A DNA stretch of 64,000 nucleotides from Actinomycetes bacterium (lineage in GTDB: Bacteria; Actinomycetota; Actinomycetes; Nanopelagicales; Nanopelagicaceae): the NCBI GenBank assembly GCA_023252155.1, contig JAHEXJ010000004.1, positions 1 through 64,000 on the forward strand. Direction: 5' to 3'. The position numbers and the translations under genes are program-made. Each line of letters starts with the position of its first letter. The stretch's first letter is position 1. Of this stretch, positions 1-64,000 are shown in pieces. The notes beneath the pieces were generated by a model, which was given only the letters and a program-made list of their open reading frames with translations, had not been told where the DNA came from and searched no databases.

Positions 1-353
1 AACTGAAGCGATTCACCGTAACGCCAGAAAATCAGAAGGCACCTCTGGCAACTTTAAGCGGCGGTAATCAGCAGAAGGTGCTTCTTGCGAAGTGGGCTAT
101 TGCAGACCCAAAAGTATTCATTCTTCACGAACCAACTCACGGTGTGGACGTCGGGGCAAAGAGAGAAGTCTTTGCACAGCTCGAATTGTTGGCTCGTAAA
201 GGCGCGGTCTTATTGATTAGCAGCGTCGAATATGAAGATTTGGTCAACATGTGCGATCGAGTTCATGTTGTACGTAAAGGTGCCATCATTCGCACCTTCT
301 CCGGCGAATTCCTTAACGCCCACGATCTTGCTGCGGCGGTGCATGCACGATGA
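1..353 (+). CDS. ABC importer ATP-binding protein, C-terminal fragment (sugar/nucleoside type)
   Basis: The reading frame is open from base 3 and lacks its start, so only the last ~116 residues are present. The ABC signature LSGGNQQKV is encoded at about 54-80. The Walker B region follows with an altered form (ILHEPTHGVDVGAKREV), then a switch-like ISS segment. The GGNQQKV signature and the GVDVGAK sequence are typical of the second ATPase domain of double-cassette importers such as RbsA/MglA, which energise uptake of sugars or nucleosides through the cytoplasmic membrane. It ends 7 bases before the next gene, so it probably belongs to the same operon and may feed it substrate. The His at the D-loop neighbourhood (LHEPT instead of LDEPT) replaces the Walker B aspartate, as in many RbsA-like second domains. 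The substrate cannot be told from this fragment. Confidence 0.85.
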   Translation, partial: LKRFTVTPENQKAPLATLSGGNQQKVLLAKWAIADPKVFILHEPTHGVDVGAKREVFAQLELLARKGAVLLISSVEYEDLVNMCDRVHVVRKGAIIRTFSGEFLNAHDLAAAVHAR

Positions 354-360
354 GGAAATC

Positions 361-1464
361 ATGAAGATCCAAGGCGCAGTTCTTGAGCGAATGAATGACC
401 CCAGGCCTTATTCAACGAGTAACCCGATCTCAATAAGGACTTTGGATCTCGACCCTCCGGGCCCTGGCGAACTCCTCATTCGCATGGAGATCGCAGGTGT
501 GTGTCACTCTGATTTGTCCGTAGTCAATGGAAGTCGACCACGACCATTACCGATGCTAATAGGGCATGAAGCCGCAGGCATTGTGGAGGCGATAGGCGAT
601 GGAGTAGAGGATATTGAAGTCGATCAGCGAGTGGTCACTACTTTTCTTCCGCGATGCGAGAATTGCCGTGCGTGCAAATCTGGCGGAAAAGCTCCGTGTA
701 CAAACGGAAGCGCTTCCAATACTTCGGGAACACTACTTCGCGGGGGTTCGCGACTCCATCTTGGCAATACCGTAATTCGTCATCATCTCGGGGTATCGGG
801 ATTTGCAACGTATGCAGTTGTGGACCGTCATTCGGTGGTGCCAGTTGATTTGGATGTCCCTGCAAAAGTCGCGGCGATGATGGGGTGTGCCGTCCTTACC
901 GGCGGTGGTGCCGTTATCAATTCCGGCCAACTCCGAGAAGGTGAGACGCTTGCCGTAATTGGGTTGGGTGGCGTAGGCATGGCCGCGGTACTCGCCGGAT
1001 TGGCGTTTAAGGGTGTCCGTGTAATTGGAGTGGACTCCAGAGAAGAGAAACTTTCGCTAGCGGCAGAATTTGGAGTACACGAAACCTATTTACCCGGAGA
1101 GGCAAAAAAAGCCGGCGTTAAAGCAGATGTCGTTGTGGAGGCCGTGGGAAGCGCAAAAGCCTTTGGATCAGCCATCGCATTGACCGCTCCAGGTGGGCGG
1201 ACAATCACGGTGGGACTTCCCGCCGCCGACGAATTAGCCAAGATTTCTCCACTTAGTTTAGTCGCCGAAGGACGCTCCATTATTGGAAGTTACATGGGCT
1301 CCTCAATTCCAGCCCGGGACGTGCCGATCTTTATAAAAATGTGGCGCGAAGGAAAATTTCTCGTGGAGAAACTTGTATCGGCTGAGATTGAACTCACCGA
1401 TATCAATCACGCCATGGATGAATTGGCCGACGGTAACGCAATTCGTCAGTTGATTGTCTTCTGA
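361..1464 (+). CDS. Zinc-dependent alcohol dehydrogenase (MDR family)
   Basis: 367 residues, the usual length for medium-chain zinc alcohol dehydrogenases. Catalytic-zinc ligands are visible as Cys48 (GVCHSD), His69 in the signature GHEAAGIV and Cys176. The structural-zinc lobe has four cysteines at 99, 102, 105 and 113. The NAD(P)-binding Rossmann motif GLGGVG lies at 201-206. The start at 361 is chosen because GAGGAAA precedes it by a few bases and the protein then begins at the GroES-like domain; the longer frame from 232 would overlap the previous gene. The family oxidises alcohols or reduces aldehydes, or acts on thiol-aldehyde adducts. In this operon it may oxidise a side-chain alcohol or a semialdehyde of the catabolised substrate (inference). 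Confidence 0.88.
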   Translation: MKIQGAVLERMNDPRPYSTSNPISIRTLDLDPPGPGELLIRMEIAGVCHSDLSVVNGSRPRPLPMLIGHEAAGIVEAIGDGVEDIEVDQRVVTTFLPRCENCRACKSGGKAPCTNGSASNTSGTLLRGGSRLHLGNTVIRHHLGVSGFATYAVVDRHSVVPVDLDVPAKVAAMMGCAVLTGGGAVINSGQLREGETLAVIGLGGVGMAAVLAGLAFKGVRVIGVDSREEKLSLAAEFGVHETYLPGEAKKAGVKADVVVEAVGSAKAFGSAIALTAPGGRTITVGLPAADELAKISPLSLVAEGRSIIGSYMGSSIPARDVPIFIKMWREGKFLVEKLVSAEIELTDINHAMDELADGNAIRQLIVF

Positions 1465-1521
1465 TGAAGGTGAAATTACAAAACTCTGCAAGGACGAATA
1501 CAACAAAGGGGACTAACTGAT

Positions 1522-2388
1522 ATGAGTAACGCAAAGACACTGAGAAAATTGTTGGCTGGAATGGACGTTGCACCGCTGGTCCTGCCAGGTGTCGGTACAC
1601 CTTTGGAGGCCGTAAGTGCTCAGGCCGCGGGCTTCAAAGCAATCTATATCAGTGGCTATGCCGTTGCTGCATGGAGACACGGTCTCCCAGATATTGGATT
1701 GCTCGGAGCTCGTGACACTGTGAATGCGCTCGCGGCAATCACTCGTGTCGTGTCACTCCCTGTCATTGTCGATGCTGACACCGGATATGGCGGACCGGCA
1801 TCTGTCCACGCCAATGTGCGTCTTCTTGAGGCCGCAGGGGCGGCTGCCATCCAAATTGAAGATCAAACATGGCCGAAAAGATGCGGTCACATGGCAAATA
1901 AAGAAGTAATTAGTGCTGACGATGCGGTACTCAAAGTCGCGGCGGCTGTAGCAGCGCGTACAAATCCTGACACGGTCATTATTGCCAGAACCGATGCAAT
2001 TGGTCCTCTTGGTTTAGATGAGGCTATCAAGCGCGCTCGAATGTTTGGTAATGCCGGCGCTGACATTCTCTTCATTGACGCACCGCAATCTGTGGAGCAA
2101 TTACAAACTATCGGCAAGTCTCTACCCGGACCATTGATGGTCAACATGAGTGAAGCGGGATTGACGCCTGCTATGTCGGCGCAAGAATTCCACAAGCTGG
2201 GCTTTGGAGTTGTCGCATTTCCTACCGCTGCATTGCGCGTTGCCGCCAATTCCATCGATCAACTCTTCGCCGACCTAAAGGCCACGGGAGATACGAGGCA
2301 GTGGATGGACCGCATGTTAACTCTCGATGATCTAAACAAATTGGTCAATATTGATCACTATCTCGAGATCGACAATAGGACTTTATAG
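1522..2388 (+). CDS. Isocitrate lyase/PEP mutase family lyase (methylisocitrate- or dimethylmalate-lyase type)
   Basis: 288 residues, the size of PrpB and 2,3-dimethylmalate lyase. The metal-binding DADTGYG loop carries Asp84 and Asp86, and the catalytic KRCGH loop has Cys121. Both are diagnostic of carbon-carbon lyases in this superfamily rather than of PEP mutase. Such enzymes cleave a 2-hydroxy acid into an oxo acid (pyruvate or glyoxylate) and a carboxylate. No methylcitrate synthase or dehydratase of the propionate pathway lies beside it. The aconitase-type pair at 8577-10585 could supply a substituted malate, as DmdAB does for Dml in nicotinate fermentation (analogy). AAGGGG lies before the ATG. 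The exact substrate is unknown. Confidence 0.85.
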   Translation: MSNAKTLRKLLAGMDVAPLVLPGVGTPLEAVSAQAAGFKAIYISGYAVAAWRHGLPDIGLLGARDTVNALAAITRVVSLPVIVDADTGYGGPASVHANVRLLEAAGAAAIQIEDQTWPKRCGHMANKEVISADDAVLKVAAAVAARTNPDTVIIARTDAIGPLGLDEAIKRARMFGNAGADILFIDAPQSVEQLQTIGKSLPGPLMVNMSEAGLTPAMSAQEFHKLGFGVVAFPTAALRVAANSIDQLFADLKATGDTRQWMDRMLTLDDLNKLVNIDHYLEIDNRTL

Positions 2389-3597
2389 GTGACTCAATTG
2401 AAAAACTCGCTTCCACTAGACGATCTTCGAGTTGTCGAACTCGGATCGCTTCTGGCTGGGCCTTTCTGTGGTCAATTACTTGGTGACTTCGGAGCTGAAG
2501 TTATAAAAGTTGAGGACCCAGGGGTTGGTGATCCGATGCGCCAATGGGGAAGAGAAAAGCCTTATGGCACTTCTCTTTGGTGGCCAGTCGTTGCGCGGAA
2601 TAAGAAGTCGGTAACCGCGGATTTGCGGACGCAAAAGGGCCAAGACTTGATTCGAAAACTCATTTCAAAGGCCGACATACTTATTGAGAACTTTCGTCCC
2701 GGCACACTTGAAAAATGGGGACTTGGTCCTGAACAATTATGGAAAATTAATCCGGGCTTGATCATTACCCGTGTAACTGGCTTTGGTCAGACCGGCCCGT
2801 ATTCTGAGCGAGCCGGATTCGGATCCATCGGTGAAGCGATGGGCGGCATTCGCTACATTACTGGTGATCACGATCGTCCACCCGCGCGAACCGGAGTCTC
2901 ATTGGGAGACTCGCTTGCTGCAACTTTTGCAACCCTTGGCACACTCGTTGCACTTCATTATCGCGCCCGTACTGGAAAAGGTCAGGTTGTCGATTCGGCC
3001 ATTTACGAAGCAGTGCTGGCACTTACAGAATCGCTTATCCCAGAGTGGCAAATTGCGGGATACCAACGTGAACGCACTGGTGCTACGTTGCCAAATGTGG
3101 CGCCGAGCAATGTTTATCCCACACATGATGGCGAAATGATTTTGATCGCTGCAAACCAAGATGGTGTTTTCCGCCGCTTGGCAACAGCAATGGGCCGCCC
3201 TGATTTAGCCGATGATGCTCGCTACTCCACACATAGTGCTCGAGGCAGCAATATGGACGAGTTGGACGGACTCATTGCCACGTGGACAAACACTTTGAAT
3301 GCAGATGATTTGCTTGAAACTTTGCATTCGGGAGGGGTTCCGTGCGGGCGAATCTTCCGTGCCAAGGACATGATGTCAGATCCGCATTTCGCAGCGCGAG
3401 AAGCCATAGTGAAACTCCAGCATCCCGATCTTGGCGATTTTGCAATGCAAAATGTATTCCCACGCTTATCAGAAAGCCCAGGGGAGGTCCGACATGTTGG
3501 GCCGACTTTGGGTCAACACAACCAAGAAATATACCAAGCCTTGTTGGGACTCAATGATGACGAAATGTCTTCGTTGAGCGCAGCCGGCGTCATCTAA
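2389..3597 (+). CDS. CaiB/BaiF family (class III) CoA-transferase
   Basis: 402 residues, typical of the family. The N-terminal segment DLRVVELGSLLAGPFCGQLL and the central segment around residue 200 (GQVVDSAIYEAV) match formyl-CoA/crotonobetainyl-CoA transferases. The Asp of VVDSA is the expected acyl-anhydride-forming residue. The enzyme moves CoA between two carboxylic acids in the cytoplasm, activating a substrate without ATP. The GTG start follows the stop codon of the lyase gene directly, with AGGA upstream, so the genes are translationally coupled. Its neighbours suggest it activates an acid for the HMG-CoA-lyase-type enzyme. Itaconate, citramalate, mesaconate or a substituted glutarate are possible substrates; sequence alone does not decide. 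Confidence 0.87.
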   Translation: MTQLKNSLPLDDLRVVELGSLLAGPFCGQLLGDFGAEVIKVEDPGVGDPMRQWGREKPYGTSLWWPVVARNKKSVTADLRTQKGQDLIRKLISKADILIENFRPGTLEKWGLGPEQLWKINPGLIITRVTGFGQTGPYSERAGFGSIGEAMGGIRYITGDHDRPPARTGVSLGDSLAATFATLGTLVALHYRARTGKGQVVDSAIYEAVLALTESLIPEWQIAGYQRERTGATLPNVAPSNVYPTHDGEMILIAANQDGVFRRLATAMGRPDLADDARYSTHSARGSNMDELDGLIATWTNTLNADDLLETLHSGGVPCGRIFRAKDMMSDPHFAAREAIVKLQHPDLGDFAMQNVFPRLSESPGEVRHVGPTLGQHNQEIYQALLGLNDDEMSSLSAAGVI

Positions 3598-3606
3598 GGA
3601 GATCAC

Positions 3607-5688
3607 ATGACTTATCGCATCGGCGTCGATGTTGGTGGAACCTTCACCGATATATTGCTTATGAACGAAGAGACTGGAGAGACTTTTCGGGCTAAGACAT
3701 CTTCAACCCCCGAAGACCAATCCATAGGCGTATTGCGCGGCATGGAACGCGCATGTCAGCAAGCAGGTATTGGTCTCGATCAAATCGGAGAGGTCCTTCA
3801 CGGAACGACGGTTGCAACAAATGCCATTTTGGAAGGCAAAGGCGCCAAAGTCGGCCTTGTCACTACTCGCGGTTACAGGCAGGTACTGCAGATCGCCCGT
3901 TCCTTCGTACCTGGTGGACTTGCAGGCTGGATCATCTGGCCAAAGCCAGAGCCACTAGCATCATTGGAAGATACGGTCGAAGTCATTGAACGCATTGGTA
4001 GCACCGGCGAAATTGTTACCGCATTGGATGAAGCCGATGTCAGAACACAACTCAAGAAACTTTCAAAGCGCGGCATCGAAGCGCTCAGTATCAGTCTAAT
4101 TAATTCATTTACTAATTCTGCACACGAAAAGCGAATTGCTGAGATTGCGGCCGAGGAACTTCCAGGAATTCAAATCTCAGTCTCATCGTCGGTTCTTCCT
4201 GAATTAAGGGAGTACGAGCGAACAATCACGACAGTCGCTAACGCATATGTGCAGCCACAAGTTGCAAAATATGTGGCGACTCTTGAGTCCCAACTTAAGG
4301 GAGCAGGCGTTCAAGGCAAACTCTTCATTCTTAGAAGCGATGGTGGTTTGGTTTCTGGTCAAACTGCTGGCCAAAATCCGGTTTCTTTACTGCTTTCGGG
4401 ACCTGCAGGTGGAGTTGCCGGCGCAGTATGGGTGGCCGAGCAAACTGGCTACCGCGATTTCTTGACGATTGACATCGGCGGAACATCCACCGACGTTGCG
4501 CTCGTGCAAGACCTGACACCACGAGTCGGTCGCGAGACAACGGTTGGCGACCTCAAGGTTCGAGCAACCTCAATCGATGTTCGTACCGTTGGAGCTGGCG
4601 GCGGATCTATCGCTCACGTTCCACCACTAACTAAGGCCCTTCGCGTTGGCCCACAAAGTGCCGGCGCCGTACCTGGACCTGCGGCTTACGGTGCAGGTGG
4701 AATCGAACCCACGGTAACCGATGCCAACGTTGTTCTTGGTTATCTCCCAACTGTTCTTGCGGGTGGAGAGATTTCTCTCGACAAGGAAGCCGCGCGTAGC
4801 GCCGTCCAACGCATCGTTGATGCGACAAGTCTTGACACCGTCGAAGCCGCTGCTGCGGGCATCATCGACATCGTCAATGAGAACATGCTCGGTGCTCTTC
4901 GCCTCGTATCAGTTCAGCAAGGTTTTGATCCGCGCGAATTTGCTCTCGTTGCCTTCGGTGGTGCCGGACCTCTTCACGCGAATGCACTCGGAGTACTCAC
5001 TGGAGCATGGCCGGTAATTATCCCGCCATCACCTGGCGTGCTCTGTGCTTACGGTGATGCGACAACCAACTTGCGAAACGAATCGGTTAGAACTTTAATC
5101 CGTCGATTTAGTGATACGACGGATGACAAGCTCAAAGAAATGCTTACCGAATTGGCAACAAGTGCTCGCGTCCCATTGACGATGGGTGATATTCCAGAGT
5201 CTGAACAGCAAATTACCTATTCTGGTGATTTGCGTTATCACGGCCAGGGATTTGAAATTCCTGTAACAATCGACATTGATGCATTCGATGGCAAAGGTGG
5301 AGGACTCAACGCGTTGCGCGCAGCCTTCGACGCCGAGCACGAGCGCCTCTTCTCCTTCTTGCTAGATACCGAGCACGAATTAGTAACAATTCGAGCAACT
5401 GCAAGTGGTCCACGACCAGAGGTCGTTGCCCCAGTGCTTCCAGAAGGTAGCTCTGATCCCTCCGAGGCCTTCGTAAATACGACCGAAATCTGGGCTCAAG
5501 GTGGCCTAGTGAATGCCAATATCTACGATCGCGGAAAACTCAAGGCGCGAAATGTGATTCATGGTCCGGCAATCATCACTGAAATGGACTCGACCACTCT
5601 GGTCCTACCAGGCCACTCTGCGACAGTACATCGCAGCGGAAGCATCCTTATTGAACCCCTTGGCACCAACGAAACACTGGAAGGCTGA
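3607..5688 (+). CDS. hyuA: Hydantoinase/oxoprolinase family subunit A (HyuA-type)
   Basis: 693 residues. The N-terminus DVGGTFTD is the phosphate-binding motif of the Hydant_A N domain, and a second actin-like ATPase signature, DIGGTSTDVAL, lies near residue 295. FGGAGPLHA and GGGS motifs of the family follow. A C-terminal beta-rich domain ends in HGPAIITE and LPGHSA. Members form A/B complexes that use ATP to open a lactam or imide ring (5-oxoproline, N-methylhydantoin, caprolactam) or to carboxylate ketones such as acetone and acetophenone. The operon contains no third, zinc-like small subunit as in acetone carboxylase, which favours a ring-opening hydrolase (inference). AGGAGAT precedes the ATG. 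Confidence 0.9.
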   Translation: MTYRIGVDVGGTFTDILLMNEETGETFRAKTSSTPEDQSIGVLRGMERACQQAGIGLDQIGEVLHGTTVATNAILEGKGAKVGLVTTRGYRQVLQIARSFVPGGLAGWIIWPKPEPLASLEDTVEVIERIGSTGEIVTALDEADVRTQLKKLSKRGIEALSISLINSFTNSAHEKRIAEIAAEELPGIQISVSSSVLPELREYERTITTVANAYVQPQVAKYVATLESQLKGAGVQGKLFILRSDGGLVSGQTAGQNPVSLLLSGPAGGVAGAVWVAEQTGYRDFLTIDIGGTSTDVALVQDLTPRVGRETTVGDLKVRATSIDVRTVGAGGGSIAHVPPLTKALRVGPQSAGAVPGPAAYGAGGIEPTVTDANVVLGYLPTVLAGGEISLDKEAARSAVQRIVDATSLDTVEAAAAGIIDIVNENMLGALRLVSVQQGFDPREFALVAFGGAGPLHANALGVLTGAWPVIIPPSPGVLCAYGDATTNLRNESVRTLIRRFSDTTDDKLKEMLTELATSARVPLTMGDIPESEQQITYSGDLRYHGQGFEIPVTIDIDAFDGKGGGLNALRAAFDAEHERLFSFLLDTEHELVTIRATASGPRPEVVAPVLPEGSSDPSEAFVNTTEIWAQGGLVNANIYDRGKLKARNVIHGPAIITEMDSTTLVLPGHSATVHRSGSILIEPLGTNETLEG

Positions 5689-5691
5689 CCC

Positions 5692-7566
5692 ATGGCTAAA
5701 TTAATTGAAACAGCAACAACGCCACTGCGTTCGGTAGAGGTTGACGTTGTCACCCTTGACCTCGTCGAGAATGCTCTTCGCAATGCACGTTATGAAATGG
5801 ACGAAGTGCTTTTCAGAACGGCGCTTTCTCCAGGTATTCGCGAACAGCATGACGAGTTTCCTCTGATTGCAAATCGCGAAGGAAAGATGGTTGTCGGCCA
5901 ATTTGGCCTTTCGGTTCCCGACTTCCTTGAGAACTTTGAGGGAACAATTGAAGAAGGCGACGTTCTGCTTACTTCAGATCCTTATTCATGCGGCGGCTCG
6001 ATTAGCCACGCAAATGACTGGCTCGTCGTAATGCCGATCTACTTCGAGGGCCGGATTATTTCGTGGGCCGCGATGTTCGGGCATATGTCCGATGTCGGAG
6101 GAAAGACGCCAGCGTCTATGCCAACCGATGCCAAGACGATCTTTGAAGAGGGAATCGTAATTCCCCCATTCAGGCTGTATAAGAAGGGCGAGCTCGATCA
6201 TGATGCTTTGAAGATCATTCTCAATCAGGTCCGAAAGCCAGATTGGAATAGAGCCGACTTGAATGGACTCGTTGCCGCCTGTCGAACCGCAGGTCGTCGA
6301 GTTCAAGAAATGTGCGCGCGATTCGGCGTGGATGCATTCGACTCTGCACTCACTGCTCTTCTCGATCGTAACTATCAGGCGATGAAGGTTCTGCTCGCGA
6401 TGGTATTCAAGGATGGCGAGACGATTTCGTTCACTGATTACATCGATGACGATGGACGCGGACACGGACCGTACGAGCTCAAGTTGAGCCTTACTCGCAC
6501 AGGCGAAAAAGTGCTTCTGGACTTCACTGGAAGCTCACCGCAAGCCGAAGGACCGATCAACTACTACATCAATGAGAATCTCGTTCGAATGTTTTTCGGC
6601 ATCTACATGATCACCGTGGCAGATCCGCAAATCCTCTGGAACGACGGCTTCTATCCGTTGGTCGACGTTGAAATTCCGAAGGATTCTTTCTGGCAACCGA
6701 AGTACCCAGCCGCGCTCAACGCGCGTAACCACGGCGTTGGTCGTATCTTCGATCTCTTCGGTGGACTTCTAGGGCAGAACAATCCGGATCTTCTAAACGC
6801 CGCCGGATTCTCATCCTCACCACACTTTATGTACTCAGGAAATTACACAACAGGTCCGCGCAAGGGAGAGTGGTTCCAGCTCTACTCAGTCTCCTTCGGC
6901 GGAATTCCTGGACGTCCAGTTGGTGATGGGCCTGATGGCCATTCGCTCTGGCCGTCCTTTGTGAATATCCCTTGCGAATATCTGGAGTCGTACTACCCGA
7001 TGCGTATCGAGCGATTGGAAACCGTTTCAGATACAGGCGGTGCCGGTCTTCATCGAGGTGGCAACGGGGTGGAAACTGAATACTTCTTCCTTGAGCCTGG
7101 AACGATCGCCATCCACGATGATCGTTGGTTGACGTATCCATGGGGTGTGAACGGTGGAGAGCCAGGTGCCAGAGGACGCAAATGGATTCAACGTGTCGAC
7201 GGCACGAAGGAAATTCTCCCCAGCAAGCTCATTGATGTCCCTGTTTACCCTGGAGATGTTCTGCACTACATCACATGGGGTGGAGGCGGATGGGGCGATG
7301 GACTTCTTCGCGATCCAGAGTTGGTCGCACTTGAAATTCGTCGAGGTCTTGTAACGTCCGAGGGAGCATTGCGCTACGGCGTTGTTTGCGATGAAAACGG
7401 AGTCTTGGATGAGGCTGCAACGAAGAAGTTACGCGAAAAGATGGCCGGCGAGCGGGTTTATCCGCTACCGACCTTCAACATGGGACCACCTTTGGCAACG
7501 ATCCTTGAACGTGCATTCGAAGAGACGGGCCTTCATGCTCCAGTGAAGCCGGTACCTCTTCTCTAA
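5692..7566 (+). CDS. hyuB: Hydantoinase/oxoprolinase family subunit B (HyuB-type)
   Basis: 624 residues, the partner of the preceding gene, from which it is separated by three bases. Family hallmarks include LVENALRNARYEMDEVLFRT near the start, the SDPYSCGG segment and HMSDVGG around residues 115-130, ARNHGVGR, and the GGAGLHRGGNGVETEY segment. The C-terminal GGGGWGDGLLRDPELV motif is also diagnostic. The B subunit performs the hydrolase or carboxylase half of the reaction after the A subunit phosphorylates the substrate. The gene is followed by a strong inverted repeat at 7581-7613, which may end or attenuate the transcript here. Substrate unknown. Confidence 0.9.
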   Translation: MAKLIETATTPLRSVEVDVVTLDLVENALRNARYEMDEVLFRTALSPGIREQHDEFPLIANREGKMVVGQFGLSVPDFLENFEGTIEEGDVLLTSDPYSCGGSISHANDWLVVMPIYFEGRIISWAAMFGHMSDVGGKTPASMPTDAKTIFEEGIVIPPFRLYKKGELDHDALKIILNQVRKPDWNRADLNGLVAACRTAGRRVQEMCARFGVDAFDSALTALLDRNYQAMKVLLAMVFKDGETISFTDYIDDDGRGHGPYELKLSLTRTGEKVLLDFTGSSPQAEGPINYYINENLVRMFFGIYMITVADPQILWNDGFYPLVDVEIPKDSFWQPKYPAALNARNHGVGRIFDLFGGLLGQNNPDLLNAAGFSSSPHFMYSGNYTTGPRKGEWFQLYSVSFGGIPGRPVGDGPDGHSLWPSFVNIPCEYLESYYPMRIERLETVSDTGGAGLHRGGNGVETEYFFLEPGTIAIHDDRWLTYPWGVNGGEPGARGRKWIQRVDGTKEILPSKLIDVPVYPGDVLHYITWGGGGWGDGLLRDPELVALEIRRGLVTSEGALRYGVVCDENGVLDEAATKKLREKMAGERVYPLPTFNMGPPLATILERAFEETGLHAPVKPVPLL

Positions 7567-7580
7567 GACAACTGTTGTGG

Positions 7581-7613
7581 ACCGCCTCGGTTCAGAGAGG
7601 GTGCTGAGGCGGT
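7581..7613 (+). terminator. Hairpin after hyuB (terminator or attenuator)
   Basis: ACCGCCTC at 7581-7588 pairs perfectly with GAGGCGGT at 7606-7613, and two more pairs extend the stem inward. There is no T-run after it. The next gene has its own strong ribosome site 50 bases on, so the hairpin could be an intra-operon attenuator or a processing site rather than a full terminator. Confidence 0.5.
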
Positions 7614-7662
7614 TCGCAATGAGTCCTTGTCGACGATTATCAATTCTTCTAAGGAGGAGCAC

Positions 7663-8574
7663 ATGTCCGGCATTGAAATTTGTGATGTCTCTCCCCGCGA
7701 CGGACTGCAAAATGAAGCAATACTCTTTTCCACTGAAGAAAAAGTTGATCTGGTCAAGCAAATCATTCTTGCGGGTGTGCGCCGAATTGAGGTGACCAGT
7801 TTCGTCAATCCTTCTCGAGTTCCACAAATGGCCGATGCCGCCGAAGTTATGAGCGCACTTCCCAGACCCGAGGGCGTTCGTTATTCGGGTCTTGTGATGA
7901 ATCAACGGGGTTTGGAACGTGCTCTACTCGCCAAGGTGCACGAAGTAAATATCGTGGTTGTCGCAACCGATACATTCTGCGGCAAGAACCAGGGAATGAC
8001 GACTCAACAATCAATTGAAGTAGCGGCAAACCTCGTAACTGCTGCCCGAAGCGCCGGTATCGATTCAACAATTACAATCGGCGCCGCCTTCGGTTGTCCG
8101 TTTGAAGGTGAAGTTTCCATCGAAAGAATTAGAGACGTCATCGCTCAAGTCGTTGATGCTGGTCCCGATGAGTTAGCCCTTGCCGACACTATTGGCGTCG
8201 CTGTCCCGAGCGACATTATTGAAAGACTCAACATCGTACGAAGCCTGGCACCTTCCACATTGCCGCTCCGCCTCCATCTTCACGACACTCGCCACACGGC
8301 CGTTGCCAATGCGCTGGCTGCTTTTGAAGTCGGAGTCAACGCACTGGACGCAAGCGTTGGAGGCATGGGTGGTTGCCCGTTCGCGCCAAAAGCCACAGGA
8401 AATGTTGCCACTGAAGATCTGCTCTACCTCTTTGACCGCATGGATGTGCAGACAGGCGTTTCATTCGATCGAATCGTGGAGACAACGCAATGGCTTGAAG
8501 GCAAGCTCGATAAGAAATTACCCGGTGCTCTCCTTAGAGCGGGTTCGTTCCCAATTACCGAAAGTGTCCACTAA
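7663..8574 (+). CDS. HMG-CoA lyase family (DRE-TIM metallolyase)
   Basis: 303 residues, the normal bacterial HMG-CoA lyase length. Catalytic features are visible: Arg12-Asp13 in SPRDGLQNE, the metal-binding HLHDT at 205-209, and the active-site loop [15 protein letters not shown] with Cys238. Family members cleave 3-hydroxy-3-methylglutaryl-CoA to acetyl-CoA and acetoacetate, or related citramalyl-CoA-type substrates. The ATG at 7663 is chosen over 7627 because AAGGAGGAGCAC directly precedes it and the protein then starts at its beta-strand 1. No leucine-degradation genes (isovaleryl-CoA dehydrogenase, methylcrotonyl-CoA carboxylase) lie nearby. Its role here, after a CoA-transferase and a ring-opening enzyme, is probably cleavage of a related CoA ester (inference). 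Confidence 0.87.
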
Positions 8575-8576
8575 AA

Positions 8577-9992
8577 ATGGGGAAAACACTCGTCGAAAAG
8601 GTCTGGGCAGAGCACGTTGTCCGAAGTGCAGATAACGAGCCTGACCTTCTCTTTATTGATCTTCATCTAGTCCATGAAGTTTCGTCACCGCAGGCCTTTG
8701 ATGGACTGCGTTTGGCTGGAAGAAAAGTCAGCAGACCCGACCTAACTCTTGCGACCGAGGACCACAACGTACCAACGCTCAACATTGATCAACCGATCGC
8801 CGACCCGGTATCACGAATCCAGATTGAAACACTTCGTAAGAACTGCGAAGAATTTGATATCCACCTCTACCCACTCGGAAGTCGAGAGCAGGGGATCGTT
8901 CACGTAATTGGACCAGAGTTAGGGTTGACTCAACCGGGAATGACGATTGTGTGCGGTGATTCCCATACCTCAACTCATGGTGCCTTCGGGGCAATTGCTT
9001 TTGGTATTGGCACGAGTGAAGTTGAACATGTGTTGGCAACACAGACACTCTCGCAGGCAAGGCTAAAAACTATGGCTGTGAATGTGACGGGCGTTCTATC
9101 TCCCGGTGTTACATCGAAGGATCTTGCTTTGGCATTGATTGCCCAAACCGGTACCGGCGGCGGGCAAGGTTTCGCTGTGGAGTATCGGGGAGTCGCAATC
9201 GAGAAGATGTCAATGGAATCTCGGATGACGCTTTGCAATATGTCGATTGAGTGGGGCGCCAAAGTGGGACTGATCGCGCCAGATCAAAGAACTTTTGAAT
9301 ACCTAAAGGGTAAGAAGTTTTCCCCAAAACGTGAGGATTGGGATCGTGTCGTTGAGCATTGGAAGAGTCTGGCAACGGATTCTGATGCGGTCTTCGACAA
9401 GGAGATTGTCATCGACGCCAGTCTTGTCACGCCATTTGTAACGTGGGGGACCAACCCAAGTCAGGGAGTCGCCTTGAGTTCTAAAGTTCCAATGCCCGAG
9501 GACTTCGCGAGTGTTGCTGAACAAATTGATGCGACGAAAGCGCTCGAATATATGGATCTCACACCCGGGACGCCGATGCGCGAAATTGAAATTGACACCG
9601 TATTCATTGGCTCTTGTACGAACAGCCGCATTGAGGATTTTCGTGCGGCTGCTGAAGTAATTAGGGGCCGAAAAGTAGCGAAAAATACTCGGTTATTGGT
9701 GGTCCCAGGGTCGGTTCGAGTTCGTCTCGAGGCCGAGGCTGAAGGGCTCGACTCCATCTTCGTCGACGCCGGCGGTGAGTGGCGAGGTGCAGGTTGTTCG
9801 ATGTGTCTTGGAATGAATCCCGACAAATTGAAACCGGGAGAGCGAAGTGCTTCAACTTCGAACAGAAATTTTGAAGGGCGGCAAGGCAAAGGTGGACGAA
9901 CACATTTAGTGTCTCCACTGGTCGCGGCAGCTACTGCCGTCATGGGTCACTTGGCCGCTCCGACGGATTTGCCATCTGAAGTGAGAGGTTGA
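8577..9992 (+). CDS. leuC: Aconitase-family dehydratase large subunit, LeuC-like
   Basis: 471 residues. It closely resembles actinobacterial LeuC throughout, for example [33 protein letters not shown] and GGRTHLVSP near the C-terminus. The three [4Fe-4S] ligands are Cys347 (GSCTN), Cys407 and Cys410 (CSMC), the same numbering as known LeuC. In leucine synthesis LeuCD isomerises 2- to 3-isopropylmalate. No other leu genes are nearby, and the operon holds an isocitrate-lyase-type lyase and HMG-CoA lyase, so this may be a paralogue hydrating a substituted maleate or isomerising another malate. It starts three bases after the previous stop. Confidence 0.85.
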
Positions 9993-9997
9993 AGAAG

Positions 9998-10585
9998 ATG
10001 GAGAAATTCACCACTCATGCAGGTTTGGCGGTGCCGATGAGAATTAGCAACATTGACACGGACCAAATCATTTCCTCGGCACACTTAAAGAGGATCACGC
10101 GGACGGGCTTTGAAGATGCTCTATTTGAAGAATGGCGAAAAGATCCAGAATTTATTTTGAACAATCCGCAATATTCCACCGCCTCCATCTTGATCGCTGG
10201 TGCAAATTTTGGAATTGGATCTTCTCGTGAGCATGCCGTCTGGGCGTTGATGGACTATGGATTCAAGGTTGTGATTTCGTCCAGATTCGGGGACATCTTC
10301 CGAGGCAACTCGGGCAAGGCCGGCTTATTAACCGCACAAGTGGAGCAAGATCTAGTCGATCGATTGTGGTCGGCGGTTGAGGCTGAGCCGGCGCTCACGG
10401 TGAGCGTCGATCTGGAGGCTCGGATGATACGTTGCGGAACTTTGTCAGTACCGTTCCAAATCGATGATTACACGCGATGGCGTTTTCTCGAAGGCCTTGA
10501 CGATATCGGGATTACTCTCTCCCATCGTGACGAGATTGCTAATTTCGCGAAGTCTCGCCACGACTGGATGCCAAGGATTAATTAG
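9998..10585 (+). CDS. leuD: Aconitase-family dehydratase small subunit, LeuD-like
   Basis: 195 residues. It follows the LeuC-like gene, and GAGAGG before the ATG lies at that gene's stop codon. The family motifs [24 protein letters not shown] and the [13 protein letters not shown] segment are present. The substrate-recognition loop after IDTDQII reads SSAHLKR (residues 26-32), whereas common LeuD sequences have a proline and an aromatic residue there (IIPAVYLKR in actinobacteria, IIPKQFLQK in E. coli). The aromatic residue is His29 here and the proline is Ser26. This hints at changed substrate choice but does not prove it. An upstream TTG at 9989 would add only three residues. Confidence 0.85.
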
Positions 10586-10614
10586 GGAGTTGGCTGAGCT
10601 CTCCAGAATTTGTC

Positions 10615-11448
10615 CTATGACGCCTTTGCTTGAATCTCTGCCATCGTTTCGCTGAATGCGGCCAACTCGTGTGGCTCACCTTCGACAAGGGAGGGAATCG
10701 TGCGGAAATATGCACGAATTTCTTCGCCGTCTATGCGGTATTCAACAAGTCCTAGTTGATTAATCCCTAGTGTTCCGCCAAGGACAATGAAGGCAGTAGA
10801 TGGCGCTGAGACCGTAAGGGTCTCTCCCTCTTGGCCTTGCATGAATCGGTGTAGGTGGCCAGAGCCGACCAGTTTCACGCGGGAGTTTGAGAAGATTTTG
10901 AGAAGTCGATCGCGGTCTGCCTCCTCGATAGCCAAGGCGTGTTCGGTGAATCCTGGCATTGGTGACCAGAATGGGCGGTGTAGGAAGAACGCGACGCAGC
11001 GTCCCTGAACTTGGGCTGCTACCTCTTCTAGCCACTCCCATTGTTCGGACTCTTCTGGAAGGTCAGAGGAGAAAACTTCGCTGTTCAATCCGATGATTGC
11101 CCATGTTGAATTCGGAAGTTCGAGAAAGCGGTCTGTTCCGAATGTCTTCTTATAGTTCGAGACTCGCTCGCTGGTGGTGACGAGGCCCATCCAAGCGTGC
11201 TCGCCTGGCATTCCGACATCGTGATTTCCAGGGAGGATTCGCACTGGCGCAGAGAATCCTTCATGAGCAAGACGAGCAGTCTCGCGATCTGCGTCGCTGT
11301 CAGGCGAAAGGATTACTAGGTCGCCGGTGTTAATCACTAGATCTGGCTTGAGGACTTCATTAACGTATTCGACGAGCTTGGTGAAGTTTTCACTTGTCAC
11401 TCCGCCTATGTGAGATAGGTGGGTGTCAGAGAGTTGAACGATACGCAT
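10615..11448 (-). CDS. Calcineurin-like metallophosphoesterase (class III phosphodiesterase type)
   Basis: 277 residues with the full two-metal site of the family: Asp8 and His10 (LSDTHLS), Asp43 (TGDLV), PGNHD, a His in FFLHRPFW and GSGHLHR. This layout matches the GpdQ/CpdA/Icc group, which hydrolyses phosphodiesters such as cyclic nucleotides and glycerophosphodiesters. There is no signal peptide, so it acts in the cytoplasm. GGAGGAAACA precedes the ATG. It is the last gene of an ABC importer operon that contains a second metallophosphoesterase and an IphP-type phosphatase, so it probably processes imported phosphoesters. The exact substrate is not known. Confidence 0.85.
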   Translation of the reverse strand: MRIVQLSDTHLSHIGGVTSENFTKLVEYVNEVLKPDLVINTGDLVILSPDSDADRETARLAHEGFSAPVRILPGNHDVGMPGEHAWMGLVTTSERVSNYKKTFGTDRFLELPNSTWAIIGLNSEVFSSDLPEESEQWEWLEEVAAQVQGRCVAFFLHRPFWSPMPGFTEHALAIEEADRDRLLKIFSNSRVKLVGSGHLHRFMQGQEGETLTVSAPSTAFIVLGGTLGINQLGLVEYRIDGEEIRAYFRTIPSLVEGEPHELAAFSETMAEIQAKAS

Positions 11449-11478
11449 TGTTTCCTCCAGGTTAGTTGTTGGTGATGC

Positions 11479-12420
11479 CTATTTGAGGCCAGAACGTACG
11501 AATGCATTTATTAGACGTCGTTGAAGAAGTGCATAGAGACCGAGAATTGGAAGTGTGGCCAGGGCTGAAGCCGCCATCAATGCGCCGTAGTTGACGGATA
11601 CCGAGTTGAGGAAACCTTGAATGCCGAGTTGGATAACCGAATTCGGCGTGCGGTAGACAAGCAGTGGCCAGAAGTATTCGTTCCAGACTGAGACGAATAG
11701 CAGAATCTCAAGGGCTGCCAGTGCTGGACCCAGGTTCGGTACCACGACCTTCCAGAGAGTCTTCCATGCAGAGAGGTCGTCGAGTCGGGCGGCTTCAAAA
11801 AGTTCTGTTGGAAAGGCCTTCAGGTGCTGTCTAAGAAGCATTACTGCAAACGCCGAACTCAATTGCGGAACAATGATGCCAACCAAAGAGTTGAGAAGCC
11901 CTAAGTGGAAGAGCATTACGTAGTTGGGCAACATTGTTACTTGGAAAGGCACGAGCCAACTTCCGATAAAGAGCAAAAACAATAGGTTCTGGCCCTTGAA
12001 ATTGAACCGTGCGAAGGAATAGGCGGCGAATAATGCGATCAGAAGCGAGCCCACAGAGACGCTGACTGCGATTATGACGGTGTGCTCCAAGAGCATCCAA
12101 ATAGGTAATCCCCGAATTGCATCCGAATAATTGGTAATACTGAAACCCTTTGGGATCAATCCAGAGGTGAAGAAATCATTCGGCGGTCGAAAGGAAGTAA
12201 AGAACATCCACGCAATGGGGAAGACGCAAAAGAGTGCGACTAACCCAAGGGTGAAGTGACCGGTCCACTTGACCCGCTTTGAAACTGAATGGCCAAATCC
12301 CATCGGGGGAGCGGATTTGGTCTTTCTCATTACACTGCGATGAGTAGGAGCGATTGCAGGTGATGGGGGCAGTTCGAAGTCGATTGTCGTTGCTGGCCCA
12401 TCAAGGGTTATGAGTCCCAT
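11479..12420 (-). CDS. ABC importer inner-membrane permease, MalG/UgpE-type
   Basis: 313 residues with an N-terminal cytoplasmic tail of about 60 residues and six predicted membrane segments. It carries the MalG-family EAA-type loop (ELFEAARLDDLSAWKTLWKVVVP), which docks on the ATPase. It ends in the usual RRLINAFVRSGLK. The start at 12420 is chosen because AGGAGA precedes it; the open frame to 12600 runs into the upstream permease gene. It pairs with the MalF/UgpA-type gene 7 bases upstream to form the translocation channel. A paired solute-binding protein and UgpC-type ATPase lie further upstream in the same operon. Confidence 0.9.
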   Translation of the reverse strand: MGLITLDGPATTIDFELPPSPAIAPTHRSVMRKTKSAPPMGFGHSVSKRVKWTGHFTLGLVALFCVFPIAWMFFTSFRPPNDFFTSGLIPKGFSITNYSDAIRGLPIWMLLEHTVIIAVSVSVGSLLIALFAAYSFARFNFKGQNLLFLLFIGSWLVPFQVTMLPNYVMLFHLGLLNSLVGIIVPQLSSAFAVMLLRQHLKAFPTELFEAARLDDLSAWKTLWKVVVPNLGPALAALEILLFVSVWNEYFWPLLVYRTPNSVIQLGIQGFLNSVSVNYGALMAASALATLPILGLYALLQRRLINAFVRSGLK

Positions 12421-12427
12421 TTTTCTC

Positions 12428-13384
12428 CTAGTTATCGTAGAAACTGAAACGGTCGAGAAGTCGAATGCACACCAGAGCGATCGCTCCGAAGAGGAAGAAG
12501 AAGCAGACCGCCGCTGCCGACGCCAGTCCCACGTTGAAGCTTTGGAAACCGTATTGGTACAGGAAGTAGTAAATGTCAGTAGTGCTTCCCATCGGCCCAC
12601 CTTGCGTCATGGCGTTGAGTAGAGGAAAGACAATCTGACTGGAAAGCAGAACTACCGTGATGAACATGAACATCAAAGTCGGGGATAGCAATGGCAAAGT
12701 TATACGACGGAAGATCTGAAAGCGGCTTGCGCCGTCAATGGATGCGGCTTCAAAGTATTCAACGCCAATTGCCGCGAGTCCGGCAGTTATTACTAGGACG
12801 GAGACACCGAGAACCTTCCAGCCGCTAATCGTGACGATCGCAAATTTCGCGGTGTCCATTTGCTGTAGCCAGTTGATTTGCGCGACACCAAACCATTTCA
12901 AGACCGTGTCGATGAATCCGCCAACGGGGGAGAGAATGAATTCCCACACTGTGGCGGTGACAATGGGCGATACGAGCACAGGAAGGAATATCAAGCCTTG
13001 GTAGATCTTGCTTGATTTGGGCGAAATGTGCTGAGCCACTGTCCCGATTAGTAACGGCAGAATGAGGCCGAACACCAAGAGGCCGACTAAGAAGAACTCA
13101 CTTGTTCCGACTGCCTGCCAAAGCGCCGGCATGTGGAAGAGCTTTGTGTAATTACTCCATCCAACAAAAACTTTTGGGGTCGTAGGAAGCAAATTCCAGT
13201 TATAGAACGAGTAATTAAAGGTCTCGAATAAGGGGCGATATATCCAGAGCCCAAGGCCGATAAGTGCGGGAATCAAGTAGAGATATGGCTCGCTAAATGA
13301 AAGGAATCGTCGCTGTTTGCTAAGAGTTGCGACACCGAGCAGCGACGGTGCAACTGGTCGCTGCTCGGTGAGTTGTACGAACAT
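12428..13384 (-). CDS. ABC importer inner-membrane permease, MalF/UgpA-type
   Basis: 318 residues with about six membrane segments. The family EAA loop reads YFEAASIDGASRFQIFRRITLP near residue 210, and the N-terminal Tyr/Leu-rich first helix is typical (YLYLIPALIGLGLWIYRPLF). It forms the heterodimeric channel with the MalG-type permease immediately downstream. The UgpA/MalF class takes up glycerol-3-phosphate, glycerophosphodiesters or oligosaccharides. Neighbouring phosphoesterase genes favour a phosphorylated substrate (inference). Confidence 0.9.
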   Translation of the reverse strand: MFVQLTEQRPVAPSLLGVATLSKQRRFLSFSEPYLYLIPALIGLGLWIYRPLFETFNYSFYNWNLLPTTPKVFVGWSNYTKLFHMPALWQAVGTSEFFLVGLLVFGLILPLLIGTVAQHISPKSSKIYQGLIFLPVLVSPIVTATVWEFILSPVGGFIDTVLKWFGVAQINWLQQMDTAKFAIVTISGWKVLGVSVLVITAGLAAIGVEYFEAASIDGASRFQIFRRITLPLLSPTLMFMFITVVLLSSQIVFPLLNAMTQGGPMGSTTDIYYFLYQYGFQSFNVGLASAAAVCFFFLFGAIALVCIRLLDRFSFYDN

Positions 13385-13395
13385 ATGCGTCTCGC

Positions 13396-14280
13396 CTATT
13401 CCCCGGCCGAGGAGTGAGCGAAGGCTTCTTCCATTGCGCCTGCAGATGCTTTTTCTGTGAAATAGCGCTTCATTTGCTCGAGATCGATGTTGTACAGGTG
13501 TTGATCGCCAGGCAGCATTTGGATGTGAGTGGCAAATGCGCCTTCATTCGTAACATCGATTCGCGAGAAGCCACTACCTGGAATACCGCGGAGGAAACCG
13601 CTATCGCTAGCACGCACATCGATTTGGTAAGCAGTGGCTGTTGCAACCCAAACCGGCACAGTTCCAAGAATGCCGGCAGATGCATGGTGAGTGTGACCCG
13701 CGAGAATCATTTTGACTCCGCGACCTTCAATGATCTTCGAGAAGCGTTCTGGATTTCGCAGAATGATCAAGTTGATCGCATCGATTGGCCCGGGGATGGG
13801 TGGGTGGTGGAACGCGATGATTGTTCCGAGTGGAGCCGGCTTGTTGAGTTCAGCATCCAACCAATCGAGCTGCGCGTCATCGAACTCGCCGTGTGGGCCG
13901 TCAAGAGCCGTTGAATCGAGTCCGATGACGCGCAGGCCCCCGCACCAAAGAATTTGGTCGGTATTCTGCTCGTCCTCGTCGAGGTCAAGAAGATTGAAGC
14001 GGAAAGCAGGGCGCTTATCGTGATTGCCGGGCAAGTACATGACTGGAATTCCGGTCTTCTTGGAGAAACCATCAATTACAGGTCGCAGACGCTTGTATGA
14101 GTCTGGGTGTCCTTCGTCCGCTAAATCTCCGGTCAGAAGAACTAAATCAGGAGTTGCAAGACCCTCGATAACCTCAAGAATCTGAGAGACGTTATCAAGG
14201 GAATCAATTGTGTCATGCAGATTGCCTGAACTTGCGATGTGCAAATCAGAGAGTTGAATGATGACTTTTGTATCAGACAT
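13396..14280 (-). CDS. Calcineurin-like metallophosphoesterase (GpdQ-like)
   Basis: 294 residues. Metal-ligand motifs are QLSDLHI (Asp12, His14), LTGDLADEG, LPGNHDKR, an AFHHPP segment and AGHTHHAS. The HHPP and GHTHH forms resemble glycerophosphodiesterase GpdQ and the class III cyclic-nucleotide phosphodiesterases. No signal peptide is present. The start at 14280 is supported by AAGGAG seven bases upstream and by the metal motif then lying at the usual position; the longer frame overlaps the phosphatase gene. The 3' end of that upstream gene overlaps by 8 bases. It shares only motif-level likeness with the other phosphoesterase of the operon, so the two may act on different esters. Confidence 0.86.
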   Translation of the reverse strand: MSDTKVIIQLSDLHIASSGNLHDTIDSLDNVSQILEVIEGLATPDLVLLTGDLADEGHPDSYKRLRPVIDGFSKKTGIPVMYLPGNHDKRPAFRFNLLDLDEDEQNTDQILWCGGLRVIGLDSTALDGPHGEFDDAQLDWLDAELNKPAPLGTIIAFHHPPIPGPIDAINLIILRNPERFSKIIEGRGVKMILAGHTHHASAGILGTVPVWVATATAYQIDVRASDSGFLRGIPGSGFSRIDVTNEGAFATHIQMLPGDQHLYNIDLEQMKRYFTEKASAGAMEEAFAHSSAGE

Positions 14281-15079
14281 GTGCTTCTCCTTCACCGTTC
14301 GCTGTGGTTGGTTTCTTTGGATCGAGTAGAAGTAGCCGAAGTCGATCAAGTTCCTCGGCAGGCATTCCGTGATGAACCAGATAGTTCGTTACATCCCCGT
14401 GGGATGAACGGATTTGCTTTAAAACGTTGAGAATTAACGACGGTTCACATGTGAGCATGGCCGCGTATTGCTGACGGTCTTGGCCATTGTTAACGGCACG
14501 CTCGGTGATTCCTTGGAAGAATTCCTCTGTAAGGAATAGAGATGTTGCCGCGAAATCAGCTGCAATGGTGTCATCTGGCACGCCAAGGCTTGCCAATAGA
14601 AGCGCGATAACGATTCCAGTGCGATCTTTACCAGCGGTGCAGTGCACGATCGCAGGAAGTGCGTCTGGCTGGGCAAGTTCTCGCAGAGCCGCGACAATCG
14701 CAACTCCCCGTTCTGCCACTACGAACTGATACACAGCGTCGAGTGAAGAGAGCGACTTACGATCTGTCGCTCTCCCTTCTGCAGGTACGTTGTACGTGAA
14801 GACAGGAATGGATACCAACCGCACATGGTTGTTTAGATTGTCCGGGGCATCAATTCGTTCATCTTCTTCGCGAAGATCAAGAGAAGTACTCAGATTGATA
14901 CTTTGGAAAATCTCACGACCGCTGTCATCGACGTTGTGAACGGCATCGCCTCGTAGGACGCGTCTCCAGGCAACTGATCGCCCATCCTTTGTGTTGTATC
15001 CGCCGATATCTCGGACGTTGTACGTTCCCTTGATCGGCAGCCTGCGCTGTTGCATGTCTAGTTCAGCTATGGGAGTCAT
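14273..15079 (-). CDS. Tyrosine/inositol-phosphate phosphatase, IphP (Tyr_phosphatase3) family
   Basis: 268 residues. The cysteine phosphatase loop HCTAGKDRTG is at 146-155 with nucleophile Cys147 and Arg153. The N-terminal NVRDIGGY segment and the GDAVHNV segment are typical of the IphP-like family. Known members remove phosphate from phosphotyrosine, phosphoinositides or inositol phosphates. There is no signal peptide, so it acts inside the cell. It overlaps the upstream solute-binding protein gene by an ATGA junction and the downstream phosphoesterase by 8 bases, so it is tightly built into the transport operon. With the two phosphodiesterases it could release inorganic phosphate from an imported ester such as glycerophosphoinositol (inference). 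Confidence 0.87.
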   Translation of the reverse strand: MTPIAELDMQQRRLPIKGTYNVRDIGGYNTKDGRSVAWRRVLRGDAVHNVDDSGREIFQSINLSTSLDLREEDERIDAPDNLNNHVRLVSIPVFTYNVPAEGRATDRKSLSSLDAVYQFVVAERGVAIVAALRELAQPDALPAIVHCTAGKDRTGIVIALLLASLGVPDDTIAADFAATSLFLTEEFFQGITERAVNNGQDRQQYAAMLTCEPSLILNVLKQIRSSHGDVTNYLVHHGMPAEELDRLRLLLLDPKKPTTANGEGEAHV

Positions 15080-16446
15080 TTCATGAGCCCTACTGCTTGG
15101 CTCTGTGCTGCATCCATCGTGGATTGAGGATCCGCGCCTTGGAAAGTGATTGATGTTGCAGCATTTACAAGGATTCCCGAAAGTGCTGCGTAGTTAGGAC
15201 CTGGGTATGCCTGCCACTGTTGAATTCGGCTGAGCTGATCCATGGCTGGGGCTAAGAACGGTTGAGCTGCAGCCCAGGTCTTTAGGTATTGCGGCAAGTT
15301 GACGATTGATGGTCGCAGTGGCGCATAACCGATGTTTTCTGTTACAGAAGTCATTGACTCCGCGCTCGTCAGATATTGGATGAGCATCCACGCAGCTTGT
15401 TGCTTGATTTTGTCCTTGGAGAGGATTACCAAACCTGAACCTGAGTTGGTCGGTACTGATATTGTGTGACCGAATCCGGGTTCATTGGCAACCATCATCT
15501 GGAAGTGGCCACCATTTGCTCTGATGAGACTTCCCTGCATTGCGCTTGTACTTAGGAACATTCCGAGTTTGCCGGCGCCCCAAGCTTGAATGGCCTGTCC
15601 GGTCGTGAGGTTATCAATAGCACCGCTATTACCAAGACTCTGTAGTGCCTTCATGGCAGTGATGAGCTGAGGATTGTTGAAGGTTGGTGCGGTTCGCTTC
15701 GGGTTCATTACAGTGCCAGAAGCCGAGAAGATCATGGATTGAAGGCACCAGTCGATTCCGCTGCTTGCTGCGCCGATGCAACCATCAACGATTCCAGTTG
15801 AGTTGTGTACCTTCTTTATTGCTTGCGCATAGCGGTTTACCTGGGGCCACGTGGTTGGTGGATTTGCTGGATCTAGACCGGCAGCTTTGAACAGGTCGGC
15901 GTTGTAAAAGAGCAAAGGAGTAGAAAGAGTCCAGGGGATTGCGTAGACATTGCCATCAATGACTCCGAGTTTTGTAATCGCTGGAGCATAAGGATTGGCT
16001 CCACCCCATTCAGCCGCAAGGCTTGTAGCGCCTACGACCTTAGTCATGTTGATGCCATTAAAGCTATGTACCAGGTTCAACATTTCGCCGAACGGAATTT
16101 GAACTACATCTGGCACCTGACCGGCGATCGCGTCCTGTTGTACTTGGCCAGAAATTGCGCCTTCAGCTGTGCTTGCTTCTGGTTCCAGAGTTACAGTGAT
16201 GTTTGGATGCGCTTTCTGAAAACCGGCGATAAATCCATTAAGTGTGGCTACGGCCTGTGCACCAAGGACTGGCAGGTATGAAGCAAGTTTGATTGATACT
16301 TTTGTATTGGCAGGCACGGCCGGAAAGGCAGCATCAGCTGTCTTCTTTTGTGCAGCCGCTGCCGTGGCAGTGTTTGCCAACCCTGCGACGAGCAATGCTG
16401 CCAAGACTGCAGCAACTGCGCGACTTAAACGACCTTTTTTGGTCAT
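15076..16446 (-). CDS. ABC importer extracellular solute-binding protein (copy 1)
   Basis: 456 residues of the family-1 (MalE/UgpB) fold. An N-terminal export signal is followed by an Ala-rich stretch. Characteristic segments are PDVVQIPFGEML, YAIPWTLSTPLLFYN and NLFKAAGLDP-like ADLFKAAGLDP. The position where actinobacterial binding proteins usually have the lipobox cysteine is Leu (LLVAGLAN), and there is no cysteine nearby, so it is predicted to be released or wall-bound rather than lipid-anchored. The start at 16446 has GGAGAAAAGG upstream; the longer frame to 16500 would run to the neighbouring stop. Its sequence is highly similar to the next gene upstream, a tandem duplicate. Confidence 0.9.
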   Translation of the reverse strand: MTKKGRLSRAVAAVLAALLVAGLANTATAAAAQKKTADAAFPAVPANTKVSIKLASYLPVLGAQAVATLNGFIAGFQKAHPNITVTLEPEASTAEGAISGQVQQDAIAGQVPDVVQIPFGEMLNLVHSFNGINMTKVVGATSLAAEWGGANPYAPAITKLGVIDGNVYAIPWTLSTPLLFYNADLFKAAGLDPANPPTTWPQVNRYAQAIKKVHNSTGIVDGCIGAASSGIDWCLQSMIFSASGTVMNPKRTAPTFNNPQLITAMKALQSLGNSGAIDNLTTGQAIQAWGAGKLGMFLSTSAMQGSLIRANGGHFQMMVANEPGFGHTISVPTNSGSGLVILSKDKIKQQAAWMLIQYLTSAESMTSVTENIGYAPLRPSIVNLPQYLKTWAAAQPFLAPAMDQLSRIQQWQAYPGPNYAALSGILVNAATSITFQGADPQSTMDAAQSQAVGLMK

Positions 16447-16499
16447 GTACCTTTTCTCCGTATTCGATAGTTGGGATTGTCGTAAAGGGCGTGTCTTCA

Positions 16500-17876
16500 T
16501 TACTTAATGAGCCCGGCTGCTAGACCTTGTGCTGCCACCATCGTGGTTTGCGGATCTGCGCCTTGGAAAGCGATTGAAGTTGCTGCATTTAGAAGAATCT
16601 GCTGCAAGTTCGCGTAGTTGGGACCCGGGTATGCCTGCCATTGACGGATGCGGCTTAGTTGGTCCATTGCCGGTGCTAAATATGGTTGCGCGGCTGCCCA
16701 TCCCTTTAGGTACTGCGGCAAATTGACGATGGATGGGCGAAGAGGTGCGTAACCGATGTTCTCAGTAATCGCGGTCATTGATTCGGCACTAGTTAAATAC
16801 TGCATTAACGCCCAAGCCGCCTGTTGCTTGATCTTGTTCGTGGAGAGCATTACTAAACCTGAGCCTGAGTTCGTTGGTACAGAGATCGTGTGGCCGAATC
16901 CGGGTTCATTTGCAACCATCATCTGGAAGTGGCCGCCATTTGCCCTGATGAGGCCGGCTTGTAAAGCACTTGAATTGAGCATCATTCCGAGTTTGCCCGC
17001 TCCCCATGCCTGGATGGCCTGCGCATTGGTTAGGTTCTCAATCGCCCCACTTGAACCAAGACTTTGTAGTGACTTCATTGCTGTGATGAGTTGTGGGTTA
17101 TCGAAGGTGGTTGCAGTTCGTTTGGCGTTCATGACAGTGCCCGAAGCGGAGAAGATCATTGATTGAAGGCACCAATCGCTTCCAGCAGCCGCGGCGCCTA
17201 CGCAGCCGTCAACGATTCCCGTCACACCCGGTAGTTTCTTGAGTGCGAGGGAGTAACGAGCGAGTTGAGGCCAAGTTGTAGGCGGCGTGGATGGGTCGAG
17301 GCCGGCAGCTTTGAATAGATCCGCGTTGTAAAACAAGAGCGGTGTTGAGAGTGTCCATGGAAGTGCATAGACGTTTCCATCAATTTCCCCGAGCTTGGTA
17401 ATCGCCGGAGCGTATGGATTGGCGCCGCCCCACTGTGCCGCGAGACTGGTTCCTCCGACTACCTTAGTTAGATTGACCCCATTGAAGTTGTGTACGAGGT
17501 TGAGCATTTCACCAAAAGGAATCTGGACGATATCTGGAGTTTGATTTGTTATTGCGTCCTGTTGCACTTGGCTGGAGATGGCGCCGGCGGCAGTAACCGT
17601 CTCAGGTTCAATTGAGATCGTGATATTCGGATGTAGTTTCTGGAAATCAGAAATCAGTTTATTGAGCATTCCAGTGGCCTGTGCACCGAATATAGGAAGG
17701 TATGAGGCTAGTTTTATCGAAACCTTCGTGCTATTTGGAACTGAAGGAAATGCTGGAGATGTTTTTGACTTCACTGAAGCATTGGCACTAATCATTGAGT
17801 TGCTTGCTAACCCGACTACTAAAAACACAGCTAGGACGGAGAGGATGAACCGTCCTGTCCCACTTTTCTTAAACAT
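16500..17876 (-). CDS. ABC importer extracellular solute-binding protein (copy 2)
   Basis: 458 residues, closely matching copy 1 over nearly the full length. Shared blocks include SIKLASYLP, QVQQDAI, PFGEMLNLVH, WGGANPYAPAITKLG and GYAPLRPSIVNLPQYL. The signal peptide (MFKKSGTGRFILSVLAVFLVVGLA) again has Leu in place of the lipobox cysteine. The copies differ mainly in the signal region and in scattered surface positions. Two binding proteins feeding one permease pair could widen the substrate range or allow different expression levels (inference). It follows the ATPase gene by 45 bases in the operon. Confidence 0.9.
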   Translation of the reverse strand: MFKKSGTGRFILSVLAVFLVVGLASNSMISANASVKSKTSPAFPSVPNSTKVSIKLASYLPIFGAQATGMLNKLISDFQKLHPNITISIEPETVTAAGAISSQVQQDAITNQTPDIVQIPFGEMLNLVHNFNGVNLTKVVGGTSLAAQWGGANPYAPAITKLGEIDGNVYALPWTLSTPLLFYNADLFKAAGLDPSTPPTTWPQLARYSLALKKLPGVTGIVDGCVGAAAAGSDWCLQSMIFSASGTVMNAKRTATTFDNPQLITAMKSLQSLGSSGAIENLTNAQAIQAWGAGKLGMMLNSSALQAGLIRANGGHFQMMVANEPGFGHTISVPTNSGSGLVMLSTNKIKQQAAWALMQYLTSAESMTAITENIGYAPLRPSIVNLPQYLKGWAAAQPYLAPAMDQLSRIRQWQAYPGPNYANLQQILLNAATSIAFQGADPQTTMVAAQGLAAGLIK

Positions 17877-17921
17877 GTGATGAGTACTCCAATTCTGATT
17901 CGATTTTGGGCTTGTGATTGC

Positions 17922-19040
17922 TTATTGAGTAATGGGGGTGTATTCGACGAAATCTGCGTCGCGAGCCCATACAAGTCGGCGTGTTGAAACGGGATCGAAA
18001 AGATAGATCCGTTCCCGAGGAGCGGTAAGCGTCAGGGTTTCGCCGACGACCATGCCAAGAGGGCGAGGTCCACGGACTGCCACCTGTTGGCCTCCGATAT
18101 CGCAGAAAGCAATCTCTTCGCTTCCCAGGTTCTCAACCGCAATTACGGTTCCAGAGAAGAGGGCACGGTGGTTTCCGTCCTCAGTCCTCTTGAGATGCTC
18201 CGGCCTAACGCCTAGCAGCACTGGTGTTTCTTCAAGCGCGCCTTCGGCAATAGTTACATCGACTCCGTTTGCAAGTACGCGAACAGTGTCGGCAATGGAA
18301 AGGGCGGTCGCGGGCAATAAGTTCATTGGCGGAGCGCCGATAAAACTTGCAACGAAAGTGGTAGCGGGTTCGTCATAAACCTCAGTTGGTGTTCCCAATT
18401 GTTCGAGTCGGCCGTTGTTCATTACGGCGATTCGTGTGGCCATGGTCATAGCTTCGACTTGATCATGAGTGACATAGATAAAGGTCGTTTTTAAGTTGCG
18501 ATGGAGTTCGGATAGTTCCAAACGTGTTGCCGTACGCAATTGGGCGTCCAGATTGGACAACGGCTCGTCCATCAAAAATGCCTTTGGGTTTCTAACCATT
18601 GCACGTCCAAGGGCAACTCGTTGACGCTGTCCGCCAGATAATTCCTTGGGACGACGATGGAGCAACTTGTCGAGACCCAGTTGTTCGGCCACGGCCGTAG
18701 TCCACGTAGAAATATCTTCTTTTGAGAAACGACGAACTTGAAGACCGAATCCGAGGTTCTTGGCGACCGACAAATGTGGATAGAGCGCGTAACTCTGAAA
18801 GACCATCGCGATATCACGTTTGCCAGGCGGTAGAGCGGTTACGTCTTCGCTGTCGACAATTACGCGTCCAGAAGTCGGAGAAAGTAAACCTGCGATGATG
18901 CGAAGCAGTGTGCTCTTTCCACATCCACTCGGTCCAAGCAGTACAAGGAATTCGCCGTGTGGAATATCGATGCTGATATTTTCAAGTGCGACTGTGTTTC
19001 CAAATTCTTGTCGCACTTGATCGAGATAGATCCGGGTCAT
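17922..19040 (-). CDS. ugpC: ABC importer ATPase, UgpC/MalK type
   Basis: 372 residues, the normal MalK/UgpC size with a regulatory C-terminal domain. Motifs are Walker A GPSGCGKST, signature LSGGQRQRVALGRAMVR, Walker B AFLMDEPLSNLDAQLR and the H-loop YVTHDQVEAM. The C-terminal TOBE/OB segment carries GVRPEHL and ERIYLFDP. The start MTRIYLDQV at 19040 is chosen because the conserved domain begins at once; the 21 extra residues to 19103 are not family-like. It is the first gene of the minus-strand importer operon and energises the MalF/MalG-type channel. A promoter with good spacing lies at 19088-19116. Confidence 0.92.
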   Translation of the reverse strand: MTRIYLDQVRQEFGNTVALENISIDIPHGEFLVLLGPSGCGKSTLLRIIAGLLSPTSGRVIVDSEDVTALPPGKRDIAMVFQSYALYPHLSVAKNLGFGLQVRRFSKEDISTWTTAVAEQLGLDKLLHRRPKELSGGQRQRVALGRAMVRNPKAFLMDEPLSNLDAQLRTATRLELSELHRNLKTTFIYVTHDQVEAMTMATRIAVMNNGRLEQLGTPTEVYDEPATTFVASFIGAPPMNLLPATALSIADTVRVLANGVDVTIAEGALEETPVLLGVRPEHLKRTEDGNHRALFSGTVIAVENLGSEEIAFCDIGGQQVAVRGPRPLGMVVGETLTLTAPRERIYLFDPVSTRRLVWARDADFVEYTPITQ

Positions 19041-19087
19041 TTCGTGCTCGAGTAAGTTTTGGTTGGCATGCAACGGAAGGTAAAGCG

Positions 19088-19116
19088 ATGTAATTAACTC
19101 CACTCAAAGGCGTCAA
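19088..19116 (-). promoter_or_regulatory. Candidate promoter of the UgpC-type importer operon
   Basis: On the minus strand, TTGACG (19116-19111) and TTACAT (19093-19088) are separated by exactly 17 bases. This matches a vegetative -35/-10 pair and places transcription start about 40 bases before the ATPase start codon. Confidence 0.55.
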
Positions 19117-19192
19117 TAACATACGTCACACTTCTGGTGAATTTCAGGCGCATTTTTGTTACCGGGAACTCATGGGGCGGGAATCACAAGGC

Positions 19193-19220
19193 TTGACCAT
19201 ATCTATTGGTGCTCTACTAG
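19193..19220 (+). promoter_or_regulatory. Candidate promoter of the first SQR operon
   Basis: TTGACC (19193-19198) and TACTAG (19215-19220) with a 16-base spacer. The CstR-type operator begins 10 bases downstream, so a bound repressor would cover the initial transcribed region. Confidence 0.45.
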
Positions 19221-19230
19221 ACGTAGCCTT

Positions 19231-19248
19231 ATACCCATAGGGGGATAT
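19231..19248 (+). promoter_or_regulatory. Candidate CsoR/CstR-family operator, first SQR operon
   Basis: ATACCCATAGGGGGATAT, an imperfect palindrome of the same form as the sites at 58959 and 61039. It ends one base before the SQR start codon and contains its AGGGGG ribosome site, so binding would block both transcription and ribosome access. Confidence 0.65.
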
Positions 19249-20520
19249 ATGAAAAAGCTACTTGTACTCGGCGGCGGTACGGCCGGCACCATGGTCGTCA
19301 ATAAACTGCATAAGAAACTTGATGCGAAAGAATGGTCCATTACCGTAGTTGATAAGGACAATGATCATATTTATCAACCAGGGCTGCTTTTATTGCCTTT
19401 TGGCGTATACCATCCGGAAGAGCTGGTCAAAAAGCGCGATCATTTCTTGCCAAGCGGCGTTGAATACATCCGGGCCGATATTGATCGAGTCAACCCTGAA
19501 TTAAATCAAGTCCTATTGATGGATGGTCGCGTGATTGCATATGACCAACTTGTTATAGCAAGCGGGACAACACCTCGACCCGACCAGACTCCGGGCATGG
19601 ATGATCCGGCGGTGTGGCGCAAGAGTATTTTCGATTTCTATACGCTTCCGGGTTCACTTGCGTTACGAGACGCACTAAAGAATTTCAAGGGCGGACGTAT
19701 TGTCGTGCACATTACGGAAATGCCAATTAAATGCCCTGTGGCGCCGTTGGAGTTCACCTTCCTTGCCGATGCTTACTTCACAGAACGAAAGATGCGAGAG
19801 AAAGTTGAATTCGTCTATGTCACTCCGCTCGAGGGTGCATTCACGAAACCGGTCTGCTCCAAGCACTTGGGGTGGATGCTGGACGAGCGTCACATCAAGT
19901 TGGAACCCGATTTTGTTGTGGAGCACATCGATCCGGAAACAAGAACTCTGGTTTCGATGGATGAACGTGAGATTCCCTTTGATCTGCTGGTGACAGTTCC
20001 AGTGAATATGGGAGCAGACTTCATTGCCCGTTCTGGTCTGGGCGATGACTTGAACTACGTTCCTGTAGATAAGGGAAATTTCCTCTCCAAGAAGTACCCC
20101 AACATATTTGCCTTAGGGGACGCTTCAGACATTCCGGCGTCAAAGGCCGGGTCAGTCGCGCACTTCGCCATCGACTTATTCGCCGAGAATTTCGTGGAAT
20201 ACGTCCACGGCCGCCCAATGACCCACAATTTCGACGGCCATGCCAACTGTTTTATTGAGTCCGGCAACGGAAAAGGTCTTCTCATCGACTTCAATTACAC
20301 GGTCGAGCCGCTTACAGGGATGTTCCCTCTCCCCATTGTCGGGCCATTCCCACTTCTTAAGGAGAGCCGCTTCAACCACATGGGCAAGCTGGCCTTCCGG
20401 TGGATCTATTGGAATTTACTGTTGAAAGGCCGCTGGATACCGATCCCAGCTCTTATGTCCATGAAAGGCAAAAAGAAAGTCGAAGAAAAGGAAGGGGTTG
20501 TCGCAAATGCCAGTCATTGA
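19249..20520 (+). CDS. Sulfide:quinone reductase-like flavoprotein (SQR family, copy 1)
   Basis: 423 residues. The FAD motif GGGTAGTMVVNKL begins at residue 8. Two SQR-type redox cysteines are visible, Cys162 in MPIKCPVAP and Cys334 in HANCFIE, and a further Cys203 lies in PVCSKHLG. IFALGDASDIP is the C-terminal FAD motif. A hydrophobic and basic C-terminus (FRWIYWNLLLKGRWIP) suits membrane attachment. The family oxidises sulfide to persulfide or polysulfide and passes electrons to quinone. The ATG at 19249 has AGGGGG upstream. The TusE-like and DsrE2-like genes overlap or follow directly, which suggests the persulfide product is handed to sulfur-carrier proteins (inference). It differs clearly from the second SQR at 59356. 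Confidence 0.85.
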   Translation: MKKLLVLGGGTAGTMVVNKLHKKLDAKEWSITVVDKDNDHIYQPGLLLLPFGVYHPEELVKKRDHFLPSGVEYIRADIDRVNPELNQVLLMDGRVIAYDQLVIASGTTPRPDQTPGMDDPAVWRKSIFDFYTLPGSLALRDALKNFKGGRIVVHITEMPIKCPVAPLEFTFLADAYFTERKMREKVEFVYVTPLEGAFTKPVCSKHLGWMLDERHIKLEPDFVVEHIDPETRTLVSMDEREIPFDLLVTVPVNMGADFIARSGLGDDLNYVPVDKGNFLSKKYPNIFALGDASDIPASKAGSVAHFAIDLFAENFVEYVHGRPMTHNFDGHANCFIESGNGKGLLIDFNYTVEPLTGMFPLPIVGPFPLLKESRFNHMGKLAFRWIYWNLLLKGRWIPIPALMSMKGKKKVEEKEGVVANASH

Positions 20521-20821
20521 GGTCGCCGGAAAGCAAGTGAATGTCAATGAAGAAGGCTTCTTGACCAAGTACGACGAGTGGAACGAAGAGATTGCCAAAG
20601 TATTGGCAAAGCAGATCGACATCGAACTCACCGATGCGCATTGGAAAATCATAAAATTCCTTCGCGAAGACTTCAAGACCGAAGGTGAGACCGCAACGTC
20701 TCGTCGAGTTCAAACGGTGGGCGGAGTTCCTGTGAAGGATCAGTTCGCTCTGTTTCCAAAGAAACCTGCAAAGAAGATGGCGTATATCGCTGGATTACCA
20801 AAACCAAAAGGTTGCGTGTGA
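20507..20821 (+). CDS. TusE/DsrC family sulfur-carrier protein
   Basis: 104 residues. The C-terminus AGLPKPKGCV carries the conserved penultimate cysteine (Cys103) on the family's mobile arm. The second cysteine of true DsrC, 11 positions earlier, is Ala here, so it resembles TusE or single-cysteine DsrC-like proteins. Other family segments are NEEGFLTKYDEWNEEIA and LTDAHWKIIKFLRE. Such proteins accept persulfide sulfur and pass it on. The ATG at 20507 overlaps the SQR stop by 14 bases, so translation is coupled. No dissimilatory sulfite reductase genes are present, so a role in sulfide-derived sulfur transfer beside SQR and DsrE2 is more likely (inference). Confidence 0.85.
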   Translation: MPVIEVAGKQVNVNEEGFLTKYDEWNEEIAKVLAKQIDIELTDAHWKIIKFLREDFKTEGETATSRRVQTVGGVPVKDQFALFPKKPAKKMAYIAGLPKPKGCV

Positions 20822-20832
20822 GGGAGAATGAA

Positions 20833-21351
20833 ATGACACCAGAAATAGTTCCCAACTTCGGATCAGAAAATACTGATCGCAAATTGGCCATCATCTGCTC
20901 GAAGGGCAATTTGGATATGGCCTACCCAGGATTAATTCTGGCCAATGCCGCATTGGGAGAAGGCGTCGAGACGTTGATCTTCTTCACTTTTTGGGGTTTT
21001 GACATGATTACAAAATCCCGCATGAATGATCTTCAATTTAGTCCGGCCGGAAATACGGCGATGCACTTGCCAGGTAGCGACATGCATATCCCGCAAGCAA
21101 TGATGCCCGCTCCAGGTATGACTGCCGTCGCCACGCGTATGTTGAAGAAATCAATCGCCGATCTTGACGTCCCCGAAGTGCCTGATTTCCTAGATCAAAT
21201 CGTTGCTGCGGGGGGACATCTATGGGCTTGCAGGATGTCAGCTGATATGAACAAACTGACAATGAATGAGTTGCGCGATGATGTCGAAGGGATCATCAGC
21301 GCCTCGGACTTCATTGAAATGACCGACGGAGCGCAGTTACTTTTCATATAA
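20833..21351 (+). CDS. DsrE2-like (DsrE/DsrF family) sulfurtransferase
   Basis: 172 residues. The protein begins with RKLAIICSKGNLDMAYPGLILANAALGEG and a hydrophobic FFTFWGFDMI strand, as in the DsrE2 group often encoded near TusA, rhodanese or DsrC. Cysteines in IICSKG and ACRMSAD are in the places expected for persulfide carriers. The start is at 20833 because AGGGAGA lies five bases upstream; the frame extends seven codons further upstream. It is the third gene of the SQR-TusE-DsrE2 set and probably relays sulfane sulfur between SQR and the TusE-like protein (inference). A stretch of about 65 bases without an evident terminator separates it from the exporter genes. Confidence 0.8.
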   Translation: MTPEIVPNFGSENTDRKLAIICSKGNLDMAYPGLILANAALGEGVETLIFFTFWGFDMITKSRMNDLQFSPAGNTAMHLPGSDMHIPQAMMPAPGMTAVATRMLKKSIADLDVPEVPDFLDQIVAAGGHLWACRMSADMNKLTMNELRDDVEGIISASDFIEMTDGAQLLFI

Positions 21352-21415
21352 GGAAACCTCCCCGTAAGGCACTAGAAGATATAGGGTCTATTCGAGGGAA
21401 AATTGAGGTCGATTT

Positions 21416-23149
21416 GTGCTGATCAGTTTGCTGAAGACATATTTGCGTCCTTATCGAAAGAGCGTCGGAGTTGTCTTATTACTCCTTCTTATTCAGGCAA
21501 TCGCGAACCTCTATTTGCCGAACCTCAACGCCGATCTGATTAATAACGGCGTTGCAAAGGGCGATGTCTCCTACATTTGGAAGATCGGTGCCATCATGCT
21601 TGGGGCTTCTGCCCTAATCATGCTTGCATCCATTGTTCTCGCCTACTTGAGCGCAAAGGTTGCTATGGCTTTCGGCCGAGATTTACGTGGGGGAGTATTC
21701 AGCGCAGTTGAGACATTCTCTGCGCGAGAGCTCAACCAATTTGGTGCCCCGTCGCTCATTACTCGAAATACAAACGATGTCCAGCAGGTGCAGATGGTCC
21801 TCTTCATGGGTCTGACCATGATGGTTGCCGCACCGATCACAGGCGTTGGCGCGGTGATCATGGCCGTGCGCACTAACGCAAAGCTTTCGCTACTTATTCT
21901 CGTTGCGGTGCCCGTTATGGCCATACTCATCGGAACCTTGCTCAAGAGGATCGTGCCGCTTTTTCGTATCATGCAAGTCAAGATCGACCGGCTTAACCTC
22001 GTATTGCGGGAGCAGATAAGCGGCGTCCGAGTCATTCGAGCATTCGTTAAGACAAATTTCGAAGAAGCACGTTTTGCAGAAACAAGCACCGATCTGATGA
22101 ACACCACCTTGAGCGTTACGCGGACATTCGCAATGATGTTTCCGTCCCTCATTTTGGTCCTGAATCTATCGAGCGTTGCCGTCATTTGGTTTGGGGCAAA
22201 GCTTGTCGACAGCGGGAACATGCCGATCGGAAATCTGACCGCCTTTCTCGCCTACATTATGCAAATTCTTTTCAGCGTGATGATGGCTGTGATGATGTCG
22301 TTGATGATTCCTCGCGCGGCAGCAAGTGCAGAGCGCATCCAAGAGGTTTTGCAGACTGCATCATCTGTCGTGGACACAACCGAACCCAAGACCCCTGCTC
22401 AACGTAAGGGCCTGATTGAGTTCAGAAACGTTGAATTCCGCTATCCAGGAGCCGAAGTTTCTGTGCTTTCCGGGATTTCCTTTACTGCAGAGCCGGGGAA
22501 AATCACCGCAATCGTCGGAAGTACTGGAAGCGGAAAGAGCACACTTCTCAATCTGATACCGCGATTTATCGATGTCACCGAAGGATCGATACAGCTAGAC
22601 GGTGTAGATGTTCGGGAGCAATCTCTTGAGGGAATCTGGTCGGAGATCGGACTCGTTCCTCAGCGTTCACTGCTCTTTGGCGGAACGGTCGCCGACAACC
22701 TTCGCTACGGCGATTCAAACGCAACTGACGAACAACTTTGGGAGGCGCTGGAAATCGCCCAAGCAAAAGATTTTGTTGTCGAGATGCCAGATCAACTCCA
22801 ATCCCTAGTGGCTCAAGGCGGGACCAACTTCTCAGGAGGGCAACGTCAACGTCTCTCGATCGCTCGAGCCATCGTGAAACGTCCCCGAATTTACATTCTC
22901 GACGATTCGTTCTCGGCATTGGATTACACAACAGATGCAAAACTTCGCAACGCGTTGGAAAGATCGGCCAAGGATGCCACCTTGCTAATCGTGGCTCAAC
23001 GAGTTAGCACGATCCTAAATGCCGACCAAATCATTGTTTTGGAAGAAGGAAGAATCGTCGGCATCGGCACACACCACGCTCTCATGGATGTGTGTGCGAC
23101 GTATCGTGAAATTGTCCTTTCTCAGTTGAGTCCTGAGGAGGCGGCATGA
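21416..23149 (+). CDS. ABC exporter half-transporter with fused ATPase, subunit A (MdlA-like)
   Basis: 577 residues: six membrane helices over the first ~310 residues, then an ATPase domain with Walker A GSTGSGKST, signature FSGGQRQRLSIARAIVKRP and Walker B IYILDDSFSALD. After Walker B the catalytic glutamate is replaced by Asp-Ser (LDDSFSALD), so this is the degenerate ATPase site partner of a heterodimeric exporter. The GTG start has GAGG upstream. The next gene overlaps by an ATGA junction and supplies the complementary half. Substrate unknown; multidrug, lipid or thiol compounds are possible. Proximity to the SQR operon may mean co-expression. Confidence 0.9.
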   Translation: MLISLLKTYLRPYRKSVGVVLLLLLIQAIANLYLPNLNADLINNGVAKGDVSYIWKIGAIMLGASALIMLASIVLAYLSAKVAMAFGRDLRGGVFSAVETFSARELNQFGAPSLITRNTNDVQQVQMVLFMGLTMMVAAPITGVGAVIMAVRTNAKLSLLILVAVPVMAILIGTLLKRIVPLFRIMQVKIDRLNLVLREQISGVRVIRAFVKTNFEEARFAETSTDLMNTTLSVTRTFAMMFPSLILVLNLSSVAVIWFGAKLVDSGNMPIGNLTAFLAYIMQILFSVMMAVMMSLMIPRAAASAERIQEVLQTASSVVDTTEPKTPAQRKGLIEFRNVEFRYPGAEVSVLSGISFTAEPGKITAIVGSTGSGKSTLLNLIPRFIDVTEGSIQLDGVDVREQSLEGIWSEIGLVPQRSLLFGGTVADNLRYGDSNATDEQLWEALEIAQAKDFVVEMPDQLQSLVAQGGTNFSGGQRQRLSIARAIVKRPRIYILDDSFSALDYTTDAKLRNALERSAKDATLLIVAQRVSTILNADQIIVLEEGRIVGIGTHHALMDVCATYREIVLSQLSPEEAA

Positions 23150-25098
23150 GCACCGAAAAAGCACCGACACGGAGACCAGCTGGCCCGGGTGGCGGCCCCA
23201 TGCACGGCATGTTCGGACCTCCACCGACGAAGTCGAAAGACTTCCGCGGTTCACTCAAGAGACTTTTGAAAGAACTCGGTCCTGAACGAAAAGTCATGAC
23301 CCTTGTATTCGGGCTGATCACTACAAGCGTTGTCATCGGGTCTTTCGGCCCCAAGATCCTTGGTCGCGCAACAAATTACGTCTTTTACGGCTTCTTGGGC
23401 AGGCGAATGCCCCCAGGAATCAGCAAAGCACAGGCAATTGCAGGACTACGCGCAAAAGGGGAGAACCGTCTGGCTGACATGCTGCAAAAGAGCTCGGTCA
23501 TTCCTGGAAAAGGCATTGATTTTCACGCGGTTTACCACGTCCTCATTTTGGCAATCGCGCTTTACGCCATCTCCTCGCTTTTTATGTGGATACAGGGCTA
23601 CCTCATGGCTGGCGTCACGCAACGTACTGTCTATCGATTACGCCGACTTGCCGAGGAAAAACTTGGAAGATTGCCTCTAAGTTATTTCGACACTCAATCG
23701 CGCGGAGATCTGCTCAGCCGCGTCACAAACGACATCGACAACATTTCCAACTCTCTGCAACAGGGACTTTCGAACATCATCAACTCCTTGCTGACCATTC
23801 TCTCCGTATTGGCGATGATGGTTTGGATAAGTCCCGAGCTCGCCCTGGTCTCAATAATCGCGATTCCTCTGAGCATGTTTGTATCGATCCGTATTGCCAA
23901 GCGCTCGCAGAAACAGTTTATTGCTCAATGGGATTGGACCGGAAAACTTAACGGCCACGTCGAGGAAATGCATACAGGTCATGCGCTTGTGAAGGTATTT
24001 GGGCGGCGTGAGCAAGCCATTGCTGATTTCTCCACGTTGAACGAAAAGATGTACGAGTCCAGCTTTAAAGCGCAATTCATGTCGGGGATCATCCAACCGA
24101 CTACCGCGCTTATTTCAAACCTCATTTATGTTGCCATCGCCGTGCTTGGCGGATATCGAGTGGCAACGGGAAGCATGTCGCTAGGGGATGTTCAGGCGTT
24201 CATTCAATATTCACGTCAATTCGGAATGCCACTTGCCCAGATTGCAGGCTTGATGAACATTGTTCAGTCCGGGATAGCTTCAGCCGAGCGATTGTTCGAA
24301 CTTCTTGATGCAACAGAAGAGGAACCCGATGCCACTGATGCGGTTGCAATTGATCGCGCAGAAGGAGAGGTTCGATTCAATAATGTTTCATTCCGGTATG
24401 TCGCCGACCAACCACTTATTGAGAACTTTTCCCTGTCCGTAAAGCCGGGCGAAACCGTTGCCATTGTGGGTCCGACCGGTGCTGGCAAGACAACCCTGGT
24501 CAATCTAATAATGCGTTTCTATGAGATTGACTCTGGATCAATCACTCTCGATGGTAAAGATATTCGCTCGATGACCCGAGATGACTTGCGCCGCCAGTTC
24601 GGTATGGTTCTTCAAGATACCTGGTTATTTACCGGTTCCATGAGAGAAAACATCGCCTTCGGCAGTCTTGATCCCTCGCACGAGATGGTCGTGGCTGCCG
24701 CAAAAGCGGCAAATATCGACCACTTCTTGCGTTCGTTGCCGGCGGGGTATGACTCGATGTTGACTGATGACAATGCGACCGTTTCAAACGGCGAGCGACA
24801 ACTCATAACAATTGCACGTGCCTTCATGGCAGATCCGGCGATTCTCATTCTTGATGAGGCAACTAGCTCAGTTGATACGCGTACCGAAGTATTGGTTCAG
24901 CAAGCAATGGCCAAGCTTCGTGTCGGGCGAACAAGCTTCGTGATCGCTCACCGACTTTCAACTATCCGAGATGCTGACACAATTCTTGTTATGGATAAGG
25001 GTAGGTTGATCGAGCAAGGTCGCCACGCAGATTTGATGGCTAGGAAGGGTTTCTACTACGACCTTTATGCCAGCCAGTTCTCGGAAGCGATTGAGTAA
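23146..25098 (+). CDS. ABC exporter half-transporter with fused ATPase, subunit B (MdlB-like)
   Basis: 650 residues. A Pro/Gly-rich N-terminus (RRPAGPGGGPMHGMFGPP), typical of this actinobacterial half, precedes the membrane domain. About 75 extra residues are inserted between the first two helices. The ATPase domain has Walker A GPTGAGKTT, a signature altered to VSNGERQLITIARAFM, and Walker B AILILDEATSSVD with the catalytic Glu present. The signature is degenerate while the Glu is intact, complementing the partner subunit, in which the reverse applies. Together they form an asymmetric heterodimeric exporter in the cytoplasmic membrane. A strong hairpin follows the gene. Confidence 0.9.
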   Translation: MSTEKAPTRRPAGPGGGPMHGMFGPPPTKSKDFRGSLKRLLKELGPERKVMTLVFGLITTSVVIGSFGPKILGRATNYVFYGFLGRRMPPGISKAQAIAGLRAKGENRLADMLQKSSVIPGKGIDFHAVYHVLILAIALYAISSLFMWIQGYLMAGVTQRTVYRLRRLAEEKLGRLPLSYFDTQSRGDLLSRVTNDIDNISNSLQQGLSNIINSLLTILSVLAMMVWISPELALVSIIAIPLSMFVSIRIAKRSQKQFIAQWDWTGKLNGHVEEMHTGHALVKVFGRREQAIADFSTLNEKMYESSFKAQFMSGIIQPTTALISNLIYVAIAVLGGYRVATGSMSLGDVQAFIQYSRQFGMPLAQIAGLMNIVQSGIASAERLFELLDATEEEPDATDAVAIDRAEGEVRFNNVSFRYVADQPLIENFSLSVKPGETVAIVGPTGAGKTTLVNLIMRFYEIDSGSITLDGKDIRSMTRDDLRRQFGMVLQDTWLFTGSMRENIAFGSLDPSHEMVVAAAKAANIDHFLRSLPAGYDSMLTDDNATVSNGERQLITIARAFMADPAILILDEATSSVDTRTEVLVQQAMAKLRVGRTSFVIAHRLSTIRDADTILVMDKGRLIEQGRHADLMARKGFYYDLYASQFSEAIE

Positions 25099-25127
25099 TC
25101 AAGTCGTTTCAATGGGCTAACCGAAAT

Positions 25128-25164
25128 ACTAAAGCTCCGAGAAATAATTTCTCGAGGCTTTAGT
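25128..25164 (+). terminator. Long hairpin after the ABC exporter genes
   Basis: Two 18-base arms starting ACTAAAGC at 25128 and ending GCTTTAGT at 25164 pair with only two mismatches around a one-base loop. The stem is near-symmetrical and could act in both directions. The rest of the 252-base gap up to 25350 shows no further gene. Confidence 0.6.
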
Positions 25165-25337
25165 TAGTAACTCAACTTTTGAGCACGTGTGCGACTCTGA
25201 CCAAGTATTCAAATGGTAACAGTGAATACCCCTTAAATAAGACTTGGGAGGAAAACCTATTCGTCACTCTAAGTAATAATTCCACGATTGATCGTCTAAA
25301 TTGCTGGCGCAAGATAGGAGATCACCTTCACCACATA

Positions 25338-25343
25338 TACACT
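25338..25343 (+). promoter_or_regulatory. -10 box of a probable leaderless mRNA (GNAT gene)
   Basis: TACACT followed by 7 bases and the ATG at 25351. The nearest SD-like sequence (AGGAG) is about 30 bases upstream, too far for translation, so transcription probably begins at the start codon. Confidence 0.5.
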
Positions 25344-25350
25344 CCAACAT

Positions 25351-25947
25351 ATGATCCAAGGAATCGAGATTCTTCGCGAAGACGATCCGCGTTGCTCAGA
25401 ATTGGAAACACGCGGATTTACGTTAGTCGGAGAGTCATGGGGTGCTCGACTAAGTTTGAATGCGGACGATGACCTAAGCATCTATACCGAGGCTTTGAAC
25501 AGTGTTGTAGGAACTGGGATCAGTATTCAAGAGCTGGATATTGATTTTGCCAATGCACTCTTAGATCTCGAGTTGATTACAAATCCAGATTATCCATACA
25601 CACCAGCGACCTTTCACGAAGTTCCAACAATCGAGGGCATTCGAGCTTTGTGGCGGCCAGGCAATCGAATCTTCGGCGCGATATCTGAAGTCGTTCTGAT
25701 CGGAGCAATCTGCACTACCGGCAAAGAAGAGAGAACCGAAATAGATTTCGCGTCTCTTTTACGTGCATACCGGGGCCAAGGAATCGGAAAGGCACTGCTT
25801 GCAGCTGGCATTCTGGCTTGGGAATCGCTTGGAGTTCGCGTATTTACAACTGGCGGCGCGGCCCAGAATTCAGCGAGCCTTGGAACCGTGCGATCTTTGG
25901 GCTTTGCCGTTGAGGAAAAATGGCGGAGTTACCAACCTCCCCTGTAG
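25351..25947 (+). CDS. GNAT-family N-acetyltransferase
   Basis: 198 residues. The C-terminal half has the acetyl-CoA-binding signature RAYRGQGIGKALL around residues 143-155 and the later GLGTVRSLGF-like segment SLGTVRSLGFAVEEKW. The N-terminal half is more divergent, including a SELETRGFTLVGESWG segment, and may be a partial second GNAT-like fold. The family transfers acetyl groups from acetyl-CoA to amines on small molecules or proteins. The target is unknown. The MOSC gene starts at 25957, nine bases after the stop codon, but has its own likely promoter. Confidence 0.72.
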   Translation: MIQGIEILREDDPRCSELETRGFTLVGESWGARLSLNADDDLSIYTEALNSVVGTGISIQELDIDFANALLDLELITNPDYPYTPATFHEVPTIEGIRALWRPGNRIFGAISEVVLIGAICTTGKEERTEIDFASLLRAYRGQGIGKALLAAGILAWESLGVRVFTTGGAAQNSASLGTVRSLGFAVEEKWRSYQPPL

Positions 25948-25950
25948 TTT
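25945..25950 (+). promoter_or_regulatory. -10 box of a probable leaderless mRNA (MOSC gene)
   Basis: TAGTTT, whose first three bases are the stop codon of the previous gene, then 6 bases and the ATG at 25957. There is no ribosome site. Confidence 0.5.
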
Positions 25951-25956
25951 TCGTCC

Positions 25957-26607
25957 ATGATTGTTGTCGAACCCAAAGTTTTATCTGTCAACGTCACCGC
26001 AGTGGTGCACGAGGGTGAATGGACCGGCGATGTTGGTCGAACTGGAATCGATAAGAGATCAATCGAAGGGCCGGTTTTGGCTTCGAATAATTCCTTAATG
26101 GGAGACGTCGTTGCAGATCGGAAAAGCCACGGAGGATATGACAAAGCGGTGTATGCCTATGCCTGTGAGGACGTCGCGTGGTGGGAGGGCGAGCTCGGAG
26201 TCAGTATTGATCCGGGAAGATTCGGCGAGAATCTGACAACTCAAGGTATCGACGTAACCCATGCTGTAATCGGCGAACGATGGCGAGTTGGGACAACGAT
26301 TCTAGAAGTCTCTGAACCCAGAATTCCCTGCAGAGTTTTTGCAGGGTTTTGGAACCGCCCGGACCTGGTCAAAGTATTTACCAAAGCAGGTCGTCCTGGT
26401 GCGTATCTACGCATAGTTCAGGAGGGGCAAATAGAAAGGGGAGACGAGATTGCCACCGTTCACCGACCAGTCCATGGAATTACCATCTCTGATCTATTCG
26501 CAGCAAAAGCGGGGGAGCGCTCGCGAATTGCAGATATCGCAACGGTTCCTGACGTCTCCGAAAGAATTCGTGAGTGGGCTCAGCGAATACTAGAAACGAT
26601 GAACTAG
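25957..26607 (+). CDS. MOSC-domain protein (YiiM-like)
   Basis: 216 residues. MOSC motifs include DRKSHGGYDKAVYAYACEDV, RFGENLTTQG and EPRIPCRVFAGFW with the conserved Cys. The family binds molybdenum cofactor or carries sulfur from a persulfidated cysteine, and YiiM-type members reduce N-hydroxylated compounds such as 6-hydroxylaminopurine. It likely acts in the cytoplasm. No molybdoenzyme subunit lies nearby, so its physiological substrate cannot be deduced. It ends only three bases before the KorB stop codon on the other strand. Confidence 0.85.
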   Translation: MIVVEPKVLSVNVTAVVHEGEWTGDVGRTGIDKRSIEGPVLASNNSLMGDVVADRKSHGGYDKAVYAYACEDVAWWEGELGVSIDPGRFGENLTTQGIDVTHAVIGERWRVGTTILEVSEPRIPCRVFAGFWNRPDLVKVFTKAGRPGAYLRIVQEGQIERGDEIATVHRPVHGITISDLFAAKAGERSRIADIATVPDVSERIREWAQRILETMN

Positions 26608-26609
26608 TT

Positions 26610-27611
26610 CTAAGCAACCGTCCATGTGTCGCCGCTGGTTAGAAGAGTTTTTAGATCTCCCGCACCTTGGGCAGCGATGATGTCTGAGATTTGCCCGTTG
26701 ACTTGCGATCCGTATTCGGCACGTTCCACATCTCGGAAGATTCCCACAGGTACATGGTCCAACTTCGAATTCGAGAATCGTGAAAGTGCGAATGCGTAAC
26801 TTGGGTCAGGGTTGTGCACGTCGTGAACTACTAGATCACTCTCTGCGACTGAACCCAATTCAACGAGCTTCAAGGATGAACCAGCGTGCACCAGACCGTG
26901 CGTGGCGGACTTGATCGGTTCGCCGTGGACCATCTTCAAAAGCGCGCCTTCTTTGGTTTCGTTGTCCTTCAAAGAGTCGAACGCGCCGTCGTTGAAGATC
27001 GGGCAGTTCTGGTAGATCTCAATCAAGGCAGAACCTTTGTGGGCACTCGCTGCGCGAAGTACTTCAGTAAGGTGCTTGCGATCGCTGTCGATTGATCGAG
27101 CAACAAAGGATGCTTCAGCACCGATTGCCAAGGAAATCGGATTGAAAGGCGTATCTAGTGAGCCCAAAGGAGTCGACTTGGTGACCTTTCCTTGCTCGCT
27201 AGTTGGCGAGTACTGACCCTTCGTTAAGCCGTAGATCCGATTGTTGAAGAGCAAGATCTTGAGATTGACGTTGCGGCGTAGCGCATGGATTAGATGGTTT
27301 CCGCCGATAGAAAGTGAATCTCCGTCGCCAGTGATGACGAAAACTGAAAGGTCAGGGCGCGAAATCGCTAAGCCCGATGCAATTGTTGGCGCACGTCCAT
27401 GGATCGAGTGCATCCCGTAAGTGTTCAAATAGTAAGGAAAGCGCGATGAGCAGCCGATTCCGGAAATGAATACAACGTTCTCGCGGGGAACGCCTAGCTC
27501 GGGAAGGTAGGACTGGACGGTGGAAAGGATTGAGTAGTCACCGCACCCTGGGCACCATTTCACTTCCTGGTCAGATGTGAAGTCTTTCTTGGTGAGAGTA
27601 ATTTCAGTCAT
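26610..27611 (-). CDS. korB: 2-oxoglutarate (2-oxoacid):ferredoxin oxidoreductase, beta subunit
   Basis: 333 residues. The thiamine diphosphate-binding region reads VFVITGDGDSLSIGGNHL and the N-terminal WCPGCGDYSIL carries the conserved CxxC. With the alpha subunit it converts 2-oxoglutarate and CoA to succinyl-CoA, CO2 and reduced ferredoxin, a common actinobacterial TCA-cycle alternative to 2-oxoglutarate dehydrogenase. GGAGGTGCTCC precedes its ATG, inside the 3' end of korA (8-base overlap). Pyruvate or a branched-chain oxo acid is a less likely substrate. Confidence 0.9.
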   Translation of the reverse strand: MTEITLTKKDFTSDQEVKWCPGCGDYSILSTVQSYLPELGVPRENVVFISGIGCSSRFPYYLNTYGMHSIHGRAPTIASGLAISRPDLSVFVITGDGDSLSIGGNHLIHALRRNVNLKILLFNNRIYGLTKGQYSPTSEQGKVTKSTPLGSLDTPFNPISLAIGAEASFVARSIDSDRKHLTEVLRAASAHKGSALIEIYQNCPIFNDGAFDSLKDNETKEGALLKMVHGEPIKSATHGLVHAGSSLKLVELGSVAESDLVVHDVHNPDPSYAFALSRFSNSKLDHVPVGIFRDVERAEYGSQVNGQISDIIAAQGAGDLKTLLTSGDTWTVA

Positions 27612-29433
27612 GGAGCACCTCCATCGCAGCTTCCATAATTTCAGCAGTGGTAAATGGAAGACCGCGCACCATGTTGTAACCGATGATGTCTTTTAGATAT
27701 TGCGAGCGAAGAAGCATTGAAAGTTGTCCAAGGTTCATCTCAGGAACAATGACCTTTGAATACTTTTCTAGAACTTTCCCTAAATTCTTCGGGAACGGGT
27801 TGATATAGCGTAAGTGCGCTTGGGCGATGTTCTCGCCATTCGCGCGAAGTGATTCGACGGCCGCGGCAATGGGACCGTAAGTCGAGCCCCAACCAAGGAG
27901 CAGAACTTCGGCATTGCCTTGAGGATCATCGACAACAAGATCTGGAACTTCAACTCCGGCAACTTTGGCAGCACGTGCGCGAACCATAAGATCGTGGTTA
28001 ACCGGATCGTAGGAAATTGCACCGGTCTTGTCGGCTTTCTCTACGCCGCCGATGCGATGTTCTAAGCCTTTGGTGCCCGGAATTGCCCAGGGACGAGCAA
28101 GGGTCTTGGTGTCGCGCAAATAAGGCAGGAAATCTTCTTGTGGTTTGGCGAATTCAACCGAAAGATCCGGAAGGGTTGAAACGTCAGGAATCTTCCACGG
28201 CTCAGATCCGTTGGCGATGTATCCGTCAGACAAAAGCATGACTGGCACGCGATAAGTGGTGGCAATTCGCGCTGCCTCCATTGCGATTTCGAAGCAATCG
28301 TTAGGAGTTGCCGGCGCCAAAACGACAACGGGGGATTCGCCATTGCGTCCGTACATCGCCTGAAGGAGGTCTGCCTGCTCCGTCTTTGTCGGAAGCCCGG
28401 TTGAAGGTCCGCCGCGTTGTACGTCGATGATGATCAACGGGAGTTCGAGCATTACACCTAAGCCGATGGTCTCGCTCTTGAGTGCTAGTCCCGGTCCCGA
28501 CGTGGTCGTAATCCCAAGTGCTCCACCATAAGAGGCACCAAGGGCCGCGCCAATCGCGGCAATTTCATCCTCTGCCTGGAAAGTGATGACCCCGAATTTC
28601 TTGTGCTTGGAGAGTTCATGCAAAATATCTGATGCAGGAGTGATGGGGTAGGAGCCGAGGAATAACTTAAGTCCACTTTGTTGCGATGCGGCGATAAGAC
28701 CATAAGCCAGAGCAACGTTTCCGCTGATGTTTCGATACACGCCCGCTGGCATTTTTGCTGGTGCAATTTCGTAGGAGACTGCGAAATCTTCAGTAGTTTC
28801 GCCGTAGTTCCAACCCGTTTTGTAGGCGAGAAGATTCGCCGCCAAGATATCTGGCTTCTTTCCGAATTTTGCCTTTAAGAAGTTTTCAGTCGCCTCGGTT
28901 GGGCGGTGATACATCCACGACAAAAGTCCAAGGGCGAACATGTTCTTTGATCGCTCTGCCTCTTTACGTGTCAGTGAAAGTTCAGAAAGTGCCGCGACCG
29001 TAAGTGAGGTAAGTCCGACTGCGTGGACTTTGTAACTATCCAACGTTCCGTCTTCTAGTGGGTTTGTTTCGTATCCGACCTTGGACAGATTGCGTGTAGA
29101 AAATTCGTCGAGATCAACGATGATTGTCGCACCACGCGGAAGATCCTTGATATTTGCTTTGAGTGCTGCGGGATTCATTGCCACCAAAATATCTGGCGCA
29201 TCCCCCGGCGTCTTGATCATGTGATCGGCGAAGTGAAGTTGGAATGAGGAGACCCCAGGCAACGTGCCTTGCGGGGCACGAATCTCTGCAGGGTAATTAG
29301 GGAGTGTTGATAGGTCATTTCCGAGGCTGGCTGTATCCATTGTGAAGCGATCGCCAGTGAGTTGCATGCCATCGCCGCTGTCTCCAGCGAACCGAATTGT
29401 TACTTGATCTAGGGAGACTACGGGTTTCGCCAC
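27604..29433 (-). CDS. korA: 2-oxoglutarate (2-oxoacid):ferredoxin oxidoreductase, fused gamma-alpha subunit
   Basis: 609 residues, the length of KorA with the gamma domain fused in front of the alpha domain. The gamma domain begins VTIRFAGDSGDGMQLTGDRF, and the alpha domain starts near residue 215 with SGNVALAYGLIAASQQSGLKLFLGSYPITPAS. TTSGPGLALKSE and GPSTGLPTKTEQADL are alpha-subunit active-site segments. The GTG start at 29433 has GGGAAG upstream. It provides substrate and pyrophosphate-side contacts in the complex with KorB. Reduced ferredoxin formed here could feed biosynthetic reductases (known family role). Confidence 0.92.
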   Translation of the reverse strand: MAKPVVSLDQVTIRFAGDSGDGMQLTGDRFTMDTASLGNDLSTLPNYPAEIRAPQGTLPGVSSFQLHFADHMIKTPGDAPDILVAMNPAALKANIKDLPRGATIIVDLDEFSTRNLSKVGYETNPLEDGTLDSYKVHAVGLTSLTVAALSELSLTRKEAERSKNMFALGLLSWMYHRPTEATENFLKAKFGKKPDILAANLLAYKTGWNYGETTEDFAVSYEIAPAKMPAGVYRNISGNVALAYGLIAASQQSGLKLFLGSYPITPASDILHELSKHKKFGVITFQAEDEIAAIGAALGASYGGALGITTTSGPGLALKSETIGLGVMLELPLIIIDVQRGGPSTGLPTKTEQADLLQAMYGRNGESPVVVLAPATPNDCFEIAMEAARIATTYRVPVMLLSDGYIANGSEPWKIPDVSTLPDLSVEFAKPQEDFLPYLRDTKTLARPWAIPGTKGLEHRIGGVEKADKTGAISYDPVNHDLMVRARAAKVAGVEVPDLVVDDPQGNAEVLLLGWGSTYGPIAAAVESLRANGENIAQAHLRYINPFPKNLGKVLEKYSKVIVPEMNLGQLSMLLRSQYLKDIIGYNMVRGLPFTTAEIMEAAMEVLHD

Positions 29434-29558
29434 CCGTAAATCTTCCCACTTTGCGCTGGTAAGTAAACCTCGAATGCCAAACTCTCAGGGGATTTTGGTC
29501 ACACTGGAAGGCCAAGTACGTCTGTCTGAAGATCGTGCCCATTCACATGGACGCTGGC

Positions 29559-29564
29559 TACCAT
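29559..29564 (+). promoter_or_regulatory. -10 box of a probable leaderless mRNA (secreted esterase)
   Basis: TACCAT then 7 bases and ATG at 29572, without a ribosome site. This argues for the second of two nearby ATGs as the start, because the first (29563) lies inside the box. Confidence 0.45.
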
Positions 29565-29571
29565 GTCAGCC

Positions 29572-30471
29572 ATGAGACACCCGAGCCGCCAGTCTGTTTT
29601 CTTAGTGGCCTGCGCCATTTTCTTGAGTGTTTTCGTCGGGGCAACACCTAGTAATGCAGCAGATGTTTCTTTTGGTGGAGCCAGACCTTTCAAACTATTT
29701 GTACCCAGCACGTATAACACTGCCTTTCCTGCTCCATTGATAATTGCGCTTCATGGTTATAACCAATCTGGTTCCAAATTTGAGAAGTATCTGAATCTCA
29801 CGCCGATCGCAGAAGCAAAGGGAATTTTGTACGTGCACCCAGATGGCACGGCTGACAAGAAGGGTGTGAGATTTTGGAACGCGACGCCCGAATGTTGCGA
29901 CATTCACACACCCAAGGTAGACGACAACAAATACCTCATGAGCATCATCGACCAAGTATCAAAAAGTTATTCAGTGGATCCTGATCGTATTTACATCATC
30001 GGGCATTCAAACGGTGGATTCATGGCCAACACCATGGCTTGTCTGCATGCTGATCGGATCGCCGCTGTTGTCAGCATGGCCGGCGGGGGGTACGCCAAAA
30101 CGTCAATGTGCAAACCCACCTCACCCATCAATATCTTGGAGATCTGGGGCACCAAGGATGTGACCTTCACAGGAAATCACATGATGGGAAAGTTCGTCCC
30201 TGGGGCGGTGAAGACCGCTGCAATCTGGGGGGCGCTGGATCACTGTTCGAAGAACAAGTACGTGCTCGCCGAGAAACTCGACATGGATTCCAAGCAGAAG
30301 GGTTCTGAGACGACCCAGTATCAGTACACGGAGTGCGCTGATAATGCCGATGTCCAATTTTGGACCATCGCCGGTGCAGAGCATGTTCCGAACTTATCCA
30401 AAGACTTCACGGCAAATATCGTTGATTTTCTACTGGCTCATCCAAAAGTTACTTCTGCGCAGCTTCAATAA
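29572..30471 (+). CDS. Secreted esterase of the LpqC/PHB-depolymerase family
   Basis: 299 residues with an N-terminal signal (VFLVACAIFLSVFVGATPSNAA). The alpha/beta-hydrolase core begins with FVPSTYNTAFPAPLIIALHG. The nucleophile is Ser146 in GHSNGG, and a late His lies in AGAEHVP. A cysteine pair in ATPECCDIH could form a disulfide. Family members outside the cell cleave short-chain polyesters, feruloyl or acetyl esters. It could give access to plant-derived or polyester carbon. Signal peptide and catalytic motif are clear; substrate is not. Confidence 0.83.
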   Translation: MRHPSRQSVFLVACAIFLSVFVGATPSNAADVSFGGARPFKLFVPSTYNTAFPAPLIIALHGYNQSGSKFEKYLNLTPIAEAKGILYVHPDGTADKKGVRFWNATPECCDIHTPKVDDNKYLMSIIDQVSKSYSVDPDRIYIIGHSNGGFMANTMACLHADRIAAVVSMAGGGYAKTSMCKPTSPINILEIWGTKDVTFTGNHMMGKFVPGAVKTAAIWGALDHCSKNKYVLAEKLDMDSKQKGSETTQYQYTECADNADVQFWTIAGAEHVPNLSKDFTANIVDFLLAHPKVTSAQLQ

Positions 30472-30691
30472 TTTCTCTTAGATTTCGTGGCGTTGGGACA
30501 CGGCCGGAAAATGCGACGGTTCCGTTCACGACAAGTGCTGGAGTGGACATGACTCCATATGAAGCAATTTGACCGTAATCCTCGATCTTTTCAATGTTTG
30601 CTTCGATCCCGAGTTCTTGAATCACTTGGGTAGTCATTTTGTAAAGAAGGACGCAGTTTTTGCATCCAGGTCCGAGAATCTTGATATCCAT
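30449..30691 (-). CDS. Small thioredoxin-like redox protein (redox-active disulfide protein 2 type)
   Basis: 80 residues with the active site GPGCKNC (CxxC) directly after the first beta-strand, and a cis-Pro segment MSTPALVVNG. This is the compact thioredoxin-fold protein that usually follows DUF318/ArsP-type permease genes. It lies 27 bases downstream of such a permease. Cytoplasmic; it probably reduces or carries a thiol or metalloid ligand for the permease (inference). The ATG at 30691 is preferred over a TTG six codons upstream. Its last 23 bases overlap the esterase gene on the other strand. Confidence 0.82.
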   Translation of the reverse strand: MDIKILGPGCKNCVLLYKMTTQVIQELGIEANIEKIEDYGQIASYGVMSTPALVVNGTVAFSGRVPTPRNLREIIEAAQK

Positions 30692-30718
30692 TTTCAATCC
30701 CGTCTTCAACTCATGTGG

Positions 30719-31774
30719 CTAGTGCAGGATCGCGTTAAATAGGTAGCCGACAAATATTATGCCCGCGGCGACCACCCCCACAAAAGTGGCGAGTAATCTC
30801 GGTTTGAGGACTCTGCGAAGCAGGATCATTTCGGGCAAACTGAGCGCTACAACGCTCATCATGAATGCGAGGAGTGTTCCCATCGGCAAACCCTTGTCGT
30901 GCAAAACTTGAACGATGGGAATGACGCCCGCTGCATTGGAGTAAAGAGGTATTCCGACGAGCACCGCCAATAAAACACCAAATGGATTGTTGACTCCCGC
31001 GTACTTGACGAAGAAGGAGGCAGGTGCCCAACCGTGAATGACGGCGCCTACCGCGATACCGACCATAAGATACGGCCAGATCTTTCGGAAAATGGAAATC
31101 GATTCCTCGACACCAATTCTTGTTCGCTCGCTTATCGAATATCTCGGGGTGGCGAACCCGGCCTGCTTATTCAATTTGGTATCAAATACAAATGGCTCGA
31201 CCCAGCGCTCAACCTTAAGTTTGCCCAATACAAGACCTGCCGTGATGGCGATCGTGAGCCCTGAGATCAGGTAGATAGCCGCTATTTTCCAGCCAAACAT
31301 ACTAAAGAGCAGACCTACGGCAATTTCATTTATGAGAGGACTTGCAATCAGGAAGCTCAGGGTAATGCCGATAGGAATGCCTGCGGAAAGAAACCCGATG
31401 AAGACGGGAACGGCACTGCACGAACAAAAGGGAGTCACTATTCCAAGACTCGCGGCAAAGATATTTCCTAGCCCTGCTCGCTTACCGCCGAGAAAAGCTC
31501 GTGTTTTGTCGATGGTAACGAAAGTTCGCGCAATGGTGACGGCGAAGGTGATTCCTACGAGTAGCAAAATAATTTTGGTCGAGTCGTAGAAGAAGAAGTG
31601 AACGACGTCCGGAATTTTCTTATGTCGATCTAGCCCGATGAGGTCGAATAAAAGCCAGTCCCAAAGAGTGGCGTTGAGCCGAAGAACGAGAGCCCAGCCC
31701 ACGACGAGTGAGAGGAGTTCGGTAATTTGTCGACGCCGACTCTTTCTGGGAGTAAGGCTAATTAATTGACTCAT
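30719..31774 (-). CDS. DUF318/ArsP-type membrane permease
   Basis: 351 residues with about eight to ten membrane segments in two halves. The cysteine motif FCSCSAVP is in a central helix pair and the family ends with the MSVVALSLPEMILL repeat half. Relatives export trivalent organoarsenicals (ArsP) or take part in copper/zinc-linked resistance (SO_0444 type). The small thioredoxin-like gene downstream and the Cys-rich peptide gene 12 bases upstream form a thiol-rich three-gene unit. No SD sequence precedes the ATG, so it is probably translated by coupling to the upstream peptide. The transported species is unknown. Confidence 0.82.
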   Translation of the reverse strand: MSQLISLTPRKSRRRQITELLSLVVGWALVLRLNATLWDWLLFDLIGLDRHKKIPDVVHFFFYDSTKIILLLVGITFAVTIARTFVTIDKTRAFLGGKRAGLGNIFAASLGIVTPFCSCSAVPVFIGFLSAGIPIGITLSFLIASPLINEIAVGLLFSMFGWKIAAIYLISGLTIAITAGLVLGKLKVERWVEPFVFDTKLNKQAGFATPRYSISERTRIGVEESISIFRKIWPYLMVGIAVGAVIHGWAPASFFVKYAGVNNPFGVLLAVLVGIPLYSNAAGVIPIVQVLHDKGLPMGTLLAFMMSVVALSLPEMILLRRVLKPRLLATFVGVVAAGIIFVGYLFNAILH

Positions 31775-31786
31775 CGGAGGGTTTAA

Positions 31787-31894
31787 CTAGCAGCAGGATT
31801 CTGTGGAGCTCGCATCGGTGCAGCACGCGGATTCTGCGCCATCGTTTTTGCATGTACAGGAGGTGCTTGACGCTTCAATCTTGATATCGGACAT
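31787..31894 (-). CDS. 35-residue cysteine-rich peptide
   Basis: A complete small reading frame, ATG at 31894 to TAG at 31787. It encodes six cysteines at positions 13, 15, 24, 25, 34 and 35 (one CxC and two CC pairs), separated by Ser/Thr/Asp/Glu-rich linkers, after a short start MSDIKIEASS. AAAGG lies about ten bases upstream. The permease ATG is 12 bases downstream, so it is in operon with it. A metal- or metalloid-binding, metallothionein-like role or a thiol buffer for the permease is likely (inference from composition and location). I recognise no named family. Confidence 0.6.
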   Translation of the reverse strand: MSDIKIEASSTSCTCKNDGAESACCTDASSTESCC

Positions 31895-31919
31895 GGTCGT
31901 GGACCTTTCTTTTCATATC

Positions 31920-31961
31920 GATAAGTTTCGATTTGAGAAGAATAATCCTCGTATCGATAGA
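31920..31961 (-). promoter_or_regulatory. Paired TATCGATA-type sites upstream of the Cys-rich peptide gene
   Basis: The stretch holds two ATCGAT cores: TATCGATAAG (with a further TTCGAT half site beside it, spaced as an inverted repeat) and TATCGATAG near 31951-31959. They lie 25-65 bases before the 35-residue peptide gene, where a metal-responsive ArsR/SmtB-type repressor could bind. The regulator itself is not in the neighbourhood. Confidence 0.3.
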
Positions 31962-31988
31962 TGTCAATATGATCCATTTCACCGTTAA

Positions 31989-33476
31989 TTAGAGGGGCGA
32001 AGCCTCGGCATGCTCGAACTTTTCGTCCGGAATAAGTCGGGTGAGAGCGGCGACCGCCAGGAGAATCAGGGCCGTAGTTAGGTAAACCGGTTTTGCAGCA
32101 CTTATAAAGTCGTGGCGGGCAAGTTGGCTCAAATTTCGCAAAGCGGATCCGGCATGTGTCACCGTAGTTACGGACACCCCGCCACGTATCGTCCAGAGTT
32201 GAAAGATTGTCGCGAGGGAAAGTCCACTGCCTAGGACCCCGCCGAACTGCCGCGCAAAGGTGTTGATGGCAGAGCCAGAACCTCGATGGCGCTCGCCAAG
32301 AGCGTGCGGCGCAACCACAGAGCCGAACTGTGTAACGAGTCCGGAGCCAAATCCGATGATGATGACTGATACAACGATCGAAGTGAGACCTGAGCTGGCA
32401 AACAAAATCGCGAACCCAACTGCGAATGCCGAGAGTCCCAGAGTTGAAAGCCACCTGTAGCGACCTGTTTTTGCCACAGACCTACTGGCTAGACCCGAGC
32501 CGAAGAGATTGCCAAAACCCATAGTGAGGAGGATGAGTCCGGCGATGGCTGGCGTCTTGCTCTGAACCACTTGTACTGACAATGGAATGACAACTAGAGC
32601 GATCAACATTGCCGCACCTGAAACTGTGCTTGCAACCAATGTCACAGTGAAGAGTCGATTCGTGAAGAAGTGGATTGGTGTCAGGGCAGCGTCTCCAAGA
32701 GAGCGTTCCACAAAAATGAAAGCCGCGAAGCTGGCGACAATCGATATGACTAAAAAGATTCGCCACGGTCGCATGGCTACAGAATTCAAATTCTGAATTA
32801 GGAGAAGAAGCGTCAAGACGGAAATGCTGAAAAGAAGTACGCCCCACCAATCGAAACGGTCCTTATGCAATTTCTGCTTAACGTGAAGAAATCGAGCTGC
32901 CCGAAGGATTGCATAAAGCGCGATTGGGACATTGAGGATGAAGATCCATCTCCAGCCAACGATGCCGAGTATTGAATTCTGTGTCGCTATTACTCCACCA
33001 ACGATAGGTCCAAGAAGACTCGACGACCCAAAAACGACCACAAAAACCAGTATGTAACGGGCTCTTTCGCGAGGTGGAACAAGGTCTGAAATAACTGCGA
33101 ATGCGAGAGAAAAGAGTCCGCCCGCGCCAAGTCCCTGAACTGTTCTGGCTATAACTAGGACGCCGAAAGTTGGCGCAACAGCCGCCAGCATTGAACCAAG
33201 AATGAAAATTGTTAGCGCCGTAATGAAGAGCGGTTTTCTGCCATAACCGTCTGAAAGTCGTCCATAAATCGGGGTAGTTATGAGAGAAGCCAGAAGGTAG
33301 GAGGTGAGAAGCCAACCTTGACCGGAGAGCTGACCAAAGTGAGTGGCTATCGTCGCACCGGCCGTCGACATCACTGTCTGGTCAAGGGCTGCTAGGAACA
33401 TTCCGAGTGCGAGAGATGAGAGCACGCGAAGAATCTCAGGAGAAAAGGAGCCTGGAGTTCTTGTGCGCTTTGCCAC
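31989..33476 (-). CDS. MFS exporter, DHA2 (EmrB/QacA, 14-helix) family
   Basis: 495 residues with about 14 hydrophobic segments. The N-terminal LGMFLAALDQTVMSTAGATIA is the DHA2 motif D region, and GRLSDGYGRKPLFI the MFS motif A. It is expected to use the proton gradient to expel drugs, dyes or metabolites through the cytoplasmic membrane. It starts six bases after the ferrochelatase gene stops. This suggests operon membership with hemQ and hemH, and perhaps export of a porphyrin or haem-related compound (inference). A generic multidrug pump is the alternative. Confidence 0.86.
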   Translation of the reverse strand: MAKRTRTPGSFSPEILRVLSSLALGMFLAALDQTVMSTAGATIATHFGQLSGQGWLLTSYLLASLITTPIYGRLSDGYGRKPLFITALTIFILGSMLAAVAPTFGVLVIARTVQGLGAGGLFSLAFAVISDLVPPRERARYILVFVVVFGSSSLLGPIVGGVIATQNSILGIVGWRWIFILNVPIALYAILRAARFLHVKQKLHKDRFDWWGVLLFSISVLTLLLLIQNLNSVAMRPWRIFLVISIVASFAAFIFVERSLGDAALTPIHFFTNRLFTVTLVASTVSGAAMLIALVVIPLSVQVVQSKTPAIAGLILLTMGFGNLFGSGLASRSVAKTGRYRWLSTLGLSAFAVGFAILFASSGLTSIVVSVIIIGFGSGLVTQFGSVVAPHALGERHRGSGSAINTFARQFGGVLGSGLSLATIFQLWTIRGGVSVTTVTHAGSALRNLSQLARHDFISAAKPVYLTTALILLAVAALTRLIPDEKFEHAEASPL

Positions 33477-33482
33477 GATTAC

Positions 33483-34577
33483 CTAGATCGAAAGTTCGGC
33501 GATAGTTGGAAGTTCATGGCGCGGATTGGGGCAACAACCGACCGGACAGTAATCTGCCCATGGTCCGAGGGGAGAGAGTGCAGTTCTCTCTGTTCCGCTC
33601 AATCGTTCTTGCAGAAGATCGACCAATCCCGATACGAACTCGTGGGATTTCCCAGGAGTCGCGACTCGGATGAAACGCATATTTAATTCTTCAGCGATTG
33701 CCTTTGCCTCGTTGTCCAGATCCCACACCACTTCGATGTGGTCACTCACAAAGCCAATCGGAATCACGACGACAGCCTTTGTATTTGTCCTTGCCGCGTT
33801 GCGTAAAGCATCTCCGATATCGGGCTCGAGCCATGGCATGTGTGGCGCCCCGCTTCGGGATTGGTATACCAAAGACCAGTCTGGAAGTTCGAAATCGATC
33901 TGGCCCTTTGTGTGTTCGAGAATGACCTTTGTCGCAGCGAGATGTTGGGCGACATAGACGCCGCTTTCGAAACGGTCATGCATTTCTACGGGTCCAGATG
34001 TGCGCGACATCGAAATGGGTATCGAGTGAGTCGTGAAAAAGATGTGCGTATCAGCAGGTTGCAAGCCCTCATTTGTAAGGGTTTTAAGTGCCTCTGCCAG
34101 TCCGTTGGCGAAAGGGAGCACAAAACCAGGATGGTCGAAGTAATGACGCACCTTGCCGATCGCCATCTTCCCTGTCAGATCAGCGTCGACCAATGCTTGG
34201 GCGAGATTCTCTCTGTATTGGCGGCATCCAGAGTAAGAGGAATATGCGCTTGTCACGAGCGAGAGAACTCGACTGTGTCCGTCTGCATAGATGTCTTTTA
34301 GAACTTGTGAAAAAAATGGTTCTGAATTGCGATTGCCGAGATAAACCGGAATATCGATATGTCTTAGATTCAATTCATCCTGTAGTGCTTTTTGGAGTAC
34401 GCGGTTCTGTTCATTGATCGGGCTAACACCACCCAATGTTAAATAGTGGTGGGAAACCTCCTCGAGCCGTTCTCTTGGTATTCCTCTCCCGGCAGTGACT
34501 CTTTCAAGGAAAGGCATAACCTCATCAGGTGACTCCGGTCCGCCAAACGAGGTCAGAAGGACAGCGTCATAGTTCAT
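33483..34577 (-). CDS. hemH: Ferrochelatase, coproporphyrin type (HemH/CpfC)
   Basis: 364 residues. It begins with MNYDAVLLTSFGGPESPDEV and contains the FTTHSIP segment with the metal-site His. Cys118 in SGCRQYREN and the C-terminal cysteines 344, 348 and 349 are in the regions that ligate the [2Fe-2S] cluster of actinobacterial enzymes. With HemQ encoded by an overlapping gene, the substrate is presumably coproporphyrin III, giving coproheme, rather than protoporphyrin IX. It overlaps hemQ by four bases. Cluster presence is inferred from cysteine positions. Confidence 0.92.
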   Translation of the reverse strand: MNYDAVLLTSFGGPESPDEVMPFLERVTAGRGIPRERLEEVSHHYLTLGGVSPINEQNRVLQKALQDELNLRHIDIPVYLGNRNSEPFFSQVLKDIYADGHSRVLSLVTSAYSSYSGCRQYRENLAQALVDADLTGKMAIGKVRHYFDHPGFVLPFANGLAEALKTLTNEGLQPADTHIFFTTHSIPISMSRTSGPVEMHDRFESGVYVAQHLAATKVILEHTKGQIDFELPDWSLVYQSRSGAPHMPWLEPDIGDALRNAARTNTKAVVVIPIGFVSDHIEVVWDLDNEAKAIAEELNMRFIRVATPGKSHEFVSGLVDLLQERLSGTERTALSPLGPWADYCPVGCCPNPRHELPTIAELSI

Positions 34578-35272
34578 GCAAGAAGTTCTTCAATTGCTGC
34601 CGGATCGATAATGCGACCAGTGTAGAAAGGAATTTCTTCGCGTACATGAAGTCGCGCTTTGGTAGCTCGCAAATCACGCATCATGTCCACTAGGTCATGA
34701 AGATCATCAGATTCGAGAGCCAGAATCCATTCGTAGTCACCTAGGGCAAATGCTGCGACGGTATTGCTAAGCAAACCTGTATAGCCACGAGCAGCCATCC
34801 CATGCTCGACTAGCATCTGGCGACGTTCTTCTTCGGGCAATATGTACCAGTCGTAAGAACGCACAAAGGGGTAAACGGTGAGCCACTCTTTTGGAGCTGC
34901 GCCAGTCATGAATGCAGGTACGTGGCCCTTATTGAATTCTGCGGGACGGTGCAATCCCATCGCTGCCCACGTTGTTTCAGTGGCGCGACCCATCGCCGTC
35001 CGGCGAACATCGCGCAAGGTCTCTTGAATGAGTTCGGCAGTTGGTGCGTGGAACCAGAGCATGATGTCTGCATCGGCACGCATCCCAGAAACGTCGTAAA
35101 GCCCACGAAGTTGCACGTCCTTCTCTTTAGCCTTCTTAAGAACTCCCAAGAATTCTTCGACCGCTTTTCTCGGCGACTCAAGTTGTTGCGTGCGATGCAG
35201 GACAGTCCATGAGGTGTATCGAATTGTGTCGTTGATTTCGCGTGCTGTGGCTTTCGTGAGTGGCTCAGTCAT
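34574..35272 (-). CDS. hemQ: Coproheme decarboxylase (HemQ/ChdC)
   Basis: 232 residues of the chlorite-dismutase-like fold. Actinobacterial active-site residues are visible: His117 in FNKGHVPAF and Tyr134 in TVYPFVRSYDWY, one residue off the reported His118/Tyr135 of the Corynebacterium diphtheriae enzyme. The YILPEEERR segment that follows is also typical. It converts coproheme to haem b in two peroxide-dependent decarboxylations via a Tyr radical (known for the family). The ATG at 35272 has no ribosome site but is preceded by GATAAT, 6 bases away. Confidence 0.93.
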   Translation of the reverse strand: MTEPLTKATAREINDTIRYTSWTVLHRTQQLESPRKAVEEFLGVLKKAKEKDVQLRGLYDVSGMRADADIMLWFHAPTAELIQETLRDVRRTAMGRATETTWAAMGLHRPAEFNKGHVPAFMTGAAPKEWLTVYPFVRSYDWYILPEEERRQMLVEHGMAARGYTGLLSNTVAAFALGDYEWILALESDDLHDLVDMMRDLRATKARLHVREEIPFYTGRIIDPAAIEELLA

Positions 35273-35278
35273 TGGGGG

Positions 35279-35284
35279 ATTATC
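35279..35284 (-). promoter_or_regulatory. -10 box of a probable leaderless mRNA (hemQ)
   Basis: GATAAT on the minus strand followed by CCCCCA and the ATG of hemQ. No SD sequence is present, so the mRNA probably begins at the ATG. Confidence 0.5.
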
Positions 35285-35335
35285 GCACTTAGGACTCTGA
35301 AGCGCATATTCACCTTTGCTGGGGAAGTCTCCCCG

Positions 35336-36139
35336 CTAAATGAAGAGAGCGGATCTAGCTTTTGACCACGTTGCTTTATTTTGCGCTACGAGCAGGCCCG
35401 GTTCCGCATAATCGGATACTCGGAATTTCGTGCCATCCGGTCGGGCCGCGTATCCACCTGCTTCTTCCAAAAACAAAACTCCTGCTGCGTGATCCCACGG
35501 AAGGGTTCGCCAATAAAGGACAAAGTCCATTGTTCCATTTGCCACGGAAGGGTAATCAAATCCGGCACATTTGCTTCCTGCAGAAAGTTTCGCGAAACGT
35601 CCCTCGACTTCATTTATATGGGTCGCGAGCTCCTGCGGAAGGAATCGACGCAATACGGCGCCCGCCATGTTTTTCAACTCGGGTGATTCTTTGCTAACGT
35701 TGATTTGTTGGTTATTGATCCAAGACCCCGATCCTTTTTCCGAGACGGAGAGTTGGTTTGCTAGAGGTTCCAGAATCCAAGATGCCACCGTTTCGCGGTT
35801 GCGAATCAGTGCAACCATAAGAGCAAATGGTGTCTCACCCTTTGCGAAATTTGCCGTCCCATCCAGCGGGTCGACGAGCCATACATCAGTATCGTGATCC
35901 AGGTGATGAAGAATATTTGGATTTTCGGAGGCTGCTTCTTCACCAATAACTAATGAACCCGGAATTAATGAATGCAGAGCGGGCTCCAGAAACGCTTCAC
36001 AGGACTTGTCGGCTTCGGTAATCCACTCTCCAGGTGACTTTTCTTTCGGATCGGCTGCGAGTTTCCCAAACACTGGCATCACACACGTTTGAGATGCTTC
36101 CCCCAGTAGTGCTGAGACGGTGGAAATCAGATCTGGCAC
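35336..36139 (-). CDS. Inositol-monophosphatase family phosphatase
   Basis: 267 residues. The metal-binding signatures are GEEAASE, VDPLDGTANFAKG and WDHAAGVLFLEEAGG, with the aspartates and glutamate of the lithium-sensitive phosphatase fold. Members dephosphorylate inositol phosphates, histidinol phosphate, fructose-1,6-bisphosphate or adenosine 3',5'-bisphosphate. Nothing here decides between them. A GTG start is used, 15 bases after the hemE stop; this junction carries no SD sequence. The gene may be transcribed with hemE but has no evident haem role. It ends about 60 bases after the hemQ start, on the same strand. Confidence 0.88.
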   Translation of the reverse strand: MPDLISTVSALLGEASQTCVMPVFGKLAADPKEKSPGEWITEADKSCEAFLEPALHSLIPGSLVIGEEAASENPNILHHLDHDTDVWLVDPLDGTANFAKGETPFALMVALIRNRETVASWILEPLANQLSVSEKGSGSWINNQQINVSKESPELKNMAGAVLRRFLPQELATHINEVEGRFAKLSAGSKCAGFDYPSVANGTMDFVLYWRTLPWDHAAGVLFLEEAGGYAARPDGTKFRVSDYAEPGLLVAQNKATWSKARSALFI

Positions 36140-36154
36140 GTAACGAAGTATGTC

Positions 36155-37210
36155 TTATTGGGCGTGAACGAAGGCCACCAACCTTGTGAGAACTTCAGGA
36201 TCCGTATCAGGTGGCACTCCGTGACCGAGGTTCACAATGTGGGCCGGCGCTGTTGATCCACGTCGAATTACATCGAGAACATGAGTTTCTAATTCATCCC
36301 ACGGTCGGCTTAATTTCTCGGGATCGATATTGCCTTGAAGCGGCACTGTTCCACCAAGGACGGTGTTTGCAACGTCTAGCGGGGTATCTGAATCAATTCC
36401 CATGACCGTTGCACCGACAGCATGCATCTGGGGAAGCATAGATCCGGTTTTCGTTCCGAAATGGACACGAGGTACAGGCAGATCAGAAAGAGATGTCATC
36501 ACTGCTTTGGAATGAGGTGCGGCGAATTTCGTGTACTCATCCTTTGCCAGACGTCCTGCCCACGAGTCAAATAATTGAAGAGCACTTGCACCTGCCATGA
36601 CTTGCCCTCGGATGAAAGTGCTAGTAGTTCGAGCGACCCAGGAAAGAATGTCATTCCAGAGTTCTGGATCCTCATTCATTAGGCCTCGAGTAATTGGAAG
36701 GTCTTGCGAAGGAGCGCCTTCGATGAGATATGAAGCGAGTGTGAAGGGCGCTCCACCAAAGCCAATAAGAGGAGTGTCGCCGAGTTCGGTGGTTGCAATC
36801 TTTATCGCCTCGGTGATGGGAGTTAGTGCGTCAAAGTCCAACTCAGAGAGTGCTTTGAAATCCTCGCGAGTGCGCACGGGATGCGCCATTACTGGTCCCA
36901 CTCCGCCAATGATGTCGACATCCACTCCAGCCAGTCGAAGAGGAATGACAATGTCGCTGAAGAAAATCGCGGCATCAACTTTGTGTCGACGGACAGGTTG
37001 GAGAGTAATTTCTGCTGCCATCTCAGGTCTCAAACATGATTCGAGCATCGGTACACCTTCGCGCAAAGCGCGGTACTCAGGCAGTGAACGACCTGCTTGT
37101 CGCATGAACCAGATAGGAAGGTGGGCAGTGCGAATGCCTGAGTAGGCCTGAATCAACTGGGAGTGCGTTGTACGCTCAGTAACAAGGGGATGATCCGGTG
37201 GCAAGGACAC
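36155..37210 (-). CDS. hemE: Uroporphyrinogen decarboxylase
   Basis: 351 residues from the GTG at 37210. The family signature WFMRQAGRSLPEYRALRE supplies the substrate-binding arginines, GFGGAPFTLASYLIEG follows, and the C-terminal HIVNLGHGVPPDTDPEVL is typical. It removes four carboxyl groups from uroporphyrinogen III to give coproporphyrinogen III. The start was chosen because it yields the standard length and because CATGAT precedes it by 6 bases in a leaderless arrangement. The open frame reaches 37342, but that part overlaps hemA on the other strand and is not family-like. The divergent hemA GTG is only 39 bases away. Confidence 0.9.
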   Translation of the reverse strand: MSLPPDHPLVTERTTHSQLIQAYSGIRTAHLPIWFMRQAGRSLPEYRALREGVPMLESCLRPEMAAEITLQPVRRHKVDAAIFFSDIVIPLRLAGVDVDIIGGVGPVMAHPVRTREDFKALSELDFDALTPITEAIKIATTELGDTPLIGFGGAPFTLASYLIEGAPSQDLPITRGLMNEDPELWNDILSWVARTTSTFIRGQVMAGASALQLFDSWAGRLAKDEYTKFAAPHSKAVMTSLSDLPVPRVHFGTKTGSMLPQMHAVGATVMGIDSDTPLDVANTVLGGTVPLQGNIDPEKLSRPWDELETHVLDVIRRGSTAPAHIVNLGHGVPPDTDPEVLTRLVAFVHAQ

Positions 37211-37216
37211 GAGAGC

Positions 37217-37243
37217 ATCATGCCATTGAATTGGGACTACTAT
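37217..37243. promoter_or_regulatory. Divergent hemE-hemA promoter region
   Basis: Plus strand TACTAT (37238-37243) is 6 bases before the hemA GTG. Minus strand CATGAT (37222-37217) is 6 bases before the hemE GTG. Neither gene has an SD sequence, so both messages look leaderless and the two -10 boxes face away from each other within 39 bp. Confidence 0.5.
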
Positions 37244-37249
37244 TCGCGA

Positions 37250-38506
37250 GTGGCGTTGGTACTCATAGGTGCGAGTCATCAAAACCTTGCTCTTTCCGAA
37301 CTCGAGTTGCTTGAGCGTGAAGCCGGACGGATCCGCGATCAACTCTTTTCCGCCCCGTCATCCGAATCTGGAATTGCTGGCGGAGTCGTTGTGGCGACGT
37401 GTAATCGATTTGAAGTCTATTTTGAGACCGAAATCTTCCACTCAACTGTTGATTATGTTCTGCGCACTATTAGTGAGATCACAGGATTGGATCCTGAGCA
37501 GACCAATCGCTCGTTGCAAGTGTCAGCTGGTTTTGTCGTCGTCGAGCACTTGTTCTCAGTAGCAGCAGGGCTCGAATCAATGATTGTGGGCGAGGCCGAA
37601 ATCACCGGTCAGGTTCGGAGCGCCTTTACGCACGCGCAATCGGCGAAGACGACTACGCCGGTGCTCGAGCAGTTATTTCAAAGAGCGCTTTCGACGTCGA
37701 AGGTTGTTCAAAATTCGACTGGCCTTGGCGCAGCAGGGCGCTCAATCGTCGACGTCGCCCTCAATGTGGTGGAATCGCGATACGGCGGAATCATGGGTAA
37801 GCGGGCGATTGTTCTAGGAACTGGCGCTTATGCGCGGGTAGCAGTCGCAGCGTTGCAACGTCGGGGCTGCGACGACATTTCGATTTATTCGGCCACTGGC
37901 CGAGCGCGACAATTTAGCGAGAGCCACAACACCGTTGCTATCAGCCATGATGGGCTTCGCGACGCGCTCGCGATTACTGATTTGGTTGTTGGATGTAGCG
38001 GAAATGCAACTTCGATCCTCAACGCAGAATTTGTGCGATCGGCAAGAGGAGACAAATTCCTTCCGATGATCGACGTTGCCCTCGCATCTGACTTTGCCTC
38101 GGATGTGAGAGAACTTGACTCGGTAGATGTGATCGACTTGGACGTCGTACGAAAGAACGCCCCGAAGGAGCACGGCGAGGAAATAGAACTTGCCAACGAG
38201 ATCGTGCAGAAGGCAGTTATCAAGTTCGAAAATGAGCAGTCGGCCCGAACGATGGATCCGGCGATTGCTGCAATGCGCTCGCACGTCGGCATCTTGATAG
38301 ACCTTGAAGTTAAACGTGTGCGAGATCGAGCGGGAGATGAAGTCGCAGCAGATGTTGAATTCTCACTTCACCGCGTGACTAACGCGCTGTTGCATACTCC
38401 TTCGGTTCGTGCTCGAAGTCTCGTGCGTGATGGAGAGCAGAAGGATTACCGAACCGCGATTCAAGTCCTCTTCGGAATTGATATCGAGACGCCTGAAGAT
38501 GTCTAA
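37250..38506 (+). CDS. hemA: Glutamyl-tRNA reductase
   Basis: 418 residues, starting at the GTG so that the protein opens with ALVLIGASHQNLALSELE, the family N-terminus. The catalytic cysteine is Cys51 in VVATCNRFEVY. EHLFSVAAGLESMIVGEAEI and the Rossmann segment AIVLGTGAYARV follow. It reduces glutamyl-tRNA to glutamate-1-semialdehyde, the first committed step of C5-pathway tetrapyrrole synthesis. The next gene overlaps by 8 bases. ATG at 37220 is an alternative start but would place extra residues before the first strand. Confidence 0.93.
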   Translation: MALVLIGASHQNLALSELELLEREAGRIRDQLFSAPSSESGIAGGVVVATCNRFEVYFETEIFHSTVDYVLRTISEITGLDPEQTNRSLQVSAGFVVVEHLFSVAAGLESMIVGEAEITGQVRSAFTHAQSAKTTTPVLEQLFQRALSTSKVVQNSTGLGAAGRSIVDVALNVVESRYGGIMGKRAIVLGTGAYARVAVAALQRRGCDDISIYSATGRARQFSESHNTVAISHDGLRDALAITDLVVGCSGNATSILNAEFVRSARGDKFLPMIDVALASDFASDVRELDSVDVIDLDVVRKNAPKEHGEEIELANEIVQKAVIKFENEQSARTMDPAIAAMRSHVGILIDLEVKRVRDRAGDEVAADVEFSLHRVTNALLHTPSVRARSLVRDGEQKDYRTAIQVLFGIDIETPEDV

Positions 38507-39437
38507 TCGTCCTTTAATAATTGGTACCAGGGGCAGTCTTCTTGCAACAACTCAGACAAGGCTTATTAGTTCTTCTTTAACGACGTTGGCTGGTTACACA
38601 ATCTCCGAAAGAATTATTCGAACTGAAGGCGACGATGTGACGACATCGCTGACTAAGGCAGCACGTCCTGGCGTCTTTGTCACTGCTCTGCGAACCGCGC
38701 TTCTACGTGGCGAAGTAGACGTGATTGTTCATTCGTTCAAAGATCTCCCTTCAATGCCCGAAGCGGAAATTACAATCGCTGCAGTGCCTGTACGCGAGGA
38801 TTTCCGCGATGCTCTGATTTCACGCGAGAACTTGCCTCTCATGCAACTGCCCGTGGGTGCCAGGGTGGGGACTTCATCGCCACGTCGATCCGCACGCATT
38901 ACGCACGTTCGTCCGGATTTGATGGTCCTTCCTATGCGAGGCAATGTTGATACTCGTCTAAGAAAAGTTGCAGAAGGCGAATTCGATGCCGCAGTTCTCG
39001 CTGTTGCTGGGCTGAATCGCGTCGGACATGCGGACAAGATAACTGAGTTCTTTACCCCTGATTTGTTGTTGCCGGCTCCCGCGCAAGGAGCTCTGGCGGT
39101 CGAGTGCAGACGGGATGATCTTGAATTGATTCAGACTCTTGCCCTGTTAAATGACCCGCACACACGATTGGTCACGACCGCAGAGCGGGCGGTGCTGGTA
39201 GGTATTGGCGCAACTTGTGCGACTGCGATCGGAGCCCTCGCCGAATTCAAAGATGGCACGCTTACTTTGACCGCCGAACTTTCTGCACCAGACGCGGACG
39301 AGCACGAGCGGGCGAGCCTGACACAAGAGGGCTTATCGGTGAAGAACCTGGAGTCGGCCCATGAACTTGGGCTGAAATTGGCAAGCAAGATTTTGGAAAC
39401 CTCTCTCGGGTCTCGACTGGGATCGACGCGTGATTAA
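38499..39437 (+). CDS. hemC: Porphobilinogen deaminase (hydroxymethylbilane synthase)
   Basis: 312 residues. The N-terminal IIGTRGSLLATTQTRLI, the VHSFKDLPS segment and the cofactor-bearing Cys240 (GATCATAIGALAE) are diagnostic. The dipyrromethane cofactor attaches to that cysteine. The enzyme links four porphobilinogens into hydroxymethylbilane. GTSSPRRSA is another family motif. The start ATG lies inside the end of hemA, and the gene ends inside hemD, so hemA-C-D are translationally coupled. Confidence 0.93.
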   Translation: MSNRPLIIGTRGSLLATTQTRLISSSLTTLAGYTISERIIRTEGDDVTTSLTKAARPGVFVTALRTALLRGEVDVIVHSFKDLPSMPEAEITIAAVPVREDFRDALISRENLPLMQLPVGARVGTSSPRRSARITHVRPDLMVLPMRGNVDTRLRKVAEGEFDAAVLAVAGLNRVGHADKITEFFTPDLLLPAPAQGALAVECRRDDLELIQTLALLNDPHTRLVTTAERAVLVGIGATCATAIGALAEFKDGTLTLTAELSAPDADEHERASLTQEGLSVKNLESAHELGLKLASKILETSLGSRLGSTRD

Positions 39438-40224
39438 GCCAGTCCTTCTTATTAGGGCGGAGAACAACGAAACTGATCAGACTGCGTTAACGAAGCTAGG
39501 TATCCCGTCTCTGATTGACCCTTATCTCGAGATACGCGTGTCAGAAGATACGACTGAAGGGGAGCAACTCCTTTCCCTTCTTGAGGGTTCGGATGATCCA
39601 GTTTGGCTCATTGCGACTTCCGTAAATGCTTTTAGGTTCTGGTCGCAGATCGTGGGAGCAGATCGATTGAGATTGGCGATTAAGAATCACCCACGCGTGA
39701 AGTTCGCCGCAGTTGGCCAGGCAACGGCAAATGTTCTTCGAGATTTCGGGGCGGATGAGGTCCTTATTTCGCGCGAATTCACGGGGAAATCTTTGGCAGA
39801 TGATTTGCTGGCGGAGAATTCGGTTGGCCACGCAATTGTGCCTGGCGGAAATCTGGCGATGAAGTCCCTGCCAACAACCTTGGAGTCTTCCGGATGGAAA
39901 GTCAGTACGGCTACCGTCTATACGACTTCACCGGTGGAGAAGGAACCATTGTCGGTTCCCATGATCAAGAATAAAGAGGTTAGCGCCATTCTCTTTCGCT
40001 CCCCAAGTGCGGTCCGAGCCCTGACGCACTACGTCCCAAAGCCAGAAGTGGATCTTGTTTGCATCGGCCCAACGACGGCAAAAGCGCTAACTGATCAGGG
40101 TCTGATGCCCGTGGCGGTCTCGCCTGGTCCGTCTTCCGAAGTGGTGGCTTCCGCCATTTATTCGCTACTCTTTCGAAAGACACCTCTAGAAGACAAAAAG
40201 GCCGGGGATCATGGGAATTATTGA
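39430..40224 (+). CDS. hemD: Uroporphyrinogen-III synthase
   Basis: 264 residues, poorly conserved as usual for HemD, but with a two-lobe alternation and the family segment VDLVCIGPTTAKALTDQGLMPVAVSP near the C-terminus. A GTG start overlaps the hemC stop by 8 bases. It closes hydroxymethylbilane with inversion of ring D. Identification rests on the position between hemC and hemB and on the C-terminal motif. Its last 14 bases overlap hemB. Confidence 0.85.
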   Translation: MIKPVLLIRAENNETDQTALTKLGIPSLIDPYLEIRVSEDTTEGEQLLSLLEGSDDPVWLIATSVNAFRFWSQIVGADRLRLAIKNHPRVKFAAVGQATANVLRDFGADEVLISREFTGKSLADDLLAENSVGHAIVPGGNLAMKSLPTTLESSGWKVSTATVYTTSPVEKEPLSVPMIKNKEVSAILFRSPSAVRALTHYVPKPEVDLVCIGPTTAKALTDQGLMPVAVSPGPSSEVVASAIYSLLFRKTPLEDKKAGDHGNY

Positions 40225-41194
40225 AAGACCAAGACGCCTTCGAAGCACGGCGAAACTTCGTGCGATGGTCCGCGACACCAGTATCTCTCCGAGTTCATTG
40301 ATTCTTCCGATTTTCATTCGCGAAGGACTCACCAACCCGAAACCAATTTCCGGCATGCCAGGGGTCCTTCAGCACACGAAGGACTCCTTCAAGTCTGAAA
40401 TCGATAGGGCGATGCGCGCGGGTATCGGCGGCGTGATGATTTTTGGAATTCCCGAAGAGCGAGATGTTATGGGTTCCCAGGCATTGAATCCGAGCGGCGT
40501 TCTTTCAACCGCAATTCGAGAAGCGCGCAACATCGCCGGAGATGACTTAGTCATCGCAGCCGACCTTTGTCTCGATGAGTTCACGAGCCACGGTCACTGC
40601 GGAGTTCTCGATACACAGGGTTCGATCGACAACGACGCAACTTTGAAAATTTATGGGGAGATGTCCAAGATTCTCGCCCAATCCGGCGCCCATATGGTTG
40701 GAACGAGCGGAATGATGGACGGGCAAGTTGGAGTTGTCCGCTCTGCACTTGATAGCGCGGGTTTTACGGACGTGCTGATTCTTGCTTACGCCGCGAAATT
40801 TGCTTCGGCATTTTACGGACCATTCCGCGAGGCGGTGGAATCACAATTAGAAGGTAATCGAAATACGTATCAACAAGATCCTGGAAATATAAAGGAATCG
40901 ATGCGCGAGGTTCGCTTGGATGTCGCCGAAGGTGCCGACATCATCATGGTCAAGCCAGGCATCGCCTACCTTGATATTTTGTATGCGACGACACAGGCCG
41001 TTGATGTTCCCACGGCTAGTTACATCGTTTCCGGCGAGATGGCCATGCTCGAAGCGGCAGCCGCTCAAGGTTTAATCGATCGCGAACGAGCAATTCTTGA
41101 AGTCCTTTCCTCGGTTAGGCGTGCAGGTGCATCTGTTATTTGCACATATTGGGCGATAGAAGCTGCTGAACTTGTCAGAAAGAATTTTGCATGA
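40211..41194 (+). CDS. hemB: Porphobilinogen synthase (delta-aminolevulinate dehydratase)
   Basis: 327 residues. The Schiff-base lysines are Lys196 (YAAKFASAF) and Lys248 ([11 protein letters not shown]). The metal-site region reads [14 protein letters not shown], a mixed Cys/Asp/Cys pattern between the purely zinc-type (three Cys) and magnesium-type enzymes. It condenses two 5-aminolevulinate molecules to porphobilinogen in the cytoplasm. The gene overlaps both neighbours, hemD (14 bases) and hemL (4 bases), so one transcript is likely. Confidence 0.95.
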
Positions 41195-42495
41195 GTTCCA
41201 CCGAGAAATCGCAGTACTGGCATGACCGCGCTTTGAAAGTTATCCCCGGCGGGGTTAGTTCTCCGGTTCGCGCATTTTCGGCGGTCGGCGGAATTCCACG
41301 GTATTTTGTTGAAGGTAAGGGATCGCGTGTCATTGACGTCGATGGAAATGAATATGTGGACATGGTTGGCTCCTGGGGACCGATGATTGTTGGTCATGCC
41401 CACCCAGAAGTCGTTCGTCGAGTTATCGAGACCGCATCGAAATCTTCATCATTCGGCGCAGCCAGCCCAAATGAAGTGTTGCTCGCCGAGGAGATTATCA
41501 AACGAGTCAGCGCCGTAGAGCGGGTCAGGTTTGTTTCATCCGGTACCGAAGCGGTCATGACGGCTGTTCGATTGGCGCGTGCTGCGACAAGTCGAAATGT
41601 AATCGTGAAATTCGCTGGGTGTTATCACGGTCATGCGGACGCACTTCTAGTGCAGGCAGGCTCTGGAGTATTAACCCTTGGTCTTCCAAATTCTCCGGGG
41701 GTCACACCGGGCCAAGCTCAAGACACGGTGGTGGTGGCATACAACGACTTTGATGCCATAAGAGAACTTTTTGCCAAGCGCGGTAGCGAAATTGCGGCGG
41801 TACTGACTGAAGCGGTTCCCGCGAATATGGGTGTCGTTCCTCCCGCTCCAGGATTCAACGCCCTCCTTGCCGAACTTTGTCATGCAAATGGCGCTCTCTT
41901 TATTCTGGATGAAGTAATGACAGGATTTCGCCTTTCATCTGGCGGTTGGTGGCATTTGGTGAACAAAGAAGAGAACTGGACGCCAGATCTCTTCACGTAT
42001 GGCAAAGTCATCGGTGGTGGATATCCGGTGGCCGCGGTTGCAGGCCCTGCTCGAGTGATGGATTTGTTGGCGCCGATTGGCTCGGTTTACCAAGCAGGAA
42101 CCCTGAGCGGAAATCCCGTTGCGACAGCAGCAGGTCTTGCCACACTTCAATTATGCGATGACGCGTTGTATGCAACGTTGAACAAGCGAGCCCGCGAAGT
42201 GGGGGAGGTTGTCTCGGCCGCGTTGACGAAAGAAGGCGTTCCCCACAAACTACAGAACGCGGGCAATCTTTTCTCAATTTTCTTTACAGACAAAGAAGTT
42301 CACACCTTTAAAGATGCGCAGACGCAAGACACGAAGGCTTTTGCTGCCTTCTTTCATGCGATGCTCGACAACGGTGTTTCGCTTCCGCCGTCGGCCTATG
42401 AGGCGTGGTTTGTTTCGGGTGCACACTCGGACGCGGATATCGAAATCATTGCAACAGCTTCATCTGCGGCCGCAAAGGCGGCAGTGGCTATCTAA
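41191..42495 (+). CDS. hemL: Glutamate-1-semialdehyde 2,1-aminomutase
   Basis: 434 residues. The PLP-binding lysine is Lys272 in [30 protein letters not shown] near the N-terminus and [16 protein letters not shown] are family hallmarks. It converts glutamate-1-semialdehyde to 5-aminolevulinate, following HemA. It is the last gene of the rightward haem operon and ends overlapping by four bases the TetR gene on the other strand. Confidence 0.95.
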
Positions 42496-43070
42496 GATTT
42501 TGCAGTTATCGCCAGCGCATCTGACGCAATACTTACCAACAAATCGATCATTGATTCATTGTTGTTGACAATTCCTTCGTATGGGGGAGGAATCAAGCCA
42601 GTGAAGATGATTCCGATTGCCACCCTGGCTCTCATCTCCTCCTCCGCGCTCTGCACCTCTCCACCGAGAAGCCGCTGTAAGCGCCGCATCAATTGATGTC
42701 GATTTGGTTTGTGAATTCTCATTTCGGCCGGCATCTCTGATAGGACTAAGCGCACAACTTTCCTGTGGCTGAAGACGAATTCTGCAAAAGTTTGCAGTAC
42801 TTCGATTCGATTCACTTTGCTAGGTGAGAGAGATTCAAAGTGGCTGACGAATTTCTCCAAGTCCACTTGGGTGGATTTCACGAGTTCTCGAAGAATGTTT
42901 TCTTTGCTTTCGAAGTGGTGATAGATGGCAGCCTTTGACAGACCCAATTTTTCGGCGAGATCTGACATAGACGTTCCCGAAAATCCTTTTTCCACGAAGA
43001 GTTCAGCGGCACTCGCCAAGATTGCATCCCGCGTCGAGACAGGGGTTTTGATTTGCGCTTTACTCATCAC
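42492..43070 (-). CDS. TetR-family repressor
   Basis: 192 residues. The N-terminal helix-turn-helix region holds the typical TetR sequence [23 protein letters not shown], then [20 protein letters not shown]. The C-terminal half is a divergent ligand-binding domain. The start is taken as the GTG at 43070 (the residue before the first ATG), because TACAGT lies exactly six bases upstream and no SD is seen. A palindromic operator candidate lies between it and the divergent MmpL gene, so it probably represses itself and that transporter; the inducer is unknown. Confidence 0.87.
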
Positions 43071-43076
43071 ACCCGT

Positions 43077-43082
43077 ACTGTA
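43077..43082 (-). promoter_or_regulatory. -10 box of a probable leaderless mRNA (tetR gene)
   Basis: TACAGT on the minus strand, then 6 bases and GTG at 43070. It sits directly beside the palindrome at 43085-43100, consistent with autorepression. Confidence 0.5.
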
Positions 43083-43084
43083 CC

Positions 43085-43100
43085 TACCAACCGTTCGGTA
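43085..43100. promoter_or_regulatory. Candidate TetR operator between tetR and mmpL
   Basis: TACCAACCGTTCGGTA is a dyad in which 12 of 16 bases match its reverse complement (arms TACCnAnCG/CGnTnGGTA). TACC/GGTA arms with an ACCG/CGGT core are common in actinobacterial TetR operators. Confidence 0.55.
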
Positions 43101-43140
43101 AGCCAAATCTCCGGCTTAGCCTCTCATTCAAGGAGCGCGC

Positions 43141-45261
43141 ATGTCCTTCCTCGCCAATTGGACCTTCAAGCATCGCAAATTAGTTGTCGTTATCTGGCTC
43201 GTACTTTTGGTTGGGATCACCGGGGTGGCGCAGAAGGTGGGGAGTGCTTACAGCGACTCATTTACTTTGCCGAAGACCGAAAGTAAGACAGCCCTTGACC
43301 TGTTGACCAAATACGCTCCTGCGCAAAAGGGCGACTCAATACAAGTTGTCTATGCAGCCAAGGTTGGCGTGCTAACCCCACAAGAAGTTGCACCGATCGA
43401 AGCCAAACTCTCAAAACTAAATCATGTGTCGGGAATTGATTCACCATTTGGCGGACGTAATGGGGCAATCAGCAAAGACGGCAAAATCGGTTTTTCAACC
43501 TTGCATCTCGATGTTCTCGGGCGCCAGATGAGCAAGGCCGACGTTGTCGCCATAGTAAATACAGCGCGGAGTTTTTCTGGCGGCACTGTTCAAGTCGAAT
43601 TACTGGGTTCGACGATTCAGAAGGCTACAGAAACTAAGCCGGGTTCAAGTGAAGGAATTGCGTTGCTCGCGGCCGCAGTCATCCTCTTCATCACCTTCGG
43701 CAGCCTGGTGGCAACTTTGATCCCCCTGCTCGTTGCAGTCGTGGGACTTGGAATTGCATCATCAGCAGTCGGACTTCTCAGCCATGGAATCTCTACTGCA
43801 CAATTCGCGCCGATTCTCGCATCTCTTGTTGGTCTCGGTGTTGGGATTGATTACGCCCTCTTTATTGTTACGCGTTTTCGACAAGGAATTCATTCTGGAA
43901 TATCGGTTGAAGAAGCAGTGAAGACTGCCGTTAAGACTTCGGGGCGGGCAGTTCTCTTCGCGGGAATCATTGTTTGCATTGCACTCCTTGGTCTCTTTAC
44001 AGTTCGAGTTAGTTTCCTCTACGGCGTTGCAATTGCGGCCTCGCTCGCAGTTCTCATAACCATGAGCGCCTCGCTGACCCTGCTTCCAGCACTTCTGGCA
44101 ATGGTCGGAAGGAAGATTGACCGATTCTCAATTCCTGGGCGAAGCAAGCAAACCCACGATATTGAGAGCGGGGGCTGGGCCAAATGGTCGTCTGCCATTC
44201 AGCGCAGGCCGATCATTTGGAGTGTTTCGGCCACTGCAGTGTTGCTCCTGCTCTGCCTTCCAGCGCTAAACATGCGTCTTGGAAGCGCCGACTCCGGTAA
44301 CGATCCAAAAGGCACTACAACGCGAGCGGCTTACGATTTGCTCGCAAAGGGTTTTGGCGCTGGATACAGTGGCCCGCTTATGTTGGTTGCGTCGATTCCA
44401 CAAGGCGCGGATGCCAGCGTAATCAATCAACTCGAAGCCAAAATTTCCTTGGACAAGGATGTTGCGCAGGTGACGCCGGCGTACATCACTCCGGATCACT
44501 CATTGGGAATCATTACCGTTTACTCAAAAAGCTCTCCTCAATCCGCGGCTACGGGGGATCTAATCAAGAGGCTTAGAAAGACCACAATCCCGAGTGTGAT
44601 GTCGGGTTCGTCAATTCATGTCTACGTCGGTGGAATCGTTGCAATATTCGCAGATTTTGAAAGCGTACTTTCAAGCAAGTTGCCAGTATTCATCGGCGTA
44701 GTGGTGCTCTTAAGTTTCTTGCTGCTGATGATTCTGTTCAGGAGTTTGGTAATCCCGCTCAAGGCAGCAGTCATGAATATTTTCTCTATTGGCGCGGCCT
44801 TTGGAGTTGTCGTTGCCGGATTCCAATGGGGGTGGGCTGAGCCGATACTCGGCGCTAAAGCCGGACCGATTGAGGCGTTCTTGCCCATCATGCTTTTCGC
44901 AATTCTCTTCGGGCTCTCGATGGACTATGAAGTTTTCTTAGTTTCGCGAATCCAGGAGGAGTGGCTCAAATCCCACGATAACTCCGCGGCTGTTCGACGA
45001 GGTCTTGCCGCAACCGGAGGCGTAATCACATCTGCTGCAACAATTATGTTCGCAGTATTTGGCGCGTTCGTTTTCGGCGGGCAGCGCATCATTCAAGAGT
45101 TCGGTGTGGGACTTGCCGCAGCCGTACTCTTTGATGCCTCCGTAATTCGATCGGCTCTAGTTCCTGCGCTTATGCAGTGGTGGGGCAAAGCGAACTGGTG
45201 GTTCCCAGCATGGATGGATAAATTCTTGCCACGGATTTCACTTGAGGATTCCGACGTCTAG
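43141..45261 (+). CDS. MmpL/RND-family membrane transporter
   Basis: 706 residues with the MMPL layout: one N-terminal helix, an extracytoplasmic domain, a five-helix block, then a second domain and helix block. The conserved charged motif occurs twice as GVGIDYALFIVTRFR and FGLSMDYEVFLVSRI, carrying the proton-relay Asp-Tyr pairs. Such proteins export lipids, siderophores or drugs using the proton gradient. AAGGAG stands five bases before the ATG. Control by the adjacent TetR-type repressor is likely. The substrate is unknown. Confidence 0.9.
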   Translation: MSFLANWTFKHRKLVVVIWLVLLVGITGVAQKVGSAYSDSFTLPKTESKTALDLLTKYAPAQKGDSIQVVYAAKVGVLTPQEVAPIEAKLSKLNHVSGIDSPFGGRNGAISKDGKIGFSTLHLDVLGRQMSKADVVAIVNTARSFSGGTVQVELLGSTIQKATETKPGSSEGIALLAAAVILFITFGSLVATLIPLLVAVVGLGIASSAVGLLSHGISTAQFAPILASLVGLGVGIDYALFIVTRFRQGIHSGISVEEAVKTAVKTSGRAVLFAGIIVCIALLGLFTVRVSFLYGVAIAASLAVLITMSASLTLLPALLAMVGRKIDRFSIPGRSKQTHDIESGGWAKWSSAIQRRPIIWSVSATAVLLLLCLPALNMRLGSADSGNDPKGTTTRAAYDLLAKGFGAGYSGPLMLVASIPQGADASVINQLEAKISLDKDVAQVTPAYITPDHSLGIITVYSKSSPQSAATGDLIKRLRKTTIPSVMSGSSIHVYVGGIVAIFADFESVLSSKLPVFIGVVVLLSFLLLMILFRSLVIPLKAAVMNIFSIGAAFGVVVAGFQWGWAEPILGAKAGPIEAFLPIMLFAILFGLSMDYEVFLVSRIQEEWLKSHDNSAAVRRGLAATGGVITSAATIMFAVFGAFVFGGQRIIQEFGVGLAAAVLFDASVIRSALVPALMQWWGKANWWFPAWMDKFLPRISLEDSDV

Positions 45262-45966
45262 TCGAGTCTCCTTTACGGTTCCGCCAACTTTCTCTACGAC
45301 ATAAGCCGAAGGCCCATCTGTACCTGAAGGCTTGTCGGAAACGACTTCAACTGGAAGCCCATCCTCATAGAGAATGCCGACTCCATCATCTGTTGCATAA
45401 ACCGTCTCAAAGGTTTCATTCTGCACGAGGTCGTGAGTAAGTGGCCTGCGCTGAACTTCTGAGTTGTAGTGCACCGCATTCCCGTATGGCAAAAGACCCA
45501 TGCCATTGGTGACTACGCGCAAGTCAGGTCCAAAAGAATCTGTGGAGCCTCCTTGGTGCCAACAGATGGAGCCGGCGCTGACTCCACCAAGAATCACGCC
45601 GTTTTCGTAAGCCTCGCGCATCGCAGAGTCGACCTCGTGTAACTTCCAAAGAGCTAGAAGATTGGCGACAGATCCGCCACCCACCCATATGACATCTGAA
45701 CTCAGAATGTGTTCCCTGACGGGCGCGTTGGGCTGAGTGAAGAGTTGGAGGTGCGTTACGTCGCAGCCGATGTCGCTCATCGCTTCATATGAGCGAGCGA
45801 TGTAACTTGCGTTATCCCCGCTTGCTGTGAGGACGAAGCAGACTCGAGGCCTGTCCTTCTTTGATAATTCCAGCATCCGCAGAAATGTCGGGGCTGGCTT
45901 GAATAAGTCCCAACGATCGCGCGCTACGAATCCACCGCTTGTTGCCATAATTCTGCGAACGGTCAT
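45238..45966 (-). CDS. Peptidase family S51 (dipeptidase E/cyanophycinase-like)
   Basis: 242 residues. The nucleophile elbow GVSAGSICW contains Ser130, and an oxyanion-side WVGGGSVANLL precedes it, as in peptidase E (PepE) and cyanophycinase. The C-terminal half carries a late YATDDGVGILYEDG segment. It likely hydrolyses aspartyl dipeptides in the cytoplasm. A very strong AGGAGG lies eight bases before the ATG. Its 3' end overlaps the MmpL gene convergently by 24 bases. Cyanophycinase activity is less likely because the protein is short. Confidence 0.85.
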   Translation of the reverse strand: MTVRRIMATSGGFVARDRWDLFKPAPTFLRMLELSKKDRPRVCFVLTASGDNASYIARSYEAMSDIGCDVTHLQLFTQPNAPVREHILSSDVIWVGGGSVANLLALWKLHEVDSAMREAYENGVILGGVSAGSICWHQGGSTDSFGPDLRVVTNGMGLLPYGNAVHYNSEVQRRPLTHDLVQNETFETVYATDDGVGILYEDGLPVEVVSDKPSGTDGPSAYVVEKVGGTVKETRLDVGILK

Positions 45967-46051
45967 ATGCCATTCCTCCTAAGGTGAAAACTTCTGACCT
46001 AGGCCCAAATATTTCGGCGCCCACTCTCGGAGTTTAGTTAAGGGGCGAGAG

Positions 46052-46057
46052 TACGCT
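46052..46057 (+). promoter_or_regulatory. -10 box of a probable leaderless mRNA (P-type ATPase gene)
   Basis: TACGCT, then 6 bases and the ATG at 46064. The nearest SD-like run (AAGGGG) is about 20 bases upstream, too far to serve this start. The same hexamer at the same distance precedes the GTG at 56826. Confidence 0.5.
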
Positions 46058-46063
46058 CAATAT

Positions 46064-48508
46064 ATGGTGGCTCCCGTTGGTCTTTCTACTCAGGAAGCCG
46101 CAGCGAGGTTACAGAAGAACGGGCCCAACGCACTCGATTCTCATTCGGGCAACTCGGCATGGAAATTGCTGCTGCGTCAGTTCGAGAGTCCCATCATTCT
46201 GATTCTCTTTGCCGCGACCATCATTTCGATGTTCTTGGGTGAGGTCACCGATGGAATCATTATTCTCGCCATCATTATTCCAAGCGGTTTGCTTGGTTTT
46301 TGGCAGGAACATCGTGCGAGTAAGACGATGGAATCACTTCTCAACCAAATTCACATTCATGTCGAGGTAATCCGAGATGGGAAGGAAATAACAGTTCCGA
46401 TCGAAGAAGTAGTCGTTGGCGATCTAGTCGCCCTTCGCGCGGGAGATTTGGTTCCTGCTGATCTGCACGTAGTTCTGGCCGGTGGCCTTATGGTGGATGA
46501 ATCGGCGATGACGGGTGAGTCCTTTCCAAGAGAAAAGACCGTCGGAGAAATCGATGCGACAAAGCCATTGTCGGAAAGGGGTTCGGAACTTTTCTTTGGA
46601 ACCCACATCGTAAGTGGAGTAGGACAAGGCATCGTCGTCAAGACTGGTCGCGACACTGAATTCGGCGAAATCGCCCAATCACTCAATTCACGCGATGTCA
46701 CAACCGGCTTCGAACGCGGAACGACGGCATTTGGGATGTTGCTCCTCAAAGCGATGATCTTCCTCGTTTCCGCACTTTTCATCGTCAACATGTTTTTGCA
46801 CCGCCCGGTCATCGATTCGCTGCTCTTCTCCCTTGCGTTGGCAGTTGGCCTCACACCTCAATTGCTCCCAGTCATCATTTCAGTCTCCCTTGCTGCTGGC
46901 GCGAAGCGGATGGCTGAGAAGAAGGTATTGGTGAAGCGCCTTGATGCTATTGAAGATTTCGGCCTCATGACCGCGTTGTGTACTGACAAAACAGGAACGA
47001 TCACGGCCGGGGCGATTCGACTTGACGGCGCACTCGACCCACGTGGGGACGTTAGCGAACGCGTGCTCGAGTTGGCTTTTCTTAACGCGAAATCTCAAAA
47101 AGGCTTCATCAATCCTTTGGATGCTGCAATCGTTACTTCGGTAGGAGGTAAGTTTTCCGAAGCTGCGGTTCTGGGTGAAATTCCATACGATTTTGAAAGA
47201 CGGCGTTTAACTGTCCTCGTTGACGATCACGGTCCACTGATGATTACTAAGGGCGCTTTCGCGAGCATACTCAGTGTTTGCACGAATGTTCGCGTTGGAG
47301 ACCAAGTCAGACCACTGGCTCCGATGATGATAGAACTTGAGAATCGATTCCAAGAAATCAGCAGTCAGGGAAATCGCGTCTTAGGGATTGCGACCAAGTC
47401 CGAGGCCACGCAGTCGAAGGTGAGCATTGAGGACGAGAAAGAAATGGTCCTCGAGGGCCTCTTAGTATTTCATGATCCGCTCAAAGCTGACGCTAAAGAG
47501 GCGGTCAAAGAATTAGCATCACTGGGAATCGATCTCTACATGATCACTGGTGACAATCGTTTTGCTGCAAAGTCCATTGCGTCTCAAGTTGGGCTGCCAT
47601 CCGAGGTCGTTCTAGTTGGCGCGGACGTAACTGCTTTGGGTAAGGAAGCTCTCAACGAGAAGGTGAAAACGTGTCGCGTTTTTGCCGAGGTTGATCCAAT
47701 TCAGAAGGAAAGAATTATTCTTGCCGTGAGGGCATCTGGTGCGACGGTTGGCTACTTCGGCGATGGGATAAATGACGCAGCTGCACTTCATGCGGCCGAT
47801 GTGGGGATTTCCGTTGACACTGCCGTTGATGTTGCAAAAAACGCGGCCTCAATAGTTCTTCTGGATAAAGACCTCCGAGTCATAGCCGAGGGAGTTTCCC
47901 TTGGTCGAACTACATTCGTCAACACAATGAAATATGTGAGGGTTGGGGTAAGCGCCGCATTCGGAAATGTTGTGTCCATGGCGATAGCGGACATATTTCT
48001 TCCATTTCTTCCAATGCTCCCAATGCAAATTCTGCTCTTGAACTTTATGACCGATTTTCCTGCCATCGCCATTTCAGGTGACCAGGTTGACTCTGAGGAC
48101 ATCGTCAAGCCGAGAGCATGGGACATAAAGGCAATTCGAAAATTCATGATCTATTTCGGACTATTAAGTTCGGTATTCGACATTGTCACATTCATTGTCC
48201 TCAGGCGAGGATTCCATGCCCCCGATACTCTCTTTCGAAGTGGTTGGTTCATCGAGTCCACTCTCACCGAATTAGCGGTCATGATGGTTCTGAGAACTCA
48301 CCGACGATTTTGGCGGAGCAAGCCTGGTAAGGGTCTGTTCTGGTCAAGTCTGGTCTTGGCCGTAACCACGATTGCAATTCCCTTCACCGGTTTCGGTCGA
48401 GTGATTGGTCTTGCGGTCCCTCCAATTAATTTGCTGATTATCCTTTTCGGTTTGATTGCCATCTACATCGTCTTAAACGAAGTCGCGAAGAAATACTGGA
48501 TGAAGTAG
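46064..48508 (+). CDS. mgtA: P-type ATPase, magnesium-transporting MgtA/MgtB type
   Basis: 814 residues. P-type hallmarks are TGES in the actuator domain, DKTGTIT with phosphorylated Asp308, TGDN, and GDGINDAAALHAADVGIS with NAASIVLLDKDL. The membrane segment GLTPQLLPVIISVSLAAGAKRM is specific to the type IIIB magnesium importers. It uses ATP to import Mg2+. The N-terminus is short, lacking the long cytoplasmic extension of Salmonella MgtA. It ends one base before the next start codon, so the small membrane proteins behind it are coupled. No magnesium riboswitch leader is visible because the mRNA appears leaderless. Confidence 0.9.
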   Translation: MVAPVGLSTQEAAARLQKNGPNALDSHSGNSAWKLLLRQFESPIILILFAATIISMFLGEVTDGIIILAIIIPSGLLGFWQEHRASKTMESLLNQIHIHVEVIRDGKEITVPIEEVVVGDLVALRAGDLVPADLHVVLAGGLMVDESAMTGESFPREKTVGEIDATKPLSERGSELFFGTHIVSGVGQGIVVKTGRDTEFGEIAQSLNSRDVTTGFERGTTAFGMLLLKAMIFLVSALFIVNMFLHRPVIDSLLFSLALAVGLTPQLLPVIISVSLAAGAKRMAEKKVLVKRLDAIEDFGLMTALCTDKTGTITAGAIRLDGALDPRGDVSERVLELAFLNAKSQKGFINPLDAAIVTSVGGKFSEAAVLGEIPYDFERRRLTVLVDDHGPLMITKGAFASILSVCTNVRVGDQVRPLAPMMIELENRFQEISSQGNRVLGIATKSEATQSKVSIEDEKEMVLEGLLVFHDPLKADAKEAVKELASLGIDLYMITGDNRFAAKSIASQVGLPSEVVLVGADVTALGKEALNEKVKTCRVFAEVDPIQKERIILAVRASGATVGYFGDGINDAAALHAADVGISVDTAVDVAKNAASIVLLDKDLRVIAEGVSLGRTTFVNTMKYVRVGVSAAFGNVVSMAIADIFLPFLPMLPMQILLLNFMTDFPAIAISGDQVDSEDIVKPRAWDIKAIRKFMIYFGLLSSVFDIVTFIVLRRGFHAPDTLFRSGWFIESTLTELAVMMVLRTHRRFWRSKPGKGLFWSSLVLAVTTIAIPFTGFGRVIGLAVPPINLLIILFGLIAIYIVLNEVAKKYWMK

Positions 48509-49066
48509 ATGAGGAAGAATTCCCGCAATTCCACTCTCTGGATTATCACCTTCTTTATCGGCACGATTTTTCAATTTTGGAGAGGCTCGCAGATCGACAC
48601 TCTTGTCTTCGCAGTTATCACTTCTTTGCTTCTGGTCGCTTCCCAAGAAATACTCGAACTTCCGAATTTACGCGCAACGAATCTCGCGACATCCTTGGGC
48701 ATTCTCTTTGTTTGTACTCTGGTGTTTACGTTCGTCGGTATTCATTCGGTCCTTTCCGCGATTTTCTACCTTGCCCTCATTTCCGTTGTGTTGATGAACA
48801 TGTGGAGAAGCGACTCGATATCCGAAGTTGAGTCGACCCCAGCTTTAAGAAGATCCTCCATGATTTGGTTCACAATCGGGGTTGTAACGTGTTTAGCCGA
48901 ACTGGGAAATTACTTCGCGGCCGACGCCACCCACAATGACAAGGTGTATCCGACTATCACAGTGTTAATTGATCCTCTTGTAGCCCACAATGGGGGAAAG
49001 ATCATTTTCGTTCTTCTATGGGCGATTATCGGTGTTGGACTCTTTCGAGTGTCGGTCAAGAAATGA
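48509..49066 (+). CDS. Multi-pass membrane protein of unknown family
   Basis: 185 residues with about five hydrophobic segments (residues 10-27, 30-47, 55-80, 82-95, 115-135 and a last one at 165-180). No family was recognised. The start codon follows the stop codon of the magnesium-ATPase gene directly, and its stop overlaps the next start by an ATGA junction. It may assist or regulate the ATPase in the membrane (inference from coupling only). Confidence 0.75.
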   Translation: MRKNSRNSTLWIITFFIGTIFQFWRGSQIDTLVFAVITSLLLVASQEILELPNLRATNLATSLGILFVCTLVFTFVGIHSVLSAIFYLALISVVLMNMWRSDSISEVESTPALRRSSMIWFTIGVVTCLAELGNYFAADATHNDKVYPTITVLIDPLVAHNGGKIIFVLLWAIIGVGLFRVSVKK

Positions 49067-49272
49067 GCACGACATATTTCGCATTGTCCTATGTCCTTCT
49101 CGCATTCGCTGCGGTAGCAACCTGGGTGTATTCACGCTTGCGCCCTCTTCGGATTGCGCCCTTTGGGCAATTGCTTCGACACATGATGATTAGTCGCGTC
49201 AATCGGATCGCGGTTTTCGCAATCTGGTGGTGGGTTGGCTGGCATTTTTTTGGGCAGCCCTTTCCGAATTAG
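49063..49272 (+). CDS. Small membrane protein with IWWWVGWHF C-terminal motif
   Basis: 69 residues with two hydrophobic helices. The start ATG overlaps the upstream stop, giving an ATGA junction. The second helix ends in IWWWVGWHFFGQPFP, a tryptophan-rich pattern seen in small hypothetical proteins of actinobacteria. Function unknown. The track alternative beginning at 49018 would lie inside the previous gene. It follows two other membrane genes that may be co-transcribed with the magnesium transporter. Confidence 0.65.
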   Translation: MSTTYFALSYVLLAFAAVATWVYSRLRPLRIAPFGQLLRHMMISRVNRIAVFAIWWWVGWHFFGQPFPN

Positions 49273-49354
49273 TCTGACCAAACATACTTGCTTTGCGCCC
49301 TGCCCTTCGTGGTCTTTCGGTGGTACGTTGGACGTAAGTCTTAGGAGACGCCAA

Positions 49355-49795
49355 ATGCACTATTGGATATGGCTCGCACTCGCAGGTGGATTCGTCGTTC
49401 TTGAAATACTCACTCTAAGTTTGATTTTCTTTTCCTTTGCTCTCGCAGCCCTCGTGGGTGCACTGGGTGCGGCAATATGGGTCGGTTCGTCAGTGCAATG
49501 GGTGGGTTTCGCGATAACTGCGGTACTGACTTTGGCGATAATTCGCCCGATCGTGCGCAAGTATCTTTTTAGGAAATCTAGCGGGGGAAGCACGGGGATG
49601 GACGCCTTGCTCAACCACGAGGCGATCACGCTTACTGATGTGTCCTCAACTATGGGCACTGTCCGACTTCGTAATGAGACGTGGACGGCCCGTTGTGATG
49701 CTGGTTCGATTCCAGCCGGATCTGAGGTACTCGTCTCCCGCATAGATGGTGCCGTAGCAGTCGTAGTTCCCAAAGTTTCCAATACAAACATATAA
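49355..49795 (+). CDS. nfeD: NfeD-family membrane protein, short form
   Basis: 146 residues: two hydrophobic helices in the first ~65 residues, then a soluble C-terminal OB-fold domain with MDALLNHEAITLTDVSSTMGTVRLRNETWTA. It has no protease domain, so it is the short partner type. AGGAGA precedes the ATG at 49355; the longer frame starts within the previous noncoding stretch. It is followed ten bases later by an SPFH protein, the usual NfeD partner. They are thought to form membrane-microdomain scaffolds and protein quality-control units. Confidence 0.85.
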   Translation: MHYWIWLALAGGFVVLEILTLSLIFFSFALAALVGALGAAIWVGSSVQWVGFAITAVLTLAIIRPIVRKYLFRKSSGGSTGMDALLNHEAITLTDVSSTMGTVRLRNETWTARCDAGSIPAGSEVLVSRIDGAVAVVVPKVSNTNI

Positions 49796-49805
49796 GGAGA
49801 ATTTC

Positions 49806-50684
49806 ATGTCTGCCGCCAATATTGCCTTAATAGTCCTCTTGGTGATTGCGATCGCCATAGTTGTCTCGGCAATCAAAATAATTCCCCAGGCTCGGGCCGG
49901 GATCGTTGAAAGACTCGGTAAGTACCATCGCACTCTGGTTCCGGGGCTGAATTTAATAATTCCAGGTATCGATCGTGTTAGGCCACTGGTTGATCTGCGC
50001 GAGAAGGTCGTCTCATTTCCACCGCAACCGGTTATTACAGAAGACAACTTGGTGGTCAACATCGACACTGTCATCTACTTTCAGGTTACAAATGCGAAGT
50101 CGGCCACTTACGAGATTGAGAACTACATTCAAGGTATCGAGCAGTTGGTGGTGACCACCCTTCGAAACTCTGTCGGTGGTTTGGATCTGGAGAAGGCGTT
50201 GACTTCGCGCGACCACATCAACGCCGCACTCCGCGAAGTGCTGGATGAGGCGACAGGCAAATGGGGAGTAAGGGTTAACCGCGTTGAGATTAAGGCGATC
50301 GAGCCACCACCGAGCGTGCAGGAGTCGATGGAGAAGCAGATGCGCGCCGATCGTGAAAAGCGGGCAACGATCCTCACCGCGGAGGGTGAGAAACAGAGCC
50401 AGATTCTCAGAGCCGAAGGTACGAGAGCGTCTGATATTTTGCGTGCCGAGGGCGAAGCCCAGGCCGCTGTCATTCGTGCCGAGGGCGAAGCCACTGCGAT
50501 TGCAAAAGTCTTTAAGGCGATTCACGATGGCAATGCCGATGACAAAGTTTTGGCATACAAATATCTGGAGCAGTTGTCGGTCATTGCAAACGGAACTTCA
50601 AGCAAAGTTTGGGTCATTCCTGCCGAGCTGTCCGGAACCGTAGGCACCATTGCCCGAGCATTTAAAGAGTCAGGTACCTCATAA
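49806..50684 (+). CDS. SPFH/stomatin-family membrane protein (QmcA-like)
   Basis: 292 residues. An N-terminal membrane helix (IALIVLLVIAIAIVVSAIKII) is followed by the band-7 domain with IVERLGKYHRTLVPGLNLIIP and ITEDNLVVNIDTVIYFQV. The repeats ILTAEGEKQSQILRAEG and AVIRAEGEA form the long coiled-coil tail. Such proteins oligomerise into membrane scaffolds and often pair with NfeD, as here. An AAGGAGAATTTC ribosome site precedes the ATG. No protease gene follows. Confidence 0.9.
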   Translation: MSAANIALIVLLVIAIAIVVSAIKIIPQARAGIVERLGKYHRTLVPGLNLIIPGIDRVRPLVDLREKVVSFPPQPVITEDNLVVNIDTVIYFQVTNAKSATYEIENYIQGIEQLVVTTLRNSVGGLDLEKALTSRDHINAALREVLDEATGKWGVRVNRVEIKAIEPPPSVQESMEKQMRADREKRATILTAEGEKQSQILRAEGTRASDILRAEGEAQAAVIRAEGEATAIAKVFKAIHDGNADDKVLAYKYLEQLSVIANGTSSKVWVIPAELSGTVGTIARAFKESGTS

Positions 50685-50717
50685 CGACGAGCAGCACGCT
50701 AATTGTCGGTTTAGTCC

Positions 50718-51446
50718 TTATTTAGTCTTTCTCTTAAGCGTGAAAGCCCCGGCAGCGAGTAAGCCAAACAAAAAGAGAGCCAGGATCAGGAAGTCGCGAG
50801 TCACTGAACCTTGTCCGACCACGACTTTTTGAGTCGCATCGACGGCATAAGTTAGTGGCAGGTAATCAGAAATTATTCGAAGGATGGAGGGCATACTTCC
50901 TCGAGGGACAAGTAGTCCACTGAGGAGCAATTGCGGGAAGAGAACGGCCGGAAGAAACTGAACTGCCTGAAACTCAGTTTTCGCAAAGGAGCTTACGAAA
51001 ATTCCGATCGCCATTCCGAGTAGTGCGTCAAATATTGCGACGAAAATGAGCATGATTTGGGAACCAGCGATTTTCAGGCCGAGAGGACCAAGGGCAACTG
51101 ATGAAACAATTGTCGCTTGAATCAATGCGGCAATACCGAATGCTTTGGCATAACCCAAAATGAATTCGAGTTTGGTGATTGGAAGGATGAGCAAGCGTTC
51201 TAGTGTGCCAGACGTTCGCTCGCGTAATGTTCCAACACTTGTGATCAGGAACATGACCAACATTGGGAATATCCCAAGCAGGGATGCTGCGACTCGTTGA
51301 AAGACCATCGGTTGATTTTGGTACACGTACTTCAAGATGGTCATTAAAAGAACTGGAGCCAGGATCATCAACGCAATCGTTCGCGGATCGTGGCGCAATT
51401 GCGAAAGTATTCTGCGGGCCGTACCCCAGATACGTCGAATGCTCAT
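50718..51446 (-). CDS. ABC-2 type exporter permease
   Basis: 242 residues with about six hydrophobic segments. The family features are the N-terminal amphipathic region before a first helix (RRILSQLRHDPRTIALMILAPVLL), FLITSVGTLRERTSGTLERLLILPI and the C-terminal block RGSMPSILRIISDYLPLTYAVDATQ. It forms a drug-, antibiotic- or polymer-export channel with the ATPase encoded by the overlapping gene upstream. The substrate is unknown. Confidence 0.88.
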   Translation of the reverse strand: MSIRRIWGTARRILSQLRHDPRTIALMILAPVLLMTILKYVYQNQPMVFQRVAASLLGIFPMLVMFLITSVGTLRERTSGTLERLLILPITKLEFILGYAKAFGIAALIQATIVSSVALGPLGLKIAGSQIMLIFVAIFDALLGMAIGIFVSSFAKTEFQAVQFLPAVLFPQLLLSGLLVPRGSMPSILRIISDYLPLTYAVDATQKVVVGQGSVTRDFLILALFLFGLLAAGAFTLKRKTK

Positions 51447-52150
51447 AACTGCTCCACCAAAGAGATGAAGACCGCTTCCATTTCGTCAGTGTTCGCCTGA
51501 TCTTTTAGTTCTTGTGGCGTGCCACCGGCAAGTATTCGGCCATCACGAAGCAGAAAGAGCGAATCACAACGATCTGCCTCGTCCATGACGTGGCTGCTTA
51601 TGAGAAGCGTCTTGCCTTGATCTGCCAGTTTATGGAAAAGATTCCAAAGGTCTCGTCGAAGTACGGGATCGAGACCAACAGTTGGCTCATCCAGAATGAG
51701 GAGCTCGGGTCTGCCTAGAAGGGCGGTGGCGAGAGCCAACCGGGCTCGCTCGCCACCCGACAATGATGAAGCAAGTTGCTTTTTGTTCTTGGTCAGGTCA
51801 ACCAATTCAAGAACTTCGTGTACCGAGATTTCAGATTGACCTAATATTCGCGCAAAGTAACGGAGGTTCTCAAGACACGTTAAATCCGTGTAGATGCTTG
51901 CACTCTGCGTGAAATATCCAATGCGGGTTCTCAAAACCTTCGAGCCTGCTTCGCGACCAAAAACGGTGATGCTTCCTGCCGCAATGGCCTGGACACCGAC
52001 GATGCTTCGCATGATCGTTGTCTTTCCGCTGCCACTTGGCCCAAGTAGTCCCACGATCTTTCCGCGATCTATGTACATCGTGAGATCGGGGATGATCGTT
52101 TTTCCGTCCCGGATAATCTTCAGATCGGAAATACGAACACCCTCTGGCAT
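51443..52150 (-). CDS. ABC-2 type exporter ATP-binding protein
   Basis: 235 residues. Motifs are Walker A GPSGSGKTT, signature LSGGERARLALATALLGRP, Walker B LLILDEPTVGLDP and the H-loop ISSHVMDEAD. It resembles the DrrA/NatA family that powers ABC-2 exporters. It overlaps the permease gene by four bases, so the two are made in equal amounts. It is on the minus strand, divided from the SPFH gene by a convergent gap. Confidence 0.92.
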   Translation of the reverse strand: MPEGVRISDLKIIRDGKTIIPDLTMYIDRGKIVGLLGPSGSGKTTIMRSIVGVQAIAAGSITVFGREAGSKVLRTRIGYFTQSASIYTDLTCLENLRYFARILGQSEISVHEVLELVDLTKNKKQLASSLSGGERARLALATALLGRPELLILDEPTVGLDPVLRRDLWNLFHKLADQGKTLLISSHVMDEADRCDSLFLLRDGRILAGGTPQELKDQANTDEMEAVFISLVEQL

Positions 52151-52192
52151 GCTAGAAGGTTACTCGCCAACTGCTCATTTCATACTTCTAAA

Positions 52193-53266
52193 TCAATGGG
52201 GAATTTTCGTTGCCCTTGTAAATTGTTTTGGCCATGTGGCGCGCTGGCCAAGTTCTTCAGATGCGGCCAAGGCCCATCGTGGGTTGCGAAGCATTTCTCG
52301 TGCGAGCATCACGGCGTCAGCTTTTCCAGAGGAGATGATCTCCTCTGCTTGATGAGCCTCTGTGATCACGCCCACTGCCGAAGTCGCGATCTGCGCCTTC
52401 TCGCGTATTTCGTTCGCGAATGGAACTTGGTAGCCGGGACCAACGGGAATTACAGCATTTGGCATGAGTCCCCCCGAAGACACATCTATAAGGTCGACGC
52501 CCAACTTCTTGAGTTCTGCGGCGAGAATTACTGATTGATCGATATCCCACCCGCCTTCAACCCAATCGGTAGCTGAAATTCTTACGAATAGGGGAGTTCC
52601 CTCCGGAATAACTTTTCGAACTCTCTGGACGACTTCGAGAAGGAATCGCATCCTTCCTTGAAGGCTTGCGCCATATTCATCAGTGCGTTGATTTGTTAAC
52701 GGTGAAAGGAATTGGTGCAGTAGATATCCGTGGGCTGCATGAATCTCAATGACGTCAAAGCCGACGCTTACCGCTCGCGATGCTGCCTCTCCGAAATGAT
52801 CCACGAGGGATACGATCTCAGTCGTCGAGAGCATGTGAGGTACTTGCATTCCGGTGAAGGGGATGGAACTGGCTGAAACGGTCTGCCAGCCACCTTCTTC
52901 TGGGGTGGCGATGAGATGGTCATTCCAAGGCAGCATTGTCGATCCTTTGCGACCTGCATGCGCAAGTTGAATGCCTATTTTCGATCCCATCGAATGCGCA
53001 AAATCAACTATGGGTTTGAATGCTTGTGCAAGATCATCGTTCCAAATGCCAGGACACCCGACAGAGATGCGTCCTTCGGGCACAACACCAGTGGCTTCGA
53101 CGAAAATTAGACCGGCACCACCCGTTGCGAAGGCTCCAAGATGAATCCGATGCCATTCCCCAATTAGCCCATTCTTCGCTGAGTACTGGCACATGGGGCT
53201 AACCCATGCTCGGTTGGGAATTGAGAGATCGCGAATTTTCATTTCTCGGAAGAGTGCGATTGGCAT
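52193..53266 (-). CDS. Old-yellow-enzyme family ene-reductase (YqjM type)
   Basis: 357 residues. MCQYSA near residue 26 has the redox-tuning Cys typical of YqjM. The catalytic [25 protein letters not shown] holds the His pair and Tyr, and the FMN-phosphate site is near the C-terminus ([15 protein letters not shown]). It reduces activated alkenes, such as enones and maleimides, using NADPH. AGGAG precedes the ATG. Its substrate in the cell is unknown. It stands apart from neighbouring operons. Confidence 0.9.
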   Translation of the reverse strand: [357 protein letters not shown]

Positions 53267-53350
53267 CTGGGGTAGCTCCTATTGGCAGTTTGTATTCGAC
53301 ACAAGTTTAACGTTCTTATGTGCTTAGAAATTCCACGCGCAGCAAGGGAG

Positions 53351-53356
53351 TATCTT
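53351..53356 (+). promoter_or_regulatory. -10 box of a probable leaderless mRNA (CopC gene)
   Basis: TATCTT, then 6 bases and the ATG at 53363. An AAGGGAG lies 12 bases before the ATG, a poor distance, so either a leaderless or a weak SD mode is possible. Confidence 0.45.
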
Positions 53357-53362
53357 GCATGC

Positions 53363-53908
53363 ATGAGATTGAGACGAGTCTTTGCGTTTGCCGTATTTCT
53401 CACATTCTTATGGCCCCCGTCTGCGCAGGCCCATGCTGAACTCGTTACTTCTAGTCCGCCAGTCGGTGCGCACCTAAATGCCTTGCCTTCACACGTTACG
53501 GTTACATTTGATGGAAATCTCTTAACCATTGGTGGGGCAAAGACAAACACTTTGATGGTCACTGATGCAAATGGGAACGAAGTCGATGCGAAGAATTCGC
53601 GCTTAAGCGGTGCGACTCTCACCGTTGATCTAAATCCTGTCTCCACCACGGGTGAATTCGTTGTAAGTTGGAGAGTCGTCTCAGGTGATGGACATCCTGA
53701 ACAAAGTTCTTACCGCTTCACGGTCAACAACCCCTCAGCAATAACTAGTCCGACCCCAACGCCTACGGCGTTGCCAACCCCAACCGCCACGGCCAACGGG
53801 CCGACTTTCTGGGCTCGGTATGGAACCCGAGTCCTCTTGGTCTTCGGTTTGGTAATAGCCATCGGCATATGGATTGGTTTCGAGCGCGCTCGCAGAAAAG
53901 CGCGGTAG
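53363..53908 (+). CDS. copC: CopC-domain copper-binding membrane-anchored protein
   Basis: 181 residues. A signal peptide (residues 1-23, ending PPSAQA) leaves His24 as the mature N-terminus in HAELVTSSPP. With Asp109 and His111 in GDGHPEQ it forms the classical Cu(II) site of CopC. After a Pro/Thr-rich linker (residues 133-148), a membrane helix near 157-174 anchors it, leaving the copper site outside. No CopD gene is adjacent. It likely binds or buffers copper at the cell surface. Confidence 0.88.
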   Translation: MRLRRVFAFAVFLTFLWPPSAQAHAELVTSSPPVGAHLNALPSHVTVTFDGNLLTIGGAKTNTLMVTDANGNEVDAKNSRLSGATLTVDLNPVSTTGEFVVSWRVVSGDGHPEQSSYRFTVNNPSAITSPTPTPTALPTPTATANGPTFWARYGTRVLLVFGLVIAIGIWIGFERARRKAR

Positions 53909-53942
53909 GTTACAAGTTCTGCAATTACGGAGGTAGGTACAG

Positions 53943-54923
53943 ATGCAAACGCGAAAATTAGGCCAAGGGCTTGAAGTTTCAGCAGAGGGCCTTGGATGCA
54001 TGGGCATGAGTGATTTCTATGGCGTGAGGGATGAAGATAAAGCTATCGAGGTCATCCACCATGCTTTAGATCGGGGGATTAACTTCCTAGATACGGCCGA
54101 CATGTACGGCCCATTCACCAACGAGATTCTCGTTGGGAAGGCAATAAAATCACGGCGCGACAAAGTCGTTGTTGCAACGAAATTTGGAAATGAGCGGGAC
54201 GAGACTGGACGTTTCATTGGGGTTAACGGTCACCCAGATTATGTCCGTAAAGCGTGCGATGCCTCTCTTCGTCGGCTCAACATTGAATACATCGACCTTT
54301 ACTACCAACATCGTGTGGATGTGACGGTTCCGATCGAGGATACGTGGGGAGCAATGAAAGCGCTCGTTGAGAGCGGAAAAGTCCGCCATCTTGGCATTTC
54401 AGAGGCGGCGCCTGACACCATCCGAAAAGCCAATGCCGTGCACCCGATTACTGCAGTGCAGTCTGAGTTGTCTTTGTGGACAAGGGATGTGGAAGACAAT
54501 GGCGTTTTGACTACCGTTCGCGAACTTGGAATCGGATTTGTTGCTTACTCACCCCTTGGTCGTGGCTTCCTCTCGGGCAAGTTCCGAACGATCGATGACC
54601 TTGATGCGAACGATAGTCGACGCGCACATCCGCGCTTTCAAGGCGAAAATTTCGCAAAGAATCTCGAGCTGGTAGAGCGAGTCAAGAGGATCGCAGATGA
54701 AAAGGGCGTTACATCAAGTCAACTTGCCCTCGCATGGGTATTGGCGCAAGGCGACGACATCGTTCCGATTCCAGGTACAAAGAATGTTAAGTACCTTGAT
54801 GAGAACATAGCCGCCCTCGATATTGAATTGAGCGACGAGGAGCTAAATCGGATAGACGATGCAGCGCCCATCGGGGTGACAGCCGGCGATCGCTATCCGA
54901 ATATGAGCAACGTCAATCTTTAG
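53943..54923 (+). CDS. Aldo/keto reductase
   Basis: 326 residues. The catalytic tetrad is visible: Asp in FLDTADMYG with its Tyr, Lys in VVVATKFG and His in YYQHRVD. The C-terminal [16 protein letters not shown] binds the 2'-phosphate of NADPH. It belongs to the YajO-type AKR subfamily and reduces aldehydes or ketones. A strong GGAGG precedes the ATG. It may detoxify reactive carbonyls; the substrate is unknown. Confidence 0.9.
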
Positions 54924-54934
54924 CTAAGGATGAA

Positions 54935-55360
54935 TTACGAATTTACGTAATCGCTAAGAGCTTTGCGTTCGTCGTCGAGTTCGGTGATGTGGGCTTTCAC
55001 TACATCGCCGATAGAAATAATCGAGACTAGATGCTTGTCGGCGTCGACTACTGGAATATGTCGAACACGACGTTCGGTCATGATTGTCATCAACTCGGCA
55101 ACCGTTGCGTTGGTATCGCATGTTACGACGTCGACCGTCATGAGGTCCCGAACGTGCATGCCTACTAGTCGATCAAGTTTTCCAGGCATAGCCCTGACGA
55201 CGTCACGTTCTGAAACGATGCCTTCGATTTTGCGTCCATCGGGAGAAACCACCAGCGCGCCAACATGATGCACGTTGAGCGCGTTCACCAAATCGTGAAC
55301 ACTCGCGCTCGGTGAAATAGTTTCGACTCTTTTTCCTGCTATCAGTGCACTGATCTTCAT
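54935..55360 (-). CDS. CBS-domain pair protein
   Basis: 141 residues made of two CBS motifs (VNALNVHHVGALVVSPDG and AELMTIMTERRVRHIPVVDAD). Each motif ends in a GIVSERDVVRA or VSIISIGDVVKA segment. Such stand-alone CBS pairs sense adenosine nucleotides and may act on a partner protein. GGAGG precedes the ATG. No catalytic domain is attached. The function of its partner is unknown. Confidence 0.9.
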   Translation of the reverse strand: MKISALIAGKRVETISPSASVHDLVNALNVHHVGALVVSPDGRKIEGIVSERDVVRAMPGKLDRLVGMHVRDLMTVDVVTCDTNATVAELMTIMTERRVRHIPVVDADKHLVSIISIGDVVKAHITELDDERKALSDYVNS

Positions 55361-55398
55361 CGCGCCTCCTCTGATGGACCTGATTGCATACTGCTCCC

Positions 55399-56826
55399 CT
55401 ACGCGCCCACATTCAAGAGGTAGTCAACTGCCTCTGCTGCACTCCATCCTCCTGGATGGGTTTTGAGCAATTCACGTGCGCCTCCCAGGTCTGCGCCGAG
55501 GGTGATTAGTGGCGGCTCGACGTAACCGTCTGGACGTGTTTGCCCCAGTCCAATATTCGACATAAGAGCGTTGCATAAGCATTTTCTATCGACGAGTTGA
55601 GCCTCGTCACCGCCCTTGCGAATGTAAACATGAGAAGGCTCGGACGGACATCGGTAACCCACAACTCCCGGGGATCTCTCGTAAGGGACACGGAGGTAGC
55701 CAAGATCGCAAAGACGTGGTCGTGCCTCGTAGACCTCTTTGTCTGAAAGAGTGTCGGGCAAAGTCGCAACCTTGAATGGGAATCCAGTTGGCGAGGCCAA
55801 TGGATCGGTGCGGACAACCAAATCACCGGAGGCGAGATTGTCCATGAGTTGTTGGCGAAGAGATGGTTCAAGTCCAGATTCTTCCGCCAAGGAAAAGATT
55901 GTTCCCACTTGGACTCCAGCCGCACCGACTTCTAGTGCAATCCGAACCTGCTCTGGAGTTGCTTGTCCGCCCGCCAACCAAAATGGAAGACCTACCATCG
56001 CAACCTTTGCGACGTCGGCAATGTCTCTCGGCCCAAAGATGGGTTGCCCGGTGTCGTCCAAAATCATTGTTCCGCGAGGCGGGGCGTTATGACCGCCAGC
56101 GGTGAATCCTTCGACGATGAATCCGTCTGGCCTAGTAAGTAGATCTTTTGCTAGATATGTGGCCAAGACATGCGCCGAAACGATTGCAAGGAATTTTGGT
56201 CGACGCGGCGGCGGTACAGCGATACCGGTGAAAGTCTTTGGATAGAAAATTTCCTTGTACGGCTCAGTTCCGCCATCAACGTGAACGTTGAGAGATGCCG
56301 GCTTGTTTTCCGACAAGAGATTAAGCAGGTTAGGGATTTCCGCGGGAATTCCAGCCCCCATCAGAACGTAATCAACGCCTGCAAGCATTGCCCCGTACGC
56401 AGCGCTCGGAGTGGCCATCTGAATCTTCTCGAGAAAATTGACCCCAATGAGTCCGTCGTGACCTTCCTTCGCCAGCCAAACTTCGACGAAGTTTGAACAG
56501 ACCCAGAGTTCAAGAGCATCCTTCGACGGACGAAGACTGAGTTTTGGAATGGGAATGAACGGGTCGCCATGTCGACCTTCGGGTCGGAAATATTTCGCTT
56601 CAACGCGCTGGGCGATCTCTGGGACAGGAAAAGCGGCAAGGGCTCGGCGGACATCTCCGCCGATATCGCCTTCTTGGAGTCGTCTTGCGATGACTGCATC
56701 GATGGCAGTGCCTGAAACAACGCCCAATTGACCGGTCATCGAGACCGCTTTGGCCAGTTTCCAGGAAGATACGGCGATACCCATTCCGCCTTGGATGACG
56801 ACGGGCAGGCTCTGGGTATTTCTCAC
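55399..56826 (-). CDS. Nitronate monooxygenase-like flavoprotein with C-terminal cysteine-rich region
   Basis: 475 residues. The N-terminal VVIQGGMGIAVSSWKLAKAV, the NVHVDGG segment and the C-terminal GFTAGGHNAPPRG are 2-nitropropane-dioxygenase/FMN-binding motifs. Residues about 390-450 contain several cysteines (RLCDLGYLR, GYRCPSEP, DRKCLCNALM), a region found in a subset of long homologues. The family oxidises alkyl nitronates or acts in polyketide biosynthesis (PfaD). The GTG start at 56826 has TACGCT six bases upstream. Substrate unknown. Confidence 0.8.
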   Translation of the reverse strand: MRNTQSLPVVIQGGMGIAVSSWKLAKAVSMTGQLGVVSGTAIDAVIARRLQEGDIGGDVRRALAAFPVPEIAQRVEAKYFRPEGRHGDPFIPIPKLSLRPSKDALELWVCSNFVEVWLAKEGHDGLIGVNFLEKIQMATPSAAYGAMLAGVDYVLMGAGIPAEIPNLLNLLSENKPASLNVHVDGGTEPYKEIFYPKTFTGIAVPPPRRPKFLAIVSAHVLATYLAKDLLTRPDGFIVEGFTAGGHNAPPRGTMILDDTGQPIFGPRDIADVAKVAMVGLPFWLAGGQATPEQVRIALEVGAAGVQVGTIFSLAEESGLEPSLRQQLMDNLASGDLVVRTDPLASPTGFPFKVATLPDTLSDKEVYEARPRLCDLGYLRVPYERSPGVVGYRCPSEPSHVYIRKGGDEAQLVDRKCLCNALMSNIGLGQTRPDGYVEPPLITLGADLGGARELLKTHPGGWSAAEAVDYLLNVGA

Positions 56827-56832
56827 ACGGTC

Positions 56833-56838
56833 AGCGTA
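56833..56838 (-). promoter_or_regulatory. -10 box of a probable leaderless mRNA (flavoprotein gene)
   Basis: TACGCT on the minus strand, then 6 bases and the GTG at 56826. The hexamer and spacing equal those of the Mg-ATPase gene. Confidence 0.5.
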
Positions 56839-56931
56839 TAGGACTTGAAAAGTCTTGCCCTACCTAGGGTCATTCTCGCGCAAATCTTCGTGCCGAGGGG
56901 TGCCGCTCGGGCAGATTCTCGGGGAAATCGA

Positions 56932-56937
56932 TACTGT
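56932..56937 (+). promoter_or_regulatory. -10 box of a probable leaderless mRNA (propeller gene)
   Basis: TACTGT, then 8 bases and the GTG at 56946. No ribosome site lies between. Confidence 0.35.
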
Positions 56938-56945
56938 CACCTCTT

Positions 56946-57968
56946 GTGAAGACCAAATCAATCGTCAGAAGCTCGCTTTCAATTTTAATCGCAGGTTCAG
57001 TTCTTGCCCTCGCGGCCAGCGCAAATGCCGCAACCACCTTTAAATCCGACCCAACTGCTCTCCCAGGCCCGATCATGATTGCCGATGAAGGCAACAATCG
57101 CATCGTGGTTGTTGACCCTTCCGGAACTCCGCGGTGGATATTTCCGCAGAAAGGAGATCTCAAGCCGGGACAAACTTTCCGAACTCCTGATGACGTCTTC
57201 CTATCGCCCGATGGCAAATCGATCATCGCCACTGAGTCAGAGCATCAGATGGTGAGCATCATCGATATCGCAACCAAGAAGATCACTTTTGAATATGGTG
57301 TTGCAGGTCAAGGTTCACGCGCAAAGGGACATCTCAATAATCCCGATGACGCCATGATGCTCCCCGATGGCAGGTTGATCATTGCTGACATTAAGAATTG
57401 CCGGATCCTTTTCTTGGATCCGAAAACACGAAAAACAACTCAACTTGGTAAGACCGGAACGTGTTACCACAATCCGCCCAAGACCTTCGGTAGTCCAAAC
57501 GGCGCCTTCCCGATGCAAGATGGCCGTTTTCTCGTAACAGAAATTAACGGCGATTGGGTGAGTGCCATGTCCATCGACGGAAAGATTTCTTGGTCGGTGC
57601 ACGCGCCCGGAATCGCTTATCCATCAGACACAAACGAGATATCGCCAAACGTTTATGTGACGGTAGATTTCAGTAAGCCTGGCGCGATAATTACTTTCAA
57701 TTCGAAGGGGAAGTTGCTCTGGAAATACAAGCCGACGGGATCGGCCGCACTTGACCACACTTCGTTGGCTACCGGACTTCCTAATGGGAAAATCATTGCT
57801 AACGATGACGCAAACAATCGCGTGATCGTCGTTGACCCCAAGACGAAGAAAGTTGTCTGGCAATACGGACACAAAGGAGTCAAGGGCTCAGCCCCCGGAT
57901 ATCTCAATAATCCAGATGGTCTAGAACTCATTCCCGCCACCGCTCTGGTTAATTTCAAACTTTCATAG
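56946..57968 (+). CDS. Secreted NHL/beta-propeller protein
   Basis: 340 residues with a signal peptide (SLSILIAGSVLALAASANAA). Repeated sheets follow the pattern of DEGNNRIVVVDPSG, KNCRILFLDPKTRK and DANNRVIVVDPKTK, with a final YLNNPDGLELI. Five to six NHL-like blades are visible. Such secreted propellers bind ligands or protein surfaces; no catalytic residues are evident. The GTG start is chosen because the signal peptide begins there. It is followed by a long inverted repeat. Confidence 0.8.
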   Translation: MKTKSIVRSSLSILIAGSVLALAASANAATTFKSDPTALPGPIMIADEGNNRIVVVDPSGTPRWIFPQKGDLKPGQTFRTPDDVFLSPDGKSIIATESEHQMVSIIDIATKKITFEYGVAGQGSRAKGHLNNPDDAMMLPDGRLIIADIKNCRILFLDPKTRKTTQLGKTGTCYHNPPKTFGSPNGAFPMQDGRFLVTEINGDWVSAMSIDGKISWSVHAPGIAYPSDTNEISPNVYVTVDFSKPGAIITFNSKGKLLWKYKPTGSAALDHTSLATGLPNGKIIANDDANNRVIVVDPKTKKVVWQYGHKGVKGSAPGYLNNPDGLELIPATALVNFKLS

Positions 57969-57989
57969 CCGGCGCTCTCAAAGGCGAAC

Positions 57990-58022
57990 GCGAGGGCCAT
58001 ACCAATTGGTTATGGCACTCGC
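57990..58022 (+). terminator. Inverted repeat after the propeller gene
   Basis: Arms GCGAGGGCCATA and TATGGCACTCGC pair with one mismatch around a short loop that is itself palindromic (CCAATTGG). It has no T-run, so it may be a terminator for the upstream gene or for both directions. Between 58023 and 58193 two further short hairpins are seen (ATCCTC/GAGGAT at 58046-58079 and CACCT/AGGTG at 58095-58108), without a gene. Confidence 0.5.
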
Positions 58023-58193
58023 GTCCGGATCAGATGGTTTAAGTCATCCTCATATCTTCGGAGAGTGAGAGACGAGGATTAACCACCACATACACACCTT
58101 CGCAGGTGCATCACTAATCATGCGCTCGCAAATATGAGTCTGCTATATATATGGCGAGTGGCAACCCTAAATCCCTACAACAAAGTGCCCTTA

Positions 58194-58418
58194 CTATTTT
58201 TTATAGGAGCGGATTTTCTTTCCTGTAAATGGCATGTGAAACAGCGGTGCGAATACGCAGACGTCGAATACTCCGGCTAGTAGTGGTAGCGCTCCGATTA
58301 CCGCGATTACATAGCCGCTCGTAGATTTCATCGAAATTCCAATTCCGATGAGAACGGCTCCAGCAATTACTCGCAAGATTCGACCCATACTACTGGCCAT
58401 AAATTGTGAGAATTTCAT
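58194..58418 (-). CDS. Small membrane protein of the DUF2892 (YgaP-TM) family
   Basis: 74 residues with two adjacent membrane helices; the second begins YVIAVIGALPLLAGVFDVC and continues into VFAPLF. The CVFAPLF motif and lengths match the membrane part of the sulfur-transfer rhodanese YgaP. Its ATG comes two bases after the upstream stop codon. The family is often attached to or next to rhodanese, consistent with the sulfur genes here. It may move sulfane compounds across the membrane (inference). Confidence 0.78.
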   Translation of the reverse strand: MKFSQFMASSMGRILRVIAGAVLIGIGISMKSTSGYVIAVIGALPLLAGVFDVCVFAPLFHMPFTGKKIRSYKK

Positions 58419-58419
58419 G

Positions 58420-58908
58420 TTAAGCCCACTTTCCTTTGGTTTTGTTGGTCTTAGGACTGATAGAACAGTTGGATTCACCCAATATGCGTTTGCGCGTCGC
58501 AAAGAGGAGCAATGCAATTCCGGCAGTTGCCAAGTACGGTTGAACTGGCGCAAAGAATTTGACGGCACCTGTGGCCCCCAGAGCCAATAGCGCCACCTTG
58601 TTGCAAACTGGGCAACCAATGGCGATAAAACTGAAGAATCCGCCTAGCCCCCCAATTTTTAGTGATCGGTCTTCCCGGATGACGGGATCTATGCTGATGT
58701 AGGTCGCCACCAAGAGACCGGTAAGAATTGACGTGATAACCAAGACTGGTATCGACCAGGAAGTTACTGATACTGAACGACCGAAAAATGGTGTGGGTAT
58801 AACTGCGGTGGGAATTCCGATTACTAAGGCGCTAAGAACAGCGGTTGAAATCGCAGTGACCAATCGCCGCAGCGGCCAATTAAGCACAGTGGTCAGGCAA
58901 TTGGGCAC
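58420..58908 (-). CDS. Membrane protein with an intramembrane GCPVCNK (CxxC) motif
   Basis: 162 residues with four predicted helices (about 18-36, 52-72, 86-110 and 124-138). Cys99 and Cys102 lie in GCPVCNK inside or at the end of the third helix. The GTG at 58908 is chosen because AGGGAG lies upstream; the open frame to 59229 is antisense to the thioredoxin gene. No family name is recognised. The divergent thioredoxin and shared operator suggest it relays electrons or sulfur through the membrane (inference). Confidence 0.65.
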   Translation of the reverse strand: MPNCLTTVLNWPLRRLVTAISTAVLSALVIGIPTAVIPTPFFGRSVSVTSWSIPVLVITSILTGLLVATYISIDPVIREDRSLKIGGLGGFFSFIAIGCPVCNKVALLALGATGAVKFFAPVQPYLATAGIALLLFATRKRILGESNCSISPKTNKTKGKWA

Positions 58909-58958
58909 CGTTGTCTCCCTGCATTTAGCCCGATTTTGAATAGCAGGGAAAGTATATG

Positions 58959-58974
58959 ATACCCTAGGGGGTAT
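58959..58974 (+). promoter_or_regulatory. Candidate CsoR/CstR-family operator, thioredoxin gene
   Basis: ATACCCTAGGGGGTAT overlaps the first two bases of the thioredoxin start codon, directly after a TATGAT -10 box (58955-58960). A repressor here would block transcription in one direction and could also affect the divergent membrane-protein genes. Confidence 0.65.
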
Positions 58975-59332
58975 GTCCACACTCAAACTTACCTCTGACG
59001 AATTTGAAAAAGTTATCTCCAAAGACGGCATCGTGCTGGTCGATTTTTGGGCAGCCTGGTGCGGGCCGTGCCGAATGTTTGGTCCGATCTTTGAAAAGGC
59101 TTCAGAAGAATATCCTGAGATTGTCTTCGCCAAAGTTGATACAGAAGAAGAGCAGCAGCTCTCAGGCTCACTCGGAATCTCTTCAATTCCCACGCTCATG
59201 GCGTTTAGGGATGGAATATTGCTTTTCAATCAAGCTGGCGCTCTTCCCGCTTCGAGTCTCGAGCAATTAATAAAGGCGCTACAAGAGGTCAATATGGAAG
59301 AAGTTCGGACTAAAATCGAAGCAGAGAAGTAA
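58973..59332 (+). CDS. Thioredoxin
   Basis: 119 residues. The active site WCGPC carries Cys30 and Cys33, preceded by VLVDFWAAW, and the cis-Pro segment SSIPTLMAFRDG follows, so it is a full thioredoxin. The final 25 residues (LQEVNMEEVRTKIEAEK) form a helical tail. It reduces disulfides or persulfides in the cytoplasm. The CstR-type operator overlaps its start, and it lies 23 bases before the second SQR gene, so it probably serves sulfur metabolism there rather than general reduction. Confidence 0.93.
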   Translation: MSTLKLTSDEFEKVISKDGIVLVDFWAAWCGPCRMFGPIFEKASEEYPEIVFAKVDTEEEQQLSGSLGISSIPTLMAFRDGILLFNQAGALPASSLEQLIKALQEVNMEEVRTKIEAEK

Positions 59333-59355
59333 ATTGCCGTAAGGGGAGTTGTCTC

Positions 59356-60813
59356 ATGGCTCGAGTCGTTGTTCTAGGTGCAGGAATTTCCGGCCATACG
59401 GCGGCATTGCATTTGCGGCGTAGGTTGGCAAAAGAGCATGAAGTAGTTGTCGTTACTCCAAATTCCAAGTGGAATTGGATTCCGTCAAACATTTGGGTTG
59501 GCGTTGGGAAGATGACAACAGATCAAGTCACCTTTCCCCTGGCACCTATTTATGCCCGAAAGGGAATTGAATTTCATCAGGGCTTGGCAACTGCAATCCA
59601 TCCAGAAGGTGATTCGAGTATTCCACGTGGCTATGTTGAAATCACTTACACAGATCCACAGAAGTCAGGTACGTCCCGTAAAGTCGAGTACGACTACTTG
59701 ATAAATGCAACAGGCCCCAAATTGAATTTCGCGGCAACTCCGGGACTGGGTCCTGATGCAAATACCGTTTCGGTATGTACTCCCGGCCATGCTATTGAAG
59801 CGGCAAAGGCGTTCAAAGAGACCATCTCTAAGTTGAAGCAAGGCATTCCGCAGACCCTGGTTGTCGGAGTTGGTCACGGTACATGCACATGTGAAGGTGC
59901 GGCCTTTGAGTACGCCTTTAATGTTGAGCATGAGCTTCACCTTGCTGGTGTGCGAGACCTTGCGACGGTTATTTACTTAACAAATGAATATGAATTGGGC
60001 GATTTTGGCGTCGGAGGGATGACTTTCACTCAGAGCGGTTTTGCCACTAGTAGCAAGATTTGGACTGAATCGCTTTTTCGAGAGCGGGGGGTCCACGCCA
60101 TTCTGCAGGCACACGTGGAGAAGGTAGAACCTGGTCTCATTCATTACGAGCAACTCGACGGAATCAAGCGCACTTTGAGTTTCGATTTTGCGATGCTTCT
60201 GCCTCCGTTCCGCGGGGTTGATTTAAAAGCCTTCAATAAGGCCGGAGAAGATATCACTGCTGACATGTTTGCACCCAATGGTTTTATGAAAGTTGACGCC
60301 AACTATTCTGCAAAGTCTTTTGAAGAATGGAGAGCCGAAGATTGGCCGAGTACTTATCAATCCCCGCTATTTGGAAACGTTTTCGGAGTTGGAATTGCTT
60401 TTGCCCCACCTCACCCAATTTCTCGACCGCGAAAGACTGAGGCCGGGATTGTCATTTCTCCATCTCCTCCGCGTACAGGAATGCCTTCTGGCGTGATGGG
60501 CAAAACGGTCGCTCTCACAATTTGCGATCGAATTCAACATGGCAACTCGATAAAGGCTCATGTCGCGTCCATGGCCAATATGGGAGCGGCTTGTGTTGCT
60601 TCAGCAGGATCGGGAATGCGAACTGGTACCGCTGCGGCGATGACGATGTACCCGGTAGTTCCTGATTACCAACGATTCCCTGACACAGGCCGAAGCACAA
60701 AAGATACCTTCGGCGAAATCGGCTTAGCCGGTCATTGGATTAAATATTTGCTTCATGTCATGTTTATTTACAAAGCAAAAGCACGATTCGGTTGGTTCTT
60801 AATACCAGAATAA
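59356..60813 (+). CDS. Sulfide:quinone reductase-like flavoprotein (copy 2)
   Basis: 485 residues. The N-terminal FAD motif is VVVLGAGISGHTAALHL. SQR-type cysteines are seen at Cys141 (VSVCTPGHA), Cys177/Cys179 (GHGTCTCEGAAFEY) and Cys413 (GAACVASAG), the three sulfur-shuttle places of the family with an added cysteine beside the second. The C-terminus (WIKYLLHVMFIYKAKARFGW) is an amphipathic membrane anchor. It is expected to oxidise sulfide and send electrons to quinone. It differs in length and cysteine pattern from the copy at 19249. Confidence 0.86.
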   Translation: MARVVVLGAGISGHTAALHLRRRLAKEHEVVVVTPNSKWNWIPSNIWVGVGKMTTDQVTFPLAPIYARKGIEFHQGLATAIHPEGDSSIPRGYVEITYTDPQKSGTSRKVEYDYLINATGPKLNFAATPGLGPDANTVSVCTPGHAIEAAKAFKETISKLKQGIPQTLVVGVGHGTCTCEGAAFEYAFNVEHELHLAGVRDLATVIYLTNEYELGDFGVGGMTFTQSGFATSSKIWTESLFRERGVHAILQAHVEKVEPGLIHYEQLDGIKRTLSFDFAMLLPPFRGVDLKAFNKAGEDITADMFAPNGFMKVDANYSAKSFEEWRAEDWPSTYQSPLFGNVFGVGIAFAPPHPISRPRKTEAGIVISPSPPRTGMPSGVMGKTVALTICDRIQHGNSIKAHVASMANMGAACVASAGSGMRTGTAAAMTMYPVVPDYQRFPDTGRSTKDTFGEIGLAGHWIKYLLHVMFIYKAKARFGWFLIPE

Positions 60814-60848
60814 TTCACCCTGCATTTCGAAGGAGAAGAGGACTGAAC

Positions 60849-60995
60849 ATGGAGAACGCGGATGAAGTCATTGCAAGAGCGCTCCTCCCGACCCCAGAGA
60901 CCTTGCGGGGGAGAAAGAATCTCCTACTCCAATCCTGGAGGTTCATCGCAATCAATATTCGAATGGTGAAAATGATCTTCAAAGGTGATCACTAA
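60849..60995 (+). CDS. 48-residue basic protein between SQR and the CstR-like gene
   Basis: The ATG at 60849 follows an excellent ribosome site (GGAGAAGAGG). The first 17 residues are acidic (ENADEVIARALLPTPE) and the rest is basic and hydrophobic, with a WRFIAINIRMVKMIFKGDH helix. It has no cysteine and no recognised family. It may be a small membrane-associated partner of the SQR. The end is followed by the promoter of the repressor gene. Confidence 0.6.
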   Translation: MENADEVIARALLPTPETLRGRKNLLLQSWRFIAINIRMVKMIFKGDH

Positions 60996-61038
60996 TTACC
61001 GGGTGACTTCCGAATGACTGACAATCTAAGGTTTTGTT

Positions 61039-61054
61039 ATACCCCTAGGGGTAT
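61039..61054. promoter_or_regulatory. CsoR/CstR-family operator, perfect palindrome
   Basis: ATACCCCTAGGGGTAT is identical to its reverse complement over 16 bases. It lies 37 bases before the start codon of the CstR-like repressor, as expected for autoregulation. Confidence 0.75.
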
Positions 61055-61091
61055 GCTAAAGTATCCGAATAGTTCGACCGAGAGGCAAATT

Positions 61092-61379
61092 ATGGCGAAA
61101 AAAGAAGTCATTCACGTGCTGTCCGATCCTGTTCAACTTGAAGCGTTGGCAAAACGCCTAAAGCGAGCACATGGGCAGTTGGGCGCGGTCGTGCGCATGC
61201 TTGAGGAGGGGCGCACCTGCGAGGAGATTGTCACTCAAATGGCTGCCGTCGGAAAGGCGGTCAACACCGCGGCATTTACCTTGATTGCCGCAAACCTCCA
61301 GGAATGCATTGAAGACGCCGATGAAAATACCGCCGCGGTGACGCAAAAGTTGCAGAAGCTCTTTTTGAGCTTAGCCTAA
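61092..61379 (+). CDS. cstR: CsoR/CstR-family repressor, probable persulfide sensor
   Basis: 95 residues, an all-helical protein of the DUF156 family (LAKRLKRAHGQLGAVVRMLEEGRTCEEIVTQMAAV). The metal or thiol positions are Cys43, Asn68 and Cys72. Copper-sensing CsoR has Cys-His-Cys; here the His is Asn, matching the CstR pattern of two cysteines that form persulfide or polysulfide links. The start at 61092 follows GAGAGG. Adjacent rhodanese, CoA-disulfide reductase and SQR genes support persulfide sensing. The extended frame to 61014 would include its own operator. Confidence 0.85.
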   Translation: MAKKEVIHVLSDPVQLEALAKRLKRAHGQLGAVVRMLEEGRTCEEIVTQMAAVGKAVNTAAFTLIAANLQECIEDADENTAAVTQKLQKLFLSLA

Positions 61380-61399
61380 GGAAAAGGATATTGATAACC

Positions 61400-61798
61400 G
61401 TGAACAGAAGGAAACTTGCTGCCGTAGCAATTATCGCTACTGCGTTGGTGCTGGCTGGATGCTCTTCACATAAAGGTGCGATCACCAATATGAACTCAAA
61501 CGATTTTTCGAACAAGATCCAAGAGTCGGGCGTTGTTGTTCTCGACGTTCGCACACCTAGTGAATATGCCCAGGGCCATATAGCCAACGCGATTAATATC
61601 GACGTTGAAGCAGCAACGTTCAACTCAGAGATCGCGAAATTGGATAACACCAAGACATATGCGGTCTATTGCCACAGCGGTCGCAGGTCGGCCATTGCGA
61701 CGACCGCGATGGCCCGAGCGGGATTTGAACACATTTTCAATTTGCAAAATGGCTTAGCCGATTGGATGGCGCACGGCATGATGGTGGTGACCTCATAA
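61400..61798 (+). CDS. Rhodanese lipoprotein
   Basis: 132 residues from the GTG. The signal ends in a lipobox LVLAGC (Cys21 becomes lipid-linked). The rhodanese domain follows with LDVRTPSEYAQGHI and the active loop CHSGRRS, with catalytic Cys91. It transfers sulfane sulfur outside the cytoplasm, near the membrane. The AAGGAAAAGG upstream is closer to a TTG at 61391, three codons earlier, which is an alternative start. Its stop overlaps the next start by one base. Confidence 0.85.
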   Translation: MNRRKLAAVAIIATALVLAGCSSHKGAITNMNSNDFSNKIQESGVVVLDVRTPSEYAQGHIANAINIDVEAATFNSEIAKLDNTKTYAVYCHSGRRSAIATTAMARAGFEHIFNLQNGLADWMAHGMMVVTS

Positions 61799-63441
61799 TG
61801 AAGATTGTTATTGTCGGTGGCGTTGCCGGCGGAATGTCAGCAGCGACGCGACTTCGAAGGCTAGATGCAGATGCTGAAATTATCGTTCTTGAGAAGAGCG
61901 GCCACGTCTCCTATGCCAATTGTGGACTTCCCTATTACGTGGGTGGCGTCATTGAGGAAGAAGAGTCCCTTTTTCTACAAACTCCTGAGTCTTTGTACGC
62001 TCGATTCAGACTAGATGTCCGAGTGCTAACGGAAGCGACGAAGGTTAATCCAGGACAAAAGACGATCGAAGTCCGCGATATTGCGTCGGGGACAATGTCA
62101 GAGATTTCCTACGATAAATTGATATTGAGTCCGGGCGCTTCCCCCGTTGTTCCACCGATTTCAGGTATAGAACGGGCATTAACTCTACGCACAGTCGAAG
62201 ATGTCGAGAAGATTTTCGCTAGGGTCATCGGCAATCCACGCGAAGCGGTTGTGATCGGCGGCGGGTTCATCGGTGTCGAGGTTGCAGAAAATCTCGTGCA
62301 TAAAGGGATTTCAACATCCCTGGTTGAAGCCCTGCCACAAGTTCTCGCTCCCTTGGATCCAGAGATGGCTACGTTGGTCTCGGAGGAAATGGTGCGAAAG
62401 GGAGTGAATCTCTTTCTCGGCGATGCCGTTGAATCCATTACAGCGAATTCGGTTACATTGGCTAGTGGTGAGGTATTGCCAAGCGATCTTGTAATTCTTG
62501 CAATCGGAGTGAAACCCGATGTAGCCCTTGCTCGTGGTGCTGGTTTAAGGATTGGCGAACGCGGCGGTATTGAAGTGGATGAATTCAACCGTACAAGTGA
62601 TCCCGATATTTACGCAGTTGGTGATGCTGCCGAGAAGCGAGATTCCATGGATGGCAGCGCGACTTTGGTACCACTTGCCAACATTGCGAACCGACATGGG
62701 CGAGTGGTCGCTGATCACATAAATGGCCGCACGGTCCGTTCTGTTTCAACAATCGGCACCGCTATCGTAAAAGTCTTCGATCTAACGATCGCCACGACCG
62801 GGTGGAATGAGAAGCGGTTGTTGGCAAGCAAGCGCCCGCATTACGTGATTCACACCCACCCGTCCTCACATGCTGGCTATTACCCAGGCGCGAAATCTAT
62901 GGCTCTGAAGATGATTTTTGACAAGGCCACGGGTGAGATTTTGGGGGCTCAAGGAATCGGCACCGAGGGAGTCGACAAGCGAATCGATGTTATTGCAACT
63001 GCGATCCGTGGTGGGTTGACTGCACCAGAGCTTGCAGATCTCGAATTGGCGTATGCACCCCCATTCGGATCGGCTAAGGATCCCGTGAACATGTTGGGGT
63101 ACGTTGCTGAGAATTATTTGTCGGGTCTTTCGAAGACCGTTCAGTGGCATGAAATTGATGACTATCGCGAACGCGGCTACACCATTTTGGATGTGCGAAG
63201 CGCGGGCGAGTTTGCATTGGGAGCCATTCCGCATTCCGTCAATATCCCCATTGATGAATTGCGGGAGCGGATCGGAGAGGTTATCTGGCACGACCTTGTA
63301 GTCAATTGTCAGGTTGGAATTCGCGGGCATTCTGCATCACTGCTTCTCAATGAGCTGGGATTCAACGCATCCAATCTCGACGGCGGTTATCAAACTTGGC
63401 GTCACTCACCGGCACGAGTTTCAACGCTAGTGCATTCGTAA
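61798..63441 (+). CDS. CoA-disulfide reductase/rhodanese fusion (CoADR-RHD)
   Basis: 547 residues, the length of bacterial CoADR-RHD fusions. The N-terminal FAD motif is VIVGGVAGGMSAATRLRRL; the CoA-disulfide-active cysteine is Cys42 in SYANCGLPYY. A second FAD/NAD motif (AVVIGGGFIGVEVAENL) and DIYAVGDAAE follow. The C-terminal rhodanese domain starts near residue 455 with LDVRSAGEFALGAIP, and its active Cys504 lies in VNCQVGIRGHS. It reduces CoA disulfides or persulfides and moves sulfane sulfur. The gene starts at the last base of the lipoprotein stop. Confidence 0.93.
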   Translation: MKIVIVGGVAGGMSAATRLRRLDADAEIIVLEKSGHVSYANCGLPYYVGGVIEEEESLFLQTPESLYARFRLDVRVLTEATKVNPGQKTIEVRDIASGTMSEISYDKLILSPGASPVVPPISGIERALTLRTVEDVEKIFARVIGNPREAVVIGGGFIGVEVAENLVHKGISTSLVEALPQVLAPLDPEMATLVSEEMVRKGVNLFLGDAVESITANSVTLASGEVLPSDLVILAIGVKPDVALARGAGLRIGERGGIEVDEFNRTSDPDIYAVGDAAEKRDSMDGSATLVPLANIANRHGRVVADHINGRTVRSVSTIGTAIVKVFDLTIATTGWNEKRLLASKRPHYVIHTHPSSHAGYYPGAKSMALKMIFDKATGEILGAQGIGTEGVDKRIDVIATAIRGGLTAPELADLELAYAPPFGSAKDPVNMLGYVAENYLSGLSKTVQWHEIDDYRERGYTILDVRSAGEFALGAIPHSVNIPIDELRERIGEVIWHDLVVNCQVGIRGHSASLLLNELGFNASNLDGGYQTWRHSPARVSTLVHS

Positions 63442-64000
63442 ATGTCTCATCAAACTGATTGGGCCGACTCACTTGCAAAGTGGGCGATTCCGCAGGAAAT
63501 ATTAGATAAGGCGACGACGACACCATGGATTCACCCTCCAGAACTATTTGCATTGCCTGAAGTTATCGAACCGACTATTTCTCACTCGCGCGCGCAGGAG
63601 GCACTGCCTGTCGGGGGTTCGGTTCTCGATGTCGGATGCGGCGGGGGTATTGCGACTTTCGCACTCACAGATGCATCCCATGTAATTGGCGTAGATCACC
63701 AGAGTGAAATGTTGGAAATGTTTGCGGCGAATGCGAAGAATCGCGGTTTAAGGTGCCAGACATTCGAGGGTTTTTGGCCTCAAGTCGCCTCGGAGGCGCC
63801 GATCGCCGATGTTGTTGTATGTCATCACGTTGTCTATAACGTGGCAGAGATTGGGCCATTTCTTAAGGCATTGGATTCGCATGCGAGGAAGCGCGTAGTG
63901 ATTGAGATGCCAACACATCACCCCCTATCCAATCTATCGCCGGCGTGGATGCACTTTTGGAAACTGGATCGACCGACTACACCTGACGCGCAAGACCTGT
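63442..64000 (+). CDS. SAM-dependent methyltransferase, N-terminal part
   Basis: The gene begins immediately after the fusion gene stop and runs off the window after 186 codons. It contains the class I motif VLDVGCGGGIATFAL with VIGVDHQSEMLEMF as the second strand. CHHVVYNVAEI resembles the motif IV neighbourhood, and the upstream acidic region is divergent. The substrate cannot be told. It may be a thiol or small-molecule methyltransferase working with the sulfur genes, though only its position suggests that. Confidence 0.8.
   Translation, partial: MSHQTDWADSLAKWAIPQEILDKATTTPWIHPPELFALPEVIEPTISHSRAQEALPVGGSVLDVGCGGGIATFALTDASHVIGVDHQSEMLEMFAANAKNRGLRCQTFEGFWPQVASEAPIADVVVCHHVVYNVAEIGPFLKALDSHARKRVVIEMPTHHPLSNLSPAWMHFWKLDRPTTPDAQDL

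What the first reader, a model, noticed from the sequence alone, without database searches (positions are those of the whole stretch)
19249..21351. SQR coupled to TusE-like and DsrE2-like genes without sulfite reductase
The TusE/DsrC-like gene overlaps the SQR gene by 14 bases and the DsrE2-like gene follows. The protein has only the penultimate Cys (Cys103), and the second DsrC cysteine is Ala. There is no dsrAB nearby. This suggests a direct persulfide relay from SQR to a single-cysteine carrier, a setting different from both tRNA thiolation and dissimilatory sulfur metabolism.
Basis: inference. Interest (0 to 1): 0.55.

Follow-up and report, generated by a model that had tools for sequence, protein, structure and literature searches.

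The report
Sulfide-oxidation operon with dedicated sulfur carriers
This bacterium carries a conserved three-gene set that most likely oxidises toxic hydrogen sulfide and hands the sulfur to two small carrier proteins, one of which is usually labelled a transfer-RNA sulfur protein and here is probably something else.

Summary
The set is conserved: 28 of 396 sampled genomes of the phylum, and 77 of 80 further SQR loci, have the genes in this order. The TusE-like proteins form one clade apart from E. coli TusE and DsrC. MnmA is in 389 of 396 genomes, the DsrC/TusE family in 48, so tRNA thiolation does not explain it; no sulfite reductase was found in this 84%-complete genome. New here: a palindrome matching the published operator of a sulfane-sulfur-sensing CsoR-family repressor (ATACCn6GGTAT) sits on the sqr ribosome-binding site and at two promoters of a second sulfide cluster in the window, which encodes the only such repressor found in the genome; the motif is enriched upstream of sqr in relatives. 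Best reading: a sulfane-sulfur-induced sulfide-oxidation operon, like the cst operon, whose SQR sulfur is taken by a dedicated DsrE2/TusE-like carrier pair. Direct transfer, its order and the final acceptor are inferred, not shown.

The parts
19231..19246 (+). CstR/ScCsoR-type operator-like palindrome ATACCCATAGGGGGAT; its G run (19240-19244) is also the likely ribosome-binding site of sqr
   Evidence: 1 mismatch to published ATACCn6GGTAT; 2 mismatches to the perfect palindrome at 61039
19249..20520 (+). sqr: sulfide:quinone oxidoreductase, NF049943 (type III, selenoprotein subtype model) with Cys334 where relatives of family f26 have in-frame TGA; Cys162 and Cys334 conserved
   Evidence: 621 bits against cut-off 525; human SQOR structures best PDB match; Cys 81 of 81
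20507..20821 (+). TusE/DsrC-family single-Cys sulfur carrier (Cys103; Ala92)
   Evidence: PF04358 112.5 bits, TIGR03342 83.1 bits; tree
20833..21351 (+). DsrE2-like carrier (Cys133, Cys22)
   Evidence: PF13686 101 bits; NF047629 103 bits, below cut-off 210; predicted DsrE fold, pLDDT 87.3
58959..58974 (+). operator palindrome ATACCCTAGGGGGTAT overlapping the trx start codon
   Evidence: 0 mismatches to ATACCn6GGTAT
58973..59332 (+). thioredoxin
   Evidence: TIGR01068 over cut-off
59356..60813 (+). second SQR/flavocytochrome-like flavoprotein
   Evidence: Pyr_redox_2; 48.9 bits to NF049943, far below cut-off
61039..61054 (+). perfect operator palindrome ATACCCCTAGGGGTAT
61092..61379 (+). CstR-like repressor, only CsoR-family gene found in the genome; two Cys, no copper-ligand His
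   Evidence: PF02583; alignment
61400..61798 (+). rhodanese with lipoprotein-like N-terminus
   Evidence: PF00581; lipoprotein-like start by my reading
61798..63441 (+). CoA-disulfide/persulfide reductase-like protein with C-terminal rhodanese domain
   Evidence: PF07992, PF02852, PF00581; TIGR03385 462 bits, below cut-off 579

Best explanation
A sulfane-sulfur-induced sulfide-oxidation operon. When sulfide rises, per- or polysulfide modifies the two-cysteine CstR-like repressor encoded at 61092-61379; it leaves the palindrome on the sqr ribosome-binding site and the operon is expressed. SQR oxidises H2S at the Cys162/Cys334 pair, passes electrons to quinone, and releases sulfane sulfur. The DsrE2-like protein (Cys133) and the single-Cys TusE-like protein (Cys103) take that sulfur as protein persulfides, in the likely order DsrE2 then TusE (as DsrEFH to DsrC), and carry it to an acceptor not yet known (thioredoxin or CoA-persulfide reductase for return to H2S, or biosynthesis). 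Shown: the gene set, its conservation, the conserved cysteines, the operator motif. Inferred: regulation, sulfur transfer, its order, the acceptor.
For: Gene order in 28 of 396 genomes and 77 of 80 SQR loci. All 25 Cys-type SQRs over the NF049943 cut-off in the 396 genomes lie in the set. TusE-like clade 100/96 with 105 rows, all SQR-linked. SQR-TusE spacing -25 to +70 nt in the 46 loci without DUF1641 between. Cys: TusE 77/77, SQR 81/81 twice, DsrE2 102/105. Published operator pattern with at most 1 mismatch: 21 of 27506 positions within 350 nt upstream of sqr, 17 of 753103 elsewhere, controls 0 upstream; a cstR-type gene directly before sqr in L102 and within the held flank in 5 of 80 loci. 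Only one CsoR-family match in the own genome.
Against: The operator is present (at most 1 mismatch) in 21 of 80 and 4 of 27 loci only; 27 of 80 have an HTH-PocR regulator upstream instead, none has both (operator by the 4-mismatch palindrome), so CstR control is not general. CsoR copper sensors bind similar palindromes. In the window alone the loose published pattern reaches 3 matches in 3 of 100 shuffles. No sulfur transfer was measured. L160 has sqr without carriers; L041 lacks the DsrE2 cysteine.
Confidence: 0.6

Rival explanations
1. The TusE-like protein is the TusE of tRNA 2-thiouridine synthesis and its place beside sqr is incidental or supplies SQR sulfur to MnmA.
For: mnmA (C54) and tusA (C97, beside a cysteine-desulfurase-like gene) are in the genome; it is the only PF04358 member; literature tends to read single-Cys members as TusE (passage in PMC8190135).
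Against: MnmA in 389 of 396 genomes, PF04358 in 48; NF008562 TusE equivalog 58 bits against cut-off 191; apart from E. coli TusE in the tree; no tusBCD set found; G062 (listed as 100% complete) has the set and no TusA match.
Confidence: 0.12
2. The set salvages sulfide for biosynthesis: carriers deliver SQR sulfur to Fe-S, cofactor or tRNA assembly in an organism without sulfite reductase.
For: No PF01077 match in the own genome; carriers are encoded in the operon.
Against: Sulfide can be assimilated directly by cysteine synthases (established knowledge); the operator points to a sulfane-sulfur response; genome incomplete.
Confidence: 0.17
3. Carriers feed a Dsr or sHdr-type sulfur oxidation pathway encoded in the missing part of the genome.
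For: 16% of the genome is missing; DsrC family donates sulfur to DsrAB elsewhere.
Against: Second Cys absent in 77 of 77 and in the window; the 28 genomes have one PF04358 match each, the SQR-linked one. sHdr genes were not searched.
Confidence: 0.06
4. The TusE-like or DsrE2-like protein is a sulfur-dependent regulator rather than a carrier.
For: Members of the DsrC family without the carrier cysteines occur (L070-L072).
Against: Penultimate Cys is invariant (77/77) and Cys133 102/105; separate regulators accompany the operon in many loci.
Confidence: 0.05

Closest known systems
Staphylococcus aureus cst operon (cstR, cstA, cstB, sqr; passages in PMC5480029)
   Same: SQR with sulfurtransferase partners under a dithiol per/polysulfide repressor of the CsoR family
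   Different: Partners there are a multidomain sulfurtransferase and a persulfide dioxygenase; here a TusE/DsrC-family and a DsrE2-like protein; repressor gene 40 kb away here
Streptomyces coelicolor ScCsoR circuit (passages in PMC7533328)
   Same: Operator ATACCn6GGTAT and two-Cys sulfane-sulfur sensor in an actinomycete
   Different: Controls PDO, rhodanese and a sulfite transporter; SQR, TusE and DsrE2 are not among its four genes
E. coli TusABCD-E / MnmA relay
   Same: DsrE-fold protein handing persulfide to a single-Cys TusE
   Different: No tusBCD found; different clade; SQR rather than IscS as the linked sulfur source
Allochromatium vinosum DsrEFH-DsrC (passages in PMC3397948)
   Same: DsrE-family to DsrC-family persulfide transfer on the penultimate Cys
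   Different: Two-Cys DsrC and DsrAB there; one Cys and no sulfite reductase found here
Type III SQR, selenoprotein subtype (NF049943; named in a table of PMC13188914, passage)
   Same: Same family model, HxxU/HxxC site
   Different: Cys instead of Sec; Sec forms (7 of 32) sit in family f26 only, Cys forms (25 of 32) all with the carrier pair

Membership tests
NF049943 type III SQR (selenoprotein subtype model) | score over curated cut-off | tested here: met
   621.4 against 525
NF049943 type III SQR (selenoprotein subtype model) | selenocysteine (in-frame TGA) at HxxU | tested here: not met
   HANC334 in the window; TGA only in 7 f26 genomes among those over the cut-off
TusE/DsrC/DsvC family (PF04358, TIGR03342) | score over cut-off and penultimate Cys | tested here: met
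   112.5/24.9 and 83.1/53.5 bits; Cys103
TusE of tRNA thiolation | equivalog model NF008562 | tested here: not met
   58.4 against 191
TusE of tRNA thiolation | groups with E. coli TusE | tested here: not met
   SQR-linked rows on the other side of a branch with support 100/96; E. coli TusE groups with DsrC (few columns, long branches)
TusE of tRNA thiolation | partner genes tusBCD in the genome | tested here: inconclusive
   one PF02635 and one PF13686 match, but genome 83.8% complete
DsrC of dissimilatory sulfur metabolism | two C-terminal cysteines | tested here: not met
   Ala92
DsrC of dissimilatory sulfur metabolism | dsrAB in the genome | tested here: inconclusive
   no PF01077 match, genome incomplete
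DsrE2 sulfur carrier (NF047629) | score over equivalog cut-off | tested here: not met
   103.2 against 210; two relatives 98.7 and 105.7
DsrE/DsrF/DsrH superfamily | PF13686 and DsrE fold with conserved Cys | tested here: met
   101 bits; Foldseek E about 1e-10 to 2qs7 and 3pnx, 5.9e-4 to DsrEFH 2hy5_B; Cys133 102/105
CstR regulon | operator upstream of the operon | tested here: met
   1 mismatch to ATACCn6GGTAT
CstR regulon | dithiol repressor without copper His | tested here: met
   two Cys, Asn at the His place (ligand roles recalled)
CstR regulon | repressor binds and releases with persulfide | not testable with these tools
   needs protein
cst operon | CstA/CstB (persulfide dioxygenase) partners | not tested
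   no dioxygenase search was made

The most novel reading that the evidence does not exclude
A new kind of SQR pathway in which the enzyme's sulfur acceptor is a dedicated protein pair (DsrE2-like plus single-Cys TusE-like) instead of a low-molecular-weight thiol, with the whole clade of actinobacterial and chloroflexal 'TusE' being SQR carriers and not tRNA-thiolation proteins.
Probability: 0.35. Interest if true: 0.7.

Novelty: new variant of a known kind. Interest (0 to 1): 0.52.

Why it matters
It would give a function to a widespread carrier pair, correct the default TusE (tRNA) label in Actinomycetota and Chloroflexota, and open the question of what accepts SQR sulfur in bacteria whose operon carries no dioxygenase. 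Cultured hosts exist (Nocardioides, Intrasporangium, Terrabacter, Cellulosimicrobium), so it can be tested at once.

Tried and rejected
Single Cys as the special feature: rejected, it is the rule without DsrAB. TusA as a needed partner: 20 of 28 set genomes against 236 of 396 overall over the cut-off; difference not significant, p 0.23. Natural fusions SQR-TusE or TusE-DsrE2: none in 77. Sigma-70 promoter and terminator scan: nothing above shuffles. A common downstream acceptor gene in the 80 loci: none seen; the commonest neighbours are DUF1641 between sqr and tusE (31 of 77) and the HTH-PocR regulator (27 loci), then an ABC ATPase-like cluster (10) and a DUF302-like cluster (9), the last two named by my reading of the sequence. 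A first control motif for the operator (half-sites reversed, 4 mismatches allowed) gave 7 upstream and 16 other hits against 24 and 15; the stricter published pattern with two other controls was then used. In one search I counted the wrong column for the second Cys; one search has the right one. Distance correlations between the three proteins, r 0.51, 0.55, 0.77, are partly species tree. Papers: passages only of PMC3397948, PMC9405070, PMC13188914, PMC8190135, PMC10318464, PMC7533328, PMC5480029, PMC10892978, PMC10989961, PMC13137333, PMC11267869; none of the passages describes the set; the rest seen in search listings only.

Full report
The TusE-like protein has one cysteine, 103, and Ala92 at the place of the second DsrC cysteine. 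The SQR scores 621 bits in NF049943, a type III SQR model made for selenoproteins (cut-off 525), and its best solved relatives are SQOR structures. The third protein passes PF13686 but reaches only half of the DsrE2 equivalog cut-off.

Conservation. PF04358 is over its cut-off in 48 of 396 sampled genomes of the phylum. I fetched surroundings for the 28 of them that turned out to hold the set (27 by fetching, one is the window itself), and for 8 of the other 20 (families f26, f27, f28); the remaining 12 I assigned by family and score only. In the 28 the order is sqr-tusE-dsrE2: 25 with an SQR over the NF049943 cut-off, one cut by a contig end (L046), one with an in-frame stop (L038), one with only some 90 C-terminal residues (L044). 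Each of the 28 has exactly one PF04358 match. NF049943 is over its cut-off in 32 of 396: 25 Cys forms, all in the set, and 7 with in-frame TGA, all in family f26; where examined, the f26, f27 and f28 loci hold two-Cys DsrC (5 loci) or members without the carrier Cys (3 loci), and some lie beside an iron-sulfur protein that I read as DsrK-like. One f26 genome, G116, has two single-Cys members (Ser) that are not SQR-linked (L053, L054), so a single Cys alone does not mean SQR.

77 of 80 loci have the set; L097 and L157 end at the contig, L160 has no carriers. Hosts are mostly Actinomycetota, with Chloroflexota, a Trueperaceae and a Saprospiraceae MAG. DUF1641 lies between sqr and tusE in 31 of 77; in the other 46 the spacing is -25 to +70 nt.

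Cysteines: TusE penultimate Cys 77 of 77, second position Ala 60 or Ser 17; SQR Cys162 and Cys334 81 of 81, Cys203 4 of 81; DsrE2 Cys133 102 of 105 rows (two gaps, one Tyr), Cys22 81 of 105. A model of the DsrE2-like protein (pLDDT 87.3, 30 rows) has the DsrE fold, closest to 2qs7 and 3pnx, with DsrEFH chain B further down; Cys133 ends a strand before a helix.

Not TusE of tRNA thiolation. MnmA is found in 389 of 396 genomes against 48 for PF04358. The equivalog model for TusE is far from met. In a tree of 116 rows all 105 SQR-linked proteins fall on one side of a branch with support 100/96, while E. coli TusE falls with the DsrC types; the tree has few columns and the tool warns of long branches. 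TusA is in 20 of 28 set genomes and 236 of 396 overall (p 0.23), and G062, listed as complete, has the set without a TusA match. Own genome: tusA beside a cysteine-desulfurase-like gene, mnmA, one PF02635, one PF13686, no PF01077. A branch from this carrier to MnmA is not excluded.

Upstream of sqr lies ATACCCATAGGGGGAT (19231-19246). The same palindrome, perfect at 61039-61054 and in another form at 58959-58974, precedes the CstR-like gene and trx of a second sulfide cluster. With the window-derived palindrome three matches are found against 0.06 expected (circular, since one site gave the pattern); in the whole own genome it has 7 sites with at most 3 mismatches, against 2 for the reversed control. 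With the published ScCsoR pattern ATACCn6GGTAT (passage in PMC7533328) the window has three matches with at most one mismatch, 0.65 expected, reached in 3 of 100 shuffles. In relatives the published pattern is the cleaner test: 21 hits in 27,506 positions upstream of sqr against 17 in 753,103 others, 21 of 80 loci, two control patterns 0 upstream; in the 396-genome set 5 in 8,970 against 6 in 340,249, 4 of 27 loci. Shuffled upstreams gave 0.3 loci on average for the palindrome with four mismatches, against 23 observed. Close relatives (for example L093, L095, L097) are not independent. The CstR-like protein is the only CsoR-family member found in the genome; it and seven of the eight other proteins aligned have two cysteines and no histidine at the copper place, L051 has it (ligand roles recalled; E. 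faecalis CstR Cys31/Cys62 from a passage in PMC9405070). 27 of 80 loci have an HTH-PocR regulator upstream, none of them an operator, so two modes of control exist.

Mechanism. Best supported: SQR makes sulfane sulfur, the DsrE2-like and TusE-like proteins carry it, and the operon is switched on by sulfane sulfur. Shown are the parts and their conservation; the relay, its order and the acceptor are inference from DsrEFH-DsrC (PMC3397948) and TusBCD-TusE. I found no description of the set in the held library (passages of the four papers that hold sqr, tusE and dsrE read).

Noticed in passing
window 58973-63441: Second sulfide/persulfide cluster: thioredoxin, SQR-like flavoprotein, CstR-like repressor, rhodanese, CoA-disulfide-reductase-like protein with rhodanese domain, with two perfect operator matches.
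   Followed up: partly
L067, and G137, G020, G094, G060, G083, G202: Selenocysteine-type (in-frame TGA) SQRs only in family f26 among those over the NF049943 cut-off; Cys forms only with the carrier pair.
   Followed up: partly
L142:4174-5004 and 26 other loci: HTH_17-PocR regulator upstream of sqr, never together with the operator.
   Followed up: partly
L043:6941-7729 and 31 loci: DUF1641 gene inserted between sqr and tusE; function unknown.
   Followed up: no
L081:830-2271 (own contig C82): Regulator with rhodanese domain, DsrE protein and a DUF302-like protein in a row: another sulfur island (names from my reading except PF02635).
   Followed up: no
L053, L054 (G116): Two single-Cys (Ser) DsrC-family proteins not linked to sqr.
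   Followed up: no
L041:7900-9360: A second, human-like SQR with a perfect operator palindrome upstream (9575).
   Followed up: no
window 15076-17876: Two tandem, closely similar sugar-binding-protein genes beside a sugar ABC ATPase (by my reading).
   Followed up: no
L070, L071, L072: DsrC-family proteins that have lost the C-terminal cysteines, in genomes that hold a second family member.
   Followed up: no
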